Assembly: GCF_024170505.1 (NCBI RefSeq)
Contig: NZ_JALJYG010000002.1
Location: forward strand, 1-64,000
Direction of reading: 5' to 3'
DNA from: Methanocalculus alkaliphilus
GTDB taxonomy: Archaea > Halobacteriota > Methanomicrobia > Methanomicrobiales > Methanocorpusculaceae
Length of the DNA: 64,000 nucleotides
Under the pieces are notes generated by a model, which saw only the letters and a program-made list of their open reading frames with translations, searched no databases and had not been told where the DNA came from. The number at the start of each line of letters is the position of its first letter. Position 1 is the first letter of the stretch. The translations under genes and the position numbers were made by a program. Positions 1-64,000 of this stretch are shown piece after piece.

Positions 1-31
1 TCCTTAATTGCAAAATTAAAGAACGTGCTCA

Positions 32-1117
32 TTGAGTACTGATCGATCACACACTATAAAGTACTTTCGATGGAACGAGGTTATTCGAAGTTCTCTGACG
101 TATACAACAGCACCTGTACAGGAGAAGCTAAACAGCCTCTTCATGTCGCATCTGATCATCGCCGGCTTTGCGTTAATCTTCTGCGGTGGTGTCGCCTTTA
201 CCACGACCCGATTCATCACAAGGCCGATCGATCATCTCGTCGAGTATACCCAGGCTATCAGAGCGGGTAATCTCGACCACCCGATCCGGCAATCCCAAAT
301 TCCAGAAGTTCGTTCCCTCTCCCTCTCCCTTTCCGAGATGGTCGATTCCCTGAAAGATATGATGGAGCGCCTTCAGGCATCTGAAGAGGAGCTTCGGCAG
401 CAAAATGATGAACTGGAGGTGAAGGTGGAGGAGCGTACGGCAGCCCTCCGTGACGCCCATGATGAGGTTCACTTCTATCTTGATATCATCACCCATGATA
501 TCAACAATACCAACCATACCGCCCAGCTCTACCTTGAACTCCTTTCTTATGAAGTGAACTCAGAAGGAACCCCGTTTATTGATGGTGTGCGGCAGGCAAT
601 CGGAAAGAGTGATGATATTATCAGCAATATATCAACACTCAGGCATATCAAGGACGTGAAGAAAGAACTCAAACCAATTCGATTGGCTCCACTACTGGAA
701 AGCGAGTGGTCCAGTGACTCCAGGATAACGGTCGCCCTGGATGGTCAGGATCCCATGGTCCTGGCCGACTCCCTCATTTCACAGTCATTTACCAATATCA
801 TCGAAAACGGCCTCAAGTTTGGTGGAGATGATGTTATTGTAACCATAACCGTCACCGAAGGAGAGGATACCATTGAGGTCAGAATATGTGACACGGGCCC
901 GGGCATTCCTGACTCTCTTAAACACCATGTCTTTGCCCGTTATCAGCGTGGAGTCACCGAACGGGTCAGGGGCAAAGGACTTGGCCTCTTCATCGTCCAG
1001 ACACTCATTCAGGATCGATATGGAGGATCGATCCGGGTAGAGGATCGCATATCTGGAGACTATACACAAGGGGCGACATTCATTGTTACACTGAAGAAGG
1101 CGACAAATAACAAATAA
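32..1117 (+). pseudogene. Sensor histidine kinase, N-terminally truncated copy (HAMP-kinase core only)
   Basis: This reading frame encodes one membrane segment, a HAMP region (FITRPIDHL), a coiled coil, an H-box (ITHDINNTNHTAQ, His about residue 155 from a TTG start at 32) and an ATPase domain with N (NIIENGLKFGG), G1 (DTGPGIP) and G2 (GKGLGLFIV) boxes. From about base 101 it is nearly colinear with the C-terminal half of the next gene, but the extracellular sensor and first membrane helix are missing. In-frame stops at 5-7 and 17-19 block any 5' extension. The first in-frame ATG is at 143, inside the membrane helix. I infer a remnant left by recombination between duplicates. It could still make a soluble or once-anchored kinase, since the catalytic boxes are intact. 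Calling it a pseudogene is a judgement. Confidence 0.6.
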
Positions 1118-1262
1118 ATTCTTCTCCTTCTTGATCCGTTGCTACTATACCCCTCTTGTTTCATGGGAGTTATCCCGACTGTATAATTAAATGAGGGTAA
1201 TAGCAATGTTTATCGTTTCTCTCAACTTTCTATTGTTCCGTACTATTCATTAAAGAGGGAGG

Positions 1263-3149
1263 ATGGTTGTGGTCGGTAGTTTTTTTGGAAATGTCTCGTT
1301 TCGCTGGCTTCTGATGGGGATCATCATCGTCATCATCCTCCTGATCACAGGGGTCATCCTAAACCTCAACTACCAGAGCTCAAAGAATACCCTCGAGACA
1401 CACACCCAGAACCTCCAGGAGAATACCGAATACAGTCTTCTCCAGTCGATGATCCTCACCGATCAGGGGCTCCGTCTCTTTGACCAGTCCCTTGATTACC
1501 GCCTCCGAGGGGAGATGGATCGCTTTCTCACCGCCTATCGTGAGAGTGGGGGCGATCCTGCTGCGATGGATCTTGAAGGGCTGAAGGCATCGTTTGGGGA
1601 TGGCTATGAGCTCTATATCATCAACGAGAAGGGTGTCGTTGAGTACACCACATATCCACCAGATCACCTGATGGACTTCTCTGTATATCCATCTTTTTAC
1701 AACCGCCTGACCAGCATCCGGGAGGGAAACGTCTTCGTCTCTGACAGGATAACCGCCGAGTTCCAGACGGGAAAACTACGAAAATTTGTCTATCACCCGA
1801 CAGCGGACAACCGGTATATCCTTGAGATAGGCTACATCGATGATGAGATCAAAATGATGCGTTCCGCCCTCCTGTTCAGAGAGGCGGCGACGAAGATTCA
1901 GGATATGAATCCATACCTGACATCAATACGGATCTTTAACTTCCTCGGTGATGAGGTCGGGAACTCATCGTATATATCCGAGGAATTCAGAACAGAGATC
2001 ATTCAATCTGTCCTTGAGACTGGTGAAGGGTATGTCATCGAGGATCCAGAGAGAGCAACATTCACCCGGTATCTCTTCATCGATCTCACCGGAAATGACA
2101 ATCCCCCTGAGATGAACCTCGTCGCTGAACTGACGTATACAACAGCACCTGTCCAGGAGAAGTTACATAATCTCTTCATGTCGCATCTGATCATCGCCGT
2201 GTTTGCAATCCTGGTCGGTGGTGCAGTCGCCTTCACAACGACCCGGTTCATCACCCGGCCGATCGATCATCTCGTCGAGGATACCCATGCCATCAGAACA
2301 GGGAACCTTGATCACCCGATCCGCCAATCCCAGCTTCCGGAGGTCCGTTCCCTCTCTCTCTCCATGGCAGCGATGGTTGCATCCCTCAAGGATATGATGG
2401 AGCGCTTACAGGCTTCCGAAGAGGAGCTCCGGCAGCATAATGATGAACTTGAGATGAAGGTTCTGGATCGCACCGCCGCACTCCGGGATGCCCATGACGA
2501 GGTGAACTTCTATCTTGATATCATCACCCATGATATCAACAACACAAACCATACCGCCCAGCTCTACCTTGAGCTCCTCTCAGAGGAGAGTGATCCGGCT
2601 CTGGCTTCCTTTATCGAGAAGGTCAGGCTCTCCCTTAGAAAGAGTGATGAGATCATCGGCAATGTGACGACACTCCGAAGGATCCAGGAGATGGAGAGCG
2701 AACTCACCACCGTCTCGCTCCGATCAGTACTCGCAGGTGAAGAGGAACGCGATGACAGGATAACGCTGAGGATGAAGGATGGCATTCTGGTCCTTGCAGA
2801 TCCCCTCATCTCACAGGCATTTACCAATATCGTCGATAACAGCCTGAAGTTTGGCGGTGATGACGTTACAGTCTCAATTGATGTTGAAGAAGAGGATGAT
2901 GAAGCTGTTATTCGTATCAGCGATACCGGACCGGGCATTTCAGATTCGGTTAAACCCCATATCTTTGCCCGATACCAGCGTGGTACCACAGAACGGGTCC
3001 GGGGCAAAGGACTTGGCCTCTTCATCGTCCAGACGCTCATCCAGGATCGGTATGGGGGATCGATCCGGGTCGGGGATCGAGTCCCTGGTGATCATACACA
3101 GGGTGCATTGTTCACCATCAGGCTGAAGAAGGCTTCTAACGGTTTATGA
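1263..3149 (+). CDS. Membrane sensor histidine kinase (Cache-like sensor, HAMP, kinase)
   Basis: A 628-residue sensor kinase. An N-terminal membrane helix (about 14-34) is followed by a roughly 270-residue extracellular region that looks Cache-like, a second helix (about 306-325), a HAMP domain (FITRPIDHLV), a coiled coil, the phosphoacceptor box (ITHDINNTNHTAQ, His about 423) and a HATPase domain (NIVDNSLKFGG, DTGPGIS, GKGLGLFIV). It would sense an external ligand and autophosphorylate. No response regulator gene is adjacent, so the partner lies elsewhere. The purine-rich Shine-Dalgarno tract abuts the ATG at 1263, so a GTG at 1269 has better spacing. The 3' end overlaps the convergent aldehyde dehydrogenase gene by 14 bp. 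The signal sensed is unknown. Confidence 0.9.
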   Translation: MVVVGSFFGNVSFRWLLMGIIIVIILLITGVILNLNYQSSKNTLETHTQNLQENTEYSLLQSMILTDQGLRLFDQSLDYRLRGEMDRFLTAYRESGGDPAAMDLEGLKASFGDGYELYIINEKGVVEYTTYPPDHLMDFSVYPSFYNRLTSIREGNVFVSDRITAEFQTGKLRKFVYHPTADNRYILEIGYIDDEIKMMRSALLFREAATKIQDMNPYLTSIRIFNFLGDEVGNSSYISEEFRTEIIQSVLETGEGYVIEDPERATFTRYLFIDLTGNDNPPEMNLVAELTYTTAPVQEKLHNLFMSHLIIAVFAILVGGAVAFTTTRFITRPIDHLVEDTHAIRTGNLDHPIRQSQLPEVRSLSLSMAAMVASLKDMMERLQASEEELRQHNDELEMKVLDRTAALRDAHDEVNFYLDIITHDINNTNHTAQLYLELLSEESDPALASFIEKVRLSLRKSDEIIGNVTTLRRIQEMESELTTVSLRSVLAGEEERDDRITLRMKDGILVLADPLISQAFTNIVDNSLKFGGDDVTVSIDVEEEDDEAVIRISDTGPGISDSVKPHIFARYQRGTTERVRGKGLGLFIVQTLIQDRYGGSIRVGDRVPGDHTQGALFTIRLKKASNGL

Positions 3150-4560
3150 GAATCGTCTTCTCTTCAGTATAGGCATCAATGAAGGCGAGGCCATTCTCCC
3201 GGCCAGATCCACTCTTTTTGATGCCGCCAAACGGAACCTCGGGCGGGAGCTTCATATGCTGGTTTACCCAGACGATACCCGCCTCCAGCGCCTCAGCAGC
3301 ATTCTCAGCAGCTGCAATATCACGGGTCCAGATCGATGCACCAAGGCCGTACTGCGTATCATTTGCGATCATAATGGCATCATCGAGATCAGCAGCCCGT
3401 ATGATCGGAAGGACGGGGCCAAAGATCTCCCCCGCCATAATTTTTGAGTCCTCCGAAACTCCGGTACAAAGGACAGGATGGTAGAAGAAGCCATTTTCAG
3501 GGAGACCCTCAGGCATTCCCCCCCTGATGATGGCTGCCCCTTCGTCTTCGAGCGCCTGCACGGCATCCTCGACTGACTGTCGGACCGCGGCATTATTCAG
3601 CGGCCCCATCATCGAGCCGGGATCGGTCCCATCACCAACCCTGACATCCCTGATCAACCGTTCGAGATGGGTGGTGAATGCATCATGTATCCCCTCCTCG
3701 ACGATGATACGCTTTGGTGAGGTACAGATCTGTCCTGCATTGTAGAGGCGTAAGCGGAGGGCGGCGTCTGCCATCATTGCAGGATCCATATCCGAACAGA
3801 TGATCATCGGATCATTGCCGCCGAGTTCCAGGGTAAGACGCTTCATCGTTCGTGCGGCCACCTCCGCAACATGCTCTCCGGTCTCGATCCCGCCGGTGAA
3901 GGAGATCTTCCTGACATCAGGGTGTGCAATGAGGGGATCACCTGCTTCTCTTCCATTCCCGGTGACGATGTTGAGGACACCCGGTGGAAGCCCGGATCGG
4001 ATCATCACCTCTCCGAGGCCAAGGACCGCCATCGGAGCATTGATGGAGGGCTTCAGGACGAGGGTGTTTCCGGTGATGAGGGCGGCGCCTATCTTCCATG
4101 CAGCGATCAGAACCGGCATATTCCATGGAATGACCGCCCCACAGACACCAAGGGGCCTCCTCTGAACTACCCCGTACCCGTATCGCGGAAGGCGGTCTGC
4201 ATATCCTGCGGTGATGAGGGATGCCGATCCGGCATAATACTCAAAGACTGCTGCTGCCCCAAGCACCTCGTCCTTTGCTTCCCTGAGAGGCTTTCCCTGT
4301 TCGGTGGTGAGAATGAGGGCAAGCCGGTCTGCTTCCCTCCGGATCAGCTCTGCAGACCGCCAGAAAACCATCCCCCGCCGTGATGTGGGGAGGTCTGACC
4401 ATGAACGGAAGGCATCACCGGCTGCCATGACCGCACGATCAACATCCTCCTTTCCGCCTTTAGGAACCTCACCTGCCGGCTTTCCGTCTGCCGGATTGAT
4501 AATCCGGGTTCGTTCTCCTGAGATCGATTCGGTGAATTGATCTCCGATCATCATCTGCAT
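3136..4560 (-). CDS. NAD(P)-dependent aldehyde dehydrogenase
   Basis: A 474-residue member of the aldehyde dehydrogenase superfamily, which oxidises aldehydes to carboxylates with NAD(P)+. The oxyanion Asn lies in PWNMP (Asn147), the general base Glu in LELGGNDP (Glu245) and the catalytic Cys in GQICTSPKR (Cys279). The Rossmann signature FTGG is at about 221-224. Length and motifs resemble the succinate-semialdehyde/lactaldehyde dehydrogenase branch. In methanogens a lactaldehyde dehydrogenase of this family serves F420 synthesis, but the substrate here cannot be read from the sequence. It stands alone, convergent with the histidine kinase and divergent from the ACT-MBL gene with a short gap holding both promoters. 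Confidence 0.9.
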   Translation of the reverse strand: MQMMIGDQFTESISGERTRIINPADGKPAGEVPKGGKEDVDRAVMAAGDAFRSWSDLPTSRRGMVFWRSAELIRREADRLALILTTEQGKPLREAKDEVLGAAAVFEYYAGSASLITAGYADRLPRYGYGVVQRRPLGVCGAVIPWNMPVLIAAWKIGAALITGNTLVLKPSINAPMAVLGLGEVMIRSGLPPGVLNIVTGNGREAGDPLIAHPDVRKISFTGGIETGEHVAEVAARTMKRLTLELGGNDPMIICSDMDPAMMADAALRLRLYNAGQICTSPKRIIVEEGIHDAFTTHLERLIRDVRVGDGTDPGSMMGPLNNAAVRQSVEDAVQALEDEGAAIIRGGMPEGLPENGFFYHPVLCTGVSEDSKIMAGEIFGPVLPIIRAADLDDAIMIANDTQYGLGASIWTRDIAAAENAAEALEAGIVWVNQHMKLPPEVPFGGIKKSGSGRENGLAFIDAYTEEKTILINR

Positions 4561-4651
4561 ATACCCTGATCACCGGTATAAACAGATAATTGTGATGGAG
4601 AAACCGGGTCAGAAAGTATAACGGTCTTTGGATCGAAAGAATACCCTGACA

Positions 4652-6172
4652 ATGGAAGAGAAATATTCCTTCATCGCCAGAATGCCGGATGAACCGGGGT
4701 CACTCATCAAAGCCGCAGATCTCATCAGGCAGCAGAATGGTAATATCAACCGGATATCGTTTGACAGGAGGATCGATAAAAATACGGTCTTCTTTGAGGT
4801 GACTGCAACAAAAGAGAGGTATGGAGCGATCCGGGAAGGGCTTGGCCGACTCGGCTATCTCCAGTCCAGTATCCCTCCGGTGAATATCCTACTCTTTCAC
4901 ATCTATCTTCCGATGCCTCACCAGCCGGGCGCTCTCTATGATGTCCTCAACACCTGTGCGGAGGCTGGTGCGGATGTTGCAGGAATCGACTTTGATGATA
5001 CCGGCCAGCATCCTGACCGCCTGACGATCCGTCTCAATGTCATCGACTCTCCAAAGGTCGATGATGTGATCAATGCCATCAAGAGCAGATACCGGCTGGA
5101 GATCCTTGAGTATGATATCCTCGGTGAAGCACTGGACGAGACGATCTTCTATATCTGCTTCGCCCAGAAGATTCGTCCTTTCATCGGGGAGATGAATGAT
5201 GACTTTCTTCTGCCGTTCCTCGGCGATATCAATCATGTCGTCCAGGAGCTGGCAAACCGCGGCGAGGATCCACACATCGTCTTTGAAAAGATTCACCGCA
5301 TCGGGACGTTCCTCGCTGAAACATCCGGCCCCGGGTTTTATGCTGATATTCAGCAGATCGAAGTTACCGGTGACTGTAACCTCACCTGCATCCAGCCTCC
5401 CGGTGGAGGGAGCATCTTCCTCCTTGATATCGGTGAAGAGCGGCTGATGATCGATACCGGGTATGGCATCTATCATGAGGATATTGAACGCCTCCTCTTT
5501 GAAGCCGGTCTCCGTGGATTTGGGGAGATCTCCCGCCTCATCTGTACCCATGCAGATGCAGATCACTGTGGGGGTGCAGGGTTCATAAGGAGCAGATCCC
5601 ATCTCCATCATGGGACAGCGGCGATCATCGACTGTTCGAACAGAGGATATGGATCACGAAGCGAGGGGCTGATCCTTGAGGCCGTCTATACCGGGATCAT
5701 CAACCTCTTCTCCCGGTTCACCCCGCCTGAGGATCCGGTCCTCTTCCCAACCACCATTCTTGGCTATCGCGGAATCTTTCCGATCATTGATACCTTCACC
5801 CTTAACGATCACCGCTTTGAAGTGCTTGAGAGCCTCGGTGGCCATATCTACGGTCAGGTCTTCATCCTCGCCCCTGATCTCGGCCTCCTCTTCACAAGTG
5901 ATGCCCTCATGAACTTTGGCAGCCTGACCGAGGATCGGAAGGAGTATAACTCGATTGCCGATTTCCTTGTCACCTCGGTCAATGTGGACTCCGATCTTGC
6001 ACGCCAGGAGCGGCGGGCACTGCTTGAACTGGCAGAGGAGATCGATACCACGATGAAGCAGCGGGGAGGTCGCTGTATCATATGCGGCGGCCATGGGGCC
6101 GTCTCCATCCTCGGCGAAGATGGCAGGCTGACTGCGCATGGGGAGATCAGGAGATACAGCCATCCTGCATAA
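4652..6172 (+). CDS. ACT-ACT-metallo-beta-lactamase fold fusion protein
   Basis: About 506 residues. The first 75 form an ACT-like domain (FIARMPDEPGSLIKAADLI) and a second ACT-like unit follows (PMPHQPGALYDVL). A linker of about 100 residues leads to a metallo-beta-lactamase-fold domain with LMIDTGYG, the metal motif THADADHCGG (His 300 from this start) and later GGHIYGQVF, FTSDALMNFG and CGGHG. The usual HxHxDH reads HADADH, so the second His ligand is Asp. ACT domains usually bind amino acids and control the attached enzyme, so a ligand-gated hydrolase or redox enzyme is likely (inference). The start is ATG at 4652; a TTG at 4628 would add eight residues. Neither start has a clear Shine-Dalgarno. 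Substrate unknown. Confidence 0.8.
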   Translation: MEEKYSFIARMPDEPGSLIKAADLIRQQNGNINRISFDRRIDKNTVFFEVTATKERYGAIREGLGRLGYLQSSIPPVNILLFHIYLPMPHQPGALYDVLNTCAEAGADVAGIDFDDTGQHPDRLTIRLNVIDSPKVDDVINAIKSRYRLEILEYDILGEALDETIFYICFAQKIRPFIGEMNDDFLLPFLGDINHVVQELANRGEDPHIVFEKIHRIGTFLAETSGPGFYADIQQIEVTGDCNLTCIQPPGGGSIFLLDIGEERLMIDTGYGIYHEDIERLLFEAGLRGFGEISRLICTHADADHCGGAGFIRSRSHLHHGTAAIIDCSNRGYGSRSEGLILEAVYTGIINLFSRFTPPEDPVLFPTTILGYRGIFPIIDTFTLNDHRFEVLESLGGHIYGQVFILAPDLGLLFTSDALMNFGSLTEDRKEYNSIADFLVTSVNVDSDLARQERRALLELAEEIDTTMKQRGGRCIICGGHGAVSILGEDGRLTAHGEIRRYSHPA

Positions 6173-6203
6173 TTCTTTTATCTTCGGCGGTTGATTTTCT
6201 ACC

Positions 6204-6413
6204 ATGGCATCTCCCGTTCTGGCAGTCATCCTCTCTTTCTTCATCCCCGGTCTTGGCCAGTTCTATACAGGGCAGTTCTTAAAAGCAATAGCCCTCTTCA
6301 TCCTTGCGGTTATCTTTGCAGGCCTCTCGACGGTTCTCATCGGGATCCCGTTCTATCTGATCGTCTGGATTTACAGTATGTATGATGCGTATACAACTGC
6401 GGAGGGGAGGTGA
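6204..6413 (+). CDS. Small TM2-like membrane protein
   Basis: A 69-residue protein with two strongly hydrophobic segments joined by a short polar turn. It opens with a proline/glycine-rich motif (FFIPGLGQFYTGQ) typical of TM2-type and related small membrane proteins of archaea, and ends in YDAYTTAEGR. Its stop overlaps the Shine-Dalgarno and start region of the next membrane protein gene, so the two are translationally coupled. The function of the family is not established. The conserved GLGQFYTGQ turn and tight coupling make it a real gene rather than a chance frame. Confidence 0.75.
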   Translation: MASPVLAVILSFFIPGLGQFYTGQFLKAIALFILAVIFAGLSTVLIGIPFYLIVWIYSMYDAYTTAEGR

Positions 6414-6415
6414 CA

Positions 6416-6739
6416 ATGTTCGAAGCCCCCCTCCTCCTCCTGCTCATCACCGAGTTCATCGCCATCGTCTTTGTGGCACTCGGGTACCTGATCAAGGTGA
6501 AGCGGAAGACAAGCCTCATCGCCGGCTATGATCCAAAGACCTGTGCAGATCCCGATGGGCTGATAGCATGGGTAGGAAACAGCCTCATCGCACTCGGTAT
6601 CGGCGCGGGAGTCATCTTTGTCGCGATGATCATCATGCCGGCATATTCTGTTATCCTCTTCCTCGCCTATATGGCAGGGGTCGTCCCGATTGCCGCAATC
6701 ATCACCGCAGTTGGTGCCCGGCGGTTTGACAAAAAATAG
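6416..6739 (+). CDS. Small DUF3784-like membrane protein
   Basis: About 107 residues with three predicted membrane helices: near the N terminus (FEAPLLLLLITEFIAIVFV), in the middle (GNSLIALGIGAGVIFVAMI) and at the end. A polar loop with KVKRKTSLIAGYDPKT sits between helices one and two; this layout is seen in DUF3784-like proteins, though I am not certain of the family. ATG 6416 lies six bases after a strong purine-rich Shine-Dalgarno at 6401-6410. A GTG at 6410 is inside that site and less likely. The gene follows the TM2-like gene and converges on the acyl-CoA synthetase. Function unknown. Confidence 0.7.
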   Translation: MFEAPLLLLLITEFIAIVFVALGYLIKVKRKTSLIAGYDPKTCADPDGLIAWVGNSLIALGIGAGVIFVAMIIMPAYSVILFLAYMAGVVPIAAIITAVGARRFDKK

Positions 6740-6743
6740 ATGG

Positions 6744-8435
6744 TTATCCGGAGCTGTATTTTTCAAGCTCCTTATCCCGTAGCTCTTTTCGCTTTATCTT
6801 TCCAGAGATTGTCTTTGGGAGGTCATCCACAAACTCGATGGCACGTGGGTATTTGTACGGGGCGGTGACATTTTTGACATGATTCTGTATCTCACGTATC
6901 AGCTTGTCGGAGGGTGTACATCCATCCTTGAGGATGATAAATGCCTTGACGATCGTCCCCCTGATCGGATCCGGAGCACCCACGACGGCTGACTCCTTCA
7001 CCGCAGGGTGCTCAAGGAGAGCAGACTCCACCTCAAAGGGACCGATTCGGTACCCCGAACTCTTGATGACATCATCATCACGGCCGACGAACCAGAGGTA
7101 CCCGTCCTCATCCTTCGTCGCCTTGTCGCCTGTGTAGTAGTAATCCCCGGCAAAGACCTCGTTTGTTGCCTCCTCATTCTCGAGGTATCCCCGGAAGAGA
7201 CCGACCGGCCGCGGATTCGTCCTGATTGCTATCTTTCCAACCTCGTCAACGGGAACCGGGGTATCATCATCATCCAGGAGCTCAATCTCCCATCCGGGTG
7301 CCGGCCGTCCGATAGACCCCGGCTTTGGCTCCATGCAGGGGAATGTACCGACGCAGAGGACCGTCTCGGTCTGGCCATATCCCTCAAAGATAGTGACACC
7401 CGTCGCCTCTTTCCAGACACGGATAACCTCCGGGTTCAATGCCTCTCCTGCACTGATACAGTGTCGTAACTCCGAGAGGTCAAAGGCCTCAAGATCTGCA
7501 AGGATCAGCATCCGGAATATCGTCGGCGGTGCACAGAAGGTTGTGATCTCATACTTTTCGAGGAGAGGGAGGATCTCGGTCGGGACAAACTTCGTCCTGA
7601 TATCATAGACGAAGACACAGGCACCACAGATCCACGGGCCAAAGAACTTGCCCCATGATGACTTGGCCCAGCCGGTATCAGCAAGGGTCAGGTGGAGATC
7701 ATTATCCCTCAGGTCATACCAGTATTTTCCTGTAATGATATGGCCGAGTGGGTAGCTGTGGTCCTGAAGTACCATCTTCGGCTCTCCGGTTGTCCCGGAG
7801 GTGAAGTAGATGACCATGGGATCGGTTGCTTTTGTCTTCCTGAACCCGGAGAGCGGGGTGAGGCGATGTGATACCGGGGCAGGATAGTCCAGCTCTACCG
7901 GGTAACTGACCCAGTTTGGCAGCTCACCATCAACCACGAAACGAACCTTCAGTGACGGGCACTCCTCACAAATCTCCTCAACTTTCCATGCATTCTCCAT
8001 ATCGGTGATAATCATCTTGAAATGGCCGAGGTTCACCCGGTATTTAAGATCCTTTGGTGTCAGCATCGTCGGACATGGGCAGAAGACTGCTCCGAGCTTG
8101 ATGGATGCAAGTGCAAACGTCCACCACTCAGGCACACGCGGGAGCATAATAAGGACCCTGTCCCCCTTCCCGATATCCCGTTTCATGAACATATTGGCGA
8201 TCTGGTTTGAGAGGTTTCTCAGGTGGCGGAAGGTGTAGCTCTTCTCCTCTCCGCTCTGGTTGACCCAGATCATTGCAAGTTTATTGCGGTCTTTTTTTGC
8301 CCATTCGTCGATGACATCAAACCCAAAGTTATAGTACTCCGGAACATCGATTGTATAATTGGCATAGCCCTCCTCATAGTCGGGCATATTCGGCTCGGTT
8401 TCCACCATATATAGAAATATATCCTGAGGGGTCAA
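6744..8435 (-). CDS. AMP-forming acyl-CoA synthetase (medium-chain/acetyl type)
   Basis: A 563-residue ANL-superfamily ligase that activates a carboxylic acid with ATP to acyl-AMP and then CoA thioester. Visible motifs are the P-loop FTSGTTGEPK (211-220), the A5 motif YGQTET, the hinge region YTGDKATKDEDGYLWFVGRDDD and the C-terminal catalytic Lys in TISGKIKRKELR. The N-terminal YNFGFDVIDEWAKKD is typical of the acyl-CoA synthetase medium-chain family rather than classical Acs. The likely role is activating acetate or short or branched acids. It lies 18 bp downstream of the F390-synthetase-like gene in the same direction, so the two adenylating enzymes may be co-transcribed. Confidence 0.9.
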   Translation of the reverse strand: MTPQDIFLYMVETEPNMPDYEEGYANYTIDVPEYYNFGFDVIDEWAKKDRNKLAMIWVNQSGEEKSYTFRHLRNLSNQIANMFMKRDIGKGDRVLIMLPRVPEWWTFALASIKLGAVFCPCPTMLTPKDLKYRVNLGHFKMIITDMENAWKVEEICEECPSLKVRFVVDGELPNWVSYPVELDYPAPVSHRLTPLSGFRKTKATDPMVIYFTSGTTGEPKMVLQDHSYPLGHIITGKYWYDLRDNDLHLTLADTGWAKSSWGKFFGPWICGACVFVYDIRTKFVPTEILPLLEKYEITTFCAPPTIFRMLILADLEAFDLSELRHCISAGEALNPEVIRVWKEATGVTIFEGYGQTETVLCVGTFPCMEPKPGSIGRPAPGWEIELLDDDDTPVPVDEVGKIAIRTNPRPVGLFRGYLENEEATNEVFAGDYYYTGDKATKDEDGYLWFVGRDDDVIKSSGYRIGPFEVESALLEHPAVKESAVVGAPDPIRGTIVKAFIILKDGCTPSDKLIREIQNHVKNVTAPYKYPRAIEFVDDLPKTISGKIKRKELRDKELEKYSSG

Positions 8436-8453
8436 GAACCAGATGGTTTTGGA

Positions 8454-9848
8454 TCACCGGCGATCAACAATCCGCTTTGGCCTCCCCGGCACATTATAGA
8501 GTTCAAGCTCTCCAGGACCGGTGAAGTGAAAGAGGATCTCAAGCGATCCACTGATGTATATCTCTTGTAGCTCTGGTTTGAACCGGAAGAATGCCTTCAG
8601 GAAGACCTCCTGGATCATCTCTGTATCCGAGGTCCTGGGATCAGTGCACTCCAGACTCACACGGAGGATCGTTGTGTCTGTATCTCTTCCCCCATAGAGG
8701 AAGGCCTCATACTCACCGGTGAGATACTCCATATTCTCCTTCTGAAAGACTCCCCGTTCGACATCGACACGGTTGAAGGAGCGATCCTCAACCCAGAACC
8801 GTTCCCCCTCACGTTCTGGTGTTTTGATGCGGAGCGATGTCCTCCCGCAGATGCACCGGTCACGGGAGACGACGGCCGTTGCATCCTCAGTATCATAATT
8901 AATGAGGAGTGTTCCGCACCGTTCCCCGACAGGAAGAAGTTTCGTCAGGATGATTCGCCCATACTCACCGTCTTTTACAAAGTGATCCATCCGGGGATTA
9001 TAGAGATCCATGTGGATGAGATCTTCAGGGACATGAAGACCTGCTTTTGCATAACACTCCCCGCACATCGTCCCCTCAGTACTCCCATAGGTGTTATACA
9101 CCTCACAGTCCCAGAGGCTTGCGAGATACTTCCGCGACGCCTCCGCAAAACTCTCACCCCCGACGACGAGCCTGTTGACTCCCGATGCCTTCGGGTCAAT
9201 CCCCTCATTTGCCAGCCGCCTCGCAAGCCGGATCAGCTTGAAGACCGATCCGATGATGACCGTCGGTTTGTAGTTCTTCACTACCCGGATAGGAAATGTA
9301 CATTTACCTTCCGGTATGATGGTGCTCCCGGTCCGGCGTGCGGCAAGGGTCATCATATTCGCACCGACATTCATCCCGTAACTTGCACAGACGACGATCC
9401 GATCCCCGGGTGCAACCCCATATGATCGGAAGATGCGTGCGTATTTCTCAGAGTAGCGGAGCCAGTCCTGCCAGGTGAGGAAGAAGGCCTTTGGAACCCC
9501 CGATGTCCCGCTTGTTTCATGAATGGTATAGATCTCGTTTAATCGTGCGGAGAGAAATTCAAATTTTTCTGTTACAGGAGGCTGATTATTCCGGATTGTG
9601 CTCCCCGAGATGACAGGCAGCTCCAGGAGATCCTCATGCTCCCTGATTGATGAGATATCAATGGCATGATCCCTGAACCATTTACGATAGAACGGGGAGT
9701 GCTCGTTTGCATAGTGAATCGTATACCTGACCCGCTCGTCGATGATGGCATCAAGTTCATCTCGCGGCATCGTCTCGATCTTCTCGCGGAAATACCCTGT
9801 ATCGCCCATATGGTTCTTCATGTCAGATGACCGGATATATCTTATCAT
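8454..9848 (-). CDS. Coenzyme F390 synthetase / phenylacetate-CoA ligase family protein
   Basis: A 464-residue adenylate-forming enzyme of the PaaK/FtsA branch. It shows the nucleotide-binding motif ETSGTSGVPK (111-120), YNTYGSTEGTMCGECYAKAG and a C-terminal subdomain. Methanogen members adenylylate or guanylylate the redox cofactor F420 to F390 under oxidative conditions, but the family also includes aryl-CoA ligases, so F390 synthesis is a family-based inference. The Cys-rich stretch after STEGT and the cluster C-I-C-G near residue 320 are common in this branch. The start at 9848 was chosen; ATG codons nine and thirteen residues later are possible. It is divergent from mutS with a 61-bp gap. 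Confidence 0.75.
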   Translation of the reverse strand: MIRYIRSSDMKNHMGDTGYFREKIETMPRDELDAIIDERVRYTIHYANEHSPFYRKWFRDHAIDISSIREHEDLLELPVISGSTIRNNQPPVTEKFEFLSARLNEIYTIHETSGTSGVPKAFFLTWQDWLRYSEKYARIFRSYGVAPGDRIVVCASYGMNVGANMMTLAARRTGSTIIPEGKCTFPIRVVKNYKPTVIIGSVFKLIRLARRLANEGIDPKASGVNRLVVGGESFAEASRKYLASLWDCEVYNTYGSTEGTMCGECYAKAGLHVPEDLIHMDLYNPRMDHFVKDGEYGRIILTKLLPVGERCGTLLINYDTEDATAVVSRDRCICGRTSLRIKTPEREGERFWVEDRSFNRVDVERGVFQKENMEYLTGEYEAFLYGGRDTDTTILRVSLECTDPRTSDTEMIQEVFLKAFFRFKPELQEIYISGSLEILFHFTGPGELELYNVPGRPKRIVDRR

Positions 9849-9909
9849 CGGACGGGGATGGTATTGGATCGCTTCTTTTTTCAGTGCACAGATGCGATCT
9901 GGTATAGGA

Positions 9910-12534
9910 ATGGCATCTCATACACAACTGACCCCGGCGATGAAACAGTTCTGGGATCTGAAGAATCAGTACCCCGACTGTATTCTCCTCGTCCGGATGG
10001 GGGATTTTTACGAGACGTTTTATGAGGATGCTGTTATCTGTGCACGTGAACTCGATATCGTCCTGACGACACGATCAAAAGATCCCGAAGGGAACCCCAT
10101 CGCCCTTGCCGGTGTTCCCTACCATGCCGCAGAGACCTACATACCACGCCTCGTGCGAAAAGGGTACCGCGTTGCCATCTGCGAACAGGTTGAGGATCCC
10201 AAAAAAGCAAAGGGAGTGGTCAAGCGGGATGTCGTCCGTGTTGTCACCCCGGGGTGCGCCATCGATCCGATGATCATCGATGCCCCGGAGTCACGGTACC
10301 TGATGGCGATCCTGCCGGACAGGAAGAGCGACTCCTTCGGCATCGCCTGCCTTGAGCTCTCGACCGGTGAGTTCTTCGTCAGGATGATTGAGAAAGGGGA
10401 GGGGCGGATGGGGATCGCCTCTCTCATCGAGGCGTCCCGGCCTGCCGAGTGCCTCATCCCTGAACGGACCGATCCGGCAGTTATCAGCCTTATTACCTCT
10501 CTTGGTGTGGTCATTACCGAGAGGAGCCCGGCGGAGTTTGATCCCGCTGATAGCGATACCCTCCTCTGCCGGCAGTTCGGTGTCGCATCGCTTGAGGGCT
10601 TTGGCCTCCGTGATATGCCGCTTGCAGTGGGGGCTGCAGGTGCTGCATTTTTGTATGCAACCCTGACACAGAAGACTGCTCTTCCCCACCTCTCCGAGAT
10701 CAGGGTGATGCAGCCATCTGAAGGGATGATCCTTGATGCCGTCACCCAGAGGAACCTTGAGATCACCCGGACCGAACGTGGTGAGAAGAGCCGATCAACG
10801 CTCCTTGGCACTCTTGATCTGACGAAGAGCCCGATGGGGCGGCGGCGACTCTCCATGGAGATTACCGCACCCCTAACCAGCATCTCTGCCATCAATGATC
10901 GTCTCGATCTGGTGGAGTGGTTCATGCATCACCCCTTCATCAGATTTGATATAGAGGAGAACGTATCAGAATGCAGCGACATTGAGAGGATCGCAGGAAG
11001 GATCGCATATGGCAATGCATCCCCACGGGATCTCCTCGCTCTCGCCGGATCCCTCCGTTCCCTTCTCAGGATCAGATCCTGCCTTCCCGGAGAGATACCC
11101 CTCCTTCTGGATCAGCTCTCCGCGGATATCGGGCAGTTCGGGGATCTCATTGCGCTGATCGAATCAGCCATTGCAGATGATCCCCCGCTTCTCATCAGAA
11201 ATGGTGGTGTTATTCGTGATGGCTTTGATCCGGCTCTTGACGAGCTCCGGAGAACCTCCGGATCCGGGAGAGAGTGGGTTCTCAGCCTTCAGCAGTCTGA
11301 GAGGGAACGGACCGGGATTAAATCACTGAAGATCGCCTATAATCAGGTTTTTGGATATTATATCGAGGTGACAAAGCCGAATCTCCCAAAGGTCCCTCCC
11401 GAGTATGAGAGGAAACAGACGACAGCAACAGGAGAACGGTTCACGCTCCCCGAGCTTCGTGAGTATGAACGGACGATAGCCACCGCCGACGAACGGGCCC
11501 TCATCAGGGAAGGGGAACTCTATCACCATCTCATCGAGGACCTCCGTCCGATGGTTGGGTCTTTTCAGAAGGCCGCACGGGCTACCGGGATGATCGATCT
11601 CCTCCTCTCATTTGCCCTCGTTGCTGAGAGGCAGGGGTACACACGCCCGATCCTGACAGGGGGTGGATCCATCCGGATTCGTGAAGGCCGCCACCCCGTC
11701 GTCGAGGCGACCGTTGCCGGAGGATATGTTCCAAATGATACAGACCTCGATACCGACGGGGATCAGATCCTGATCCTCACAGGAGCGAATATGGCGGGCA
11801 AATCCACCTTTATGCGTTCCGTTGCCCTCATCTGTATCATGGCACAGACCGGGAGCTTTGTTCCGGCTGATGCAGCGGAGATCGGGGTGATTGATCGGAT
11901 ATTCACCCGTGTCGGTGCTTCCGATGATCTCGCAGGGGGTCAGAGCACCTTTATGGTCGAGATGGTTGAGCTTGCATCCATCCTCCGCAATGCCACCGAA
12001 CGGAGTCTGATCCTGCTTGATGAGATCGGGCGGGGGACGAGTACCGTTGATGGGTACAGTATCGCCCGATCCGTCCTTGAGTACCTTCATGGAAAACGGT
12101 CCTCAGGGCCAAAGACCCTCTTTGCGACACATTTCCATCGGCTCGTCGAGGTTGAGGGGGAGTTATCCCGGGTCCGGAACTACCACTTTGCTGTCAGGGA
12201 GACGGAGAAAGAGATCACGTTCCTTCGAAAACTCATCCCTGGTGCGACAGATCGGAGCTATGGTATCCATGTCGCACGCCTCGCCGGAGTTCCTGAGAAG
12301 GTTCTCACCCGTGCCGATTCGATCCTGAAGGAGACGCTGGCTGAAGAGGAGCGGGGGGGGACGGAAGGAAGAAGGAGGCCCCGGTACACCCAGCTCCTCA
12401 TCTCGGATCTTCAACAGGAGGCCCCCATGGAGAGTCCCCTTCTTACAGAACTCCGGGAGATGGATATCGATCGTCTCAGCCCCATTGAGGCGTTGAATAT
12501 CCTCTCCGATCTTCAGAGGAGGGCTGGTGGTTAG
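9910..12534 (+). CDS. mutS: DNA mismatch repair protein MutS
   Basis: About 874 residues covering the full bacterial-type MutS1 plan. It has the mismatch-binding domain with the Phe-x-Glu motif (RMGDFYETF), connector, core and clamp domains, then the ABC ATPase with Walker A (TGANMAGKST, about residue 625), the DEIGRGTSTVDG Walker B and the ATHFHRL switch. It recognises mismatches and recruits MutL. The frame is open upstream to 9742, but that stretch runs antisense into the F390-like gene and has no family similarity, so ATG 9910 before TQLTPAMKQFWDLK is used. The mutL ATG follows directly after the stop, so they form an operon. Such a pair in an archaeon points to ancient acquisition from bacteria. 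Confidence 0.95.
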   Translation: MASHTQLTPAMKQFWDLKNQYPDCILLVRMGDFYETFYEDAVICARELDIVLTTRSKDPEGNPIALAGVPYHAAETYIPRLVRKGYRVAICEQVEDPKKAKGVVKRDVVRVVTPGCAIDPMIIDAPESRYLMAILPDRKSDSFGIACLELSTGEFFVRMIEKGEGRMGIASLIEASRPAECLIPERTDPAVISLITSLGVVITERSPAEFDPADSDTLLCRQFGVASLEGFGLRDMPLAVGAAGAAFLYATLTQKTALPHLSEIRVMQPSEGMILDAVTQRNLEITRTERGEKSRSTLLGTLDLTKSPMGRRRLSMEITAPLTSISAINDRLDLVEWFMHHPFIRFDIEENVSECSDIERIAGRIAYGNASPRDLLALAGSLRSLLRIRSCLPGEIPLLLDQLSADIGQFGDLIALIESAIADDPPLLIRNGGVIRDGFDPALDELRRTSGSGREWVLSLQQSERERTGIKSLKIAYNQVFGYYIEVTKPNLPKVPPEYERKQTTATGERFTLPELREYERTIATADERALIREGELYHHLIEDLRPMVGSFQKAARATGMIDLLLSFALVAERQGYTRPILTGGGSIRIREGRHPVVEATVAGGYVPNDTDLDTDGDQILILTGANMAGKSTFMRSVALICIMAQTGSFVPADAAEIGVIDRIFTRVGASDDLAGGQSTFMVEMVELASILRNATERSLILLDEIGRGTSTVDGYSIARSVLEYLHGKRSSGPKTLFATHFHRLVEVEGELSRVRNYHFAVRETEKEITFLRKLIPGATDRSYGIHVARLAGVPEKVLTRADSILKETLAEEERGGTEGRRRPRYTQLLISDLQQEAPMESPLLTELREMDIDRLSPIEALNILSDLQRRAGG

Positions 12535-14322
12535 ATGATGGAGGGTCCAGTCATCCATATTCTTGATGAGGAGACCGTCTCACATATCGCAGCCGGTGAG
12601 GTGGTGGAGCGGCCGGCATCGGTTGTGAAGGAGCTTGTTGAGAATGCAATTGATGCCGGGGCATCGCGGATCCGAATTGATATCAGGAGTGATCGGACCG
12701 AGGTTCGGCGGATCATCGTCACCGATGATGGCATCGGAATGAGCCCCGAAGATGCCCGGCTTGCATTTCGACAGCATGCAACAAGCAAGATCAGGACGGC
12801 CGACGATCTCGGGCTGATCAGAACGCTCGGTTTCCGGGGAGAGGCACTTGCAAGCATCGCTGCGATATCCGAAGTGGTTCTCACCACGAGGAGGCGAGAC
12901 GATATCGCAGGAACAGAGGTTCGTCTCTCAGGTGGGGCGATCACATCAGTTTCTGAGTGCGGCACACCGCCGGGGACGACGATCAATGTCTCCGGCCTCT
13001 TCTTCAACACCCCGGCACGGAGAAAGTTCCAGCGAACCGTCTCAACCGAGCTTGCCCATATCTTCGATATGGTGGAGCGGACGGCGCTATCACATCCGGA
13101 GATCTCTCTTCAGCTTCTCCATCAGGAGAAGGAGAAGTTTCGTACCTCCGGGCGGGGGGAACTCCTGGATACGATCCAGAGCCTCTTTGGGGCGGATCTC
13201 TCCCGCCGACTCATCGAGGTTCTTCCTGCTCCGGGTAATGTTTCAGTGGCAGGATATATTGCATACCCCCTCCTGTCACAGAGGGGGAGATCTTCTGTGT
13301 ATCTCTCAGTGAACGGCCGCCAGATAACATCCGCCACTCTTGCACGTGCGATCCGGGATGGCTTTGGGGAGAGTCTCCCAAAGGGTGAGTACCCGTTTGC
13401 TGTCATCGACTGCCGGATGGATCCCGAAGAGGTCGATGTAAATGTTCATCCAACCAAAAAGGAGGTTCGTTTCTCATCAGAACGGGCTGTCGCTGATACA
13501 GTTCGGGGAGCTGTCCGGTCTGCCCTGACAGAATCCGATTCATTCCAGGTGCCGGAGATCAGGCGGAATTCGGCACCTGCCCCGGTCGTAGAAGAAAACA
13601 ACCACCATCCGGAACCGGTACTGAGGAGAACTTCAGCTGGTGTGGAACTGCCCCGGAAGACCGTCGTCGCCGAAGGAAAGGGTATGTATGGGCGGACCGA
13701 CCGCCAACTCCGACAGACGGAGCTTCCCAGGGAGGGTCCGGAGATTGCATTCGTACCTTCAGTCCTCGGGCAGATCAACGGAACCTACATCCTCGTTGCG
13801 GGAAAGGATGGGGGCCTGTTGATCATCGATCAGCATGCAGCACATGAAAAGATCGTCTATGACAAGCTCCGAAAACAGGCAGATGGCCCGCCTGCATATC
13901 AGCATCTCCTTGTACCGGTGACGATCAGCCTCTCGCGGAAAGATTCAGCCCTCCTCAGGGATGCAATCGAGGATATTGCCTCGGCCGGGATCATCCTTGA
14001 GGAGTTCGGCGGTGATTCATGGATGGTACGGGCAGTCCCGGCAGACGGAGTGAAGATTGAAGAGCCAGATGAGATCAAATCGCTCGTCCTTGAACTGATT
14101 GAGGGCGTTCGAGGTCCTGCCGGAGATCGGCGCCTTCAGATGTACCAGACGATCGCATGCAGGGCAGCGATCAAGGGAAATACCCTCCTTTCGCAGGAGC
14201 AGATGGAGCGACTCATCTCCCAGCTCTTCACCGCTGCGCCTCCGTATACCTGCCCTCATGGACGGCCTGCTGTCATCAGCTATGCGCCATCTGATCTGGA
14301 GCAGCTCTTCAGGAGACGATAA
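12535..14322 (+). CDS. mutL: DNA mismatch repair protein MutL
   Basis: A 595-residue protein with a GHKL ATPase N-terminus (IAAGEVVERPASVVKELVENA, DDGIGM, TLGFRGEALASI) and a MutL C-terminal domain. The C-terminal metal-site motifs are present: DQHAAHEKIVYD (432-443), ACRAAIKG and CPHGRP. The usual DQHAx2Ex4E ends in Asp rather than Glu (position 443), a conservative change. It is therefore likely a nicking MutL that acts with MutS independently of MutH (inference). A variable Pro/Arg-rich linker lies at about 335-400. The ATG comes straight after the mutS stop. Confidence 0.95.
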   Translation: MMEGPVIHILDEETVSHIAAGEVVERPASVVKELVENAIDAGASRIRIDIRSDRTEVRRIIVTDDGIGMSPEDARLAFRQHATSKIRTADDLGLIRTLGFRGEALASIAAISEVVLTTRRRDDIAGTEVRLSGGAITSVSECGTPPGTTINVSGLFFNTPARRKFQRTVSTELAHIFDMVERTALSHPEISLQLLHQEKEKFRTSGRGELLDTIQSLFGADLSRRLIEVLPAPGNVSVAGYIAYPLLSQRGRSSVYLSVNGRQITSATLARAIRDGFGESLPKGEYPFAVIDCRMDPEEVDVNVHPTKKEVRFSSERAVADTVRGAVRSALTESDSFQVPEIRRNSAPAPVVEENNHHPEPVLRRTSAGVELPRKTVVAEGKGMYGRTDRQLRQTELPREGPEIAFVPSVLGQINGTYILVAGKDGGLLIIDQHAAHEKIVYDKLRKQADGPPAYQHLLVPVTISLSRKDSALLRDAIEDIASAGIILEEFGGDSWMVRAVPADGVKIEEPDEIKSLVLELIEGVRGPAGDRRLQMYQTIACRAAIKGNTLLSQEQMERLISQLFTAAPPYTCPHGRPAVISYAPSDLEQLFRRR

Positions 14323-14371
14323 GCAGAAACAGGGCACATTGATTATCACCTCCTCCCTCACATGATATACT

Positions 14372-15682
14372 GTGAAATGGGGGATTCTTGGTGGCGGGCT
14401 GACCGGTGTGACGCTCGCCCGGCTGTTGCATGAGGCAGGGGAGGATCCGGTTGTCTTTGAGAAGGAGGATCGGATCGGTGGTCTCTGCCGCTCGATGTAT
14501 AAGGATGGTTTCACCTTTGATCAGGGTGGTTCACATATCATCTTCTCACGTGATACCGATGTACTCAGCTTCATGCATACCGTTCTGGATACCAATAAAG
14601 CGGAACGGAAGCGGAATACAAAGATCTTTTATAAGGATCTCCTGGTCACGTATCCTTTTGAGAACGGGCTCTATGAACTTCCCAAAGAGGATCTCTTCTT
14701 CTGCATCAACGAATATATCAGGACACTCATCGCTGCCGAAAAGGGGGAAATGCCTGCCCCTGGAAACTTCCGTGAATGGATCTATTGCACCTTCGGCCGG
14801 GGGATAGCCGAATGCTATCTTGTTCCATATAACGAGAAGATCTGGAACTATCCGACAGAAAAGATGTCGGCACACTGGATGGAAGGACGCGTTCCACGCC
14901 CACCCGTTGAGGATATCATCAGGTCTGCAACCGGGATTCCAACAGAGGGGTATACCCACCAATCGGTCTTCTGTTATCCTGTCGAGGGGGGAATCGAAGC
15001 CCTGGTATCGGCAATTGCAGATCCGATACAGGAGAAGATATATACGGAGTATACCGTCAGATCTCTCCGGAAGGATGGGGACACCTGGATCATCGGAGAT
15101 GGAAAGGATGAGTATCAGGTCGATGCTGTCATCTCCACCATCCCGCTCCAGTATCTCCTGCCAACACTCCCGGATATACCACCTTCTGTTCTTGAGGCAT
15201 GTAAGAACCTCCGCTACAACTCCCTCATCTCGGTCTGTATCGGATTCGAAGGATCTGTCCCTCCCCTCTCCTGGGTCTATATCCCCGACAGCGCCACCGC
15301 TCATTTCAATCGGATATCGTTTCCATCAAACTACAGCGATTCAGTCGCCCCCCCCGGCCATGCGTCGATCCTTGCCGAGATCACCTATAATGACGGCGAT
15401 GCCATCTCAGAGCTGACCGATGAGGAGATACTCGATGATACTATCTCCCACCTGACCCGGATGGGCTTCATCCCTGAGGGTGCCAGAATTGCTACCCGTT
15501 CAGTCGCCCGTTCGGAGTTTGCCTATGTCGTCTATGATCTTGAGTACCTCAGGAATATTCAGATTGTTCGGACCTGTCTTGAGGATCTCGGCATCCATCT
15601 CGTCGGGCGTTTCTCGCAGTTTGAATATCTCAACATGGATGGCTGTATTCGTAGCGCCCTGGAGTTTATGGAGCGATTATGA
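14372..15682 (+). CDS. FAD-dependent amine-oxidase-like oxidoreductase (protoporphyrinogen oxidase / UDP-galactopyranose mutase type)
   Basis: A 436-residue flavoprotein. The N-terminal dinucleotide-binding motif GILGGGLTGVTLARLL is followed by an FAD-contact region (VVFEKEDRIGGLCRS) and a GGSHIIFS segment like that of UDP-galactopyranose mutases and protoporphyrinogen-oxidase-like enzymes. The closing VGRFSQFEYLNMDGCIRSAL is the usual C-terminal FAD motif. Its place ahead of two glycosyltransferases, with a 4-bp overlap, suggests work on a sugar nucleotide or glycolipid rather than on haem. The start is GTG 14372, the only in-frame start that leaves the Rossmann motif at the extreme N-terminus. 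Exact reaction unknown. Confidence 0.75.
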   Translation: MKWGILGGGLTGVTLARLLHEAGEDPVVFEKEDRIGGLCRSMYKDGFTFDQGGSHIIFSRDTDVLSFMHTVLDTNKAERKRNTKIFYKDLLVTYPFENGLYELPKEDLFFCINEYIRTLIAAEKGEMPAPGNFREWIYCTFGRGIAECYLVPYNEKIWNYPTEKMSAHWMEGRVPRPPVEDIIRSATGIPTEGYTHQSVFCYPVEGGIEALVSAIADPIQEKIYTEYTVRSLRKDGDTWIIGDGKDEYQVDAVISTIPLQYLLPTLPDIPPSVLEACKNLRYNSLISVCIGFEGSVPPLSWVYIPDSATAHFNRISFPSNYSDSVAPPGHASILAEITYNDGDAISELTDEEILDDTISHLTRMGFIPEGARIATRSVARSEFAYVVYDLEYLRNIQIVRTCLEDLGIHLVGRFSQFEYLNMDGCIRSALEFMERL

Positions 15683-16659
15683 GAGTAAATATCTTCGTTG
15701 AGGATATCTTCTTCTTCAAGTATCTTGGCTGTTCAACCCTTGCAAAGACACTCTATAGCGGAATAGCCGCATCAAAAAGCGTTGACACCCGCTGGAACTC
15801 TTATGATGCCGATTTTGATCTTGTTCATTACCATAGTTTCGGGCCGATGACACTCACCCATAAGGCATACAGTGATGGTGTCAAAGTCCTGACGGCGCAT
15901 TCAATTCCCCGTTTAAATGACGGGAATATCGCCTTCTCCTCCTTCATCAATAACCAGTATCCAAAGATCTATTCGAAGTTTGATCATATCATCGCCATCA
16001 CCCCACCAAGCCTGCGCGAGATCAATGAGATGCTCCCCGATATGGAGACGACCCTTATTCCAAACGGGGTGGATCGGGAAAAGTTCAGGCCCGATAAGGA
16101 GAAGAGGGGTCGATTCCGGCAGCTGATCGGGGTATCAGAGATGGATACCGTCGTCCTGACCGTTGCGCAGGAGACGCCGAGGAAGGGGATCTATGATTTT
16201 CTGACCCTTGCAAAGCTCTTCCCTGATATCATCTTCGTCTGGGTGGGGGGGTATCCATACAGCATCTTTTCAAAGGATTATGCCAGGATCGAATACTGCA
16301 AGCGAAATGCAGGAAGGAACGTCATATTCACCGGATTTGTTCCTGATATCACCGAGGCGTATGCAGGAGCTGATATCTTCCTGATGCCGTCGTTTGCCGA
16401 GATCATGCCGATGGTCCTCCTTGAAGCCCTCTCAAGCGGTGTTCCGATCATTGCCCGTGACATACCGGAGTTTCGGGAGGTCTTTGGGCCTGCTGCCCTT
16501 CTCTTCTCTGATATTGAAGGGGCGGCAGCTCATCTGAGGGATGAACCTGAGATCAGGCGTATCAAAACGATCGCCCGGCCATTCACGGAACGATATGATA
16601 TCAAAAAGATTGCAGGTGAGCATATCGCAACATACAATAAACTGGTGAACGAGGCATGA
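15679..16659 (+). CDS. Glycosyltransferase family 4
   Basis: A 326-residue GT-B fold glycosyltransferase. It has the family core LIPNGVDREKFRPDK, VAQETPRKGIYDFLTLAKLF and the donor-binding stretch ADIFLMPSFAEIMPMVLLEALSSG ending in the E-x7-E type motif. A short N-terminal acceptor domain carries VHYHSFGPMTLTHK. It probably transfers a sugar onto a lipid or growing surface glycan in the cytoplasm. It overlaps both neighbours by 4 bp (ATGA), so it is the middle gene of a three-gene operon with the flavoprotein and the GT2 enzyme. Donor and acceptor are unknown. Confidence 0.88.
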   Translation: MRVNIFVEDIFFFKYLGCSTLAKTLYSGIAASKSVDTRWNSYDADFDLVHYHSFGPMTLTHKAYSDGVKVLTAHSIPRLNDGNIAFSSFINNQYPKIYSKFDHIIAITPPSLREINEMLPDMETTLIPNGVDREKFRPDKEKRGRFRQLIGVSEMDTVVLTVAQETPRKGIYDFLTLAKLFPDIIFVWVGGYPYSIFSKDYARIEYCKRNAGRNVIFTGFVPDITEAYAGADIFLMPSFAEIMPMVLLEALSSGVPIIARDIPEFREVFGPAALLFSDIEGAAAHLRDEPEIRRIKTIARPFTERYDIKKIAGEHIATYNKLVNEA

Positions 16660-17354
16660 TATCTGTCATTGTACCAACCTATAACGAAGAGGGAAATATC
16701 GAGGACTGCCTCCGAAGTCTCTCAGACCAGACGATCCCACGATCGGACTATGAGATCATCGTCGTCGATGGCAACTCACGCGATGCAACCCGAACCATCG
16801 CAGAGAAGTATGCAGACTCGGTCTTCATCCAGACCAGTGCAAAGGTCGGTGGAGCACGCAACGATGGTGCTGTTGCATCGAAAGGGGATATCATCGCAAC
16901 AACGGATGCCGACTGCCTCCTGCCGAGAGACTGGATCGAGCGAATTGCGGCAGGATTCGAAGATCCCGAGGTAGTTCAGCTCTACGGCCTTGTCGATCCG
17001 CGTGAGCCAGGAGTCAGGCATATCCTCTCGCTCGCCTTTGCCAACGCCTTCTCTCGGATTGGGCACTCTACGCACACACTCTACTACACACTCGGGTGCA
17101 ACACGGCATTTCGGCGGGAGGCCTTCTTTGAGGCAGGGATGTACCGGACCATCGATGCAGGGGATGACCTTGAGATTGCGCGAAGGATGAGAACGCTTGG
17201 GCGTGTGAAGCTGGATGGAAAACTCAGGGTGAGGTTCTCAATGCGCCGGTACGTCCAGTTTGGGACGCTCAAATCCCTGTATGAATGGCTCTATATCACC
17301 GTGAAGGGCGGGGATGATGAGAAGTACCAGTACTCAAGGCGTGAGTACAAGTGA
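16656..17354 (+). CDS. Glycosyltransferase family 2
   Basis: A 232-residue GT-A fold enzyme. It starts ISVIVPTYNEEGNIEDCLRSL and carries the DxD-type motif ATTDADCLLPRDW, plus the acceptor-side GDDLEIARRMRTLG, which is the ED-like catalytic region. There is no C-terminal membrane segment, so it is likely a soluble or peripheral enzyme that adds a sugar to a polyprenyl or archaeal lipid acceptor. It is the last gene of the glycan operon and is followed by a short AT-rich gap before the convergent toxin-antitoxin-like module. Confidence 0.88.
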   Translation: MISVIVPTYNEEGNIEDCLRSLSDQTIPRSDYEIIVVDGNSRDATRTIAEKYADSVFIQTSAKVGGARNDGAVASKGDIIATTDADCLLPRDWIERIAAGFEDPEVVQLYGLVDPREPGVRHILSLAFANAFSRIGHSTHTLYYTLGCNTAFRREAFFEAGMYRTIDAGDDLEIARRMRTLGRVKLDGKLRVRFSMRRYVQFGTLKSLYEWLYITVKGGDDEKYQYSRREYK

Positions 17355-17407
17355 TTAGAAGAGGCGGATTCTGGCTTAGTTAATATAATAATCGATCTGT
17401 TTTATAA

Positions 17408-17902
17408 TTATATCTTTAATTTAACCTTTTTAGCTTTCATTACTTCAAAGATATTGGTATACTTCACATCGAAAATCTCACAGATATTTGGAATTTTCAC
17501 CTTCTTTGTCCCTCCTCCAGCCTTTGATTCATGGGTCACAACCGTGTAGCCTTTCGCCATTGCTGTAGCGATGAGCCATGGATCAGCTTTCTCAAGGAAT
17601 CTGTACTTATTTTCCGGGGAGAAGACTTCGTGTTTTAATATATAATTAGCAATCTTCCTTTGATTGGCCTGTATCTCGACATCAGTATCGATGAACTGCT
17701 GTAACGGGAATCTTTTCAACCATGCCTCTAATTGATCATCATGATATGAGCTGATAATTTCTTCCCTGACCTCTTTTATCGTTAAAAAGGACTGCTCATC
17801 AGATAGTAATGCAAGCCATTCCCAGAACCCTTCAGCAATCTCAAACGAATAATACCTGTTCTTCGCTTCGATGAAAATATTGGCGTCAAGAAGGTATTTC
17901 AT
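17408..17902 (-). CDS. DUF4411 PIN-like toxin
   Basis: A 164-residue protein that begins KYLLDANIFIEAKN, the first acidic motif of PIN-type nucleases in the DUF4411 family. A later acidic motif sits at ADPWLIATAMAKGYTVVTHE, a PIN-like active-site pattern. The ATG at 17902 starts one base after the stop of the upstream XRE-ImmA gene, so it is better than a TTG at 17914. DUF4411 genes are commonly found as the putative toxin with an XRE-ImmA/IrrE partner, so RNA cleavage is the likely activity (family inference). The coding region is AT-richer than neighbouring operons, which fits horizontal acquisition. Confidence 0.8.
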   Translation of the reverse strand: MKYLLDANIFIEAKNRYYSFEIAEGFWEWLALLSDEQSFLTIKEVREEIISSYHDDQLEAWLKRFPLQQFIDTDVEIQANQRKIANYILKHEVFSPENKYRFLEKADPWLIATAMAKGYTVVTHESKAGGGTKKVKIPNICEIFDVKYTNIFEVMKAKKVKLKI

Positions 17903-17903
17903 G

Positions 17904-19067
17904 TTAATATCCAAGCTTTCTGGAAAATTCTCTCAGACTGTCAGCGCTTTTCACTCCAAGCAGCCTGAATGCATCACGATATAACATCCGGTTAGCCTGT
18001 ACCTCGGAGATGACAGCAAGAGCCAGGTTTCTTCCCGTTTTATATCTCCTGATGATATAGGGATCCGGGTGTGCATTTTTCTCCTTGTTTTTATTCTTCT
18101 GGGAATCAATCCGCGCCATCTCTTCCGATAACAGGTTCTCCTTCTCGTGATAGCTTATCAGATTCAATTGATATGCACGGAATATACAGACCAGCCTGCT
18201 TACCTTCAGTTTCAGCCGGAGATTATCAATGTTCCTGCTGCTATCTGTTCCTGCATCCCAGATTGACAGAACACGATCCTTTGGAGTGAGAAAATCCGCA
18301 GCTGCCATATTGCACCAATGCTCCTCGGGAATGGACGGGTTCGCTTCAAGCGTATTGTCAAGCACCCCGCTTTTTCCAATCAGAAGATGTGCTATCTCGT
18401 GCATGAGAGTGAACATCTGTGCGGCTTTGGCGTCTCTCCCATTGATAAAGATAAGGGGTGCATACTCATCAGAGAGGACGAATCCCCGGAACTCATCGGT
18501 ATCAAGTGGACGATGTGTATTGTTCCTGAGTGTACTATTGACAATAACGGTTATCCCGGCATCTTCTGCATGGTTGATCAGATACCGAAATGCAGTCTCC
18601 CAGTTCTGGCAGCTATGATATTCATCATCATTTATGCACAGAATTCTTTTCATCTCTTCTGCTGCGGTTTTTGGACTTTCAAGAATGTTGAATGAATGGA
18701 TAAACTCAAGAGGTTCTGCATCTTCGGAGAGAAGATAATCACGATACCACTCCTGTTTCAGCTTCGCATCACGTATCGTTTCAAGTAGTTCAGGACTCGG
18801 TTTTCTGATAATCCCCGTTCGATGAGTTCTGAAATCAGGGATTGGTATCGTCTCATCCGGTGGGTTGTCTGCATACAGCAGGCCATACGGTAACAATGCT
18901 ATTTTTGCCAAGGCTTTGGCTTTTGTTATTGGAATTGGGACCTCCCCTGCTTCCCAACGATTGATACTATCTGATTGAACCTGTAATCTGGATGCAAGTT
19001 CATCCCGGGAAAGTCCTGCTCGTTCCCTTGCCCACCTGATCATTAACCCGTTAATTATGGTGTCCAT
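17904..19067 (-). CDS. XRE HTH-ImmA/IrrE metallopeptidase (antitoxin-like regulator)
   Basis: About 387 residues. An N-terminal Cro/CI helix-turn-helix (RAGLSRDELASRLQVQSDSI) is joined to an ImmA/IrrE-type zinc peptidase domain with the HEIAH motif (228-232 counted from the upstream GTG at 19082) and a downstream acidic region. It likely binds its own promoter and controls the DUF4411 toxin gene directly downstream. The peptidase may cleave a regulator, or itself, on stress; this is inferred from ImmA and IrrE. ATG 19067 was chosen. The GTG at 19082 would add five residues. The module stands between two convergent or unrelated genes with no integrase or repeats visible. Confidence 0.82.
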   Translation of the reverse strand: MDTIINGLMIRWARERAGLSRDELASRLQVQSDSINRWEAGEVPIPITKAKALAKIALLPYGLLYADNPPDETIPIPDFRTHRTGIIRKPSPELLETIRDAKLKQEWYRDYLLSEDAEPLEFIHSFNILESPKTAAEEMKRILCINDDEYHSCQNWETAFRYLINHAEDAGITVIVNSTLRNNTHRPLDTDEFRGFVLSDEYAPLIFINGRDAKAAQMFTLMHEIAHLLIGKSGVLDNTLEANPSIPEEHWCNMAAADFLTPKDRVLSIWDAGTDSSRNIDNLRLKLKVSRLVCIFRAYQLNLISYHEKENLLSEEMARIDSQKNKNKEKNAHPDPYIIRRYKTGRNLALAVISEVQANRMLYRDAFRLLGVKSADSLREFSRKLGY

Positions 19068-19196
19068 CCTACGCCCTTTCACTGGTATTCTTCGATTTTA
19101 TTTACATTTGTTACAGGTTATGATAATATTTCCTGATTACGACGGGTATCAATCCCGATCTCGGCCCCCACCTGATCTCCTCTCCGCCGCATCCGC

Positions 19197-20228
19197 TCAC
19201 CCAAGTTGCCCCTGCACCCTCCCTCCGACCACAAGATACGCCCCGGCCCGTTTCATCACAACACCTGCTTCCCTGAGCATCTGCTCTGTCGCTACCCTTC
19301 CAGAACTCCTCAGGCTGATAACCCGATCTGCCGCCTTTGGGCCTATTCCCGGAATCCTGATCAGCTCCTCCCATGTAGCAGAAGAAGGATCGATTCGTCT
19401 CTTACCAGAACAATTGATCTTCGGATCACCCGGGAGAAGCATCCCATCCTCCCCGAGGGCAGGAATGATCTCCTCTTCGCTGTAACCATAGGAGCGGACA
19501 AGCGCATCGATGGCATAGAGCCCTTTTACGCGAGCAGGATCTGCTCCTTCTCCCCTTTGAAGCGGGGTATTATCAAGGGGGGTAAAGCCGGAATAATAGA
19601 TCCTGGCAGGTTGATACTTCCGGTACTCAGATGTCATGAACGAGAGGATCTCATCATCCCCCTCTCCCGCTGCCCCGACGACAATCTGAGTGGTATGTCT
19701 CCCGGGTGCTTCGTCTGCAATCCATGCATGCCTTCTCAGGAGGTCGGATTCGTAGGTTTTTACAGAGGCAATCTCAGAGAGGCGGCCGCTCCCTGTCGCT
19801 TCAAGATTGATACTGATTCGATCTGCAATTCGTGCTGCCTCGGTGATATCGCTCCGCACCGCTCCGGGCACAATCTTCAGGTGGAGGTATCCGGTAAAGC
19901 CTCCCTGCCTGAGGAGCTCTCCGGTCCGGAGGAGCTTCTCCATACTCTCATCGGTCTCACGGGGGATGCCGGTGGAGAGGAAGAGCCCGTCTATCATCTG
20001 CTCTCTCCACAGTGTAAGGACAAGGGAGGCGAGCTCGTCCGGGGAGAAGGCGGCGGGTGATTCATTTCTGCAGACTGGACAATATGCACAGTCAAAACTA
20101 CACCCTCCGTCAAGGAGGCATTTCAGATACCGCCCCTTCACCATCCCTGAGCGGCTATCCCCGGATGGGAGGCTGATATCGAAGCAGGATCGGGAGAGTG
20201 TTCTGAGCTTGTGCAGCTGCTCTGACAT
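19197..20228 (-). CDS. Radical SAM protein with C-terminal helix-hairpin-helix (putative DNA modification/repair type)
   Basis: A 343-residue protein with a radical SAM cluster motif CSFDCAYC (Cys 43, 47, 50) and a C-terminal helix-hairpin-helix (IPGIGPKAADRVISL). This layout matches the family annotated as putative DNA modification/repair radical SAM proteins, often encoded beside a DUF4130/uracil-glycosylase-like gene. No such partner lies next to it here. The HhH implies nucleic acid binding and the cluster a radical reaction with S-adenosylmethionine, but the substrate is not known. It is followed by a short gap and is divergent from the small zinc-binding gene. Confidence 0.82.
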   Translation of the reverse strand: MSEQLHKLRTLSRSCFDISLPSGDSRSGMVKGRYLKCLLDGGCSFDCAYCPVCRNESPAAFSPDELASLVLTLWREQMIDGLFLSTGIPRETDESMEKLLRTGELLRQGGFTGYLHLKIVPGAVRSDITEAARIADRISINLEATGSGRLSEIASVKTYESDLLRRHAWIADEAPGRHTTQIVVGAAGEGDDEILSFMTSEYRKYQPARIYYSGFTPLDNTPLQRGEGADPARVKGLYAIDALVRSYGYSEEEIIPALGEDGMLLPGDPKINCSGKRRIDPSSATWEELIRIPGIGPKAADRVISLRSSGRVATEQMLREAGVVMKRAGAYLVVGGRVQGQLG

Positions 20229-20346
20229 TCCAGGTGATCATCTGAGGGAAGTACTGATTAATCCCTGTCACCGGAGTGTGAAAGTGTTCCTTCTTTCAGA
20301 TTAGGGGCACATAAGCAGGTTTTGGCGAAGAGGCGAAGCCTTATAT

Positions 20347-20379
20347 TTCTTCTCCACCTTCCACTTTTCTGGAGAAGAA
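20347..20379 (+). promoter_or_regulatory. 9-bp inverted repeat covering the Shine-Dalgarno of the next gene
   Basis: TTCTTCTCC at 20347-20355 and GGAGAAGAA at 20371-20379 are perfect inverse complements with a 15-base loop. The right arm contains the Shine-Dalgarno for the ATG at 20381. A TATA-like TTATATTT lies at 20341-20348. The repeat could be an RNA hairpin hiding the ribosome site if transcription starts upstream, or a protein-binding operator if it starts near 20370. Confidence 0.5.
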
Positions 20380-20380
20380 G

Positions 20381-20599
20381 ATGAGGGAATTAGTCTGTAC
20401 TATCTGTGGAAAGAAGGCAGTGGGGTGTCAGGTGTTTGGTTGCTGCGGATCCTATGTCTGCCATGAGCATGCAGATAAACCCCTGCAGGAGCTCAAACCC
20501 GGGGAGAAACTCGATCTCGGAGGAAGGTATTACCTTCGGTTGAAGGAGGAATCTGATGAAGAAGCTGAGAGATCCAAGAGTTCCGAGGAGAGGGAGTAG
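20381..20599 (+). CDS. Small Cys-rich putative zinc-binding protein
   Basis: 72 residues. The N-terminal half has CTICGKKAVGCQVFGCCGSY followed by VCHEHAD, giving Cys and His pairs that could hold one or two zinc ions. The C-terminal quarter is highly charged (EESDEEAERSKSSEERE) and probably disordered. A strong Shine-Dalgarno (GGAGAAGAAG) lies at 20371-20380. I do not recognise a named family. A zinc-ribbon-like protein acting on RNA, DNA or a protein partner is the most that can be said. The next membrane protein gene lies 55 bp downstream and may be separate. Confidence 0.65.
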   Translation: MRELVCTICGKKAVGCQVFGCCGSYVCHEHADKPLQELKPGEKLDLGGRYYLRLKEESDEEAERSKSSEERE

Positions 20600-20654
20600 G
20601 CATCCGGAGACATGGATCATAGGATTTTTATAGTTACCATAATATTTTGAGATC

Positions 20655-20990
20655 ATGGATGTTTCACTTGCACTGATGTATGTCCTCCTGGGGGCAGTCC
20701 TCGGAGCAGTTGGCCAGGGCACGCGGGCAATCGTAGGTATCAAGAAAGCCTCGGATGAGGCCGCTGAAAAGGGCCAGGAGATGAAAGACTGGTTTAATCT
20801 CAGCTATCTGATATTCAGTCTGATCCTCGGATCGATAGCCGGGGTTCTGGCAGCGGTTGGTCTTCTTGGATCTGAGATCACCCGCGAACTTCTGTTTGGA
20901 CTCATCATTGCCGGATATGCAGGCGCAGATTTCATCGAAGGATTTGCAGAACGCTTTATCCCAAAGACCGGGGCTCCCCCGGCACCCTAA
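20655..20990 (+). CDS. Hypothetical membrane protein
   Basis: A 111-residue protein with an N-terminal hydrophobic segment (LALMYVLLGAVLGAVGQG), a polar charged stretch (KKASDEAAEKGQEMKDW) and two further hydrophobic helices (LIFSLILGSIAGVLAAVGLL and LLFGLIIAGYAGADF). It ends in a proline-rich tail. The small glycine-rich helices resemble small archaeal membrane proteins of unknown role. The 3' end overlaps the convergent ABC permease gene by 4 bp. I do not recognise the family. Confidence 0.65.
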   Translation: MDVSLALMYVLLGAVLGAVGQGTRAIVGIKKASDEAAEKGQEMKDWFNLSYLIFSLILGSIAGVLAAVGLLGSEITRELLFGLIIAGYAGADFIEGFAERFIPKTGAPPAP

Positions 20991-21769
20991 ATGACAAGTC
21001 TCCTCCTCATCAGGTTTAGCCCGATGATAAAGAATAATGCCGCAACCCCGATGATCCAGATGATGTTATAGAGGATCAGGGGTGAAAATTCCGCTGCTGT
21101 GATGGCCCGGTTCAGGCTGACGACGTTGGCAAGGGGGAGGAGGCCGAATGCAAAGTACTGAAGTGACTCCGGGAGTATGGAGATTGGGAAGAATGTCCCT
21201 GAGAAGAGGAACATCGGGGTGATGAAGAGGAATGCCGGGTAGTTGAGGGAGTCGATGCTTGGGGTTATAGCAGTAAAGCAGATGCCGATACTGGCAAAGA
21301 GGATGCCTGCCGGTATGGCACAGGGGATTAGAAGCAGCGACATCGGCAGATCGATGACACCAAAGAGGAAGAGGACCGGGATCATAAGGGCTGCATAGAT
21401 CGTCCCCCGTGTTGCTCCCCAGAGGATCTCGCCAGTGACAATATCCTCGATCGAGAGTGGCGTTGCGATGATCGCATCAAAGGTCTTCTGGTAGTACATC
21501 CTGACATAGCTTGAATAGGTGCACTCGAAGAAGGCTGAGTACATAACTGAGATCGAGACGAGTGCAGGTGCGATGAAGACGGGATACGGGATGCCGTTGA
21601 CATCCTCGATGAGTGCTCCGACACCGTAACCGAGGGCGAGAAGATAGAGGACCGGCTCCACAAACGGCGGAATAAAGTTGACTTTATATGTCCGGATGAA
21701 TGCGTCAAAGTTCCTCCGCCAGACTGCCAGTGACCCTCTTGAGATCTCAGATAACCCAAAGTATCCCAT
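20987..21769 (-). CDS. ABC-2 type export permease
   Basis: A 260-residue protein with six hydrophobic segments and the ABC-2 core (PPFVEPVLYLLALGYGVG, then MYSAFFECTYSSYVRMYYQKTFDAI). The second half contains GTFFPISILPESLQYFAFGLLPL, the ABC-2 signature region. It forms the membrane channel of an exporter with the ATPase encoded 5 bp upstream. The family includes NodJ/DrrB-type drug, lipid or polysaccharide exporters. Substrate unknown. Confidence 0.88.
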   Translation of the reverse strand: MGYFGLSEISRGSLAVWRRNFDAFIRTYKVNFIPPFVEPVLYLLALGYGVGALIEDVNGIPYPVFIAPALVSISVMYSAFFECTYSSYVRMYYQKTFDAIIATPLSIEDIVTGEILWGATRGTIYAALMIPVLFLFGVIDLPMSLLLIPCAIPAGILFASIGICFTAITPSIDSLNYPAFLFITPMFLFSGTFFPISILPESLQYFAFGLLPLANVVSLNRAITAAEFSPLILYNIIWIIGVAALFFIIGLNLMRRRLVI

Positions 21770-21774
21770 ATCTG

Positions 21775-22680
21775 CTACTCCCGAAGCGTCCTTCCGGTGA
21801 GCTTCAGAAAGACATCCTCAAGCGTCGCCCGTCGGACTGTAACATTCGTATGGCGGCATGACTCCATCAGCGTTTGTGCGATGGTCTGGGGTGTTGCGGT
21901 CTGTACCTGGAGGAGATCGCTAAAAATATCATAGGGGATATCCCCGGCTTCCAGGCAGGCGATGGCTTCGGGAGTGGGGGTAGTCTCAATGATCTCAGAT
22001 CCTGCATACTCCCTGACAAGTGTCTCCGGACTCCCCTCAACAAGGATCTTTCCATGATCCATGATGACAAGACGATCGCAGAGCCTTTCAGCTTCATCCA
22101 GGTAATGGGTCGTCATCACCTGGGTACATCCTGCTGCCTTCAGATGGCGTAACTTTTCCCAGATGAGGTGGCGGGCCTGGGGATCGAGGCCGATGGTGGG
22201 TTCGTCCAGTATGAGGAGCTGTGGATCATTCATCAACGCCCGTGCAATGATCAGTCGCCGCTTCATCCCGCCTGAGAGCTTCTCGATCAGGACATCCCTC
22301 TTCTCTGAAAGTTGCATAAACTCAAGAAGCTCATCTGCCTTCGTCTCGGCGTCATGGCGGGGTATCCCGAAGTAGCGGCCATAAATCGTCAGGTTCTGGA
22401 ATGCAGAGAAGTCAGGATCAAGATTATTCTCCTGAGGTACAATACCGAGTCGTTGCTTGATCTTCCGTGGTTCTCTTTCCACATCCATTCCAAAGACGGA
22501 GAGGGTTCCTCCGGTCTTTGGTGAGACGCAATGGATCATCTTCATTGTTGTCGTTTTTCCGGCACCATTTGGTCCAAGAAACCCAAAGATCTCCTTCTCT
22601 TCCACCGAGAAGCTGATCTGATCAACAGCTGTCAGGTCAGGGAACCGCTTCTCCAGCTTCCGTGCTGTTATCACCCCCAT
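21775..22680 (-). CDS. ABC-2 exporter ATP-binding protein (NodI/DrrA type)
   Basis: A 301-residue ATPase with Walker A (GPNGAGKTT), Q-loop (VPQENNLDPD), signature LSGGMKRR, Walker B (LLILDEPTIGLDP) and H-switch (MTTHYLDEAERL). The C-terminal extension after about residue 220 is typical of drug-export ATPases. It powers the downstream permease. The two genes form a compact operon. The start is ATG 22680; the hydrophobic 22835 gene is divergent. Confidence 0.9.
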   Translation of the reverse strand: MGVITARKLEKRFPDLTAVDQISFSVEEKEIFGFLGPNGAGKTTTMKMIHCVSPKTGGTLSVFGMDVEREPRKIKQRLGIVPQENNLDPDFSAFQNLTIYGRYFGIPRHDAETKADELLEFMQLSEKRDVLIEKLSGGMKRRLIIARALMNDPQLLILDEPTIGLDPQARHLIWEKLRHLKAAGCTQVMTTHYLDEAERLCDRLVIMDHGKILVEGSPETLVREYAGSEIIETTPTPEAIACLEAGDIPYDIFSDLLQVQTATPQTIAQTLMESCRHTNVTVRRATLEDVFLKLTGRTLRE

Positions 22681-22834
22681 ACATCACCCAGGTATCTGCC
22701 AGAGCTCTCCTGTATCCGGGCATCACCCCGCTGCTCCAGTCTTATCCGCGAATACAATGATCGTATCCGCTCTTATGTTTATACGTCAATAGTACCTGAT
22801 TAATGGTTCTGAGAGGCCCTTATCAGGAATAACC

Positions 22835-23203
22835 ATGAGCTGGCAGGATATTTCAATATCGATCATCACCTTTCTCCTCGCCGTGATGCTCCTTCCCCAG
22901 CTTGACGATGTCATCAGGAGGGGTGCTGTGGTCAACTTCTTCACAGCCTTCTTTACAAGCTTTCTTGCCTTCCTTCTGACATTCATCTTCGCTACCCTTG
23001 GCCTCTGGACAGCAACTATCGGTCAGACGACTGTTGCCACGGTCTGGCTGCTTCTTGCCTACTTCTCCATCAGAAATATCCGTGATACCCAGTATCCAAA
23101 TCAACCGGTATTTATTGTGGCATGGGATCATCTGGGTGTCTGGGTGATGGGTCTCTCATTCTCAATAACCCGCCTTCTTCAAAAAGGTATGAAAAGAGGG
23201 TGA
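22835..23203 (+). CDS. Hypothetical membrane protein
   Basis: A 122-residue protein with three or four hydrophobic helices. The first (ISISIITFLLAVMLLPQL) is followed by a pair starting VVNFFTAFFTSFLAFLLTFIF, and a C-terminal amphipathic region ends KGMKRG. I do not recognise the family. It sits alone between the divergent ABC exporter and the convergent MFS gene, with which it nearly abuts. Confidence 0.6.
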   Translation: MSWQDISISIITFLLAVMLLPQLDDVIRRGAVVNFFTAFFTSFLAFLLTFIFATLGLWTATIGQTTVATVWLLLAYFSIRNIRDTQYPNQPVFIVAWDHLGVWVMGLSFSITRLLQKGMKRG

Positions 23204-23205
23204 TA

Positions 23206-24618
23206 TCATTCCTTTCTGTTCCGGGCAAGTGAGATGATCACCCCGAACGAACAGAGCCCCATGTATATCAGGAAGGCCATCCTCTGGGCTGCTATGAAGT
23301 CGGCGGCCTGTTCAGGTCCGATCTCCATCGAGCCAATAAAGATACCAAAGAGGAAGAGGGTGATCCCCATCGAGAGGACCATCCCAAGCTGCCGCATCGT
23401 CGCAACGGTACCTGCAGCAACACCATACTCGCCGATATGAACCGAGCTCATCACCGCATTGGTATTCGGTGATGAGAAGAGGGCAAATCCAAATCCGAGA
23501 AAGAGGAGTGCGGTAATGATTGTTGGTATTGTTGTCTCGGCAGTGATGGTTGCAAGAATAAGGAGTCCTACTGCGTTGAGCCCCATGCCTGCGGATGCAA
23601 CATATTTCGGATCGATCCGATCTGATAATCGTCCCGCCCATGAGGAGAAGAGGACCTGCATCAGGGGCTGACTGACCAGGATCAGTCCGGCACTCTGTGG
23701 ATCGAGCCCCTTGACCACCTGGAGGTATAAACTCAGCAGAAAGGCGATGGCAAAGGTAGCACTATAGTTGATGAGGGCGGCGATGTTGGAGAGTGCAAAG
23801 ACTCTGTTTCTTAAAAATATCCGGATATCAAAGACAGGATACACTGTTCTTCTCTCATAATGGATAAAGATCGGAACGAGAATAACCGCAGAGATAAGGG
23901 CGATGATCCCTGTCGGTGATCTGATGGCTGTGATACCATATATCCCAAGGCAGATCATCCCGGCATACAATCCTGCCCCTGCGAGATCAAATGGCGGGGC
24001 TTTTGGATCTCTCCAGTCTTCATGGAGGTACCGGTGTACCATAACAAAGACGATGATACAGAGTGGGACAAGCGCAAAGAAGATGCTCCGCCATCCGAGA
24101 TAGTGGGTCAGCACCCCGCCGATGACAGGTCCGAGGGAGAGGCCGGCGTAGACGCCGGTAACATTGATCCCAAGGACCCTGCCGCGCTCCTCCTTCGGAT
24201 AGGCTGACGTAAGTATTGCAACCGCTGTTCCGAAGATACAGGCACTGCCGAATCCCTGGATGGCCCGAAGTGCTATCAGAACCATGACAGACGGTGAAAA
24301 TGGAGCGAGAAATGCCGTTAGTCCGATGATGATAATTCCAAGAATGAATATCTTCCTTCTCCCATAAATATCAGCCATTTTCCCTATCGGGATGAGGAAC
24401 ATCGCACTTGCCAGGAGATAGACAGTCGGTATCCATCCAAGAAGTATTGCATCCGCACCAAACTCAGAGCCTATCTGTGGGATTGCAAGATTGATCATGG
24501 ACCCGATGAATGGAGTCAGAAACGATCCCATCGTCGAGACGATCAGAACGGCACGAAGAACGGATCTGTCATACATGGTATCCTGCATCCTGCTCACAAA
24601 CCTGTTGGGAGTCTCCAT
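23206..24618 (-). CDS. MFS drug-efflux-type transporter (DHA2/EmrB-like)
   Basis: A 470-residue transporter with about 14 membrane segments. The motif A-like loop is GKMADIYGRRKIFILG and motif C-like glycine/proline pattern is VTGVYAGLSLGPVIGGVL, both typical of proton-driven drug-H+ antiporters of the DHA2 family. Likely role: export of toxic or hydrophobic compounds. It is transcribed toward 22.8 kb and is divergent from the aromatic cluster; the 260-bp gap between them holds both promoters and a possible leader structure. Confidence 0.9.
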   Translation of the reverse strand: METPNRFVSRMQDTMYDRSVLRAVLIVSTMGSFLTPFIGSMINLAIPQIGSEFGADAILLGWIPTVYLLASAMFLIPIGKMADIYGRRKIFILGIIIIGLTAFLAPFSPSVMVLIALRAIQGFGSACIFGTAVAILTSAYPKEERGRVLGINVTGVYAGLSLGPVIGGVLTHYLGWRSIFFALVPLCIIVFVMVHRYLHEDWRDPKAPPFDLAGAGLYAGMICLGIYGITAIRSPTGIIALISAVILVPIFIHYERRTVYPVFDIRIFLRNRVFALSNIAALINYSATFAIAFLLSLYLQVVKGLDPQSAGLILVSQPLMQVLFSSWAGRLSDRIDPKYVASAGMGLNAVGLLILATITAETTIPTIITALLFLGFGFALFSSPNTNAVMSSVHIGEYGVAAGTVATMRQLGMVLSMGITLFLFGIFIGSMEIGPEQAADFIAAQRMAFLIYMGLCSFGVIISLARNRKE

Positions 24619-24771
24619 GGATGACCCCTCCGATACACATTCGGGACAGCATTATATACTCTGAGGAATAACAATATTTTATGCGTGGTGGATGCTTTTT
24701 CGCCGGTGAATGTTTTTATCTCCGGTAGCAGAGCGTCTGAACATTCCGCAGATCAGTTTTCTATTCAACCT

Positions 24772-24798
24772 GTAAAGCCTGTAGCTTGGGCTTTTTAC
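24772..24798 (+). promoter_or_regulatory. Possible leader hairpin with T-run ahead of the aromatic cluster
   Basis: GTAAAGCC at 24772-24779 can pair with GGCTTTTTAC at 24789-24798, leaving two bulged T residues, about 85 bases before the first aromatic gene. The T-rich right arm resembles an archaeal terminator or attenuator. Whether it lies in the transcript is unknown. Confidence 0.3.
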
Positions 24799-24881
24799 GG
24801 TTTTCATCGCTTTTTTAGATATGCCTGATGAGACAGCCGGCAGGTTGTTCTCAATAGGCGTGTATCAGGAGGTTTGGTAGT

Positions 24882-25673
24882 ATGTATGGTAAAGATATCC
24901 GCATTGAACGTATCATGGATCGAAAAACAAAAAAAATGATCATCGTCCCGCTTGACCATGGGGTCTCACAAGGTCCGATTCACGGCCTTATTGACCTCTG
25001 TGGAACTGTTGATGCCGTGGCTGAGGGTGGAGCTACAGCCGTCCTTGGCCATGTGGGGCTCGCCCTTCATGGCCACCGGCGATCCGGAGAGGATATAGGG
25101 CTCATCCTTCACCTCTCCGCGAGCACATCTCTTGGACCGGATCCAAACAACAAGGTGATCGTCAACAGCGTCACCCATGCCCTGAAGATGGGGGCAGATG
25201 CCGTCTCGGTTCATGTGAATATCGGAGCAGACTCCGAGGCAGCGATGCTCTCGGATCTCGGGAGGATCTCGATTGAATGCATGGAATGGGGGATGCCGCT
25301 CCTTGCAATGATGTACCCGAGAGGCAGGAAGATTGAGTGCGAAAGTGATGTGGAACATGTCAAGCTCGCTGCGCGGGTTGCAGCAGAACTCGGTGCTGAT
25401 CTCGTCAAGACCGTCTACACAGGCGATCCCGACTCATTCCGGGAGGTGACAGAAGGATGCAGTGTCCCCGTCGTTGTTGCCGGGGGGTCGAAGATGAATG
25501 ATCGTGAGATGCTTGAGATCGTCGAAGGATCGATGCTCGGGGGTGCCGCAGGAATTTCCATAGGGAGAAATGTCTTCCAGCACAAAAATCCTGCTGCATT
25601 CCTCACTGCTGCCCGCGCAGTACTGATGGAGCACCGTTCGGTTGAAGAGGCATTAGAAATACTTGAGAGGTGA
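24882..25673 (+). CDS. 2-amino-3,7-dideoxy-D-threo-hept-6-ulosonate synthase / class I aldolase paralogue 1
   Basis: A 263-residue DhnA-type class I aldolase. It has [12 protein letters not shown] (Asp of the catalytic pair), the proton-relay Tyr in MMYPRGRK and the Schiff-base Lys in [10 protein letters not shown]. This pattern matches archaeal ADTH synthase (MJ0400 type), which joins a ketose phosphate and aspartate semialdehyde to start the archaeal shikimate route. A close paralogue follows with a 4-bp overlap, then aroB'. I favour ADTH synthase for this copy because its motifs are the more canonical of the two. A fructose-bisphosphate aldolase-like activity is possible. Confidence 0.82.
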
Positions 25674-26464
25674 GAGATATGATAGGAAAACAGATACGAC
25701 TTGAGAGAATAATGGACCGGAATACTGGCCGCAGTGTCATCATACCGATGGATCATGGCTTCACGCTTGGCCAGGTTGAAGGGCTCCTTGATATGCCAAC
25801 GATCGTTGATGATGTCAGTGCCGGCGGGGCAAATGCCATCATTCTTCACAAAGGTATGGTGAAAGGGGGGCACAGGAAGAGAGGCAGGGATATCGGGCTT
25901 ATCGTCCACCTCTCTGCAAGCACCTCAATGAACCCGGATCCAAATGATAAGGTGCTGATCTGCACCGTGGAGGAGGCGATCACCCTCGGTGCCGATGCCG
26001 TCTCGATTCACATCAACCTTGGTGCTCCACAGGAATCGAGGATGATCGAGGCGGCCGGCATCATCTCACAGGAATGTAACCGGTGGGGGATGCCGCTTCT
26101 CATCATGATATACGCCCGCGGAAAGGATATCGATCCGGATGATCCCGTCGCCATCGCACATTGTGTCAGGGTTGCAGAAGAGCTCGGTGCGGATCTCATC
26201 AAGACAAATTACCCGCGGGATAAGGAGGCCTTCAGGCGGATCGTCGCCGCCTGCTCGGTCCCGATCCTCATCGCCGGGGGGGAGAAAGGGGGCGATCTTG
26301 CGGCACTTGAGATGATCGATAATGCCATCGACTCCGGGGGATCAGGTGTCTGCATGGGGCGAAACGCATTCCAGCGTAATAATACCACAGAGTTTGTCCA
26401 TGCAATCTGCCGGGTCGTTCATGACCGTGATAATCCGGCGGCAGTTGAGAGGCGGCTTTCATGA
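25670..26464 (+). CDS. DhnA-type class I aldolase paralogue 2 (ADTH synthase or DKFP-forming aldolase)
   Basis: A 264-residue homologue of the preceding gene. It keeps the Asp motif ([10 protein letters not shown]), Tyr (MIYARGKD) and Lys (LIKTNYPRD), so it should be catalytically active, but it differs in the loop [14 protein letters not shown] and in [11 protein letters not shown]. Family knowledge: in Methanocaldococcus one such aldolase makes 6-deoxy-5-ketofructose-1-phosphate and another uses it for ADTH. The tandem pair may therefore encode both steps. That assignment is inference and the order is not settled. It overlaps aroB' by 4 bp. Confidence 0.75.
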
Positions 26465-27447
26465 AGGAGTTCTGGGTTGAGATCCGGCCCTGGAAGAAGG
26501 AGGCCGCACTCGCCGCGATAGAAGGGGGGGCAACTGCGCTCCTCCTCGATACAAAGGAAGATGCCGCATCGCTTGCCAGGATTCCGATCATCGCACCTGA
26601 CGGCGATCTCATTGAGGGAAGGGACTTTCAGAGGGTTGAGATCAGTGATAAGGCATCTGAGGAGAAGGCGGCTGAGCAGGCGCGTCTGGGTCCTGTTGTT
26701 GTGAGTACAACCGACTGGACGGTTATTCCACTGGAAAACCTTGTCGCCGTCTCAGATCATATCATTGCCAGGGTGGAGGATGAGGCTGAAGCCGAACTGG
26801 CACTTGGCATTCTTGAGAAAGGGGTCGGCGGCCTTCTCCTGAGATCTGATGATCCGGAGGTTATCCGGCATGTCGCTGCCCTCATCGAAGGGGATGCCGG
26901 CACAGTTCCGCTCGTCCCCCTGACCATCACCGGGATCACCCCTGTCGGTGTCGGGGACCGGGTCTGCATCGATACCTGCTCTCTCTTTTCTGAGGGGGAG
27001 GGGATGCTCGTTGGCAATACCTCATCCGCCCTCCTGCTGGTTGCCGCCGAGACGCTTGAGAACCCCTACGTCTCACCCCGCCCCTTCAGGGTGAATGCAG
27101 GAGCGGTCCATATGTATATCCTCGCCCCGGATGGCAGGACGCGGTACCTCTCCGAGATCGGAGCGGGAGATGAAGGGACTGCCATTGCAGGAGCAGGCAG
27201 GACCCGTACGGTCGCTGTGGGCCGCGTGAAGATCGAACGCCGCCCCCTTCTTCTGATCGAGGTGGAGGGGGAGGGTCAGACGGCAAGTGCCATTATCCAG
27301 AATGCAGAGACCGTACGGCTCGTTGGCGAAGACGGGGGTGCACGGAGTGTTGTGGAACTGAAGCCGGGTGATCGGATTCTCGGCCATCTGATGAAAGGAG
27401 GACGGCATTTTGGGATTGCCATCGATGAGACCATCCTTGAGAGATGA
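26461..27447 (+). CDS. aroB': 3-dehydroquinate synthase II (archaeal AroB')
   Basis: A 328-residue archaeal-type 3-dehydroquinate synthase II, which converts ADTH to 3-dehydroquinate by oxidative deamination and cyclisation. It starts [23 protein letters not shown]. The C-terminal barrel-like part carries VGVGDRVCIDTCSLFSEGEGMLVGNTSS, the family's landmark, and FRVNAGAVHMYILAPDGRTRYLSEIGAG. The gene overlaps the upstream aldolase by 4 bp and extends over the start of tyrA, so translation is coupled. The pairing with ADTH synthase shows that the organism uses the archaeal entry to the shikimate pathway rather than DAHP. Confidence 0.9.
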   Translation: MKEFWVEIRPWKKEAALAAIEGGATALLLDTKEDAASLARIPIIAPDGDLIEGRDFQRVEISDKASEEKAAEQARLGPVVVSTTDWTVIPLENLVAVSDHIIARVEDEAEAELALGILEKGVGGLLLRSDDPEVIRHVAALIEGDAGTVPLVPLTITGITPVGVGDRVCIDTCSLFSEGEGMLVGNTSSALLLVAAETLENPYVSPRPFRVNAGAVHMYILAPDGRTRYLSEIGAGDEGTAIAGAGRTRTVAVGRVKIERRPLLLIEVEGEGQTASAIIQNAETVRLVGEDGGARSVVELKPGDRILGHLMKGGRHFGIAIDETILER

Positions 27448-28279
27448 TGGCCGCCTGGTCGGGATAATCGGTGGAACCGGCCGAATGGGTGAGCTCTTTG
27501 CCGGTGTCTTTGAGGGAGCGGGCTGTATAGTTGAGGTGATCGGCCGGGCTGATCCGGATGAGTACCGTGCCTTTGCCCGGCGTTGCAGCGTCATCCTGGT
27601 CTCGGTTCCGATCGATGTGACCGAAGCGGTCATCGCCTCCATCGCTCCGGTACTTGAGGAGGATCAGCTGATCGCTGACCTCACCTCTCTGAAGGTGATG
27701 CCGGTCTCGGCGATGATGGCATCACGGGCTGAGGTCATCGGCCTCCACCCGCTCTTTGGACCCAATATGGCCACGTTGTCCGGTCAGAAGATGATCATGA
27801 CCCCGGCACGATCCTCCCGGGAGACGGCAGACTGGCTCAGGGAGATCTTCGAGGCGACCGGGATGTCAGTCGCCGAAGCAACACCAGAAGAGCATGATCA
27901 TGCGATGGCGGTGATGCAGGGTCTCATCCATTTCCAGAGTATGGTCCTTGCGATGACCCTTAGGGGCCTTGATCTCCCAATATCCCGCCTCCTCCCGTAC
28001 GCAACCCCCAATGCGCATGCATCTCTTGCCTTTATGACACGGACCCTTTCGCAGGATGGGGGGCTGTACGGTGGCATGCTCCTTGGGAATCAGGAGATCC
28101 AGAAGATCCTCGGCGCCTATGCCCTCTCTGTCAATGCATTGAAGGAGACGATAGACTCAAAAGATCCCGAGGCATTTGTCAGGGAGTTTGAGATGGACGC
28201 CACCTTCACACGGGAATTCTCTGATGCCGCGCTTCTACTCACCGACCTTCTCCTCGACATGGTGGTGAGGGAATGGTGA
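27425..28279 (+). CDS. tyrA: Prephenate dehydrogenase
   Basis: About 284 residues with the NAD(P)-binding motif GIIGGTGRMGELFAGVF at the N-terminus and the active-site His in the loop VIGLHPLFGPN, a signature of prephenate dehydrogenases. It oxidatively decarboxylates prephenate to 4-hydroxyphenylpyruvate for tyrosine. No ACT domain is fused, so feedback would be by other means. ATG 27425 lies inside the end of aroB' (23-bp overlap). A TTG at 27410 would also fit but is less likely. Prephenate dehydratase follows with an overlap. Confidence 0.9.
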   Translation: MRPSLRDDGRLVGIIGGTGRMGELFAGVFEGAGCIVEVIGRADPDEYRAFARRCSVILVSVPIDVTEAVIASIAPVLEEDQLIADLTSLKVMPVSAMMASRAEVIGLHPLFGPNMATLSGQKMIMTPARSSRETADWLREIFEATGMSVAEATPEEHDHAMAVMQGLIHFQSMVLAMTLRGLDLPISRLLPYATPNAHASLAFMTRTLSQDGGLYGGMLLGNQEIQKILGAYALSVNALKETIDSKDPEAFVREFEMDATFTREFSDAALLLTDLLLDMVVREW

Positions 28280-29064
28280 TCGCCGCCCTCGGGCCGGCAG
28301 GCACATTCAGTCACGAGCTTGTCGTCCGTCTCTGCAGGGAAGAGCCGCTCCTCCTCCCGACCATCTCACGGGTATTTGCAGTCGTGGAGAAGGGTGAGGC
28401 GACCGGCTTTGTGCCGATTGAGAACAGCGAAGCTGGTGGTGTGGGCCCGACACTGGATGGTCTCTGCGACTATGATGTCAGTATTACCGGGGAATGCTAC
28501 CTCCCGGTCCACCATCACCTTGCCTCCTCCTTTGGGATGGATGAGATCACGGTGATATATGCCCACCCACAGACCCATGAACAGTGCAGTCGTGCCCTTG
28601 ACCGACTCACTATTCCGGTGATTCATACAAGCAGCAATGCAGAGAGTGCGTTGCTGGCAGATGCAAAGGAAGGGGCGGCGGCGATCATCTCGGATGGTGC
28701 CGCAGCATACTATCATATCCCGATCATCCTCCGTGATCTCCAGAACAGCCGCTCGAATACCACGAGGTTCATCAGGATAGACCGGGAACCGTATACCGAG
28801 GGTGATGCGGTAAAATGCAGCATTCTCATCGATCCTGCGGAAGACACCCCCGGTCTCCTTCATGCGCTCCTATCACCGTTTGCAGAGAGGAAGATCAACC
28901 TCTCGCGGATTGAGTCACGCCCTTCCGGCCGGGGTATCGGGAGCTACCGGTTCTTCCTCGATTTTGAGGCAGTACCAAACGCAGGTGACGCACTTGCTGT
29001 GTTGAAGAGGAGGGGGCTGGTGCGGGAATTTGGCTGTTATCCACGCCTTGAGGTGCCAACATGA
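28273..29064 (+). CDS. pheA: Prephenate dehydratase
   Basis: A 263-residue enzyme that decarboxylates and dehydrates prephenate to phenylpyruvate. The PDT domain shows ALGPAGTFSH at the N-terminus, VPIENSEAGGVGPTLDGL and NTTRFIRI (the TRF motif). A C-terminal ACT domain (TPGLLHALLSPFAERKINLSRIESRPSGRGIG) holds the ESRP phenylalanine-binding loop, so feedback by phenylalanine is likely. The ATG overlaps the tyrA stop, and the gene ends in an ATGA overlap with aroA. Chorismate mutase is not fused to it. Confidence 0.93.
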   Translation: MVIAALGPAGTFSHELVVRLCREEPLLLPTISRVFAVVEKGEATGFVPIENSEAGGVGPTLDGLCDYDVSITGECYLPVHHHLASSFGMDEITVIYAHPQTHEQCSRALDRLTIPVIHTSSNAESALLADAKEGAAAIISDGAAAYYHIPIILRDLQNSRSNTTRFIRIDREPYTEGDAVKCSILIDPAEDTPGLLHALLSPFAERKINLSRIESRPSGRGIGSYRFFLDFEAVPNAGDALAVLKRRGLVREFGCYPRLEVPT

Positions 29065-30341
29065 TGGTTCATCTCCGGAAGAGGGAGGACCCTGTTGATC
29101 TGGAGGTGCGGGCTCCCCCTTCGAAGAGCTATACTCACCGGGCCCTCATCGCCGCCGCCCTTGCAGATGGAAGATCGTTCATTGAAGATCCTCTTATAGC
29201 AGAGGACACTCTGCTGACCCTGCAGGCACTGAAGACCCTTGGAGTGGAAATAACCGAAGAAGAGCGGGGTATCCATATTCATGGAACCCGGGGGGATCTT
29301 CGGCCGGGGCGGCCTGTCACCATCGATCTGAAGAACTCAGGGACGAGCATGCGCCTCCTCGCATCCGTCTCACTCCTCGCGGATCATCCGGTTATCCTCA
29401 CCGGAAGCCCCCGTATGTGTGAACGCCCCATCGGGGATCTCGTCGAAGCGATCAACAGCATCGGGGGGACAGTCAGGTACCTCGGCAGGCCGGGCTACCC
29501 GCCGATTGAGGTCTCCGGAAGACTTCTCGGCGGCCGGGTCGAACTCCCATCAGGAGTCAGCAGCCAGTTCATCACCTCCCTCCTGATGACCGCCCCCTAT
29601 GCAGAGGAGCCGGTTGAGGTGAAGACCGGGGAGAACCCTGTATCAGCCAGTTACCTGGGCATCACCACCGACCTGATGAAGAACTTTGGTATCAATGTAG
29701 ATGACAGAAAACCGGGTCTTTTTCAGGTTCCCAATACCTCGGAATATCTTTCCAAGAGGTACTCTGTTGAGGGGGACTATTCGTCTGCATCGTACTTCTT
29801 TGGTATCGGTGCCATCTGCGGAGGAGATGTCACCGTCACAAACCTGAAGGTCTCATCCCCGCAGGGGGATCGTGGCTTTCCTGCCATCCTCGAGACGATG
29901 GGGTGCCGGGTCCGGTCCGGAGAAACCTCCGTTCATCTCCGGATGGATGGCTCTCTCTCTGGAACAGAGGTTAATATGTCCCCGATGCCCGATACGGTCC
30001 AGACCCTTTCTGCGGTTGCCGTCTTTGCGGACAGCCCTACAGAGATTACGGGTGTTGCCCACCTCCGTCATAAGGAGAGTGATCGGATCGAGGCGATCAG
30101 GCGTATCCTTACGTCATTGGGTGCGGGAGTGTCCACATCAGGAGATGCAATCCGGATACAACCCGGCAGACTGCATGGGGGGGTTATTGATCCGGAGAAT
30201 GATCACAGGACTGCGATGAGTGGTGCTCTTCTTGGTCTTGGCATTGGTGATGTCAGTCTTCTGGATGCAGGATGTGTCGGCAAGTCCTATCCGGCTTTCT
30301 GGGATCTCCTGGTGGAGGCGGGGTTATGGGACGGTATGTGA
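29061..30341 (+). CDS. aroA: 3-phosphoshikimate 1-carboxyvinyltransferase (EPSP synthase)
   Basis: A 426-residue EPSP synthase, which transfers enolpyruvyl from PEP to shikimate-3-phosphate. Clear motifs are PSKSYTHRALIAAALA (substrate-binding Lys/Ser), LKNSGTSMRLLASV (PEP-binding), SSQFITSLLMTAPYA, DYSSASYFFG and the C-terminal RHKESDRIEAI and NDHRTAMSGALLGLG. It overlaps pheA by 4 bp upstream and the aroK-aroE gene downstream by 16 bp. Confidence 0.96.
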   Translation: MMVHLRKREDPVDLEVRAPPSKSYTHRALIAAALADGRSFIEDPLIAEDTLLTLQALKTLGVEITEEERGIHIHGTRGDLRPGRPVTIDLKNSGTSMRLLASVSLLADHPVILTGSPRMCERPIGDLVEAINSIGGTVRYLGRPGYPPIEVSGRLLGGRVELPSGVSSQFITSLLMTAPYAEEPVEVKTGENPVSASYLGITTDLMKNFGINVDDRKPGLFQVPNTSEYLSKRYSVEGDYSSASYFFGIGAICGGDVTVTNLKVSSPQGDRGFPAILETMGCRVRSGETSVHLRMDGSLSGTEVNMSPMPDTVQTLSAVAVFADSPTEITGVAHLRHKESDRIEAIRRILTSLGAGVSTSGDAIRIQPGRLHGGVIDPENDHRTAMSGALLGLGIGDVSLLDAGCVGKSYPAFWDLLVEAGLWDGM

Positions 30342-31657
30342 TCATCGGTCTTCGGGGCACAGGGAAATCAACGGTTGGAAGAATGCTGGCGGAAAAGCAG
30401 GATATTCCTTTCCATGACACCGATGCCCTCATCCAGAAGCAAACCGGCCTGGAGATCCCCGAGATCTTCTCCCGGTATGGTGAGGAGGAGTTCCGAAGGA
30501 TCGAGAGGGAGGTGATCGCCTCGCTCCCGGCCGGCCCCGCAGTGATCGCTACCGGGGGTGGTGCGGTGATGGACCCGGAAAACAGGCTCCTCCTCAGGCA
30601 GGGTTCGGCGATCATCCTGCTGACTGCGGATCAAGCAACCCTCGCAGCCCGTACCCGGCGGAGTGATCGGCCGCCTCTCACTGATCTATCCGCTGAGGAT
30701 GAGATACATCATCTTGGAAAGACACGCGGCCCCATCTACCGTGGTTGTGCTGATCTCTGTATCAGCACCACCGGGGAGAATCCGGCCCGGATTGTTGATC
30801 AGATCCTAAGAAACCGGGGGATGACGGATCGGAGTATCCCCCCTGCCTGTCAGTTTCCTCCGGGGATCTCTCCTGCTGATCTCAGGGATATCCCGCTTGT
30901 GTATGCCATAACCGGAAATCCCGTCTCCCATAGCAGAAGCCCGTTTCTCTATAACAAGCTCTTTCCGGGGTATGGGATTCCCGGACGGTATATCTTCCTT
31001 CCGGCTCTGTCAGCAGAGGACGCGATCAAGGGGATGCGGGTACTTGGTGCGAAAGGACTATCTGTCACGATCCCATTCAAAGAAACGATGGTCTCCTGTA
31101 TCGATGAACCCGATGAGGATGTCACCGCGATTGGTGCCCTGAACACGGTTGTTCGCTGTGGCGAACGCCTCTATGGCCATAATACCGACTGGATAGGTAT
31201 TCGGGAGCCTCTGTGGGATCTGAGAGGATCCGATGCTCTCGTCGTCGGTGCAGGGGGTGCCGCCGCTGCCGCCGTCTATGCCCTCCTGTCACTGGATATG
31301 CGGGTGACGATAGCCAACAGGACCCCGAAACGGGGGGAGGCACTTGCAGAACGGTTCGGATGTACTGCACTCCCTCTCCAGGAGATCAAATCCGCAGATC
31401 TGATCATCAATGCCACATCGCTCGGTATGAAGGAGAGCGACGGCTCGCCGGTCTCCTCCTCCCTTCTCAGGCCCGGCGTCACTGTCTTCGATCTCGTCTA
31501 TACACCCCCCATGACCCCCCTCCTCAGGGAGGCGGAAGCGGCGGGATGCAGAATAATCAGAGGGACGGAGATGTTCATCTACCAGGCGGCGGCACAGTTT
31601 TCGCTCCTCACCGGCATCGATCCCGATCCCTCGAAGATCAGGGGGGTGCTTGGATGA
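30326..31657 (+). CDS. aroK-aroE: Shikimate kinase-shikimate dehydrogenase fusion
   Basis: About 443 residues with two enzymes. Residues 1-170 are a P-loop shikimate kinase ([12 protein letters not shown], then DTDALIQ and FRRIEREV, with the ATGGGAV glycine loop). Residues 195-443 are shikimate 5-dehydrogenase ([15 protein letters not shown], catalytic Lys in [28 protein letters not shown]). Most archaea use a GHMP-type shikimate kinase, so the bacterial-type P-loop kinase is notable. The fusion would carry shikimate from reduction to phosphorylation on one chain. The frame is open to 30272, but ATG 30326 precedes the P-loop directly and is chosen. Confidence 0.93.
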
Positions 31658-32652
31658 TGAACACTTTCGGCCACCTCTTCAAGGTCACGACCTTTGGGGA
31701 GAGCCATGGCCCTGCCCTTGGTGTTGTGATAGATGGCTGCCCTCCGGGTATTCCTCTGCATGAGAGTGATATCCAGCCTTTCATGGACAGGAGACGACCC
31801 GGACAGGGGCCAACGACCACACCACGCAACGAGCCGGATCTGGTTGATATCCTCTCCGGAGTCTTTGAAGGGCGAACCACCGGGATGCCCATTGCAATCC
31901 TGATCCGATCAACGGGTGCTATGAGCAGGGATTATGAGGCTCTCCGGTCGGCCGTCCGGCCCGGTCATGCTGACCAGACCTACCAGAAGAAGTACGGGAT
32001 TCGTGATCACCGTGGCGGGGGGAGAAGTTCCGGCCGTGAGACCGCGGCACGGGTCGCGGCGGGGGCTGTTGCGATGAAATGCCTTGGCATAAAGGGGATG
32101 AGGATACGAAGCAGGATCACCGAGATCCATGGAATTTCAGATCCCGCACTCTTCGATGCGGAGATTCTGAAGGCAAAGGAGCGGGGGGACTCGGTCGGTG
32201 GATGCCTCGAGGTGATAGCAGACGGCTGCCCTCCCGGTCTTGGCGATCCGGTCTTCGGGAAGCTTGATGCTGCTATCGCAGCGGCGATGATGGGGATCGG
32301 TGCCGTCAAAGGGGTCGAGATTGGGGAGGGATTTGCCTCTGCCAGAATGTATGGGAGCGAGTGGAATGATCCCCTCTTCAGATCCGGCCCGGCAACGAAC
32401 CATGCAGGCGGAATCCTTGGTGGAATCAGCAATGGAGAACCGATCTATCTGCGGCTCGCCATCAAGCCGACACCCTCCGTCTCCATCCCCCAGGAGACGG
32501 TTGATATTGACGGCAATGAGATGGCCCTTGAGATCAAGGGACGCCATGACCCCTGTATCGTCCCCAGGGCACAGGTTGTTGCGGAGTGTATGCTCGCCCT
32601 CGTTCTCATTGATGCACTGCTGATGCGGGATCGGTTCAGTAGTTTTCCATAA
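31654..32652 (+). CDS. aroC: Chorismate synthase
   Basis: About 332 residues. It converts EPSP to chorismate with reduced FMN. Motifs: [15 protein letters not shown] at the N-terminus, [37 protein letters not shown] and the C-terminal [18 protein letters not shown]. The frame extends back to 31213 inside the aroE part, but ATG 31654 overlaps the fusion stop as ATGA and starts the family sequence. This is the last gene of the aromatic operon; aroD converges with it 8 bp downstream. The length is somewhat shorter than the common 360-390. Confidence 0.95.
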
Positions 32653-32660
32653 ATCATGCC

Positions 32661-33302
32661 TTACTCCGGTGTCCGGGTGAGGAGCGAGATGATCGCCCGC
32701 ATCTCCCTGATATGGTACTGCCCGGTGGCAGTCGGCTCACCGGCATGGCAGTAGGCAAAGGCAGATCCCATCATCAGAAGGAAGGGTCGGAGCCAGGCAT
32801 ATCCCGATCCCATGATCGAGATACAGATCGGCTTCTCCGCATCGAGAAAATAGCGGAGCAGGAGCAGTGCATCTTCGTCGCTTCCGGGGGCAAGGACGAT
32901 CTTGGGAATATCCCCGAATCGTCTGAGACGGGTGGAGAGGTCCAGAAACTGATCCGCATCAAGCATCAGTCTGGCATGGTAGGAGGCGATGACCACCTTT
33001 TTTTGGCCCCTGATCCATTCTGCATGTTCAGCGAAGCGCTCCTCAATATCGACCATATCACAGAACGGAAGATACGCTGCAATTTTTTGCCTCCACTCAT
33101 CCGGATCACCCGTGAATTTCCCCCCTTCTGGACTACTTCTGAGGGTGAGAAGAATCCTTCCATCCCAGACCTGTCGCACCCTGGCCAGATCATCAGCGGT
33201 CAGTCCGTCGATGAGATCCAGCCGGAGCTCAATTGCCCAAGGGTCCTCTCCGATGACAGCCTCGAGATCTGTGAGTGAATGCAATGACACAATCAGGTTC
33301 AT
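32661..33302 (-). CDS. aroD: 3-dehydroquinate dehydratase type I
   Basis: A 213-residue type I dehydroquinase that removes water from 3-dehydroquinate by a Schiff base. ELRLD (acidic substrate-binding pair), the catalytic His in VIASYHA, the Lys in PKIVLAPGSDED and the C-terminal GSAFAYC ... GEPTATGQ are all present. It supplies 3-dehydroshikimate to aroE in the convergent operon. It overlaps the U32 peptidase gene by 4 bp (ATGA) and is therefore read with that gene rather than with the rest of the pathway. Confidence 0.9.
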   Translation of the reverse strand: MNLIVSLHSLTDLEAVIGEDPWAIELRLDLIDGLTADDLARVRQVWDGRILLTLRSSPEGGKFTGDPDEWRQKIAAYLPFCDMVDIEERFAEHAEWIRGQKKVVIASYHARLMLDADQFLDLSTRLRRFGDIPKIVLAPGSDEDALLLLRYFLDAEKPICISIMGSGYAWLRPFLLMMGSAFAYCHAGEPTATGQYHIREMRAIISLLTRTPE

Positions 33303-35869
33303 TGGTCACCCCGCTTCAGGAACCGGCCGGTGGTGATCCCGCCCCATGCAACCATTCGTATCTCCTCTTTCAATGCCTTCAGCTCTTCTGCATCCGCGTG
33401 CAATGCCTCGTGATATGCCCTGCAGACGATCCGGGCATACTCTTTTGTCCTCCCCCGAAGCTCGATCCCAAGGATGCCAATCCCGGCATCGAGGATCAGG
33501 GGGAGATGGTCGATGAGACAGGTCTCCACCGCATTGCTGATGATGGTCCGGCACTCTGCATCCGCCCTGACGGGGAAGATCCGCCCGGTATGATCTGCGA
33601 GTGCGGTGAGTCGTCCACCTCCGCTGCCGGGGCAGGGGAATCTCCCTTGTGCAGGGCAGTGTTCCGTGATCATCGCTGGTACCGATCCCTGGACGAAGAG
33701 CTCGATCATCTCGCCACCGGAGATGCCAAGGCGCTGAAGTTCTCTATATGAGATCTCATGCGAGAGGGCGAGTGATCGATGAAAAGGTCTCATCTCTGCG
33801 ATTGCTGCGCGGTTCATCAGGTTCAGCCCGGATGAGCCGGCAATCTCCATATCCGGTACAATTTCGTGGATCGCCTCTGCCATACCCACGCCCCCGACCA
33901 TCACCCCCCGAAGTCCTCTCGACCGGGCTTCACCCAGGATCGGCAATGCATAGTCGAGGAACCGTTTTCTGGCAATCTCTGGAAACTTCCAGAAGAAGGT
34001 TGCTTCATACTCATTGCAGAGGGCTACCAGTGTGGAGAGATCATGAAGCACCGTCTCCTGCCATCTCTCTTTTGAGATAAGGGTCCGCTTCTCGCAGGAT
34101 GTGATGGGATGAGCCGGCTCATAGTAGATCCTCTTCGCCCCGCCTTCAAGGGCTCCGGCCACCTCATCCATCGAAGAGGCATAGACGGCAAGTATCGGGG
34201 TATCAGCCCTCTCTGGTTGCCTCTCCTCTTTCAGTGATCTGAGACAATCCTGCCATCTCTCTTCTGCCGCTTCCAGATCCCGGGGGGGGCCCGCCCTGAG
34301 CGCGGCATCTGCGGCAGAGATGAGATCACGCCTCAGTTCTGTGAGCACCCTGATCGGGAGGAAGAGACCTCCGGGATATGAGATAGATAGAATTGCAATC
34401 GTAAAGCCGGTCTCGCCGGTTCTTGTGATGAGATCGATGATCGTCTCTTCAGTGACCGGCCGGTTCTCTGCCGGAACCATCGGCGAAGAAGATCGTGCCG
34501 AGATGGGGATCCGGCCTCCCCAGGGTGCGGATACGTATCCGTCAAGCCTGAGATGATCCCCCTCCATCGTGATTGAGAGATCAATTTCGACCTTTCTGCC
34601 ACACCCACGATGATATGAAGCGATGGTTCCTGCTGCCTGCTCTTCAATGGCACGCCGCTTATTGATCGCCACATCCATCCCCGTCTTTACCGGAACCGGT
34701 GTCTTCAGACGGAGCGTCCCTTCCTGTATCTTTGGATGGGTATGAACGTCACAACCAACATCATCCTCACCTTCTTTGTAAAAGACGACCCCGTCACCAC
34801 GTTCGGGATACGGCTTTGAGAGATCCCTGATGACCGCCTCCCCTCTGCTTCGATCGTACCAGGTGACAGTACCAAACCGGACTCCACGATTATCAGGGCG
34901 ATCCTCTGAGATGAAGGATCTACCCTTCGCCCCGAAGAGATGGCCTTCGGTGAACCCCCTTGAAAAGACGAAGGCAGTATTGCGGAGTGCCTCCTCATCA
35001 GCGACAAAGCTGCCCGAAGCTATCTGATCAAGCGCCTTCCGGTACAGGGAGACCACAGTGGCAACATAGGCCGGTGACTTCATCCGCCCTTCAATCTTCA
35101 GTGCCACGACTCCCGCCGAAATCACCTCAGGCAGTCGGGTATACGTGGCAAGATCACGTGGTGAGAGGAGGTACCGAGGCTCAGTGTTTACCCCTTTTCT
35201 CAGAACTGGTCGGCCATACGGGTCCACAGTACCGATCACCGGCTGATATTGTCGCCGGCAGGGTTGTGCACAGGATCCCCGGTTGCCGCTCCTCCCCCCG
35301 ATGACAGATGAGAGTAGGCACTGGCCTGAATAGCCCATGCAGAGTGCTCCGTGGGCGAAGATCTCAATCCCGACACCGAGCGCATCTGCATGGCGTGTTA
35401 TCTCCCTCACCTCATCCAGGGTGAGTTCACGTGCGAAAACAATCCTTGATATCCCCTTTCCGGCGGCATATCGCAGACCCTCTATTGAATGAATCGTCAT
35501 CTGGGTGGATGCATGGAGCGGGAGATCCGGAAGAATGGTCCGGGCAATCCGCAGAATCCCCTGATCCTGAATAAGTATGGCATCTGCCCCAACCCGGTAG
35601 AGATAGAGGAGATATTCACCGATATCAGAGATCTCATCATCGGAGACGAGGGTGTTGACGGTCACATATACCCGGATTCCTCGTCCATGTGCATCAGATA
35701 TGACCTCTCTCATGGCGTCATCATCAAAGTTCGCCGCATATGCCCGGGCACCAAACCGGGTGCCGGAGAGATAGACCGCATCTGCTCCTGCGGCAACGGC
35801 AGCCTCAAACGCCTCCCGTGATCCTGCCGGGGCAAGGAGCTCAGGGATATCAGTATGCCTCTCCATCAC
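33299..35869 (-). CDS. Peptidase U32 family protein (DUF3656-containing)
   Basis: An 856-residue protein of the U32 collagenase-like family. Residues about 10-290 form the barrel with PELLAPAGSREAFEAAVAAGADAVYLSG, YVTVNTLV, HASTQMT and ALCMGYSGQCLLSSVIGGRSGNRG with CAQPCR, the cluster-like Cys signature. A DUF3656-like region follows (about 360-500), then a second barrel-like part with VHGALCM-type and ELRGR motifs. Bacterial relatives act in rRNA/tRNA hydroxylation (RlhA, TrhP), so RNA modification is more likely than proteolysis (family inference). It is upstream of aroD with a 4-bp overlap. Confidence 0.82.
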   Translation of the reverse strand: MMERHTDIPELLAPAGSREAFEAAVAAGADAVYLSGTRFGARAYAANFDDDAMREVISDAHGRGIRVYVTVNTLVSDDEISDIGEYLLYLYRVGADAILIQDQGILRIARTILPDLPLHASTQMTIHSIEGLRYAAGKGISRIVFARELTLDEVREITRHADALGVGIEIFAHGALCMGYSGQCLLSSVIGGRSGNRGSCAQPCRRQYQPVIGTVDPYGRPVLRKGVNTEPRYLLSPRDLATYTRLPEVISAGVVALKIEGRMKSPAYVATVVSLYRKALDQIASGSFVADEEALRNTAFVFSRGFTEGHLFGAKGRSFISEDRPDNRGVRFGTVTWYDRSRGEAVIRDLSKPYPERGDGVVFYKEGEDDVGCDVHTHPKIQEGTLRLKTPVPVKTGMDVAINKRRAIEEQAAGTIASYHRGCGRKVEIDLSITMEGDHLRLDGYVSAPWGGRIPISARSSSPMVPAENRPVTEETIIDLITRTGETGFTIAILSISYPGGLFLPIRVLTELRRDLISAADAALRAGPPRDLEAAEERWQDCLRSLKEERQPERADTPILAVYASSMDEVAGALEGGAKRIYYEPAHPITSCEKRTLISKERWQETVLHDLSTLVALCNEYEATFFWKFPEIARKRFLDYALPILGEARSRGLRGVMVGGVGMAEAIHEIVPDMEIAGSSGLNLMNRAAIAEMRPFHRSLALSHEISYRELQRLGISGGEMIELFVQGSVPAMITEHCPAQGRFPCPGSGGGRLTALADHTGRIFPVRADAECRTIISNAVETCLIDHLPLILDAGIGILGIELRGRTKEYARIVCRAYHEALHADAEELKALKEEIRMVAWGGITTGRFLKRGDQ

Positions 35870-35923
35870 GAGTACTATGGTATCTCTGGAGATAAAGAAA
35901 AGGTTCGATCAGGGGATGGATAC

Positions 35924-36646
35924 CTATCTGATATCCACCCTCTCTCCCGTGACCATATAGTGGATCTTCTCGGCGGTCTTGCAGGCATGATCCGCACACC
36001 GCTCAAGATATCGATCCACAAGGAGATACGTCGCACAGTAGGGAATCGTCCGGGGATCTTCCTCCATAATCGTTATGCAGTCTTCATAGATCATATAGCG
36101 CAACTCATCGATGACATCATCACGGCGGGAGAATCCTTCCAGAATGCTGAGATCACGAGTGTCGAAGGCATGCAGGGCATCCTCGAGCATTGATAGTGCA
36201 CCCTCCGCCATCTCGGGGAGGCGTACCATCCCCCTGATATGTATTCCCTCGGGGAGTTTGTAGGTGCAATGGCAGATGTCCTTCCCGTATCTCCCGATCC
36301 GCTCGGCTGAGGAGATGAGGTTCATACAGCAGGATATTGTCCGGAGATCGGATGCAACCGGCTGGTGAAGGGCTATCAGTTTCAGCCCCTGTTCTTCGAG
36401 CTGATCGCTGCGCAGACTGAGAAAGACCTTTCTGGGTACACGCACGTCCTGGTGCATCTCCGGTTCGCCGGTCTGAATGCAGACATTCTCCATACCCCCT
36501 GCTATCTCGCATGCCAGTTCCCTGTCGAGGGATGAGAAGGCGTCAAAGGCGTCACGAAGCATCGAGATGGCAAACCGGCTATAGCCTCCGACTGATACCT
36601 GGTATGCTTCGAGCTCCCTGTGATAGTGATCTTTCATCAGTTTCAC
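35924..36646 (-). CDS. phoU: Phosphate signalling protein PhoU
   Basis: A 240-residue all-helical protein with two PhoU repeats, each carrying the E/D-rich metal motif ([24 protein letters not shown], then [17 protein letters not shown] and [22 protein letters not shown]). It likely restrains phosphate uptake and signals phosphate status. The start overlaps the pstB stop by 4 bp, so it is the last gene of the pst operon. Confidence 0.92.
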
Positions 36647-37407
36647 CCAAATCTTCCTGTAATATAATTTTCAGTCAGCTCTTCTTTTGGCTTTTCGAAG
36701 ATGACCGATGTTGTATCAAATTCTATCAGCCTTCCCATATACATAAATCCTGTGTGGTCGGAGACCCTGGCTGCCTGCTGCATGTTATGGGTCACAATAA
36801 CCACGGTATACTCATCTTTCAGTTCAGTGATGAGGTTTTCGATCTTCGCAGTAGCAATCGGATCGAGGGCAGAGCAGGGTTCATCCATGAGGATAATATC
36901 CGGGCCGACGGAGAGCGTTCGTGCGATACAGAGCCGCTGCTGCTGGCCACCGGAGAGGCCGCGAGCCGCATCATGGAGCCTCTCTTTGACCTCCTCCCAG
37001 ATGGCAGCCCCTTTCAGGCTCTTCTCTGCTATCGCATCAAGCTCTTTTCTGTCTTTTACACCATGCACCTTCGGTCCATAGATGACATTCTCATAGATTG
37101 ATTTTGGGAAGGGGTTTGGCTGCTGAAAGACCATGCCTATCCTCTTCCGGAGTTCGACAACATCGGTGGATCGTCCGGTAATCTCTTCCCCATGGTAGAG
37201 AATTGATCCTGAGATGGTACAGTCAGGGATGAGATCGTTCATCCGGTTGAAACACCGGAGGAGTGTCGATTTTCCACACCCGGACGGACCAATCAATGCG
37301 GTCACCTGGTTTTTTGGGATCTGTATATCAACATCGATGAGTGCCTGTGCTGATCCGTAATAGAGATTGAGTGCTTTTGTTTCAAGCGCTTTATCCTGTT
37401 GTTTCAT
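36643..37407 (-). CDS. pstB: Phosphate ABC transporter ATP-binding protein PstB
   Basis: A 254-residue ATPase with Walker A ([14 protein letters not shown]), Q-loop ([16 protein letters not shown]), signature [15 protein letters not shown], Walker B ([14 protein letters not shown]) and H-loop ([13 protein letters not shown]). The [11 protein letters not shown] stretch is diagnostic for PstB. It powers phosphate uptake with the fused PstC-PstA channel encoded 7 bp upstream. It overlaps phoU. Confidence 0.95.
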
Positions 37408-37414
37408 GGGTTGG

Positions 37415-39361
37415 TTACCACCTCACTGTCTTCTGTGCATGCCTCCTCATCAATACTGCAACGGCGTAGATGCCTGTCACAAGGACGAGGAGAACAAGGG
37501 CTGTTCCATATTTTTGTGTCTCTGCGCCCGGTACATTGGTTGCCAGGATGAAGAGGTGATAGGGGAGGGCCATCACCGGCTCAAAGACCGAATCCGGCAG
37601 GAACCTCTTTGAAAAGACGACCGCTGTGAAGAGGAGGGGGGCAGTCTCTCCGGCGGCCCTTCCGATGGAGAGGATCGTTCCTGTGAGAATACCCGGAGCC
37701 GCAGCCGGGAGGACGACCCGGGAGATGGTCTGCCAGCGGGTAGCGCCGAGTGCAAGGCTCCCATGACGGAGGGAGTCGGGGACGCTCTTTAACGCCTCTT
37801 CACTCGTCCTGATGATCGTCGGAAGAACCATCAGGGCAAGGGTGATCTGTCCGGCGAGGAGCGAGACTCCGAGGCCGACGAAGATCACAAGGAAAGCGAA
37901 TCCGAAGAGACCAAAGACGATCGATGGGGTTCCATTCAGGAGATCATTCCCGGTCCTTATGATCTTCGTCAGCTTTCCTTCGATGGTGTATTCATTGAGG
38001 TAGATTGCAGCCCCGACCCCTATCGGAAGAGCAATTGCAATCGCACCGATAACCAGGTATATTGTTCCGACGATTGCCGGGAAAATTCCTCCGGAGCGAC
38101 CGAGGTCACGGGGTCCTTCAGTCAGAAACTCCCAGGTGATCGCCGGGAGGCCATTACTGACGATATCAAAGATGATGACAAAGAGGGTAAAGAGGACGAG
38201 ACCTGTCGCTGCGGTTATCAAACCAAAAGCAATCTTTTCGGTTATCTTTGGTGAGATGATCCTCTTAATGAAAAGATACGCTCCTATTGCACCAATGAAG
38301 AGGAGAGCCCCTCCAGGTCCCGAGATGACAGCAAGTATTACGGCAGGAAGAGCGAATGCCAGCCATGAGCATGCTGTTTTTACCTTCCCCCTCACTTCAT
38401 GGGAGAGGAGCGGTGGCTTTCCGGTCCCCATCTGCGCGTCTCGGATCCGGCCGAGGATGACGGTGGCTGAGAGGTTGATGATGAGCGCTATCAACAGGAG
38501 AACGAGTGCGACTGCAAAGAGTGCATGGTAATGCGTACTTCCTATCGCAACCTCACCCATCTCAATACCCAGCGTTGCTGTGAGTGTCCGGACGGGTGAG
38601 AGGATATTCCAGATGGGATCCGGGATGACGGCGGCATTGCCGGTGACCATCAGGACAGCCATCGTCTCACCGATTGCCCTGCCCATACCCAGGATAACCG
38701 CAGCGGTGATACCGGAGAGAGCCGCAGGAATGATGACACCGGTGATCGTCTGCCACCGGGTGGCCCCCAGTGCAAGAGAGGCAGCCCGGTACTCTTGGGG
38801 AACACTCGTAATGGCATCCTCAGAGACCGAGACGATCGTCGGAAGCGCCATTATTCCCAGAATGATCGATCCGGCAAGCCAGGTGGCGCCGGAAGAGAGA
38901 TCAAACGTGATGCGAAGCCAGTTTGTCAGTACAACAAGCCCGAAGAAACCGTACACAACCGAGGGGATGCCTGCAAGAAGCTCGATAGCTGGTTTTATTG
39001 CCTCCCGGACTGAACGGGGTGCGATCTCAGCGATGAATATGGCACTCCCGATACCCAGAGGGACAGCGATCACCATCGCACCGAAGGTGACGAGGAGTGT
39101 GCCGACGATTAATGAAAGGATTCCATAGCTGGGTACGACACTCGTTGGTGTCCAGATCTCCTCGAAAAGAAACTCCCGTAAACCGATCTCAAGAAGTGCA
39201 GGAAGTCCTTCCTTTAACAGAAATCCAAGGATCAGGATGATGGTGATAACGGCAACAAGGGCTGTGGCCAGCCAGATACCGGTAATGACACTCTCTTTCT
39301 TCTGCCTGCTGATACCCGCCGGATTGCTGAGGGACGATGAATGAGCCTTCATCCTATGCAT
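37415..39361 (-). CDS. pstCA: Fused phosphate permease PstC-PstA
   Basis: A 648-residue protein made of two ABC permease units in one chain. The N-terminal PstC-like half (about 25-320) and the C-terminal PstA-like half (about 335-645) each have about six helices and an EAA loop ([16 protein letters not shown] and [16 protein letters not shown]). Normally these are two genes. No internal stop or start break is visible, so one polypeptide forms the whole channel. It lies between pstS and pstB in the expected order. ATG 39361 or 39352 could both start it. Confidence 0.92.
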
Positions 39362-39378
39362 AATGATCAGAAAAAAAA

Positions 39379-40245
39379 TTACTTGACAGGGACGAATCCC
39401 TGTTCAGCGACGATACGCTGTCCATCTGCACTCATCAGGAAGTCAAGGTAGTCCTTCACGAGACCTGATGGCTGGCCCTGGGTATACATATTGAGACCAC
39501 GGGCGATGGGATAGGATGCATCCTTGATGTTCTCAATAGTTGGCACGACAGGCTTTCCATTGACATTAATGGTGACAGTTGCAACGGTGGTATCAAGATA
39601 GCCAAGGCCGACATACCCGATCGCATCCGGTGTCTGGGCAACGGTCTGCTTCACGGCACCATTTGAGTTCAGTTCCTGCTGGGTTCTGACGAACTCTTCT
39701 TTGTGCATAACCACCTCATAGAAGAACTCACGGGTACCTGAGGCGCTGTCACGGCCAACCGGAACAATTGAGCGATCATTTCCGCCAAGATCCTTCCAGT
39801 TGGTGATCTCACCTTTATAGATCGCCTTGACTTCATCCATCGTCAGGGTTGTAACAGGGTTTGACGGGTGAACGATCAGTGCAATACCATCAACAGCAAC
39901 GATATGTTCAACCAGGGTTGGATACTGTTGCTTTTCGTTTGCTGAGATGTCACGGGAAGCCATTCCAATGTCAGCTGTTCCTTCACCGACAGCTTTGATC
40001 CCTCCACCTGACCCACCACCTGAGACGAGGATCTCATCATAGCGGTGTATATCCATATAGGCATCTGCTCCTGCCTGGCCGACCGGAAGCACGGTTGTTG
40101 ATCCGATGACGGAGATTGTTCTTCTCTCCTCATGAGAGTTGTTTCCTACGCATCCGCTCACAAACAATGTGACGGCAAGCAGAAGGACCGCCGCACCGAC
40201 ACAATATATACGAGGGAATCTGGGGTTGCTGACCGAATCAGTCAT
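39379..40245 (-). CDS. pstS: Phosphate-binding protein PstS (lipoprotein)
   Basis: About 288 residues. A signal peptide with hydrophobic core and lipobox-like VSGC precedes the mature substrate-binding protein. Phosphate-contacting motifs are GSTTVLPVG, SGGGSGGGIKAVGEGTADIGMASRDI and GRDSASGTREFF. It captures phosphate at the cell surface for the PstCA-PstB importer. ATG 40245 sits seven bases after a clear Shine-Dalgarno (AAGGAG). The upstream TTG at 40266 is therefore rejected. The gene is divergent from the AbrB-PhoU regulator, with palindromes between them. Confidence 0.95.
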   Translation of the reverse strand: MTDSVSNPRFPRIYCVGAAVLLLAVTLFVSGCVGNNSHEERRTISVIGSTTVLPVGQAGADAYMDIHRYDEILVSGGGSGGGIKAVGEGTADIGMASRDISANEKQQYPTLVEHIVAVDGIALIVHPSNPVTTLTMDEVKAIYKGEITNWKDLGGNDRSIVPVGRDSASGTREFFYEVVMHKEEFVRTQQELNSNGAVKQTVAQTPDAIGYVGLGYLDTTVATVTINVNGKPVVPTIENIKDASYPIARGLNMYTQGQPSGLVKDYLDFLMSADGQRIVAEQGFVPVK

Positions 40246-40293
40246 CAACATACTCCTTGGAAGCAAAGAAGTATATCTATTCCTAATATTGAA

Positions 40294-40346
40294 TATAGAA
40301 CTATCATAAAATATAATGTAATATAGAGTTCTATAATTTTTATAGA
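40294..40346 (+). promoter_or_regulatory. Paired TATAGA palindromes between pstS and the AbrB-PhoU regulator
   Basis: A 14-bp palindrome TATAGAGTTCTATA lies at 40322-40335. TATAGAAC at 40294-40301 is the exact inverse complement of GTTCTATA at 40328-40335, and a further TATAGA lies at 40341-40346. The repeats flank the likely TATA element (TTATATTT on the minus strand) of pstS and sit upstream of the regulator gene. They are good candidates for the operator of the phosphate regulon. Binding is inference. Confidence 0.5.
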
Positions 40347-40382
40347 GAAAGATATTCTAACCGGGGAACTTATAGGTATATC

Positions 40383-41387
40383 ATGGATATTCGGAAGATT
40401 CAGGTCACCGGCGGCTCATCGTACGTCCTCTCCCTCCCAAAGAGCTGGGCAGTATCCCATAACATCAAAAAGAATGATCCCATCGGCATCATCACCCAGC
40501 CGGATGGTAATCTCCTGATCACAGCGGACATCAAAGGGTCGCAGTCCCAGCGCGAGAAGGTGTTCATCATCAGTGATAACCATGACCCCGAGTGCCTCTT
40601 CCGCTGTCTCATCGGGGCATATATTACTGGATTTACAACGATCAGAATACAATCCAGGGCGCGGATTCCCCCCCGGATACGCCAGATGGTCAGGGCATAT
40701 ATCCAGATGGCGATCGGCCAGGAGGTTGCAGAGGAGGCTGATGATTCAATTGTTCTCAAGGATGTTCTTAACCCTGCTGAGATGCCGCTGCATAATACCA
40801 TCAAGCGAATGTACTCAATCGTCAAAGGGATGCACGAAGATGCGATGACTGCGCTTCAGGAGAAGAGATCAGATCTCTGTGCCGATATCATCTCACGCGA
40901 TAATGATGTTGATCGCCTTCACTGGCTCATCAGCAGACAGTACCATCTGATAACCCACACGCCCGCCCTCTCAAGAAAGATGAATATCAGTCTCCAGACG
41001 GCAACGACATTCTTTCAGATATCGCGGACAATTGAGCGGATAGCAGATCACGCCGTCACCATAGCAACAAATGTTCAGAATCTGATGGACTCTGACCTCA
41101 GTGAGGATCTCATTACGCAGATCCGCAGGGCTGATGAAACCGCTCTGGCAATATTCAAAAGGAGCATGCGATCCTTATATGATAATAATATTGTCGAGGC
41201 GAATGCCAATATCAATTCTGTTCATGAACTGACCGTCCTATATAAAGAACTGAAGAGGGAGGTCACCCTCCTGCAGAATCCTGATAGCATCTTCTGCGGC
41301 TATATCGCCAACAGCATCGCCCGGATCGGGGAGTATTCAACCGACATCTCAGAAGTTGTGATCAACCAGTGCATCAGTGAGGGATGA
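40383..41387 (+). CDS. AbrB-domain PhoU-type phosphate uptake regulator
   Basis: A 334-residue regulator. The first 45 residues form a SpoVT/AbrB swapped-hairpin DNA-binding domain (MDIRKIQVTGGSSYVLSLPKSW), followed by a linker and two PhoU-like helical repeats (DIISRDNDVDRLHWLISRQYHLI, then ISRTIERIADHAVTIATNVQNLM). Such proteins in archaea are predicted to repress or switch phosphate uptake genes. The gene is divergent from pstS and probably acts on the palindromes in between. Confidence 0.9.
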   Translation: MDIRKIQVTGGSSYVLSLPKSWAVSHNIKKNDPIGIITQPDGNLLITADIKGSQSQREKVFIISDNHDPECLFRCLIGAYITGFTTIRIQSRARIPPRIRQMVRAYIQMAIGQEVAEEADDSIVLKDVLNPAEMPLHNTIKRMYSIVKGMHEDAMTALQEKRSDLCADIISRDNDVDRLHWLISRQYHLITHTPALSRKMNISLQTATTFFQISRTIERIADHAVTIATNVQNLMDSDLSEDLITQIRRADETALAIFKRSMRSLYDNNIVEANANINSVHELTVLYKELKREVTLLQNPDSIFCGYIANSIARIGEYSTDISEVVINQCISEG

Positions 41388-41439
41388 GAACATTCAAGGT
41401 CTCCGGCGGAAAGGAGTGATCATCTGAGGTGGCTGCCAG

Positions 41440-41826
41440 ATGTCAGAAGTTCGTGAACTCACAGACAAAACCTGGGAGAAGAATGTTGAGAAGGCGACAG
41501 ATCCTGTTGTCATTCTCTTCTATTCTCCAACCTGCTCGCACTGCAGGACGATGATGCCGTACTTTGAGGAATATGCAAGGGAGCTTGAAGGATCAATCGC
41601 TTTTGTCAGAATCGATATCAGTGCAAATCCATGGACGGCTGAGCGATATGCTATCATGAGTACGCCGACCTTTGCGGTCTTCTGCACCGGAAGATCTGTT
41701 GCCCAGATTGTTGGTGCCGTCTATCCGGCCCTTATAAAGAAGATGATCGAGGATGGCATCAGAAACGCAAAGGAGTGTGCAGGGGGCTCAACGGTGATCG
41801 ACTATGAGATCACCGGCTACGGATAA
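41440..41826 (+). CDS. Thioredoxin-like protein
   Basis: 128 residues with the redox motif CSHC (Cys32, Cys35) after VVILFYSPT, and the cis-Pro in MSTPTFAVF. The fold and length are those of thioredoxin, with a C-terminal tail of about 25 residues. CSHC in place of CGPC would change the redox potential, so the partner may differ from ordinary thioredoxin. It converges with the photolyase gene and overlaps it by 39 bp. It is likely a protein disulfide reductase or a dedicated redox partner. Confidence 0.85.
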   Translation: MSEVRELTDKTWEKNVEKATDPVVILFYSPTCSHCRTMMPYFEEYARELEGSIAFVRIDISANPWTAERYAIMSTPTFAVFCTGRSVAQIVGAVYPALIKKMIEDGIRNAKECAGGSTVIDYEITGYG

Positions 41827-43188
41827 TTCCCAGAGTTCTTCTATCTTCTCCGTATATCCCACAATATCCCCTTTTCTTTTCAGTCCGTTTGCATTCATGT
41901 ATCGCACCGTTCCAAAAACCGGCCGTTCCTTCCAGGGGCGATCATGTTTTCCAAAGCACCAGGCAACCCCGGTATACCCGTTTGGATCCCGGCCGTCAAG
42001 CTCATAGGCATCATTAAGAAGAATAGCCCGGGTATATCCGGACTCCGGGCTTTCGGACCATTCGAGGATCTTCTTTCCCCAGTACATCCGCATGTAATTA
42101 TGCATCTTTCCGCAGATGAGCATCTCCTTCTGCGCTGCGTTCCAGTAGGGATCATGGGTCTCTGCGCGCCTGAGTTCATCGTCCGTATAAAGGTACTCCC
42201 GTTCATCCCCTGCATGCTTCTGCAGTGTCTTCTTCGGCCAGTCCGGCAGACCTTCGAACCCATCATACCGGGGATTATACCAGACAAAGTTGATCGCAAG
42301 CTCACGCCGGACAATCAACTCCTCCAGAAATGCGTCACTCCCTGGTTTTCCTGATACGGCACGTGCAACTTCGACTGGTGATATCTGGCCGAAGTGGAGG
42401 TAGGGGCTGAGCCCTGAGGTGACTTCCCTGCCGGGATCGTTTCTCTGTGCGGAATAGTACTCAATAGTGCTCCTGGAAAATGCCTGGAGGCGCCGTATTG
42501 CCTCTTCTCTTCCGCCGTCTGCGACCAGGGGGTTTTTCTGCTCAAGTTTACCGATTTTTTTGAGGATCCCATCTGTATCGGCAATGGGGAATGCGGGGGA
42601 GTCGATCTTCAATGCGTCGCTCTTCAAACCCCCCTCACCAATGCTGTGAAGATAATGCGGGATCTGTGGCGTTATCTTCCTCCTGAGTGTCGCTGCAGAC
42701 CATTCTTCCTTGATGGATGCCGATCGCACCGGGACGACGGTTTCCGTCTCTACCTCGATGAGCGGACAGGTGAGACTCTCCGCAATCTCCCTTCTCCAGT
42801 ATCGCTCATGCCTGAGGTACCCTCGATCAGTGATGACGAGGGCTGCATCTTCTGCACCTCGAGGGATCTCCCTGACGGGATCACCGATGGCTGGGAGAAA
42901 GAGGATCTTCCGCGCTCTCAATCGCTCCTCAGTCTCCCTGAGCCCTTCGAGCATGAACCTGTACGCCCGTCCGGGTGCATCGGGATACGCAGGGTTGATA
43001 CAGAAGATGACAACAAGAGGGAGTGAGAGCCTGTTCGCCTCAGCTACGGAGTACTCCAGGGCATGATTCTCCTCTGCCCGCTGCGATCGCTGCATCCAGT
43101 AGATGATCCGATCACCCCGGCCGATCTCAGCTTCTGAAAGGTAATGGATCCGCTCTTTCTCTATCACAATCCGAACCTCTGCTGTCAT
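41788..43188 (-). CDS. phr: Class II deoxyribodipyrimidine photolyase
   Basis: A 466-residue class II CPD photolyase, which uses blue light and FADH- to split pyrimidine dimers. The early RIIYWMQRSQRAEENHALEY is diagnostic of class II. The FAD-binding domain has FLEELIVRRELAINFVWYNP, then DPYWNAAQKEMLICGKMHNYMRMYWGKKILEWS and LNDAYELDGRDPNGYTGVAWCFGKHDRPW. Its presence means the organism meets light or belongs to a lineage that did. The 3' end overlaps the thioredoxin-like gene. Confidence 0.95.
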   Translation of the reverse strand: MTAEVRIVIEKERIHYLSEAEIGRGDRIIYWMQRSQRAEENHALEYSVAEANRLSLPLVVIFCINPAYPDAPGRAYRFMLEGLRETEERLRARKILFLPAIGDPVREIPRGAEDAALVITDRGYLRHERYWRREIAESLTCPLIEVETETVVPVRSASIKEEWSAATLRRKITPQIPHYLHSIGEGGLKSDALKIDSPAFPIADTDGILKKIGKLEQKNPLVADGGREEAIRRLQAFSRSTIEYYSAQRNDPGREVTSGLSPYLHFGQISPVEVARAVSGKPGSDAFLEELIVRRELAINFVWYNPRYDGFEGLPDWPKKTLQKHAGDEREYLYTDDELRRAETHDPYWNAAQKEMLICGKMHNYMRMYWGKKILEWSESPESGYTRAILLNDAYELDGRDPNGYTGVAWCFGKHDRPWKERPVFGTVRYMNANGLKRKGDIVGYTEKIEELWELSVAGDLIVDHR

Positions 43189-43236
43189 TGGGGATAATAC
43201 CCTCCATCAATGCCCGAAGAGAGAGTTTTTTGATCA

Positions 43237-44145
43237 TTGGAATACGAGTACTCTGATGTGAACCAGACCCTTGATCAGGATCAGGCCCGTGCTGAAGGGG
43301 AACTACTCCGTACTATTGAAAGTGAAGGTTTCTCTCCTGCATCAACCTCCCTCTTTCAGGATCTGATCCTCTCATTCTACCGCTCATCCGGACGTGATCT
43401 CCCTTGGAGGAGGACGACTGATCCATACCATATCCTCGTCTCCGAGATTATGCTCCAGCAGACACAGGTTGACCGGGTGATTCCAAAGTACATTGAATTT
43501 CTTGGAGCTTTTCCGACCATCAACAATCTTGCAGATGCCGGGCCATCCCGGATCCTGCCTGTCTGGAAGGGGCTGGGCTATAACCGGCGGGCGCTCTCTC
43601 TGCAGAAGACCGCAATGACGATCCGGGATGAATATTCCGGCACTGTTCCACCGGATCCCGGGATCCTTGCAACATTTCCAGGCATCGGAGATGCAACGGC
43701 CGCTGCCATCTGCGCCTATGCCTTCAATATGCCTGTTGTGTATATCGAGACGAATATACGGAGGATTATGCTGCACTATTTCTTCCGGCATACAGACGGT
43801 GTCAGAGACAGGGACATTATCCCGTATATCGCGGCAACCCTCTATACCGAGAATCCGCGGGACTGGTATAACGCGCTGATGGACTATGGGTCACACCTGA
43901 AACAGCGCCTTGCCGATCCAAACCGGAGGAGTGCACATTACTCACGCCAGAGCCGGTTTGCGGGGTCGAATCGGGAGATACGGGGGAAGATTCTCTCCCA
44001 TCTCATGAATCGGGGAGGGATAACGACTGATGCACTTGCCAGCTCCATCGGCAGCGATATACGGAGAGTACAAAAGATATGCAAAGATCTCTGCCAGGAG
44101 GGGTTTATCCGGGAGGAGGCTGGATCCTATTCAATAGAAAAGTAA
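43237..44145 (+). CDS. MutY-like HhH-GPD DNA glycosylase without an iron-sulfur cluster
   Basis: About 302 residues. The HhH-GPD core has DLPWRRTTDPYHILVSEIMLQQTQV, FPGIGDATAAAICAYAF and VYIETNIRRIMLHYF, where Glu replaces the usual catalytic-region Asp of MutY/Nth. It continues YNALMDYGSHLKQRLADPNRRSAHYSRQ. The four-Cys iron-sulfur loop of MutY is absent. A C-terminal winged-helix-like part follows (ITTDALASSIGSDIRRVQKICKDL). It is probably an A/G adenine glycosylase-type enzyme from the cluster-less branch (inference). The start is uncertain: a TTG at 43237 is used. Confidence 0.78.
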   Translation: MEYEYSDVNQTLDQDQARAEGELLRTIESEGFSPASTSLFQDLILSFYRSSGRDLPWRRTTDPYHILVSEIMLQQTQVDRVIPKYIEFLGAFPTINNLADAGPSRILPVWKGLGYNRRALSLQKTAMTIRDEYSGTVPPDPGILATFPGIGDATAAAICAYAFNMPVVYIETNIRRIMLHYFFRHTDGVRDRDIIPYIAATLYTENPRDWYNALMDYGSHLKQRLADPNRRSAHYSRQSRFAGSNREIRGKILSHLMNRGGITTDALASSIGSDIRRVQKICKDLCQEGFIREEAGSYSIEK

Positions 44146-44158
44146 GTAGGGGGATTAA

Positions 44159-44641
44159 TCAAACGTTCTTCAGGGCAACGATATCTTTTACTCCCGTCAG
44201 CTTCCAGACCATCGATCTCTCTTCAAGCGCTATCGCCTCAGGCGGGTCCTGAGGTGAGTGACCAAGGGCCGCAAGGATATTGTTTGAGAGCTTATGATCC
44301 TTGATCAATTGAACGAACTTCTCCCTGATTATCTTCTTCTCAATCGAGTCTGTCACCTCTTCGATCCTCCCCTGCATCGTCACAAAGGTGTAGCATGAGA
44401 GATCCTTTGAGTACTTCTCAATCTCAACGGAGACATAGGGGCTCTCCCGGAAGAGGTTCATCTTCTTTCCATACTTGGTTGAGAGGAAGTAGAGGAATTT
44501 ACCATCGAAGACATAGAGGAAGGGGGCAATATATGGGTATTTCTCCCCTTGAAACGCAATTCTTGATACATATCCCTCGGCGATCAGAGTATCGTACTCA
44601 TGTTTCTGCATCTTTGGAATTTTGACGATATCCACCAACAT
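44159..44641 (-). CDS. Pyridoxamine 5'-phosphate oxidase-like FMN-binding protein
   Basis: A 160-residue split-barrel protein of the PNPOx-like group. It has the pattern EGYVSRIAFQGEKYPYIAPFLYVFDGKFLYFLSTKYGKKMNLF, then SPYVSVEIEKY and TFVTMQGRIEEV. It binds FMN or F420 and could reduce a small molecule or nitro compound. The exact reaction is unknown. It converges with the glycosylase gene. Confidence 0.82.
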   Translation of the reverse strand: MLVDIVKIPKMQKHEYDTLIAEGYVSRIAFQGEKYPYIAPFLYVFDGKFLYFLSTKYGKKMNLFRESPYVSVEIEKYSKDLSCYTFVTMQGRIEEVTDSIEKKIIREKFVQLIKDHKLSNNILAALGHSPQDPPEAIALEERSMVWKLTGVKDIVALKNV

Positions 44642-44678
44642 TCACCTGTTGATGAGTAATATTTTCTTGGTTTTAAAT

Positions 44679-45890
44679 CTATTGTTTTAATTCTCCGCGA
44701 TAATTGTCGATTCCGGCAGACCTTGCCATTATGATGAAAATACCAACAGATATGAGAGATATTATTCCTGCAAGCTCAAAAGCGGCTCTGATATCGAAGA
44801 GATCCATAATGAACCCCGACAGTACCGGCGCTGAGACCATACCAACACTCATCGCTGTATTGAATGCTCCCATGCATGCCCCCTGCCCATAGGTTCTCCC
44901 GGCAATCGTTACAACTGCCGTTGATGCCGGAATCGCAAGCGCACTTCCTATGCCGAGAATAAGAGAGAGGAGAAAGAGATCATAGAACCCGGATGAAAAG
45001 GGGATACCGATGAGGGCGAGTGATACAATGAGTGTCCCCCCTGCGATCAGGTTCGTCTTTGAGAAGCGATCGGCAAATCTCCCAAACGATCGCTGAAGGA
45101 GACCTGTTGCAAGGATCGATGAAGATATGATAATTCCTGTCTCAAATGCTGACAGTCCAAGCCAGAATGTTGCTATAACCGGAAGGAAGACCATGAATGT
45201 TCCGTTGGCATAGGCATTCATGATTCTGAAGAAGAGGACAGGCCGCATTCCGATACTGCCGGCCACCTCTCTCAGTGAGTATTGTGATATTTTGATGAGC
45301 GACCCCTCAGGGAGAAATATGGCACATATGATAAAGGCGATACATGAGAGGAGTGCCATCATCAGGAAGACCGGCGCAATGCCTGCAATATCAAATATCG
45401 ATCCACCAATAAGCGGGCCACATCCAAGACCCAGGAAGAGGGAGGTGTTAAAGGATCCCATATAAAATCCTTCCATTCCCTCTGGTGAGAGATCAGCAAC
45501 ATACGCCATCGCAACCGGGATGACCATCGCAGAAGCGAACCCATGTGCCATTCTGATTGCTGTCAGTTCGAGAACCGAGGAGGCGAAGATATAGGCGACA
45601 GAGATGATGGTGAAGAGGCCAAGCCCTATGAGAATGAAGATCCTTCTCCCTCTTGTATCGGAAAACCTCCCGATGAGTGGCATGAAGATGGTCCGGGAGA
45701 GGGCAAAACCCGAGAATATAAGGCCGATTCCAAGCCCGGTCGCACCGAGTGTCTCCGCATAATATGGCAGAAGCGGAACGACGATACCGAGGCCGAGCAT
45801 TGTGGCGAATACTGCGATGAAAAGGATCTGAATTGGGAGGAGCCGTCCTTTCATTTTTTTTTGATCTCTTCTGCCGAAATATGCACACAT
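44679..45890 (-). CDS. MFS transporter (12 TM)
   Basis: About 403 residues with 12 predicted helices. The motif A-like loop is GRFSDTRGRRIFILIG and the fifth helix carries FNTSLFLGLGCGPLIGGSIFD, a DHA1-like drug transporter trait. ATG 45890 lies six bases after a GGAAGGA Shine-Dalgarno; a TTG at 45905 and ATG at 45854 are alternatives. Likely efflux of small hydrophobic compounds. Confidence 0.88.
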   Translation of the reverse strand: MCAYFGRRDQKKMKGRLLPIQILFIAVFATMLGLGIVVPLLPYYAETLGATGLGIGLIFSGFALSRTIFMPLIGRFSDTRGRRIFILIGLGLFTIISVAYIFASSVLELTAIRMAHGFASAMVIPVAMAYVADLSPEGMEGFYMGSFNTSLFLGLGCGPLIGGSIFDIAGIAPVFLMMALLSCIAFIICAIFLPEGSLIKISQYSLREVAGSIGMRPVLFFRIMNAYANGTFMVFLPVIATFWLGLSAFETGIIISSSILATGLLQRSFGRFADRFSKTNLIAGGTLIVSLALIGIPFSSGFYDLFLLSLILGIGSALAIPASTAVVTIAGRTYGQGACMGAFNTAMSVGMVSAPVLSGFIMDLFDIRAAFELAGIISLISVGIFIIMARSAGIDNYRGELKQ

Positions 45891-45996
45891 CACTATTCCT
45901 TCCAATGTAATTCCTGTTCTATCAAAAACTGTATCAGCATCTGCACGAAACGATCATGTATAGGTTTGTATGCAGGATCTTCTCGTACGTGACGAT

Positions 45997-46686
45997 ATGT
46001 TTGATGCCATCCTTTTTGATCTCGACAATACTCTTGTTGATTTCATATCGGCGAAGCAGAAAGCCTGCTCTGCTGTAATCGAAACCCTCGGTCAGGGTGA
46101 TCCCGATATCCTCTTCTCGTATTTTCGTAGGGGCAGATATGGCTTTGAGGATTATGGGAATATCTTTGATTATCTCTCCGACATTGGCGTCTCAGGATCA
46201 AGGGAGTACCTCATGAGCTGTCGTATTTATGAAGAGGTGAAACTCTCCTCCCTCATGCCATATTCTGGAATCCGTGTGATCCTTGAGAGACTCAGAAGGG
46301 CTGGCCTCTCTCTTGGCGTCGTCACCGATGCAGACTCGGATCATGCCTCAAAGAGACTTGAAAAGGCGAAGATCGCTGATCTCTTCGATGTGGTTATAAC
46401 GCCTGATATCAGTGGGAATCGAAAGCCCCACCCCTCTTCATTTATTTTGGCTCTTGACAGTCTCAGGGCTGAACCTTTTCGGACTGTCTGTGTCGGTGAC
46501 AGTATTCGCCGTGATATTGAGCCTGGCAGGCGTCTTGGAATGCTGACGGTTCATGCCGGGTATGGCGACTGGCATCCTGATGAGACGATAGCTTCAACGA
46601 TCAGAACGCTCAGGGTTGATCACCCGGGAGAGCTGATACCCCTCCTCCTTGGGAGGGAGGCATGGGCCAACTCAGATAACCTTTGA
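45997..46686 (+). CDS. HAD-superfamily hydrolase
   Basis: About 229 residues. DxD motif I (FDLDNTLVDF), motif II (VVTDADSD), the Lys in RKPHPSSF and motif IV (CVGDSIRRDIEPGRRLG) give an intact haloacid dehalogenase phosphatase with a helical cap. The substrate is probably a small phosphorylated metabolite. The start was placed at ATG 45997 just before the DxD strand; ATG 45970 would add nine residues. The 3' end overlaps the CARF regulator gene by 15 bp. Confidence 0.85.
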   Translation: MFDAILFDLDNTLVDFISAKQKACSAVIETLGQGDPDILFSYFRRGRYGFEDYGNIFDYLSDIGVSGSREYLMSCRIYEEVKLSSLMPYSGIRVILERLRRAGLSLGVVTDADSDHASKRLEKAKIADLFDVVITPDISGNRKPHPSSFILALDSLRAEPFRTVCVGDSIRRDIEPGRRLGMLTVHAGYGDWHPDETIASTIRTLRVDHPGELIPLLLGREAWANSDNL

Positions 46687-47382
46687 GATAACGATCTCAG
46701 AGAGCATCTTTCCAAGTTCTGTCAGTTTTATCGAGATATTCCGGCCTCTCTTCTCTTTTTTAATAAAACCTGCCTCTTCAAGCTTTGAGAGATGATGTGA
46801 AAGGCGGCTCCTTTCGCTTCGGAACTGCTTACTGTCCTTCTGGATATCAGGTGTGATCATGAAGATAATGCTGTCAAGTGAATCGACGCCATCTCCTATC
46901 AGGGTGATGATATGCCGCTGTTCTTCTCCCGGATAATCGACCGGGATAACCGGAATCTCAATAATCTCCTCAACACCGACCTCTTCCCCTGCATCGTCAT
47001 ATCTGGGTATGGATGTTATCATTCGGGACCGGGTCATGCAGGCTGCAATGTATGCACCGACTGAAAGTGTACGGAGGGATCCGGATGCGTTGAGGAGGAC
47101 ATCGTTTCCTTTCAGCTTCTCTTCCTGGATAATTTTCAGGAGCTGATTGGAGGCCTTGAGGACGGATTTCTTATCAATTCTTCTGACTTCGATGTCCCAA
47201 AGCTTATTCAGTTCGGTCTGGATATCGTTTGCAACTTTCTTGACGATCTGTTCGCCTGGCAGATTGTCATCCTCTCCTATGATGAGGAAGAGTTTTGAGA
47301 AGGGTATCTCACGCAGGGCACTAATCGACTCGATGAGACGATCCTTATGGTGACCAACGAAGACGAGATGTGTAGTTGGCAT
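46672..47382 (-). CDS. CARF-domain winged-helix transcription regulator (HFX_2341/Csa3-like)
   Basis: A 236-residue protein. The first 150 residues form a Rossmann-like CARF domain (THLVFVGHHKDRLIESISAL at the start and LLNASGSLRTLSVGAYIAAC as the ligand loop). The last 75 form a winged helix (SRLSHHLSKLEEAGFIKKEKRGR). CARF domains bind cyclic oligonucleotides or other nucleotides. Csa3-like proteins control CRISPR genes, but many archaea have stand-alone versions. No cas gene lies in this window. A TATA-like TATATAAT sits about 25 bp before the ATG, suggesting a leaderless transcript, and an array of repeated motifs lies just upstream. Confidence 0.85.
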   Translation of the reverse strand: MPTTHLVFVGHHKDRLIESISALREIPFSKLFLIIGEDDNLPGEQIVKKVANDIQTELNKLWDIEVRRIDKKSVLKASNQLLKIIQEEKLKGNDVLLNASGSLRTLSVGAYIAACMTRSRMITSIPRYDDAGEEVGVEEIIEIPVIPVDYPGEEQRHIITLIGDGVDSLDSIIFMITPDIQKDSKQFRSERSRLSHHLSKLEEAGFIKKEKRGRNISIKLTELGKMLSEIVISKVI

Positions 47383-47423
47383 ATTTGGATATATTGTCTA
47401 TTTAATTATATATCTTTTTTGGC

Positions 47424-47444
47424 ATAAGTTAACTGTATACTTAT
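47424..47444 (-). promoter_or_regulatory. Inverted repeat upstream of the CARF-wHTH promoter
   Basis: ATAAGT at 47424-47429 and ACTTAT at 47439-47444 are perfect inverse complements around a 9-base spacer, with an internal palindrome AGTTAACT (47427-47434). The site lies 10-40 bases upstream of the predicted TATA element of the CARF regulator and directly before the TCTACA array. It could be a dimer-binding site of the winged helix. Confidence 0.45.
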
Positions 47445-47450
47445 CCTTCT

Positions 47451-47603
47451 AGTCTACATAGTATAGTCTACATAAATATCTACATACTATAATCTACATC
47501 AAATCTACATTTTTTTAATCTACATTTTAATATTGTAATAACAATCTACTATTTTTATATCTATACAAGTCTACATATCGAATCTACAGATGACAATCTA
47601 CTG
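47451..47603 (-). repeat. Iteron-like array of directly repeated [A/G]TCTACA motifs
   Basis: Eight exact TCTACA cores occur at 47453, 47467, 47479, 47493, 47504, 47519, 47570 and 47583, with TCTACT variants at 47545 and 47597 and a weak TCTATA at 47560. All have the same orientation and most are preceded by AA or AG and followed by T. Steps are 11-15 bases, with one gap of two units, so the period is about 13. The array fills the otherwise gene-free 47383-47719 stretch upstream of the CARF regulator. It may be a cooperative operator or a replication-type iteron set. It is not a CRISPR array, since there are no spacer-sized gaps. Confidence 0.75.
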
Positions 47604-47719
47604 TTGAATATCAATTCATTAGTATAAATCAAAATCTAAATAATATTGCAATATATAAATATGATCGGAAAAAATTTATTTATATGTGAATATTTTTAAA
47701 AGATTATGTATTTAATATT

Positions 47720-48079
47720 TCATTCTTTCTTTTTCTGTATTCGGTAAACATCCTTGATTGAGTATTCATTAGCTTCCTTAAGGAGGAAATGACTCAGAAC
47801 GGTCCTTATCGCAACAATCGCTCCAAGCAGGAGGACATCCTCAATTGAGGGAGCAAGGATCGTTGCAAGGATGTCGGCTGCTATGATGAATTCGAGACCG
47901 AAGATCAATTTATTTGTGAAATCGATCCGTATTGTATTGTAATATATATTTGTCCGGTGTATCACCTCGATCAGGAGAACTCCGATGGCGGCACGAACTC
48001 CCCCATAGACGATCATGATAGCACCCATAACTTCAAAAAGAATGATGAAAACCGATACAAGCCAGTTCAGATGGTCCAT
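47720..48079 (-). CDS. DUF1622 family membrane protein
   Basis: A 119-residue protein with three hydrophobic segments. It has FIILFEVMGAIMIVYGGVRAA, then IRIDFTNKLIFGLEFIIAADILATIL and IVAIRTVLSHFLLKE, the conserved core of DUF1622. The function is unknown. The gene is followed by the 337-bp repeat-bearing gap and then the CARF regulator on the same strand. Confidence 0.85.
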   Translation of the reverse strand: MDHLNWLVSVFIILFEVMGAIMIVYGGVRAAIGVLLIEVIHRTNIYYNTIRIDFTNKLIFGLEFIIAADILATILAPSIEDVLLLGAIVAIRTVLSHFLLKEANEYSIKDVYRIQKKKE

Positions 48080-48178
48080 ATGGAGGATATCATCACGTGA
48101 AAATGTATAAAGACTATCGATTCCATCTCTTGAGATATTCTCATGTATCTTGGGACAGAAGAATAGTCAGGTACTTGT

Positions 48179-48781
48179 ATGGATGCGAAGGGACGCGTAC
48201 AGGATATGATGAGGCTGATGGCCTCAAAAGTAAGAACAGTTGCAGATACTATTGAGGATGATGAGGTGGACTCATTCATCAGGGAGATACTTGCTGCTGA
48301 GAGGGTCTATGTCATGGGCGCCGGCCGCTCCGGGCTTGTGGCTAAGGCATTTGCGATGCGGCTGATGCACCTTGGACTGCGATCCTATGTTGTCGGTGAG
48401 ACGATCACACCGGCAATTGAGCCCTCTGATATGATCATTGCATTCTCTGGATCCGGAAATACAAAGACTGTTGCGGATATCTCGGAGACTGCAAAAGAGA
48501 TCGGTGCCACTGTCGGACTGATCACCTCAAACAAAGATTCGCGGATCGGTAAGATAGCAGACTCAATCGTCGTTATCGAGAGCCAGCGTGATGCGGTGAC
48601 TGACGACTCTCATGAGTATGAGATCAGACAGATGATGGGGGAGCACAGATCGTTTGCGCCACTCGGAACGATCTTCGAGACGACAGCAATGATATTCTCA
48701 GATGCCCTCGTCTCCCGGCTGATGGAGATCACCGCCACCGATGAAGGAGAGTTGAAGAGACGCCATACAAACATTGAGTGA
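48179..48781 (+). CDS. hxlB: 6-phospho-3-hexuloisomerase
   Basis: A 200-residue SIS-domain isomerase that converts hexulose-6-phosphate and fructose-6-phosphate. The sugar-phosphate motif VMGAGRSGLVAKAFAMRLMHLG, the SGSGNTKTV loop and the C-terminal FAPLGTIFETTAMIFSDALV are typical of PHI. In archaea it works with hexulose-phosphate synthase to make ribulose-5-phosphate and formaldehyde, that is, pentose synthesis. The synthase is not in this window. The aminotransferase gene follows. Confidence 0.92.
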   Translation: MDAKGRVQDMMRLMASKVRTVADTIEDDEVDSFIREILAAERVYVMGAGRSGLVAKAFAMRLMHLGLRSYVVGETITPAIEPSDMIIAFSGSGNTKTVADISETAKEIGATVGLITSNKDSRIGKIADSIVVIESQRDAVTDDSHEYEIRQMMGEHRSFAPLGTIFETTAMIFSDALVSRLMEITATDEGELKRRHTNIE

Positions 48782-48791
48782 GGTAACGACG

Positions 48792-49886
48792 ATGCAGTTT
48801 GCACAACGGGTTTCAAATCTTGAGATATCCGGGATCAGGAAGCTTTTTGAGGCAGCCGGACCGGACTCGATTAACCTCGGGCTTGGACAGCCCGATTTTG
48901 ATACTCCTGCTCATATTAAGGAGGGAGCAATTCAGGCGATACAGGAGGGCAGGACCGGCTACACACCTAATCTTGGGATACCTGAGTTGCGGGAGGCTCT
49001 CAGCAGGAAGTTTGGGAGGGAGAACGGCCTTTCTTATACACCGTCTGAGATTATCGTAACTGCCGGTGCCAGTGAGGCACTTCATATCGCGATGGAGGCG
49101 ATCATCAACTCCGGTGATCGGGTACTCTTCTCAGATCCGGGCTTTGTATCCTATGGGGCACTCGCAGAGCTGGCGGGCGGTGTTCCCTCGCCGGTACCCC
49201 TTGATGATAATCTCCATATCGATCTGGATGCGACGTTTGAAGCGATGGATGGTGCACGGGCAGTTGTCCTGAACTCGCCGGCCAACCCGACGGGTGTGGT
49301 CGAGCCTGAGGAGACGATCAGGGGTATCGTTGAGTATGCAGATGACCAGGATGTTCTTGTCATCTCCGATGAGGTATATGAACATTTCATCTATGGTGCC
49401 ACCCATTATAGTGCAGGGCGGTATGGCGGGAATGTTATCACCATCAATGCCGCCAGCAAGACATACGCGATGACCGGGTGGCGGGTCGGCTCCCTTGCAG
49501 CCCCACAGGAGATAATCGATGAGTGCCTGAAAGTTCATCAGTATATTCTCGCCTGTGCAACATCCATCTCACAGTATGCAGCACTTGCCGCATATACGGG
49601 AGATCAGCGTGTTGTCACGACCATGCGCGATGAATATCATGCAAGGCGGGACCTCCTTGCAGGTGGCCTGAAGAGGATGGGTTTTGACTTCCCCCTTCCT
49701 GAAGGCGCCTTCTACCTCTTCGTCCCGATGGATCAGGATCTCATCGACAGGATCATTCAAGCCGGTGTCATCATCGTTCCTGGAACTGCATTTGGCGAAA
49801 ATGGTCAGGGATATGCACGCTTCAGCTATGCGGCGTCACGGGACATGCTCAATGCCGCCCTCGATAGAATTCAAAAATTAATCTAA
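48792..49886 (+). CDS. PLP-dependent aspartate-type aminotransferase
   Basis: About 364 residues of the class I/II fold. It has PDSINLGLGQPDFDTP at the N-terminus, NSPANPTG, DEVYEHFIYG and the cofactor Lys in NAASKTYAMTGWRVG, with a C-terminal Arg in ARFSYAASRD. It transfers amino groups between an amino acid and 2-oxoglutarate, probably using aspartate or an aromatic substrate. ATG 48792 follows a GAGG ribosome site at seven bases; the TTG at 48774 lies inside hxlB. It could finish phenylalanine or tyrosine synthesis (inference). Confidence 0.9.
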   Translation: MQFAQRVSNLEISGIRKLFEAAGPDSINLGLGQPDFDTPAHIKEGAIQAIQEGRTGYTPNLGIPELREALSRKFGRENGLSYTPSEIIVTAGASEALHIAMEAIINSGDRVLFSDPGFVSYGALAELAGGVPSPVPLDDNLHIDLDATFEAMDGARAVVLNSPANPTGVVEPEETIRGIVEYADDQDVLVISDEVYEHFIYGATHYSAGRYGGNVITINAASKTYAMTGWRVGSLAAPQEIIDECLKVHQYILACATSISQYAALAAYTGDQRVVTTMRDEYHARRDLLAGGLKRMGFDFPLPEGAFYLFVPMDQDLIDRIIQAGVIIVPGTAFGENGQGYARFSYAASRDMLNAALDRIQKLI

Positions 49887-49895
49887 GTGATAATT

Positions 49896-50927
49896 ATGGT
49901 TATGGAACTGCTCAGGCGTCTCTCTGACGCACATGGTGTATCAGGATTTGAGGAGAACCTTGTGGATATTATCTCCTCTGAGATCAGGCCGTATGTGGAC
50001 GAACTCAGTACAGATGCAATGGGAAATCTGATCGCCATTAAGAAAGGGGGTGACTTTTCGGTGATGATCGCAGCCCATATGGATGAGATCGGCTGCATGG
50101 TTCAGTATATTGATGATCGAGGCTTCATCAGGTTTGTTCCAATCGGTGGATGGTATACACCTGCCCTCTATGCCCAGCGGGTGATCCTTCATGGTACAAA
50201 GGGGCAGGTTACCGGAGTCCTTGGCGGGAAGCCCCCTCATATGATGAAGGAGGAGGAGCGGAAGAAGGAGATGAAGATTGAGGATCTCTTCATTGATGTT
50301 GGTGCGACAACCGCTGAGGAGGTGGCCGACCTGGGGATAGAGATAGGCACTCCGATCACAATCGATCGTGAGGTGAAGCCCCTTGCCGGAAAGAGGATCA
50401 CCGGGAAGGCGTTTGACAACCGTGTCGGGGTTGCCATGCTTATCAGGACTCTCCAGCAGGTCGAAACGCCCCATACCATTTATGCAGTCTTTACCGTTCA
50501 GGAGGAGGTCGGATTGAAAGGGGCGAAGACAAGTGCCTATGCCCTCAAGCCGGACTGTGCCATCGCAACCGATGTGACGATCCCAGGCGATCACCCGGGG
50601 ATTGAGAAGAAGGATGCCAGCATTGAGATGGGGAAGGGACCCGTAATCATCATCGTCTCAGCAAGCGGACGCGGTCTCATCTCAGATCCGAAGATGGTCC
50701 GATGGCTGAGGAGAAGTGCCGAGACGGCAGAAATCCCACATCAGATTGAGGTTGGAACCGGCGGAAATACTGATGCGACGATTATTCACCTTGAGCGGGG
50801 AGGAATACCCAGTGTGCCGCTCTCCATCGCATCACGATATATCCATTCACCAGTCGAAGTGGTCGATGGCGAGGATATTGAAAACGCTGTGCGTCTCCTC
50901 TGCGAGGCGCTGAAAACAAAACCGTGA
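49896..50927 (+). CDS. M42 family metallo-aminopeptidase
   Basis: About 343 residues of the M42 (TET/FrvX-like) family. Metal ligands are seen in IAAHMDEIG, AFDNRVG, QEEVGLKGAKT and TDVTIPGDH, with the C-terminal His in IASRYIHSPVEVV. Family members form large tetrahedral peptidase shells in the cytosol. The start is ATG 49896, just after a GTGAT ribosome-like site; GTG 49887 and ATG 49902 are close alternatives. Confidence 0.9.
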   Translation: MVMELLRRLSDAHGVSGFEENLVDIISSEIRPYVDELSTDAMGNLIAIKKGGDFSVMIAAHMDEIGCMVQYIDDRGFIRFVPIGGWYTPALYAQRVILHGTKGQVTGVLGGKPPHMMKEEERKKEMKIEDLFIDVGATTAEEVADLGIEIGTPITIDREVKPLAGKRITGKAFDNRVGVAMLIRTLQQVETPHTIYAVFTVQEEVGLKGAKTSAYALKPDCAIATDVTIPGDHPGIEKKDASIEMGKGPVIIIVSASGRGLISDPKMVRWLRRSAETAEIPHQIEVGTGGNTDATIIHLERGGIPSVPLSIASRYIHSPVEVVDGEDIENAVRLLCEALKTKP

Positions 50928-50933
50928 AGGGCT

Positions 50934-52442
50934 TTACGCCTCTTCAATCTCTTCTTCTTTCTGTTTCAGGGGTTTCATTGATGGGAAGAGGATGACCTCT
51001 TTAATCGAGTTCTGCCCGGTTGCAAGCATGACAAGCCGGTCGATCCCGATCCCGACACCCCCTGTCGGGGGCATGCCGTACCCAAGTGCGTTGATGAAGT
51101 CATAATCGATCATCTGCGCCTCAAGATCACCTTTCTGCCGTTTTGCATCCTGATCTTCAAACCGCTCCTTCTGATCCAGTGGGTCATTTAACTCTGAGAA
51201 GCCATTTGCAAGCTCCATTCCGGCAACGAAGAGCTCAAACCGCTCGGTGAATCCTGGTTTGGCACGATGTTTCTTGGCAAGCGGGGAGTTTTCAATCGGG
51301 AAATCATAAACGAACGTCGGTTGAATGAGTGTATCCTCAACAAAATGTTCAAAGAAGAGGGCGAGATACTCTCCCGGTGTTGTGGCCTTCTCCCTTCCAT
51401 CAATTGCATGCTCTTCTGCAATAGTCCTGAGCTCATCGGCTGAGTAGGCATGGATATCAATACCTGCGGCCTCCATGACGGCGTCTTCCATTGAGATCCG
51501 CTTCCATGGCGTTTCGAAGCTGATCGTCTGATCCTCAAAGGTGACCTCGGTAGATCCCGTCGTCTCCCTGATAATTGTCGATATAAGATCCTCGGTGAGC
51601 CTCATCATATCGTGATAGTCTGCGTATGCCTCATACATCTCGACCATTGTAAATTCGGGATTATGATGGGTATCGATATCTTCATTCCTGAAGTTCTTGG
51701 CTATCTCAAAAACCTTCTCAAATCCACCGACGATGAGTCGTTTGAGATAAAGTTCGGGTGCGATTCTGAGGTAGAGCTTCTGTTCAAGATAGTTATGGTA
51801 TGTTGTGAATGGCCGGGCATTTGCACCGCCATAGATTGGCTGAATTGTTGGTGTCTCAAATTCCAGATACCCCCGATCATTGAGATATCCCCGGAGCCGC
51901 CCGGTCATCCGGCTCCGCAGATGAAAGATGGCTCGCGCTTCGTCGTTGGTGATAAGATCAACATATCGCTGTCGGTACCGGGTCTCAACCTTTGTCAGTC
52001 CATGGTACTTCTCCGGGAGGGGGCAGATCGCCTTTGAGAGGAGGGTGATCTCATCGACCCAGATGCTGACCTCTCCAACCTTTGTTCTGAAGATGTGGCC
52101 ACGAACACCGACGATGTCACCGATATCGATGTTTTTGGAGAAGAACGTAAAGGCTTCATCTCCAAGGTCATTTTTCCTGATATAGAGCTGTATCTTTCCG
52201 CTTCCATCTCCAAGGTCTGCAAAGACGGTCTTTCCATGTGATCGTTTCGTGTAGAGCCTTCCGGCAACGGATACAGCCTCCTCACTCTTCTCATGGCCGA
52301 TATCCACAAATTTTTCATGGATCTGGCTTGCGATATCGGTTCGCTCATACTTCCAGGGATAGACGGCTACTCCGTTCTCCTGGAGCTCCCTGAGTTTTTG
52401 TACTTTCTGTTCATCAAAATTCAGGCCGGGTGTTTCATTCAT
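50934..52442 (-). CDS. lysS: Lysyl-tRNA synthetase, class II
   Basis: A 502-residue class II enzyme that charges tRNA-Lys. The N-terminal OB-fold (VSVAGRLYTKRSHGKTVFADL) binds the anticodon. Class II motif 1 (RYRQRYVDLI), motif 2 (FRNEDIDTHHNPEFTMVE) and motif 3 (GVGIGIDRLVM) are all visible. Many archaea use a class I enzyme, so the class II form is typical of only some methanogens. It converges with the M42 gene. Confidence 0.96.
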   Translation of the reverse strand: MNETPGLNFDEQKVQKLRELQENGVAVYPWKYERTDIASQIHEKFVDIGHEKSEEAVSVAGRLYTKRSHGKTVFADLGDGSGKIQLYIRKNDLGDEAFTFFSKNIDIGDIVGVRGHIFRTKVGEVSIWVDEITLLSKAICPLPEKYHGLTKVETRYRQRYVDLITNDEARAIFHLRSRMTGRLRGYLNDRGYLEFETPTIQPIYGGANARPFTTYHNYLEQKLYLRIAPELYLKRLIVGGFEKVFEIAKNFRNEDIDTHHNPEFTMVEMYEAYADYHDMMRLTEDLISTIIRETTGSTEVTFEDQTISFETPWKRISMEDAVMEAAGIDIHAYSADELRTIAEEHAIDGREKATTPGEYLALFFEHFVEDTLIQPTFVYDFPIENSPLAKKHRAKPGFTERFELFVAGMELANGFSELNDPLDQKERFEDQDAKRQKGDLEAQMIDYDFINALGYGMPPTGGVGIGIDRLVMLATGQNSIKEVILFPSMKPLKQKEEEIEEA

Positions 52443-52567
52443 GAATAAATCCTCGGGTTATTATGGTTACATTCAGGATGGTATGCGATCCCGGAATGTG
52501 TAAGTCTCTATAGAGTGGTACTGAAGAATATTAAGCTGTGAGGGTACTGAAAAGAAAAAAAGATCGA

Positions 52568-53263
52568 TTATCGGGATTTCGCCTGCACCCTCGGCTCAAT
52601 GACCGACCAGATCATCTCTGCAAGTTCCCGCACGTTCTTGGTCTGGATATATATCTCCCCAGGCCCGGTTATCTCTGTGACCAGCCCTTCTCCGGAGAAG
52701 AGGGTCTCTTTGAGACCTCCAAACTTCATCACCCGATACTGGCAGGTATCGCTGAAGGCGACGAGATGGAAGTTATCGACGATCATCTTCTCCCCTGCCT
52801 TCAGCTGATGCTTATCGATTGCGCCAAATGTATTGATGAAGAGTGTCCCTTCACCTGAGACTTTTATCATCAGAAGACCCTGTCCAAAGAGCCCTTTCGT
52901 GAATCCCTCCCACTTGAGATCCAGATTGATACCCTGTTCTGCGGCAAGATACGAAGACTTCTGCACAATAAAACCCTTGCCGGGTGCGATAGCAACCGTC
53001 TCAATATCGCCAAGTGGTGCTGCACTTAATGCGACGTCGCCACTTTCATTTCCTGCAATATAATCTGTAACAAAGAAACTCTGGCCACCCAGAAGGGCGA
53101 GCCCGATGGATCCTAACAGGCTCTTCTCACGTTTTCGTGTTGATACCTGAATGGATGGATGCATATATGTCATCGCACCAGCTTCGGCGGTGATCCGTTC
53201 ACCAGGCCCGAGGGCGACAACGAGAAGGGAAAAAGATGGCTTGTAACGAATCTCATAATTCAT
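52568..53263 (-). CDS. AIM24/TIGR00266 family protein
   Basis: A 231-residue beta-rich protein of the AIM24-like TIGR00266 group. It has a repeated GAMTYMHPSIQ then GKGFIVQKSSYLAAEQG and a C-terminal TGPGEIYIQTKN. The glycine-rich repeats fit a barrel-like scaffold. Function unknown; some yeast relatives help mitochondrial membranes. It stands alone. Confidence 0.85.
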   Translation of the reverse strand: MNYEIRYKPSFSLLVVALGPGERITAEAGAMTYMHPSIQVSTRKREKSLLGSIGLALLGGQSFFVTDYIAGNESGDVALSAAPLGDIETVAIAPGKGFIVQKSSYLAAEQGINLDLKWEGFTKGLFGQGLLMIKVSGEGTLFINTFGAIDKHQLKAGEKMIVDNFHLVAFSDTCQYRVMKFGGLKETLFSGEGLVTEITGPGEIYIQTKNVRELAEMIWSVIEPRVQAKSR

Positions 53264-53330
53264 CAGTTCTTCACCATCTCTGTATCTCCACAGAAGATGA
53301 TGAAGCTATCCGGGAATGATAAATGACAGA

Positions 53331-54242
53331 TTAATATTCGAAAGTATCCATAACTTTTTGTATTTTATCACCTGTGGATTCACTTTTTCTGAGGTGAATG
53401 CTGCCACCGTTCTCCTCAAGCGAGGCATCAAATGCAGATGGGGCATCGGTGGTCGAGAGGGGATGTTTATGGCAGCATGTATAGCCATAACAATCAAGAA
53501 TCCTGAAGAGTTTATAAATCTCAGGTGCTTCAAGATTATTTGCTTTTAAAAGCCCGCCATCTGAAAAGATGGTGTGGGCATCTCCATCTGCGACGATTGT
53601 GGTATTGAGTACAATAACCCGGTCTGCAAGATGAGAGACTGCATTGACATCATGCATTGCCACGATTGTGGTGATCCCCTTCTCCCTGTTGAGCCTGTTG
53701 ATGAGGCCGATCAGGATAGCCCGGTTTTTTGGGTCAAGGTTTGCCGTCGGCTCATCCAGAATGAGGATTCGGGGCTCCATCGAGAGGACCGCGGCGAGTG
53801 CAGCCCTCTTCTTCTCCCCATAACTCATGTGGTGGGGAACACGATCCTCAAATCCACTCAGGCCGACCGTCTCAAGTGCATCCCTGACACGACGCTCCAC
53901 TTCATCCCGTGGAAGACCCATGTTTGTCGGGCCGAATGCCACATCATCATAGATGGTCGGCATGAAGAGTTGATCATCGGGATCTGCAAAGACAACACCG
54001 ACCTTCTGAATTCTCTTCTCTATCGGCATATATCTGACGTTCTCACCGAAGATGAGGACATTATCATCCATGCTTTTAATCGAACCATTCAGATGGAGAA
54101 AGAGCGTTGTTTTCCCTGCCCCGTTCTGCCCGATAATGGCAATTCTCTCCCCTTCCTTGATCGTCAGGGTGACATCTTCGAGTGATACAGTGCCATCAGG
54201 GTAGTGATGGTTCAGATCCCGAATGGTTACAGCTTCAGTCAT
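53331..54242 (-). CDS. cbiO: Ni/Co ECF importer ATPase (CbiO/NikO)
   Basis: A 303-residue ATPase with Walker A (GQNGAGKTTLFLHL), the CbiO-type signature MSYGEKKRAALA and Walker B (ILILDEPTANLDP). The H-switch is VAMHDVNAVSHL. The last 60 residues are an extension with DCYGYTCCHKHP (Cys 251, 256, 257; His 258, 260) that could bind metal (inference). It drives import with the CbiQ and CbiM proteins and overlaps cbiQ by 4 bp. Confidence 0.92.
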   Translation of the reverse strand: MTEAVTIRDLNHHYPDGTVSLEDVTLTIKEGERIAIIGQNGAGKTTLFLHLNGSIKSMDDNVLIFGENVRYMPIEKRIQKVGVVFADPDDQLFMPTIYDDVAFGPTNMGLPRDEVERRVRDALETVGLSGFEDRVPHHMSYGEKKRAALAAVLSMEPRILILDEPTANLDPKNRAILIGLINRLNREKGITTIVAMHDVNAVSHLADRVIVLNTTIVADGDAHTIFSDGGLLKANNLEAPEIYKLFRILDCYGYTCCHKHPLSTTDAPSAFDASLEENGGSIHLRKSESTGDKIQKVMDTFEY

Positions 54243-55003
54243 AATGGTACCAATGGATATACCTGCAGTCCTCCGGCAATAGCTATCAGAAGGAGTCCTG
54301 CAAGATAGTCGTGTATCTGTATTAAGAAAGGTGTGGTTGTGATATGGTTACCACGGTATCCCTTCGCCTCCATCCCCCGGTATACTCGTTCTGCCCTCTC
54401 ATAACTCTTGACCAGAAGCATTCCAATCAGGTTGCCGATGATGGAGAGCCCGTATCTGTTCAGTCTGAATGCATATCCTTTCGACCGCATTGAACTCCAT
54501 ATCTGGAGAAACTCATCCATCATAACATAGATGTAGCGATACGTGAAGAAGAGCATCTGAATGATGACGCCGGGTACCTTGAGGAGTGAGAGTGCCTTGA
54601 GGGTCGTCTCAATCTTCTGTGTCCCAAGCAGGGTGAGAACGAGAATGATGGCAGCGAGGGCCCTGATCGTTATGAGGAGAGCGAGTGAGAGCCCTTCCTG
54701 AGTGAAGTTGACCGGTCCTGCTGACCAGATGGCTGTCCCCGGCACCGTCAACGGCATAAGAAGGAGAATTGGAAGGATGAAGATTAAAATGACCTTTGAT
54801 CGTCGGATAATAAACCTGAAAGGCAGGCGGGAGATGAGCAGGAGGATGGCTGCCACGGTGAGCCCGAGAAGGGCTGCCTGAATAGTCTGGACAAAAACCA
54901 CCGAAAAGATGAGGATGGTGAATGAGAGGATCTTTACCCGTGGCTCCAGATGGTGGATGGGGGACGTCAGCGTTGCATATCTGTCAATATCCGGGTAGTG
55001 CAT
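54239..55003 (-). CDS. cbiQ: ECF transporter transmembrane protein CbiQ/NikQ
   Basis: A 254-residue energy-coupling membrane protein with about six hydrophobic segments. The cytoplasmic coupling helices carry the conserved motif SMRSKGYAFRLN and the second AERVYRGMEAKGYRG. These Arg-Gly motifs contact the ATPase. It overlaps cbiO and follows the small component gene. Confidence 0.92.
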   Translation of the reverse strand: MHYPDIDRYATLTSPIHHLEPRVKILSFTILIFSVVFVQTIQAALLGLTVAAILLLISRLPFRFIIRRSKVILIFILPILLLMPLTVPGTAIWSAGPVNFTQEGLSLALLITIRALAAIILVLTLLGTQKIETTLKALSLLKVPGVIIQMLFFTYRYIYVMMDEFLQIWSSMRSKGYAFRLNRYGLSIIGNLIGMLLVKSYERAERVYRGMEAKGYRGNHITTTPFLIQIHDYLAGLLLIAIAGGLQVYPLVPL

Positions 55004-55028
55004 GCCCCTCCATTCTGATTATTGATCC

Positions 55029-55502
55029 TCACGTGTTCCTCTGCATCTTCCGGGCGGTATATATCATCGCGATCCCCGCAATTCCAAGGAGATACCCAAA
55101 GCCTGCTATGATCCGGGCAGCGAGCGGGAGCTCATTTCCTGCCGCGGTCATTGATTCTCCCGACTCAAGATCAAGGGTCATCCGTGCACGATGGCCGGTA
55201 TGTTCGACGACGATCTCATACTCAGTCACCCTCCATTTTGGTTCAAATGCATAAAAGCCCTGTCTATCGGTGACATCTTCTATGTAGATCTCTTTTAAGC
55301 CGTCATCAATTGCATAGATGGTGATCCGGGCCTCTGCCATCGGGGTGTTTCCTTCATACCATGCCCTGACCATCACATCATCATAGATATCGCCTGTCAT
55401 AAATGCGCCAACAAAGGCTCTGTGAGCAGATACGGGGGCAATACATGTGGTACAGAGGAGAAGGGCGATCAGCCCGACCAGTATCAGATTATCTCTTTTC
55501 AT
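55029..55502 (-). CDS. Ni/Co importer accessory component (CbiL/NikL-like)
   Basis: About 157 residues. A signal-like helix is followed by a domain like a bacterial carboxypeptidase-regulatory repeat (VMVRAWYEGNTPMAEARITIYAIDDGLKEIYIEDVTDRQGFYAF) and a C-terminal helix. It is placed between cbiM and cbiQ, as NikL components are. It may help metal capture outside the membrane. ATG 55502 overlaps cbiM by 14 bp; the longer frame back to 55682 lies inside cbiM and is rejected. Confidence 0.8.
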   Translation of the reverse strand: MKRDNLILVGLIALLLCTTCIAPVSAHRAFVGAFMTGDIYDDVMVRAWYEGNTPMAEARITIYAIDDGLKEIYIEDVTDRQGFYAFEPKWRVTEYEIVVEHTGHRARMTLDLESGESMTAAGNELPLAARIIAGFGYLLGIAGIAMIYTARKMQRNT

Positions 55503-56127
55503 CTCTTTTTCCTCCAAATGGAATGGGGAGCAGTTCCGGTTTGACCCGTGCAAGGTATCCAACGACTGCCCCGGTGACAATTGCTTCAACGATGATGATG
55601 GGCAGGTGGGCGATGGCGAGCACCCCGGCGATGGCATAGAACTGCTCACCGGATATGACAAGGACACCAATGAGGAGAACAATTGTCAGAATTATTGCAA
55701 ATCCACCACAGAACGCTCCAGTAAGTGGTAACGGGAGTCTCCTTTTTGCGGCGAAGAGAAATGCCAGATAGCAGATAAGAGCAGGAATTCCGATCATGAC
55801 GGCATTCACTCCGATGACGGTGATACCGCCATGCTGGAAGAGGATTGCCTGAAGAATGAGCCCGATGAAGAGGGCAATATAACTGAGTGGACCAAGGACG
55901 ACTCCAACGAGCCCGTTGAGAATTAAGTGAGCGCTTGATGGCGGAATGTCGATATGGATAAGTGAGGCAACGAAGAACGCGCCAGCCATCACGGATACTT
56001 TGGGTATCTCTGCTGCGATATCACCCTGGCGGGCTGCCCAGCGGAGAGTGACACCCAGAAGAATAAAGGTGATAAGCCATCCTGCGACGATTACCGGCAT
56101 CGGAAGAACACCGTCTGAAATATGCAT
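55489..56127 (-). CDS. cbiM: Substrate-specific component CbiM/NikM
   Basis: A 212-residue membrane protein that opens MHISDGVLPMPV, where Met1-His2 forms the metal site of the CbiM/NikM family. A second conserved His-containing helix is IHIDIPPSSAHLILNGLVG. It imports Co2+ or Ni2+. Methanogens need nickel for F430 and hydrogenases, so nickel is likely (inference). First gene of the importer operon. Confidence 0.93.
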   Translation of the reverse strand: MHISDGVLPMPVIVAGWLITFILLGVTLRWAARQGDIAAEIPKVSVMAGAFFVASLIHIDIPPSSAHLILNGLVGVVLGPLSYIALFIGLILQAILFQHGGITVIGVNAVMIGIPALICYLAFLFAAKRRLPLPLTGAFCGGFAIILTIVLLIGVLVISGEQFYAIAGVLAIAHLPIIIVEAIVTGAVVGYLARVKPELLPIPFGGKRDEKR

Positions 56128-56183
56128 CTACTTACTCTCCGATTATAACCAGATTATTCATTCACCATCGATCCAGAAGAAAT

Positions 56184-56227
56184 GATACCCGGGTGGGGAG
56201 ATTGTCCACCTCCCATCCGGGTGTATC
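56184..56227 (-). terminator. Long imperfect hairpin at the end of the PGF-CTERM gene
   Basis: The arms 56184-56200 and 56210-56227 can pair over about 15 positions (GATA/TATC, CCCGG/CCGGG, TGGG/CCCA) with small bulges and a loop of 8-9 bases. The right arm overlaps the stop of the PGF-CTERM gene. It lies between this gene and cbiM and could terminate or attenuate transcription, or protect the upstream mRNA. Confidence 0.45.
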
Positions 56228-56870
56228 AGGAGCGGCGTGCATATGCGACCGCTGCGATGCCGGCAAGAGCTGCAAGGACTCCAAATCCGGGGCTCTCTGC
56301 AGGCTGTGATACAGGTGCTGCCGCAGCATCAAGTGCAGTACTTAGGGCTGTTATATGCCTGTTCATATGTCTGACATCACGCTCAGCTGTATGGGCGGTA
56401 TCATGGATGGCATCAGCATGAATCTGAAGGTTTTCTGGGACGCCCCCTTCAAGTGCATGGATCGCATCATGCTGTGCATCAAGGATACTTTTGTACTCCA
56501 GAAGATCCTCTTTGATATGATCAAGGAGGTGATCTATCGCTGCACGGTTACCGATGGGATCTACGGCGAGTCTGCCTATCTCCTCTGCATCATCAAGCAT
56601 ATCCTTTGCAATGAGCTCAAGCTCATCACCTGCACGATGAACTGCTGCTGCTATATCCCGGATTTCCTGATCGACAGATTCGTCATTTCTGATGATCCGC
56701 GTCTCATCCTGAATAATGACAGCATATGTCATGAAGTCTTCAGCATGTTCGATGACTTCAGCGACCTCAATTTCGATTGCTTCCTGATCTGCCGATACCG
56801 GCATACAGATGAGTGCAACAGCGAGCAGTGCCATGAACATGGCTTGTAAGGTGAATGTATTGCGTTTCAT
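56226..56870 (-). CDS. His-rich, PGF-CTERM surface protein next to the Ni/Co importer
   Basis: 214 residues. A signal peptide (LQAMFMALLAVALICMPVSA) precedes an acidic, helical body of about 165 residues with eleven His (42, 78, 114, 118, 134, 138, 151, 156, 160, 168, 172), many spaced four apart. The end SPGFGVLAALAGIAAVAYARRS has the PGF-CTERM motif used by archaeosortase to anchor proteins to the surface. I infer an external metal-binding protein that feeds the CbiM importer downstream. No family is recognised. An alternative is a general stress or envelope protein. Confidence 0.75.
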   Translation of the reverse strand: MKRNTFTLQAMFMALLAVALICMPVSADQEAIEIEVAEVIEHAEDFMTYAVIIQDETRIIRNDESVDQEIRDIAAAVHRAGDELELIAKDMLDDAEEIGRLAVDPIGNRAAIDHLLDHIKEDLLEYKSILDAQHDAIHALEGGVPENLQIHADAIHDTAHTAERDVRHMNRHITALSTALDAAAAPVSQPAESPGFGVLAALAGIAAVAYARRS

Positions 56871-56882
56871 GGGTTAGCACCA

Positions 56883-56899
56883 TAGATCGTTGTGATCTA
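56883..56899 (-). promoter_or_regulatory. Inverted repeat near the start of the PGF-CTERM/importer transcript
   Basis: TAGATC (56883-56888) and GATCTA (56894-56899) form a perfect inverted repeat with a 5-base spacer. On the minus strand a TATA-like TTTAAA lies at 56920-56925, about 26 bases upstream of the repeat, so the repeat would cover the transcription start. It is a candidate metal-sensing repressor site. It does not match the known NikR operator, and no regulator gene lies nearby. Confidence 0.45.
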
Positions 56900-57090
56900 C
56901 TTCATTATTGTTGAGTAAGTTTAAAAAAAGTTGTGTTTGGTTTCTTTAATAATCTTATATATTATAAAATTTATGGTTTCGGTACAATCAGAACATCCTG
57001 TCATACCGACCTGTCTCCTGATGGAAAAAGTAATCGATCTATTTATTAAATGATGGGCTCTACCGTAAATAACCGATCTTGGTGGATAGT

Positions 57091-57678
57091 TCACACCATC
57101 CATTCGGGGATTTTGTGATACGACCTTCTCTTCCATGTTGTATGGACATCTGCCTCACTCCAGGGATCAGATCCTGTCATAGTTGCGGTTCCCAAAAGTT
57201 TCCTGTTGGGTTTTTCAATAAAATGCAATACTACCTTTTTGACGGTGCAATCTTCAACAAATGCCTGGAACTCATCATCGTCTGAGTCCTTCTTCAGTTT
57301 ATCAAGCCAGCCGGGATCAAATGCATCACTCATCACATAAATCATCACATCCCTGGGTTCGATACCGTTGATCCGTGGCTCTTTCCAGAATTCGGCAACC
57401 TCCATTTCGATGCTCATTGAATGGTCCGACTCATATCTGATAAAATTGGTTCTTGTTATAAAATCAACATCATCACTGTTATTAAGAGTAAAAACCGCAA
57501 ATTCAATCGGCTTTTCTTCCCCGTCCGGTTCAATGAGGGGTGCCTCTGTTCGTTCTGGTTGTGGTGCAGGTATTAGAGTGGAAATGGGTTTCGTCTCTGC
57601 CTGTGAACTGCACCCTGCCATGATAACTGCAGAGATGATTAAGAGTGTGGTCAGTGACCCGATCATCAGTTTCTTCAT
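57091..57678 (-). CDS. Putative lipoprotein
   Basis: 195 residues. The signal peptide ends in the lipobox-like VIMAGCSS, followed by a Pro/Thr-rich linker and a folded domain of about 140 residues. I see no known family. The C-terminal half has a charged stretch (KKDSDDDEFQAFVEDC). It should be anchored outside the membrane. It stands alone on the minus strand, with a tRNA gene upstream. Confidence 0.7.
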   Translation of the reverse strand: MKKLMIGSLTTLLIISAVIMAGCSSQAETKPISTLIPAPQPERTEAPLIEPDGEEKPIEFAVFTLNNSDDVDFITRTNFIRYESDHSMSIEMEVAEFWKEPRINGIEPRDVMIYVMSDAFDPGWLDKLKKDSDDDEFQAFVEDCTVKKVVLHFIEKPNRKLLGTATMTGSDPWSEADVHTTWKRRSYHKIPEWMV

Positions 57679-57811
57679 AATTCTGACTGTTATATCTTAA
57701 TGTATAAATATATTTGTATACATGATATTTGCAGCGAAAATTACGCTATTAGAGCTGACTTTATTAATAAGAATTAATTATACTTGTTTGATAAATTTCA
57801 AAAAGAGATTA

Positions 57812-57883
57812 CGCCCCGGCCGGGACTTGAACCCGGGTCAAAAGCTCCGCAGGCTTCTAGGATATCCACTACCCTACCGGGAC
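57812..57883 (-). tRNA. tRNA-Arg (anticodon GCG)
   Basis: A 72-base cloverleaf on the minus strand. The acceptor stem GTCCCGG pairs with CCGGGGC with one G-U. The D-arm is GGGT-AGTGGAT-type, the anticodon stem GAAGC/GCTTT holds the loop CTGCGGA with anticodon GCG, and the T-arm CCGGG-TTCAAGT-CCCGG is perfect. It reads CGC and CGT codons. The variable loop is four bases and no intron or encoded CCA is visible. Confidence 0.9.
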
Positions 57884-57934
57884 CCGCAAAGGTGCTCTAT
57901 CCTATATGCGATGTCATCATAAATAACTATGGTT

Positions 57935-58525
57935 TTATGCCTGAATCAGCCTGGGGTTTGTCATAAGAATATCGGTGCCGACATAGTTTCCATTGAATGT
58001 GACAGTGTAATTGCCGGGCCTTCTGATGATGATCTCCCGTCTGCATTCCTGAGAGAATGTACGACCGAATCCATCTCTTGCAACAATAATGCCTGTATCA
58101 GCATCCTTCACAGTACATTCAAACCAGACGTTGCTGCCTACATGTTCGATCAGGTATCGATAGTCCTTTTTTTCACCATATATGCTTGTTCCTTCCTTGA
58201 TCCGGGTTCTGGTTTCCGGTGTTATATCGAGATTAATTATCAATGGGGGGTGGGGTAATTCAACGACCACACTCACCTCATCATAGAGAAAATCCATCTT
58301 CTCTGAATAGATGACTTCATGGGGGGATGTCTGCTCTTCTACCATGACAGAATCCATGATTGCTGCAGGAGTAGCCGCAGGGCTAACCGTAGCGGCGGGA
58401 ATTGGCTCTGCTGATATATTCTGATTGCCTGACATTTCCGAGGGGGGTGCTATACATCCTGCTGAAATGATAATAAATATACATATGATTGCCAGATAAC
58501 CTACTTCCCGCACTACCATCACCAT
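57935..58525 (-). CDS. Putative lipoprotein, paralogue 1
   Basis: 196 residues. The signal peptide ends ISAGCIAP, a lipobox. A Pro/Ala/Thr linker leads to a domain with VIYSEKMDFLYDEVSVV, PPLIINLDITPETRTRIKEGTS, YRYLIEHVGSNVWFECTVKD and IIIRRPGNYTVTFNGNYVGTDI. The closing part resembles a beta-sandwich. The gene at 58842 encodes a close relative with the same lipobox, linker and order of motifs. Function unknown; surface anchored. The starts at M1 or M3 are both possible. Confidence 0.72.
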   Translation of the reverse strand: MVMVVREVGYLAIICIFIIISAGCIAPPSEMSGNQNISAEPIPAATVSPAATPAAIMDSVMVEEQTSPHEVIYSEKMDFLYDEVSVVVELPHPPLIINLDITPETRTRIKEGTSIYGEKKDYRYLIEHVGSNVWFECTVKDADTGIIVARDGFGRTFSQECRREIIIRRPGNYTVTFNGNYVGTDILMTNPRLIQA

Positions 58526-58841
58526 AATCTCTATGGTGTATACTATATTAATTATTATATTAATATTTCTATTATTTTACTGATCTCATAACACCACATT
58601 CTGTCACCATAACGCGGGTAATGGGTCCGGAGATTCGGTTCATAAAAAACCTCCGGCCTTCACCGTATTCGTTTGAAGATGGGCTGAATCAGGGAATTCA
58701 GACAGAAAGATGCCTGATCGAAGCTTAAGGATGCGAATGGTGAATTTGAATAAAAAAACTCCCCCCCCCAAATAGCCGATACATAAGACCGGCTCACCAT
58801 CGGCGCGCTGAGTGAGGGCATAACTATGGTCTAATACCCGA
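58526..58841. other. 316-bp intergenic region between the lipoprotein paralogues
   Basis: No gene is seen. It holds a 6-bp inverted repeat CCGGAG (58627-58632) and CTCCGG (58651-58656) with an 18-base loop, and a run of seven A then nine C from 58752. On the minus strand the seven A read as T, so this could be a T-run terminator for the 58842 gene. The rest is AT-rich and unremarkable. Confidence 0.5.
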
Positions 58842-59498
58842 TTATTCGGTGCCAGGCTCCTTTGGTATACTCATCTCAATATCGGTAGCGACCATATTTC
58901 CACTAAAGGTGACATGGTATATCCCTGGTCTTCTGATGACGATCTCCCGCCTGCTATCATGGGAGAATGTTCGTCCAAAACCATCCCTGACGATGACTGC
59001 CCCTGTCTCTGCATCCGCCACAGTGCAGAGAAACCATACATTCCCACTGATATGGTATATCTGATACCGGTAATCCTGCCTCTCTCCATACCTGCTCGTC
59101 CCCTCCTTAACCCTGGTTAATCCTTGAGGGGTAATATCCAGATCAATTATCAATGGGGCACGGGGTACATTCACTATCAGGGTGATCTCATTGGAGAGGA
59201 ATTCGATTCTTTCGGAATAGATACTTTTTCTATCTATTCCAGGTTCTGATCCCAAGTCCTGAACTGGTATTTGGATATCCGGAGGCACAAGGGGGGTGGG
59301 TCCTGGAGTTACAATAGTAACGTAATCTGAATGTACTGGCGCGGTCGGTGTGGCTGCTGGTACAGCCGTAACAGTTGGGCTTGTCGGGGTTTGCATCTCC
59401 TGTTGCTCAGTAATAACCGGAGGTGGTGCCGTACACCCAGCCGTAATGATCATGATTGTACATAGTATTATCAGCAAGCCCGTATACCGCACTTTCAT
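58842..59498 (-). CDS. Putative lipoprotein, paralogue 2
   Basis: About 218 residues. The signal ends ITAGCTAP. The body repeats the paralogue's motifs: SIYSERIEFLSNEITLIV, PLIIDLDITPQGLTRVKEGTS, QDYRYQIYHISGNVWFLCTVADAETG and REIVIRRPGIYHVTFSGNMVATDIEM. The linker is longer and rich in Pro/Thr/Ala. ATG 59498 precedes the signal peptide; the frame runs on to 59606, but the extra residues do not resemble a signal peptide. It is probably an older duplicate of the 57935 gene. Function unknown. Confidence 0.75.
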   Translation of the reverse strand: MKVRYTGLLIILCTIMIITAGCTAPPPVITEQQEMQTPTSPTVTAVPAATPTAPVHSDYVTIVTPGPTPLVPPDIQIPVQDLGSEPGIDRKSIYSERIEFLSNEITLIVNVPRAPLIIDLDITPQGLTRVKEGTSRYGERQDYRYQIYHISGNVWFLCTVADAETGAVIVRDGFGRTFSHDSRREIVIRRPGIYHVTFSGNMVATDIEMSIPKEPGTE

Positions 59499-59559
59499 AC
59501 TATCTATCGTGTAGATTTTCCTATTATATAACAGGTACATATGACGCCGGACCGTTCTG

Positions 59560-60729
59560 TCATGACTGATAGGATCGAATAACCTCACGATAGATCTCAC
59601 TTGCATCTCTCAGATCATCATGAGCAACTCTCTCGTTGACTGCATGCAGCGTCCTGATATCTCCGGGACCATATTCAACCACTCTGAAGCCTTTCTTGCG
59701 AAGTGCACGGGCATCACTTGCTGCCCACTGGACGATTGGCTGTGATGCAACATTATGGAGCTGGTTAATTTCATGGGTGATTCGACTGACAATATCAGAA
59801 TGTGGCGGTGTCAGTGATGGATTCCAAACACTTGAAGGTGTAATGTTTGCGTTCGGAGCCTGGCATCGGATTTCATCAAGAAGCTGATAAGCATCGCATC
59901 CCCAGGGGAGACGAAGATCCACTTCAATGTGGCACTTCTGGGCGACGATGTTTGCCTTTTCACCGCCAGAGATGATACCCGGATTATACATAATCCTTGT
60001 CAGGACTGAACGCAAACCTTTGGTTTGAAAGATATCCGACAGGATACGCTCGGAGTGACTAATAATACCCGCCATTGAGGGTTCGACAGGGTAATCACGA
60101 TTATGGAGTTCTTTGATGAAATGAATAAAATTGAATGCCTCCATAACAGCACTCACCCCGACACAAGGGTATAGCGAACTATGGCCTGGAGTTCCGGTAA
60201 ACTCCACAGAGAACCGACAGAGTCCTTTCTGGCCTATACATGGTGCTATAGCCGGGGTTGGCTCCGCAATGATACAATCAGAAGGGAGTATAAGCTCCTT
60301 TGCAAGCAGGTGATGTATTCCATGCGGACCCCCAACCTCTTCATCACAGACGAATGCAAGGCTGACTCCCGGCTCAACACCCTCTTCCACAAGGTTAGAA
60401 ACTGCTGAAAGGATGGAGGCACACCCTCCTTTCATGTCTGTACTGCCCCTGCCCCATACGAACTCTTCGTCAATAGTTCCTGAATATGGTGGATGGTGCC
60501 ACCCCTCATCAAGCGCCGGGACGACATCAACATGGCCACAGAGAAGAAGGGGGTGCCCCTGTTCCCGGGTTATCAGGTTACAGTGGCCCGGTGCGTTCTC
60601 GATACAATCCGTTGCGATACCGAGTGAATCGAGGATGCCTGCAATATACTCGATCACATCTGTTGTGATACCCGGCGGGTTGTCACTATTGATCCTGATT
60701 AACTCAGAGGTTATCCTGACCGGATCCAT
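59560..60729 (-). CDS. M20 family amidohydrolase (ArgE/DapE-like)
   Basis: A 389-residue zinc hydrolase. Metal motifs are LLCGHVDVVPA, GRGSTDMKGGCASIL (Asp ligand) and FVCDEEVGGPHG (Glu pair), with a dimerisation domain in the middle. The family includes acetylornithine deacetylase and succinyl-diaminopimelate desuccinylase. DapE may serve lysine synthesis, but methanogens often use another route, so the substrate is not fixed. It sits 11 bp downstream of a hypothetical gene. Confidence 0.88.
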   Translation of the reverse strand: MDPVRITSELIRINSDNPPGITTDVIEYIAGILDSLGIATDCIENAPGHCNLITREQGHPLLLCGHVDVVPALDEGWHHPPYSGTIDEEFVWGRGSTDMKGGCASILSAVSNLVEEGVEPGVSLAFVCDEEVGGPHGIHHLLAKELILPSDCIIAEPTPAIAPCIGQKGLCRFSVEFTGTPGHSSLYPCVGVSAVMEAFNFIHFIKELHNRDYPVEPSMAGIISHSERILSDIFQTKGLRSVLTRIMYNPGIISGGEKANIVAQKCHIEVDLRLPWGCDAYQLLDEIRCQAPNANITPSSVWNPSLTPPHSDIVSRITHEINQLHNVASQPIVQWAASDARALRKKGFRVVEYGPGDIRTLHAVNERVAHDDLRDASEIYREVIRSYQS

Positions 60730-60740
60730 GATAGCAGCCT

Positions 60741-61250
60741 TTATACCTTGTATTCTGACTGAAATGTTCCAAAGAGCCTTGAGAGTGAAGCTCCTTTGTA
60801 CATGCTCTTGAGGAGATCCTTTTTAAAGAATTCATCAATGAATGTATGAAATACGTACGCCGGAATTGGCTTTGGTGATACGGGATCGAGGATAATACGA
60901 AAGCTACGGTACTGGGCGGGGTCGTCATCTGCATATATTCCCTGCCAGAGCGCCGGAAGGGATCCAAAGGTATCAGGATGATTCTTCTTCAGCCAGTTAA
61001 TAAACGGCTTGAATAGGGGGCGATCCCCTTTCTTCTCTTCATCTACCCTCCATCGCATATACTCTCCTGCCATGATGGATCGTGGGGATTCATAACTATA
61101 CCCTGCCACGCTCAGCGTGTAGTCGATATGGGCGACGGCATCGAGCCAGTGGAACCAGAGAACGGGATCAAAATCTGAGGCTGATTCAAGGACAAGTGAT
61201 TTTGAGTAGAGATATTCAAGCTCACGCATATACTCATTCTTCTCTATCAT
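60741..61250 (-). CDS. Hypothetical protein
   Basis: 169 residues, mostly helical with many aromatic residues (DPVLWFHWLDAVAHIDY, PLFKPFINWLKKN and AYVFHTFIDEFFKKDLLKSMYKGAS). No signal peptide or membrane segment is seen and I do not recognise the family. It lies just upstream of the M20 enzyme in the same direction and may be co-transcribed with it. The start at 61250 is an ATG. Confidence 0.7.
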   Translation of the reverse strand: MIEKNEYMRELEYLYSKSLVLESASDFDPVLWFHWLDAVAHIDYTLSVAGYSYESPRSIMAGEYMRWRVDEEKKGDRPLFKPFINWLKKNHPDTFGSLPALWQGIYADDDPAQYRSFRIILDPVSPKPIPAYVFHTFIDEFFKKDLLKSMYKGASLSRLFGTFQSEYKV

Positions 61251-61301
61251 AGGTGAGTATGAGAAGGGCAGAGAAAAAAGGGTTGCTATAAAGGCATCTG
61301 C

Positions 61302-62186
61302 TTATTCATAGAATGGGCTGCGGAGGGAGACTGCCTTTTGAATCAGCTCGTCCAGTTCCTGCCCATTTTTACCCCGGATATCTATTTCATTATCTGTCCT
61401 GAGCAGGCAGGGTTTTAATCTTCCATCAGAAGTGATCCGAAGCCGGTTACAATGTGCACAGAACTCAGTATTGTGCAAAGGTCTGACAACCTCAACCTCG
61501 GCACCATCGACACAGTATTTCTTCCTGTGGTGCATCCGCCGGGTCAGAACTTCTGTCGCCTCAGATGCAATCTGATCTTCGATACCATTGAGTTCTGCAT
61601 GTGAGTCACAGTTGTTGAAATGCATCAGTTCAATGATCTGGAGGACCAGATCGCGGTTTCCCCGTACAAAATCGAAGAAATCAGGGAGTTCATCCTCGTT
61701 CATACCTTTAAGGAGAACGACATTCAGTTTCACCGGGGTCAGGCCGGCATCGAGTGATGCGTCTATCCCGGCCAGGACATCAGATAAAAGGTCCTTTCCT
61801 GTTATCGTAATATAACGATCATTTTGGAGCGTATCAAGACTGATATTAACCCTGGAGAGGCCGGCTTTCTTGAGATCATACGCCTGATCTGCAAGGAGCG
61901 TTCCGTTTGTCGTCATCGACGACTCTACCCTTGATGGAACAGACCCGATGATCTCAACAAGATCATCGCGCAGTGTTGGTTCACCTCCGGTGAATTTGAT
62001 GCTCCTGATGGGATAGCGGGTCACTGCCCCGATAATATTGATGATCTCATCAGTTGTCATCAGTCTGCCGGCCTCCTTCTCCCCTTCTGCATGGCAGTAT
62101 ATACAATTGAGATTGCAGGCCGGGGTAAGGGAGATTCTTACGTTCGTGACAGGCCGACCGTAGGGGTCAATCAGTGCTGGCATCAT
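61302..62186 (-). CDS. moaA: GTP 3',8-cyclase MoaA
   Basis: About 294 residues. The radical SAM motif CNLNCIYC follows RISLTPA. The second cluster is formed by Cys in KKYCVDGAEVEVVRPLHNTEFCAHCNRLR and LKPCLLR. It makes the first step of molybdopterin synthesis, needed for formylmethanofuran and formate dehydrogenase. ATG 62186 is chosen (a TTG at 62213 is possible). It overlaps rlmE by about 20 bp. Confidence 0.92.
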   Translation of the reverse strand: MMPALIDPYGRPVTNVRISLTPACNLNCIYCHAEGEKEAGRLMTTDEIINIIGAVTRYPIRSIKFTGGEPTLRDDLVEIIGSVPSRVESSMTTNGTLLADQAYDLKKAGLSRVNISLDTLQNDRYITITGKDLLSDVLAGIDASLDAGLTPVKLNVVLLKGMNEDELPDFFDFVRGNRDLVLQIIELMHFNNCDSHAELNGIEDQIASEATEVLTRRMHHRKKYCVDGAEVEVVRPLHNTEFCAHCNRLRITSDGRLKPCLLRTDNEIDIRGKNGQELDELIQKAVSLRSPFYE

Positions 62187-62772
62187 CTCTTCTATGGATA
62201 TAGTTTTTTGCAACTATATATGTCTCAGTGCTCCCCTTCCTGGTAGCCCTTGTCCGATAGACCCGTACTGAATAGAAGTTATTGCGGACCTCGGTGAGAA
62301 AGTCGTTGAATAATTCTCCCTGAAATGTCTTAACAACAAAATTTCCCCCTTGTTTAAGAATTCCCTGTGAAAATTCGAGGGCTTTTTCATTCAGGTCGAT
62401 GATGCGCGCCTGATCATAGCTCTTCTTCCCTGAAAGTTTTGGTGAGACATCACAGATGACAACACTCACCGGATCGACAATTCTCCTGACCTCTGACTGA
62501 ATGAGAGGATCAGTGAAGTCCCCGATTATTGTTCTGACACCTTCAAGGGGTGAGATCGGTTGAAGGTCTACCCCGACGATGACGCCCTCGGTCAGGTTAC
62601 GGAGCACCTGAAGCCAGCTGCCAGGGGCGCACCCGAGATCGACGACATTATCTGTCGGGCGGAGTATGCCAAATTTTGAATTGATATCCAGTAACTTATA
62701 GGAGGCTCTGGATCGATACCCCTCCTGTGTAGCATGTTTGTACGTAGAATCGCGTGACCATTGGGAACCCAT
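62167..62772 (-). CDS. rlmE: 23S rRNA 2'-O-ribose methyltransferase RlmE/FtsJ
   Basis: About 201 residues. The SAM motif is VVDLGCAPGSWLQVL and the K-D-K-E catalytic set is visible as Lys in YRSRASYKLL, Asp in VICDVSPKLSG, Lys in FVVKTFQG and Glu in STETYIVAK. It methylates the ribose of a conserved uridine in the large-subunit rRNA. ATG 62772 gives the family start MGSQWSRDSTYK. Overlap with moaA suggests co-transcription. Confidence 0.93.
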   Translation of the reverse strand: MGSQWSRDSTYKHATQEGYRSRASYKLLDINSKFGILRPTDNVVDLGCAPGSWLQVLRNLTEGVIVGVDLQPISPLEGVRTIIGDFTDPLIQSEVRRIVDPVSVVICDVSPKLSGKKSYDQARIIDLNEKALEFSQGILKQGGNFVVKTFQGELFNDFLTEVRNNFYSVRVYRTRATRKGSTETYIVAKNYIHRRDDASTD

Positions 62773-62879
62773 GATGATATTACTCCTGTACCCGAATGCT
62801 TTTATCTGCATGGGTAACGATAATAGAACAATATAATTTATCCGTATTTAGTTCTTAATAAAATAATAAGGGGTTTGTG

Positions 62880-63623
62880 ATGTTAAAAGCAACGATAGAT
62901 GCAGACATTTTCAGAGAATCAATAGACTCGGTCTCCGCTCTCGTCGGAGAATGTCGTCTTCACATTGATGAAAAAGGGATACGTACAAGAGCGGTTGACA
63001 CATCAAATGTCGCTATGGTCTCCCTTGAACTTGATGCTGATGCCTTCCAGTCCTATAGCGCAACAGAACTGGATATCGGACTGGATATTGCAAAGATGAA
63101 GAATATCCTCGGGATGGTCGGGAAGAGTGATCCAATCGATCTCGAACTTGATGCAGAAGGGAAGAAGCTCTCGATAAGTTTCAGAAGCTATAAGTATTCG
63201 ATCTCGCTCCTTGACACAAAAACGATCAGAAAGGATCCAAACCCGCCGAATCTTAATCTGCCGGCAGTTGTGACCATCACTGGTGAAGCATTAAATAATG
63301 CCATAAAGGCAGCAGGTGTCGTATCGGACAAGATTGCCCTGATGGTAGACCCTGAGCGCTCCGTTTTAGCCATGGTTGCTGAGGGGGACTCTGATAATAT
63401 CAGGCTTGAGCTTGGACAGGATGAGGTAACTTTTGTTGAGCTTGCAGAGGCTCGTTCCCTCTTCTCGCTCGATTATCTCAAAGATATGGGGAAGGTTATG
63501 GGGAGGGCCTCCTCTGTTGACATCCGTCTGGGTATCGATCACCCCGTTCAGTTTGCATTTACAATTGCCTCAGATAAAGGGCGCGTCGGGTATCTCCTCG
63601 CACCCCGTATCGAGGCGGACTGA
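62880..63623 (+). CDS. pcn: DNA polymerase sliding clamp PCNA
   Basis: About 247 residues. The first fold begins LKATIDADIFRESIDSVSALV and includes RTRAVDTSNVAMVSLELDADAF. The second fold has the IDCL-like RKDPNPPNLNLPAVVTI linker and ends HPVQFAFTIASDKGRVGYLLAPRIE. It forms the trimeric ring that tethers polymerase. ATG 62880 is preceded by GTG 62877; the former is more usual. The stop overlaps the primase start by one base, so replication genes are clustered. Confidence 0.96.
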   Translation: MLKATIDADIFRESIDSVSALVGECRLHIDEKGIRTRAVDTSNVAMVSLELDADAFQSYSATELDIGLDIAKMKNILGMVGKSDPIDLELDAEGKKLSISFRSYKYSISLLDTKTIRKDPNPPNLNLPAVVTITGEALNNAIKAAGVVSDKIALMVDPERSVLAMVAEGDSDNIRLELGQDEVTFVELAEARSLFSLDYLKDMGKVMGRASSVDIRLGIDHPVQFAFTIASDKGRVGYLLAPRIEAD

Positions 63624-64000
63624 TGAAGTTACAGATTGGCCTGCAGGAATTAGCACACTATCCTTTTTTAAAAGAAGCTCAGAGGATCATTGCAGATCGC
63701 GGGATCTCTCTCCTGACAATAACGCAGAACCGGGAAAGTCGTCTCTTTCTTGAGGCGGCGGTTCAGCGGATTCGCGATGCAGCCCAAACCAGGGACGCAC
63801 GGGGTTACAATGAGGCCGAAGAGCCCTTTTCGGCTATTGTCAGCTATGCGCTGGCACGGATTCTTATTTCCTGTATAAAAAATAGGAATGGTATCGGGTT
63901 ACTATCACGATTTGAAGCAGAACGAGCCCTTTACTTCATACAGATTGAGGAGAATCAAAATCTGAAGAACCATCTCTTCCGGGAACTTGGCATGCCCCTT
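63623..64000 (+). CDS. priL: DNA primase large subunit PriL (5' part, runs off the window)
   Basis: The frame from ATG 63623 is open to the end, giving 126 residues that start MKLQIGLQELAHYPFLKEA. They include RGISLLTITQNRE, IVSYALARILISCI and SRFEAERALYFIQ, typical of the N-terminal part of archaeal PriL. The protein forms the primase with the small subunit. The Cys ligands of the iron-sulfur cluster would lie beyond the window. The ATG shares one base with the pcn stop. Confidence 0.88.
   Translation, partial: MKLQIGLQELAHYPFLKEAQRIIADRGISLLTITQNRESRLFLEAAVQRIRDAAQTRDARGYNEAEEPFSAIVSYALARILISCIKNRNGIGLLSRFEAERALYFIQIEENQNLKNHLFRELGMPL

Follow-up and report, generated by a model that had tools for sequence, protein, structure and literature searches.

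A conserved TCTACA repeat array upstream of a stand-alone CARF regulator gene in two Methanocalculus species looks like an unusually large cis-regulatory element

Archaeal activators usually bind upstream of the BRE, and repressors over the promoter or after it (PMC5512572). The activator EarA has four 6-bp sites immediately upstream of a poly-A (seven-adenine) BRE in Methanococcus maripaludis (PMC5512572), and one to three sites in Thermococcales (PMC10665913). Ptr2 activation in Methanocaldococcus jannaschii also relies on several sites upstream of the BRE, according to the work cited in PMC5512572. Among CARF-wHTH proteins of methanogens, MM_0565 from Methanosarcina mazei was found to bind its own promoter with a KD of 285 nM and to prefer AT-rich DNA, and no distinct motif was identified for it (PMC7465815). 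Furthermore, HFX_2341 from Haloferax mediterranei is a global regulator which also occurs in species without CRISPR-Cas; its DNA sites were not determined and no array was described (PMC11434293). Stand-alone CARF regulators of the HFX_2341 type are widespread in Euryarchaeota, and our literature search turned up no DNA motif for them.

The window (the whole 64,000-nucleotide stretch of Methanocalculus alkaliphilus DNA analysed here) carries a gene for such a regulator (Table 1). The protein belongs to the same Pfam family as HFX_2341, scoring 52.4 bits with HFX_2341_N (cut-off 30) and 49.1 bits with DUF6293_C (cut-off 27), and the CARF and winged-helix parts span it entirely. In addition, PADLOC assigned it to CARF3 with 349.5 bits. 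The score for Csa3 (TIGR01884) was 41.5 bits, below the curated cut-off of 60.2. The AlphaFold model had a pLDDT of 88 and its best Foldseek match was Csa3, with modest TM-scores (0.4-0.6), which probably reflect a different or uncertain placement of the two domains relative to each other. Like MM_0565, the window protein is a methanogen CARF-wHTH protein, but MM_0565 is associated with a CRISPR locus, whereas the gene described here is not. Neither the CRISPR-Cas context of a Csa3 protein nor a Cas10 source of cyclic oligoadenylate was found: no Cas10 was detected in the genome, and the one Cas1 in it stands alone among housekeeping genes (G000:C4:115762-116568; L204:8763-9569), with no CRISPR repeats or recognisable cas neighbours within 18 kb. 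The absence of Cas10 and the lone Cas1 without a repeat array suggest that the regulator works outside any visible type III signalling. The original prediction of a stand-alone CARF-wHTH regulator with no cas locus nearby was thus borne out by Pfam, PADLOC and Foldseek, while the sensing of cyclic oligonucleotides that it also proposed found no support, given that the search of this genome for Cas10 found none. All eight Methanocalculus genomes contain a Cas1 of this size class (about 312 aa).

Table 1. Coordinates of the features at the CARF locus, and of the candidate origin on another contig
Feature	Position	Strand	Remark
CARF-wHTH regulator gene, HFX_2341/DUF6293 family, 236 aa	46672..47382	(-)	Pfam, PADLOC, fold search
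Gene-free gap holding the array	47383-47719		337 bp, 20% GC; from DUF1622 gene to CARF gene
Putative TATA box ATATATAA	47406..47413	(-)	Sequence inspection
Putative BRE AAAAAAG	47414..47420	(-)	Sequence inspection; assignment inferred
Inverted repeat (dyad) TGTAGACT-N9-AGTaTACA	47434..47458	(-)	TATA-proximal array end; includes last core
TATA-proximal conserved array part, 6 cores	47449..47532	(-)	84 bp, 95.2% identical to M. chunghsingensis
TCTACA/TGTAGA direct-repeat array	47453..47602	(-)	Core is TGTAGA on CARF coding strand, TCTACA on + strand
Exact TCTACA cores (n=8)	47453, 47467, 47479, 47493, 47504, 47519, 47570, 47583	(+)	
TCTACT variant cores (n=2)	47545, 47597	(+)	
Degenerate core TCTATA	47560	(+)	
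DUF1622 family gene, 119 aa	47720..48079	(-)	Codirectional, upstream; stop codon bounds gap
Candidate origin	L033:471-1374, contig C21		Upstream of Orc1/Cdc6

The repeats lie in the AT-rich gap between the CARF gene and the DUF1622 gene. The site positions and simulations confirmed the earlier description of eight TCTACA and two TCTACT cores in a single orientation at regular steps, as well as that of a gap without a gene and a CARF start codon 70 bp from the first site. No TCTACA was present on the opposite strand of the gap. The steps between cores were 14, 12, 14, 11 and 15 bp in the compact part and mostly 11-15 bp over the array, so that every second core was about 26 bp apart, in agreement with the 26-bp period given by TRF. 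By chance, 0.13-0.26 copies of TCTACA would be expected in the gap, compared with the eight observed. None of 20,000 first-order Markov simulations reached eight copies (maximum 4), and in 20,000 random sequences of the local composition no 6-mer with at least two G/C exceeded five copies. Short AT-rich tandem repeats were also reported by TRF at 57701-57731 and 58544-58574 of the window.

The array is unique in the genome. Outside it, the whole window contained six more TCTACA sites, and a three-site TCTACA pattern occurred in the whole 2.09-Mb genome at the array locus only. The other TCTACA pairs in the genome were single and isolated (C7:46764 and C28:2169), and the search for a regulon found no multi-site cluster elsewhere. 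The pair at C28:2169 adjoins an Orc1/Cdc6-family gene; standing alone outside AT-rich DNA, it seems to be a chance occurrence. An order-wide pattern search gave one match in each of five other genomes, all in unrelated sequence and at about the frequency of a reversed control. A mobile or multicopy element was rejected, as a DNA search of the genome and the genus returned a single locus, and a structured RNA was rejected after an Rfam scan of 47300-48200 gave no match.

In the direction of the gene, the distal cores come first, followed by six close-packed cores, the dyad, 13 bp, the BRE-like AAAAAAG, the TATA box, 23 nt and the ATG. The dyad, an addition to the sites listed in the original prediction, has the consensus TGTAGACT-N9-AGTnTACA over both array-bearing species and is perfect in M. 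chunghsingensis (TGTAGACT-N9-AGTCTACA); one copy was found in each of the two genomes with the array, and none in the six other Methanocalculus genomes. With 23 nt between the putative TATA box and the ATG, the CARF transcript is apparently leaderless or nearly so, its start site being placed from this distance. The array thus lies 5' of the BRE and TATA box (both assigned by inspection) without overlapping them, which is the layout of repeated upstream activator sites.

We consider, with a probability of about 0.6, that the array is a lineage-specific multi-site cis-regulatory element of the CARF-wHTH gene, of the upstream-activator type. It would offer ten to eleven half-sites with the core TGTAGA at steps of about 13 bp, ending in the dyad 13 bp upstream of the BRE. 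A sequence-specific protein would fill these sites cooperatively from the dyad outward and, because the sites lie upstream of the BRE and TATA box without overlap, would most likely recruit TFB or TBP to the weak-looking poly-A BRE, activating transcription as Ptr2 and EarA do. The many sites could make the response steep or robust. We infer protein binding, activation rather than repression, and cooperativity from this arrangement. Compared with Ptr2 activation, to which it is similar in having several sites upstream of the BRE, the locus differs by its ten to eleven predicted sites in one regular array. Such an array would be a larger-than-usual case of archaeal multi-site upstream control.

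Among single candidates for the binder, the CARF-wHTH protein itself comes first, although we put this forward only tentatively. MM_0565 binds its own AT-rich promoter, which makes autoregulation the best single guess, and the lack of any other multi-site cluster in the genome favours a local circuit and, with it, autoregulation. On the other hand, dimeric wHTH proteins do not usually have operators made up mainly of direct repeats. It is improbable, in our judgement, that a cooperative, ligand-gated oligomer of the protein covers its own ten-site array, forming a bistable nucleotide-responsive switch without CRISPR.

Alternatively, a factor other than the CARF protein, perhaps a nucleoid protein or an activator of the EarA type, might use the array as its platform and so tie CARF expression to another programme. 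This is a sub-case of the cis-regulatory reading, with which its probability overlaps, and it seems to us possible but somewhat less likely than autoregulation. The EarA motifs TACATA and A(C/G)(C/G)TACA(T/C) are similar to the core TCTACAT, a poly-A BRE like that of the CARF promoter is typical of EarA targets (PMC10665913, PMC5512572), and archaellins are present in the genus. Moreover, the locus shares with the EarA arrays of Methanococcus and Thermococcales the short TACA-core repeats immediately upstream of a poly-A BRE and TATA box. However, the present array has ten to eleven sites compared with one to four, that is, two to three times more, and it precedes another gene. Relative to the gene, the repeats point the opposite way from the published EarA motif; only the proximal arm of the dyad is an exception. 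In the two array-bearing species and four congeners, the promoters of the archaellum held no TCTACA array; the motif is thus not repeated ahead of the archaellum operon of the same genome, and membership of the EarA regulon is not supported. The lack of a regulon of multi-site clusters elsewhere in the genome also argues against this possibility.

The CARF gene was single-copy in all eight Methanocalculus genomes and was present in 30 of the 231 genomes of the order. The array accompanied it in two of the eight, the window species and M. chunghsingensis, and was absent from every more distant CARF orthologue with an extractable upstream region (12 distant loci were left out). The six array-less Methanocalculus genomes all share another promoter element, GATCCATRGAAA followed by TATA and ATTCAA, which the array-bearing species lack and which is possibly the ancestral CARF operator. 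This element, also written (T)TTGATCCATRGAAA..TATA..ATTCAA, was seen at loci L006, L007, L008, L009, L010 and L024, where it overlaps the BRE and TATA box within about 60 bp upstream of the CARF start. G005, the closest relative without the array, has a CARF protein 89% identical to that of the window and a DUF1622-CARF gap of about 125 bp. The AT-rich gap could not be aligned with its counterpart in G005, which prevented the definition of a clean empty site for an inserted stretch of about 210 bp. The presence of the array in two of eight genomes, the other element in the remaining six and the shorter gap of G005 indicate that the array is confined to a sub-lineage: either the ancestor of the two species acquired it or G005 has lost it.

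That six of the eight orthologues lack the array counts against the cis-regulatory reading, and it implies that the CARF gene does not generally need the array; a motif travelling with the gene in two of eight congeners is not a general autoregulatory operator. The original prediction of a general signalling unit made of CARF protein and array therefore failed its own test, as the repeats were absent from orthologous loci. The link that it drew between protein and array is weak as a general rule for the same reason, whereas a lineage-specific operator in the two species was not contradicted. The array gives tractable access to a CARF regulator that is independent of CRISPR. Being compact and conserved in a species pair, and with orthologues lacking it to serve as natural controls, it is a ready binding target, and it offers a test of whether CRISPR-independent CARF proteins autoregulate and which ligand they sense.

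As only two species carry the array, its conservation rests on one pairwise comparison, between the window species and M. chunghsingensis, and this counts against the cis-regulatory reading. The two loci share their gene order and 88% identity over 12.7 kb. Within the six-core part of the array, cores were 97% and spacers 94% identical. Identity was 86% in the core promoter, 59% in the distal array and 54% in the rest of the gap (47606-47719), and 52-69% at the fourfold-degenerate sites of four neighbouring genes. Of 1629 overlapping segments of the same length, 72 reached the identity of the proximal array, its own segments included, and some of these are coding; it is a fair statement that the proximal array is as conserved as the best-conserved coding stretches. 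In the distal array, all four M. chunghsingensis cores lay within 2 bp of a window core, which was obtained in 1.4% of random placements. The 95% identity of the proximal 84 bp, compared with 54% in the adjacent intergenic DNA and 52-69% at fourfold sites, points to selection on the array, and the distal cores, kept within 2 bp despite base drift, point to a held spacing. In this species pair, both the sequence and the spacing of the array appear to be held by selection.

These results bear on the possibility that the array is a functionless neutral minisatellite or the remnant of an inserted element. Its restriction to two sister species and the gap of 337 bp compared with about 125 bp in the next relative would suit such an origin, and a 13/26-bp period could come from slippage. 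However, synonymous sites and the remaining non-coding DNA of the gap are all less conserved than the proximal array, the cores hold register in the diverged distal part, and no other copy exists in the genome, so that we regard neutrality as unlikely, clearly more so than binding by another factor.

The weakest alternative, a replication origin in which initiator-bound iterons open the AT-rich gap, goes back to the original prediction. It would suit the regular one-orientation repeats in DNA of 20% GC, and has a parallel in some IMG/VR phage genomes with arrays of the same hexamer (TGTAGAAG, steps of about 10 bp) near large primase-helicase genes, but it is very improbable, because the gap holds no ORB motif, none of the four Orc1/Cdc6 genes above the family cut-off is on the array contig and no initiator gene is near, contig C21 has an ORB-type origin ahead of the best Orc1/Cdc6, GC skew has no clear inflection at 47.5 kb, six congeners lack the array, and the phage arrays differ from it in step and flanks. 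The C21 locus has five boxes of 21-23 bp (TCTCCAGTGGAAATAAAGGGGT) in both orientations (four direct, one inverted) with an AT-rich core, and is the probable chromosomal replication origin of this Methanocalculus. ORB boxes in both orientations around an AT-rich core are a known plan of archaeal origins (PMC4010727).

In the viral scan, matches were mostly coding repeats, besides some phage arrays that differ from the window array in core and step. TGTAGAA-like arrays with steps of about 10 bp were observed at L097:7336-7482, L125:3182-3328, L082:9441-9588 and L052:4757-4903, those of L097 and L052 close to a large DnaG-like primase-helicase gene. These viral arrays are candidate phage origin iterons with the same hexamer.
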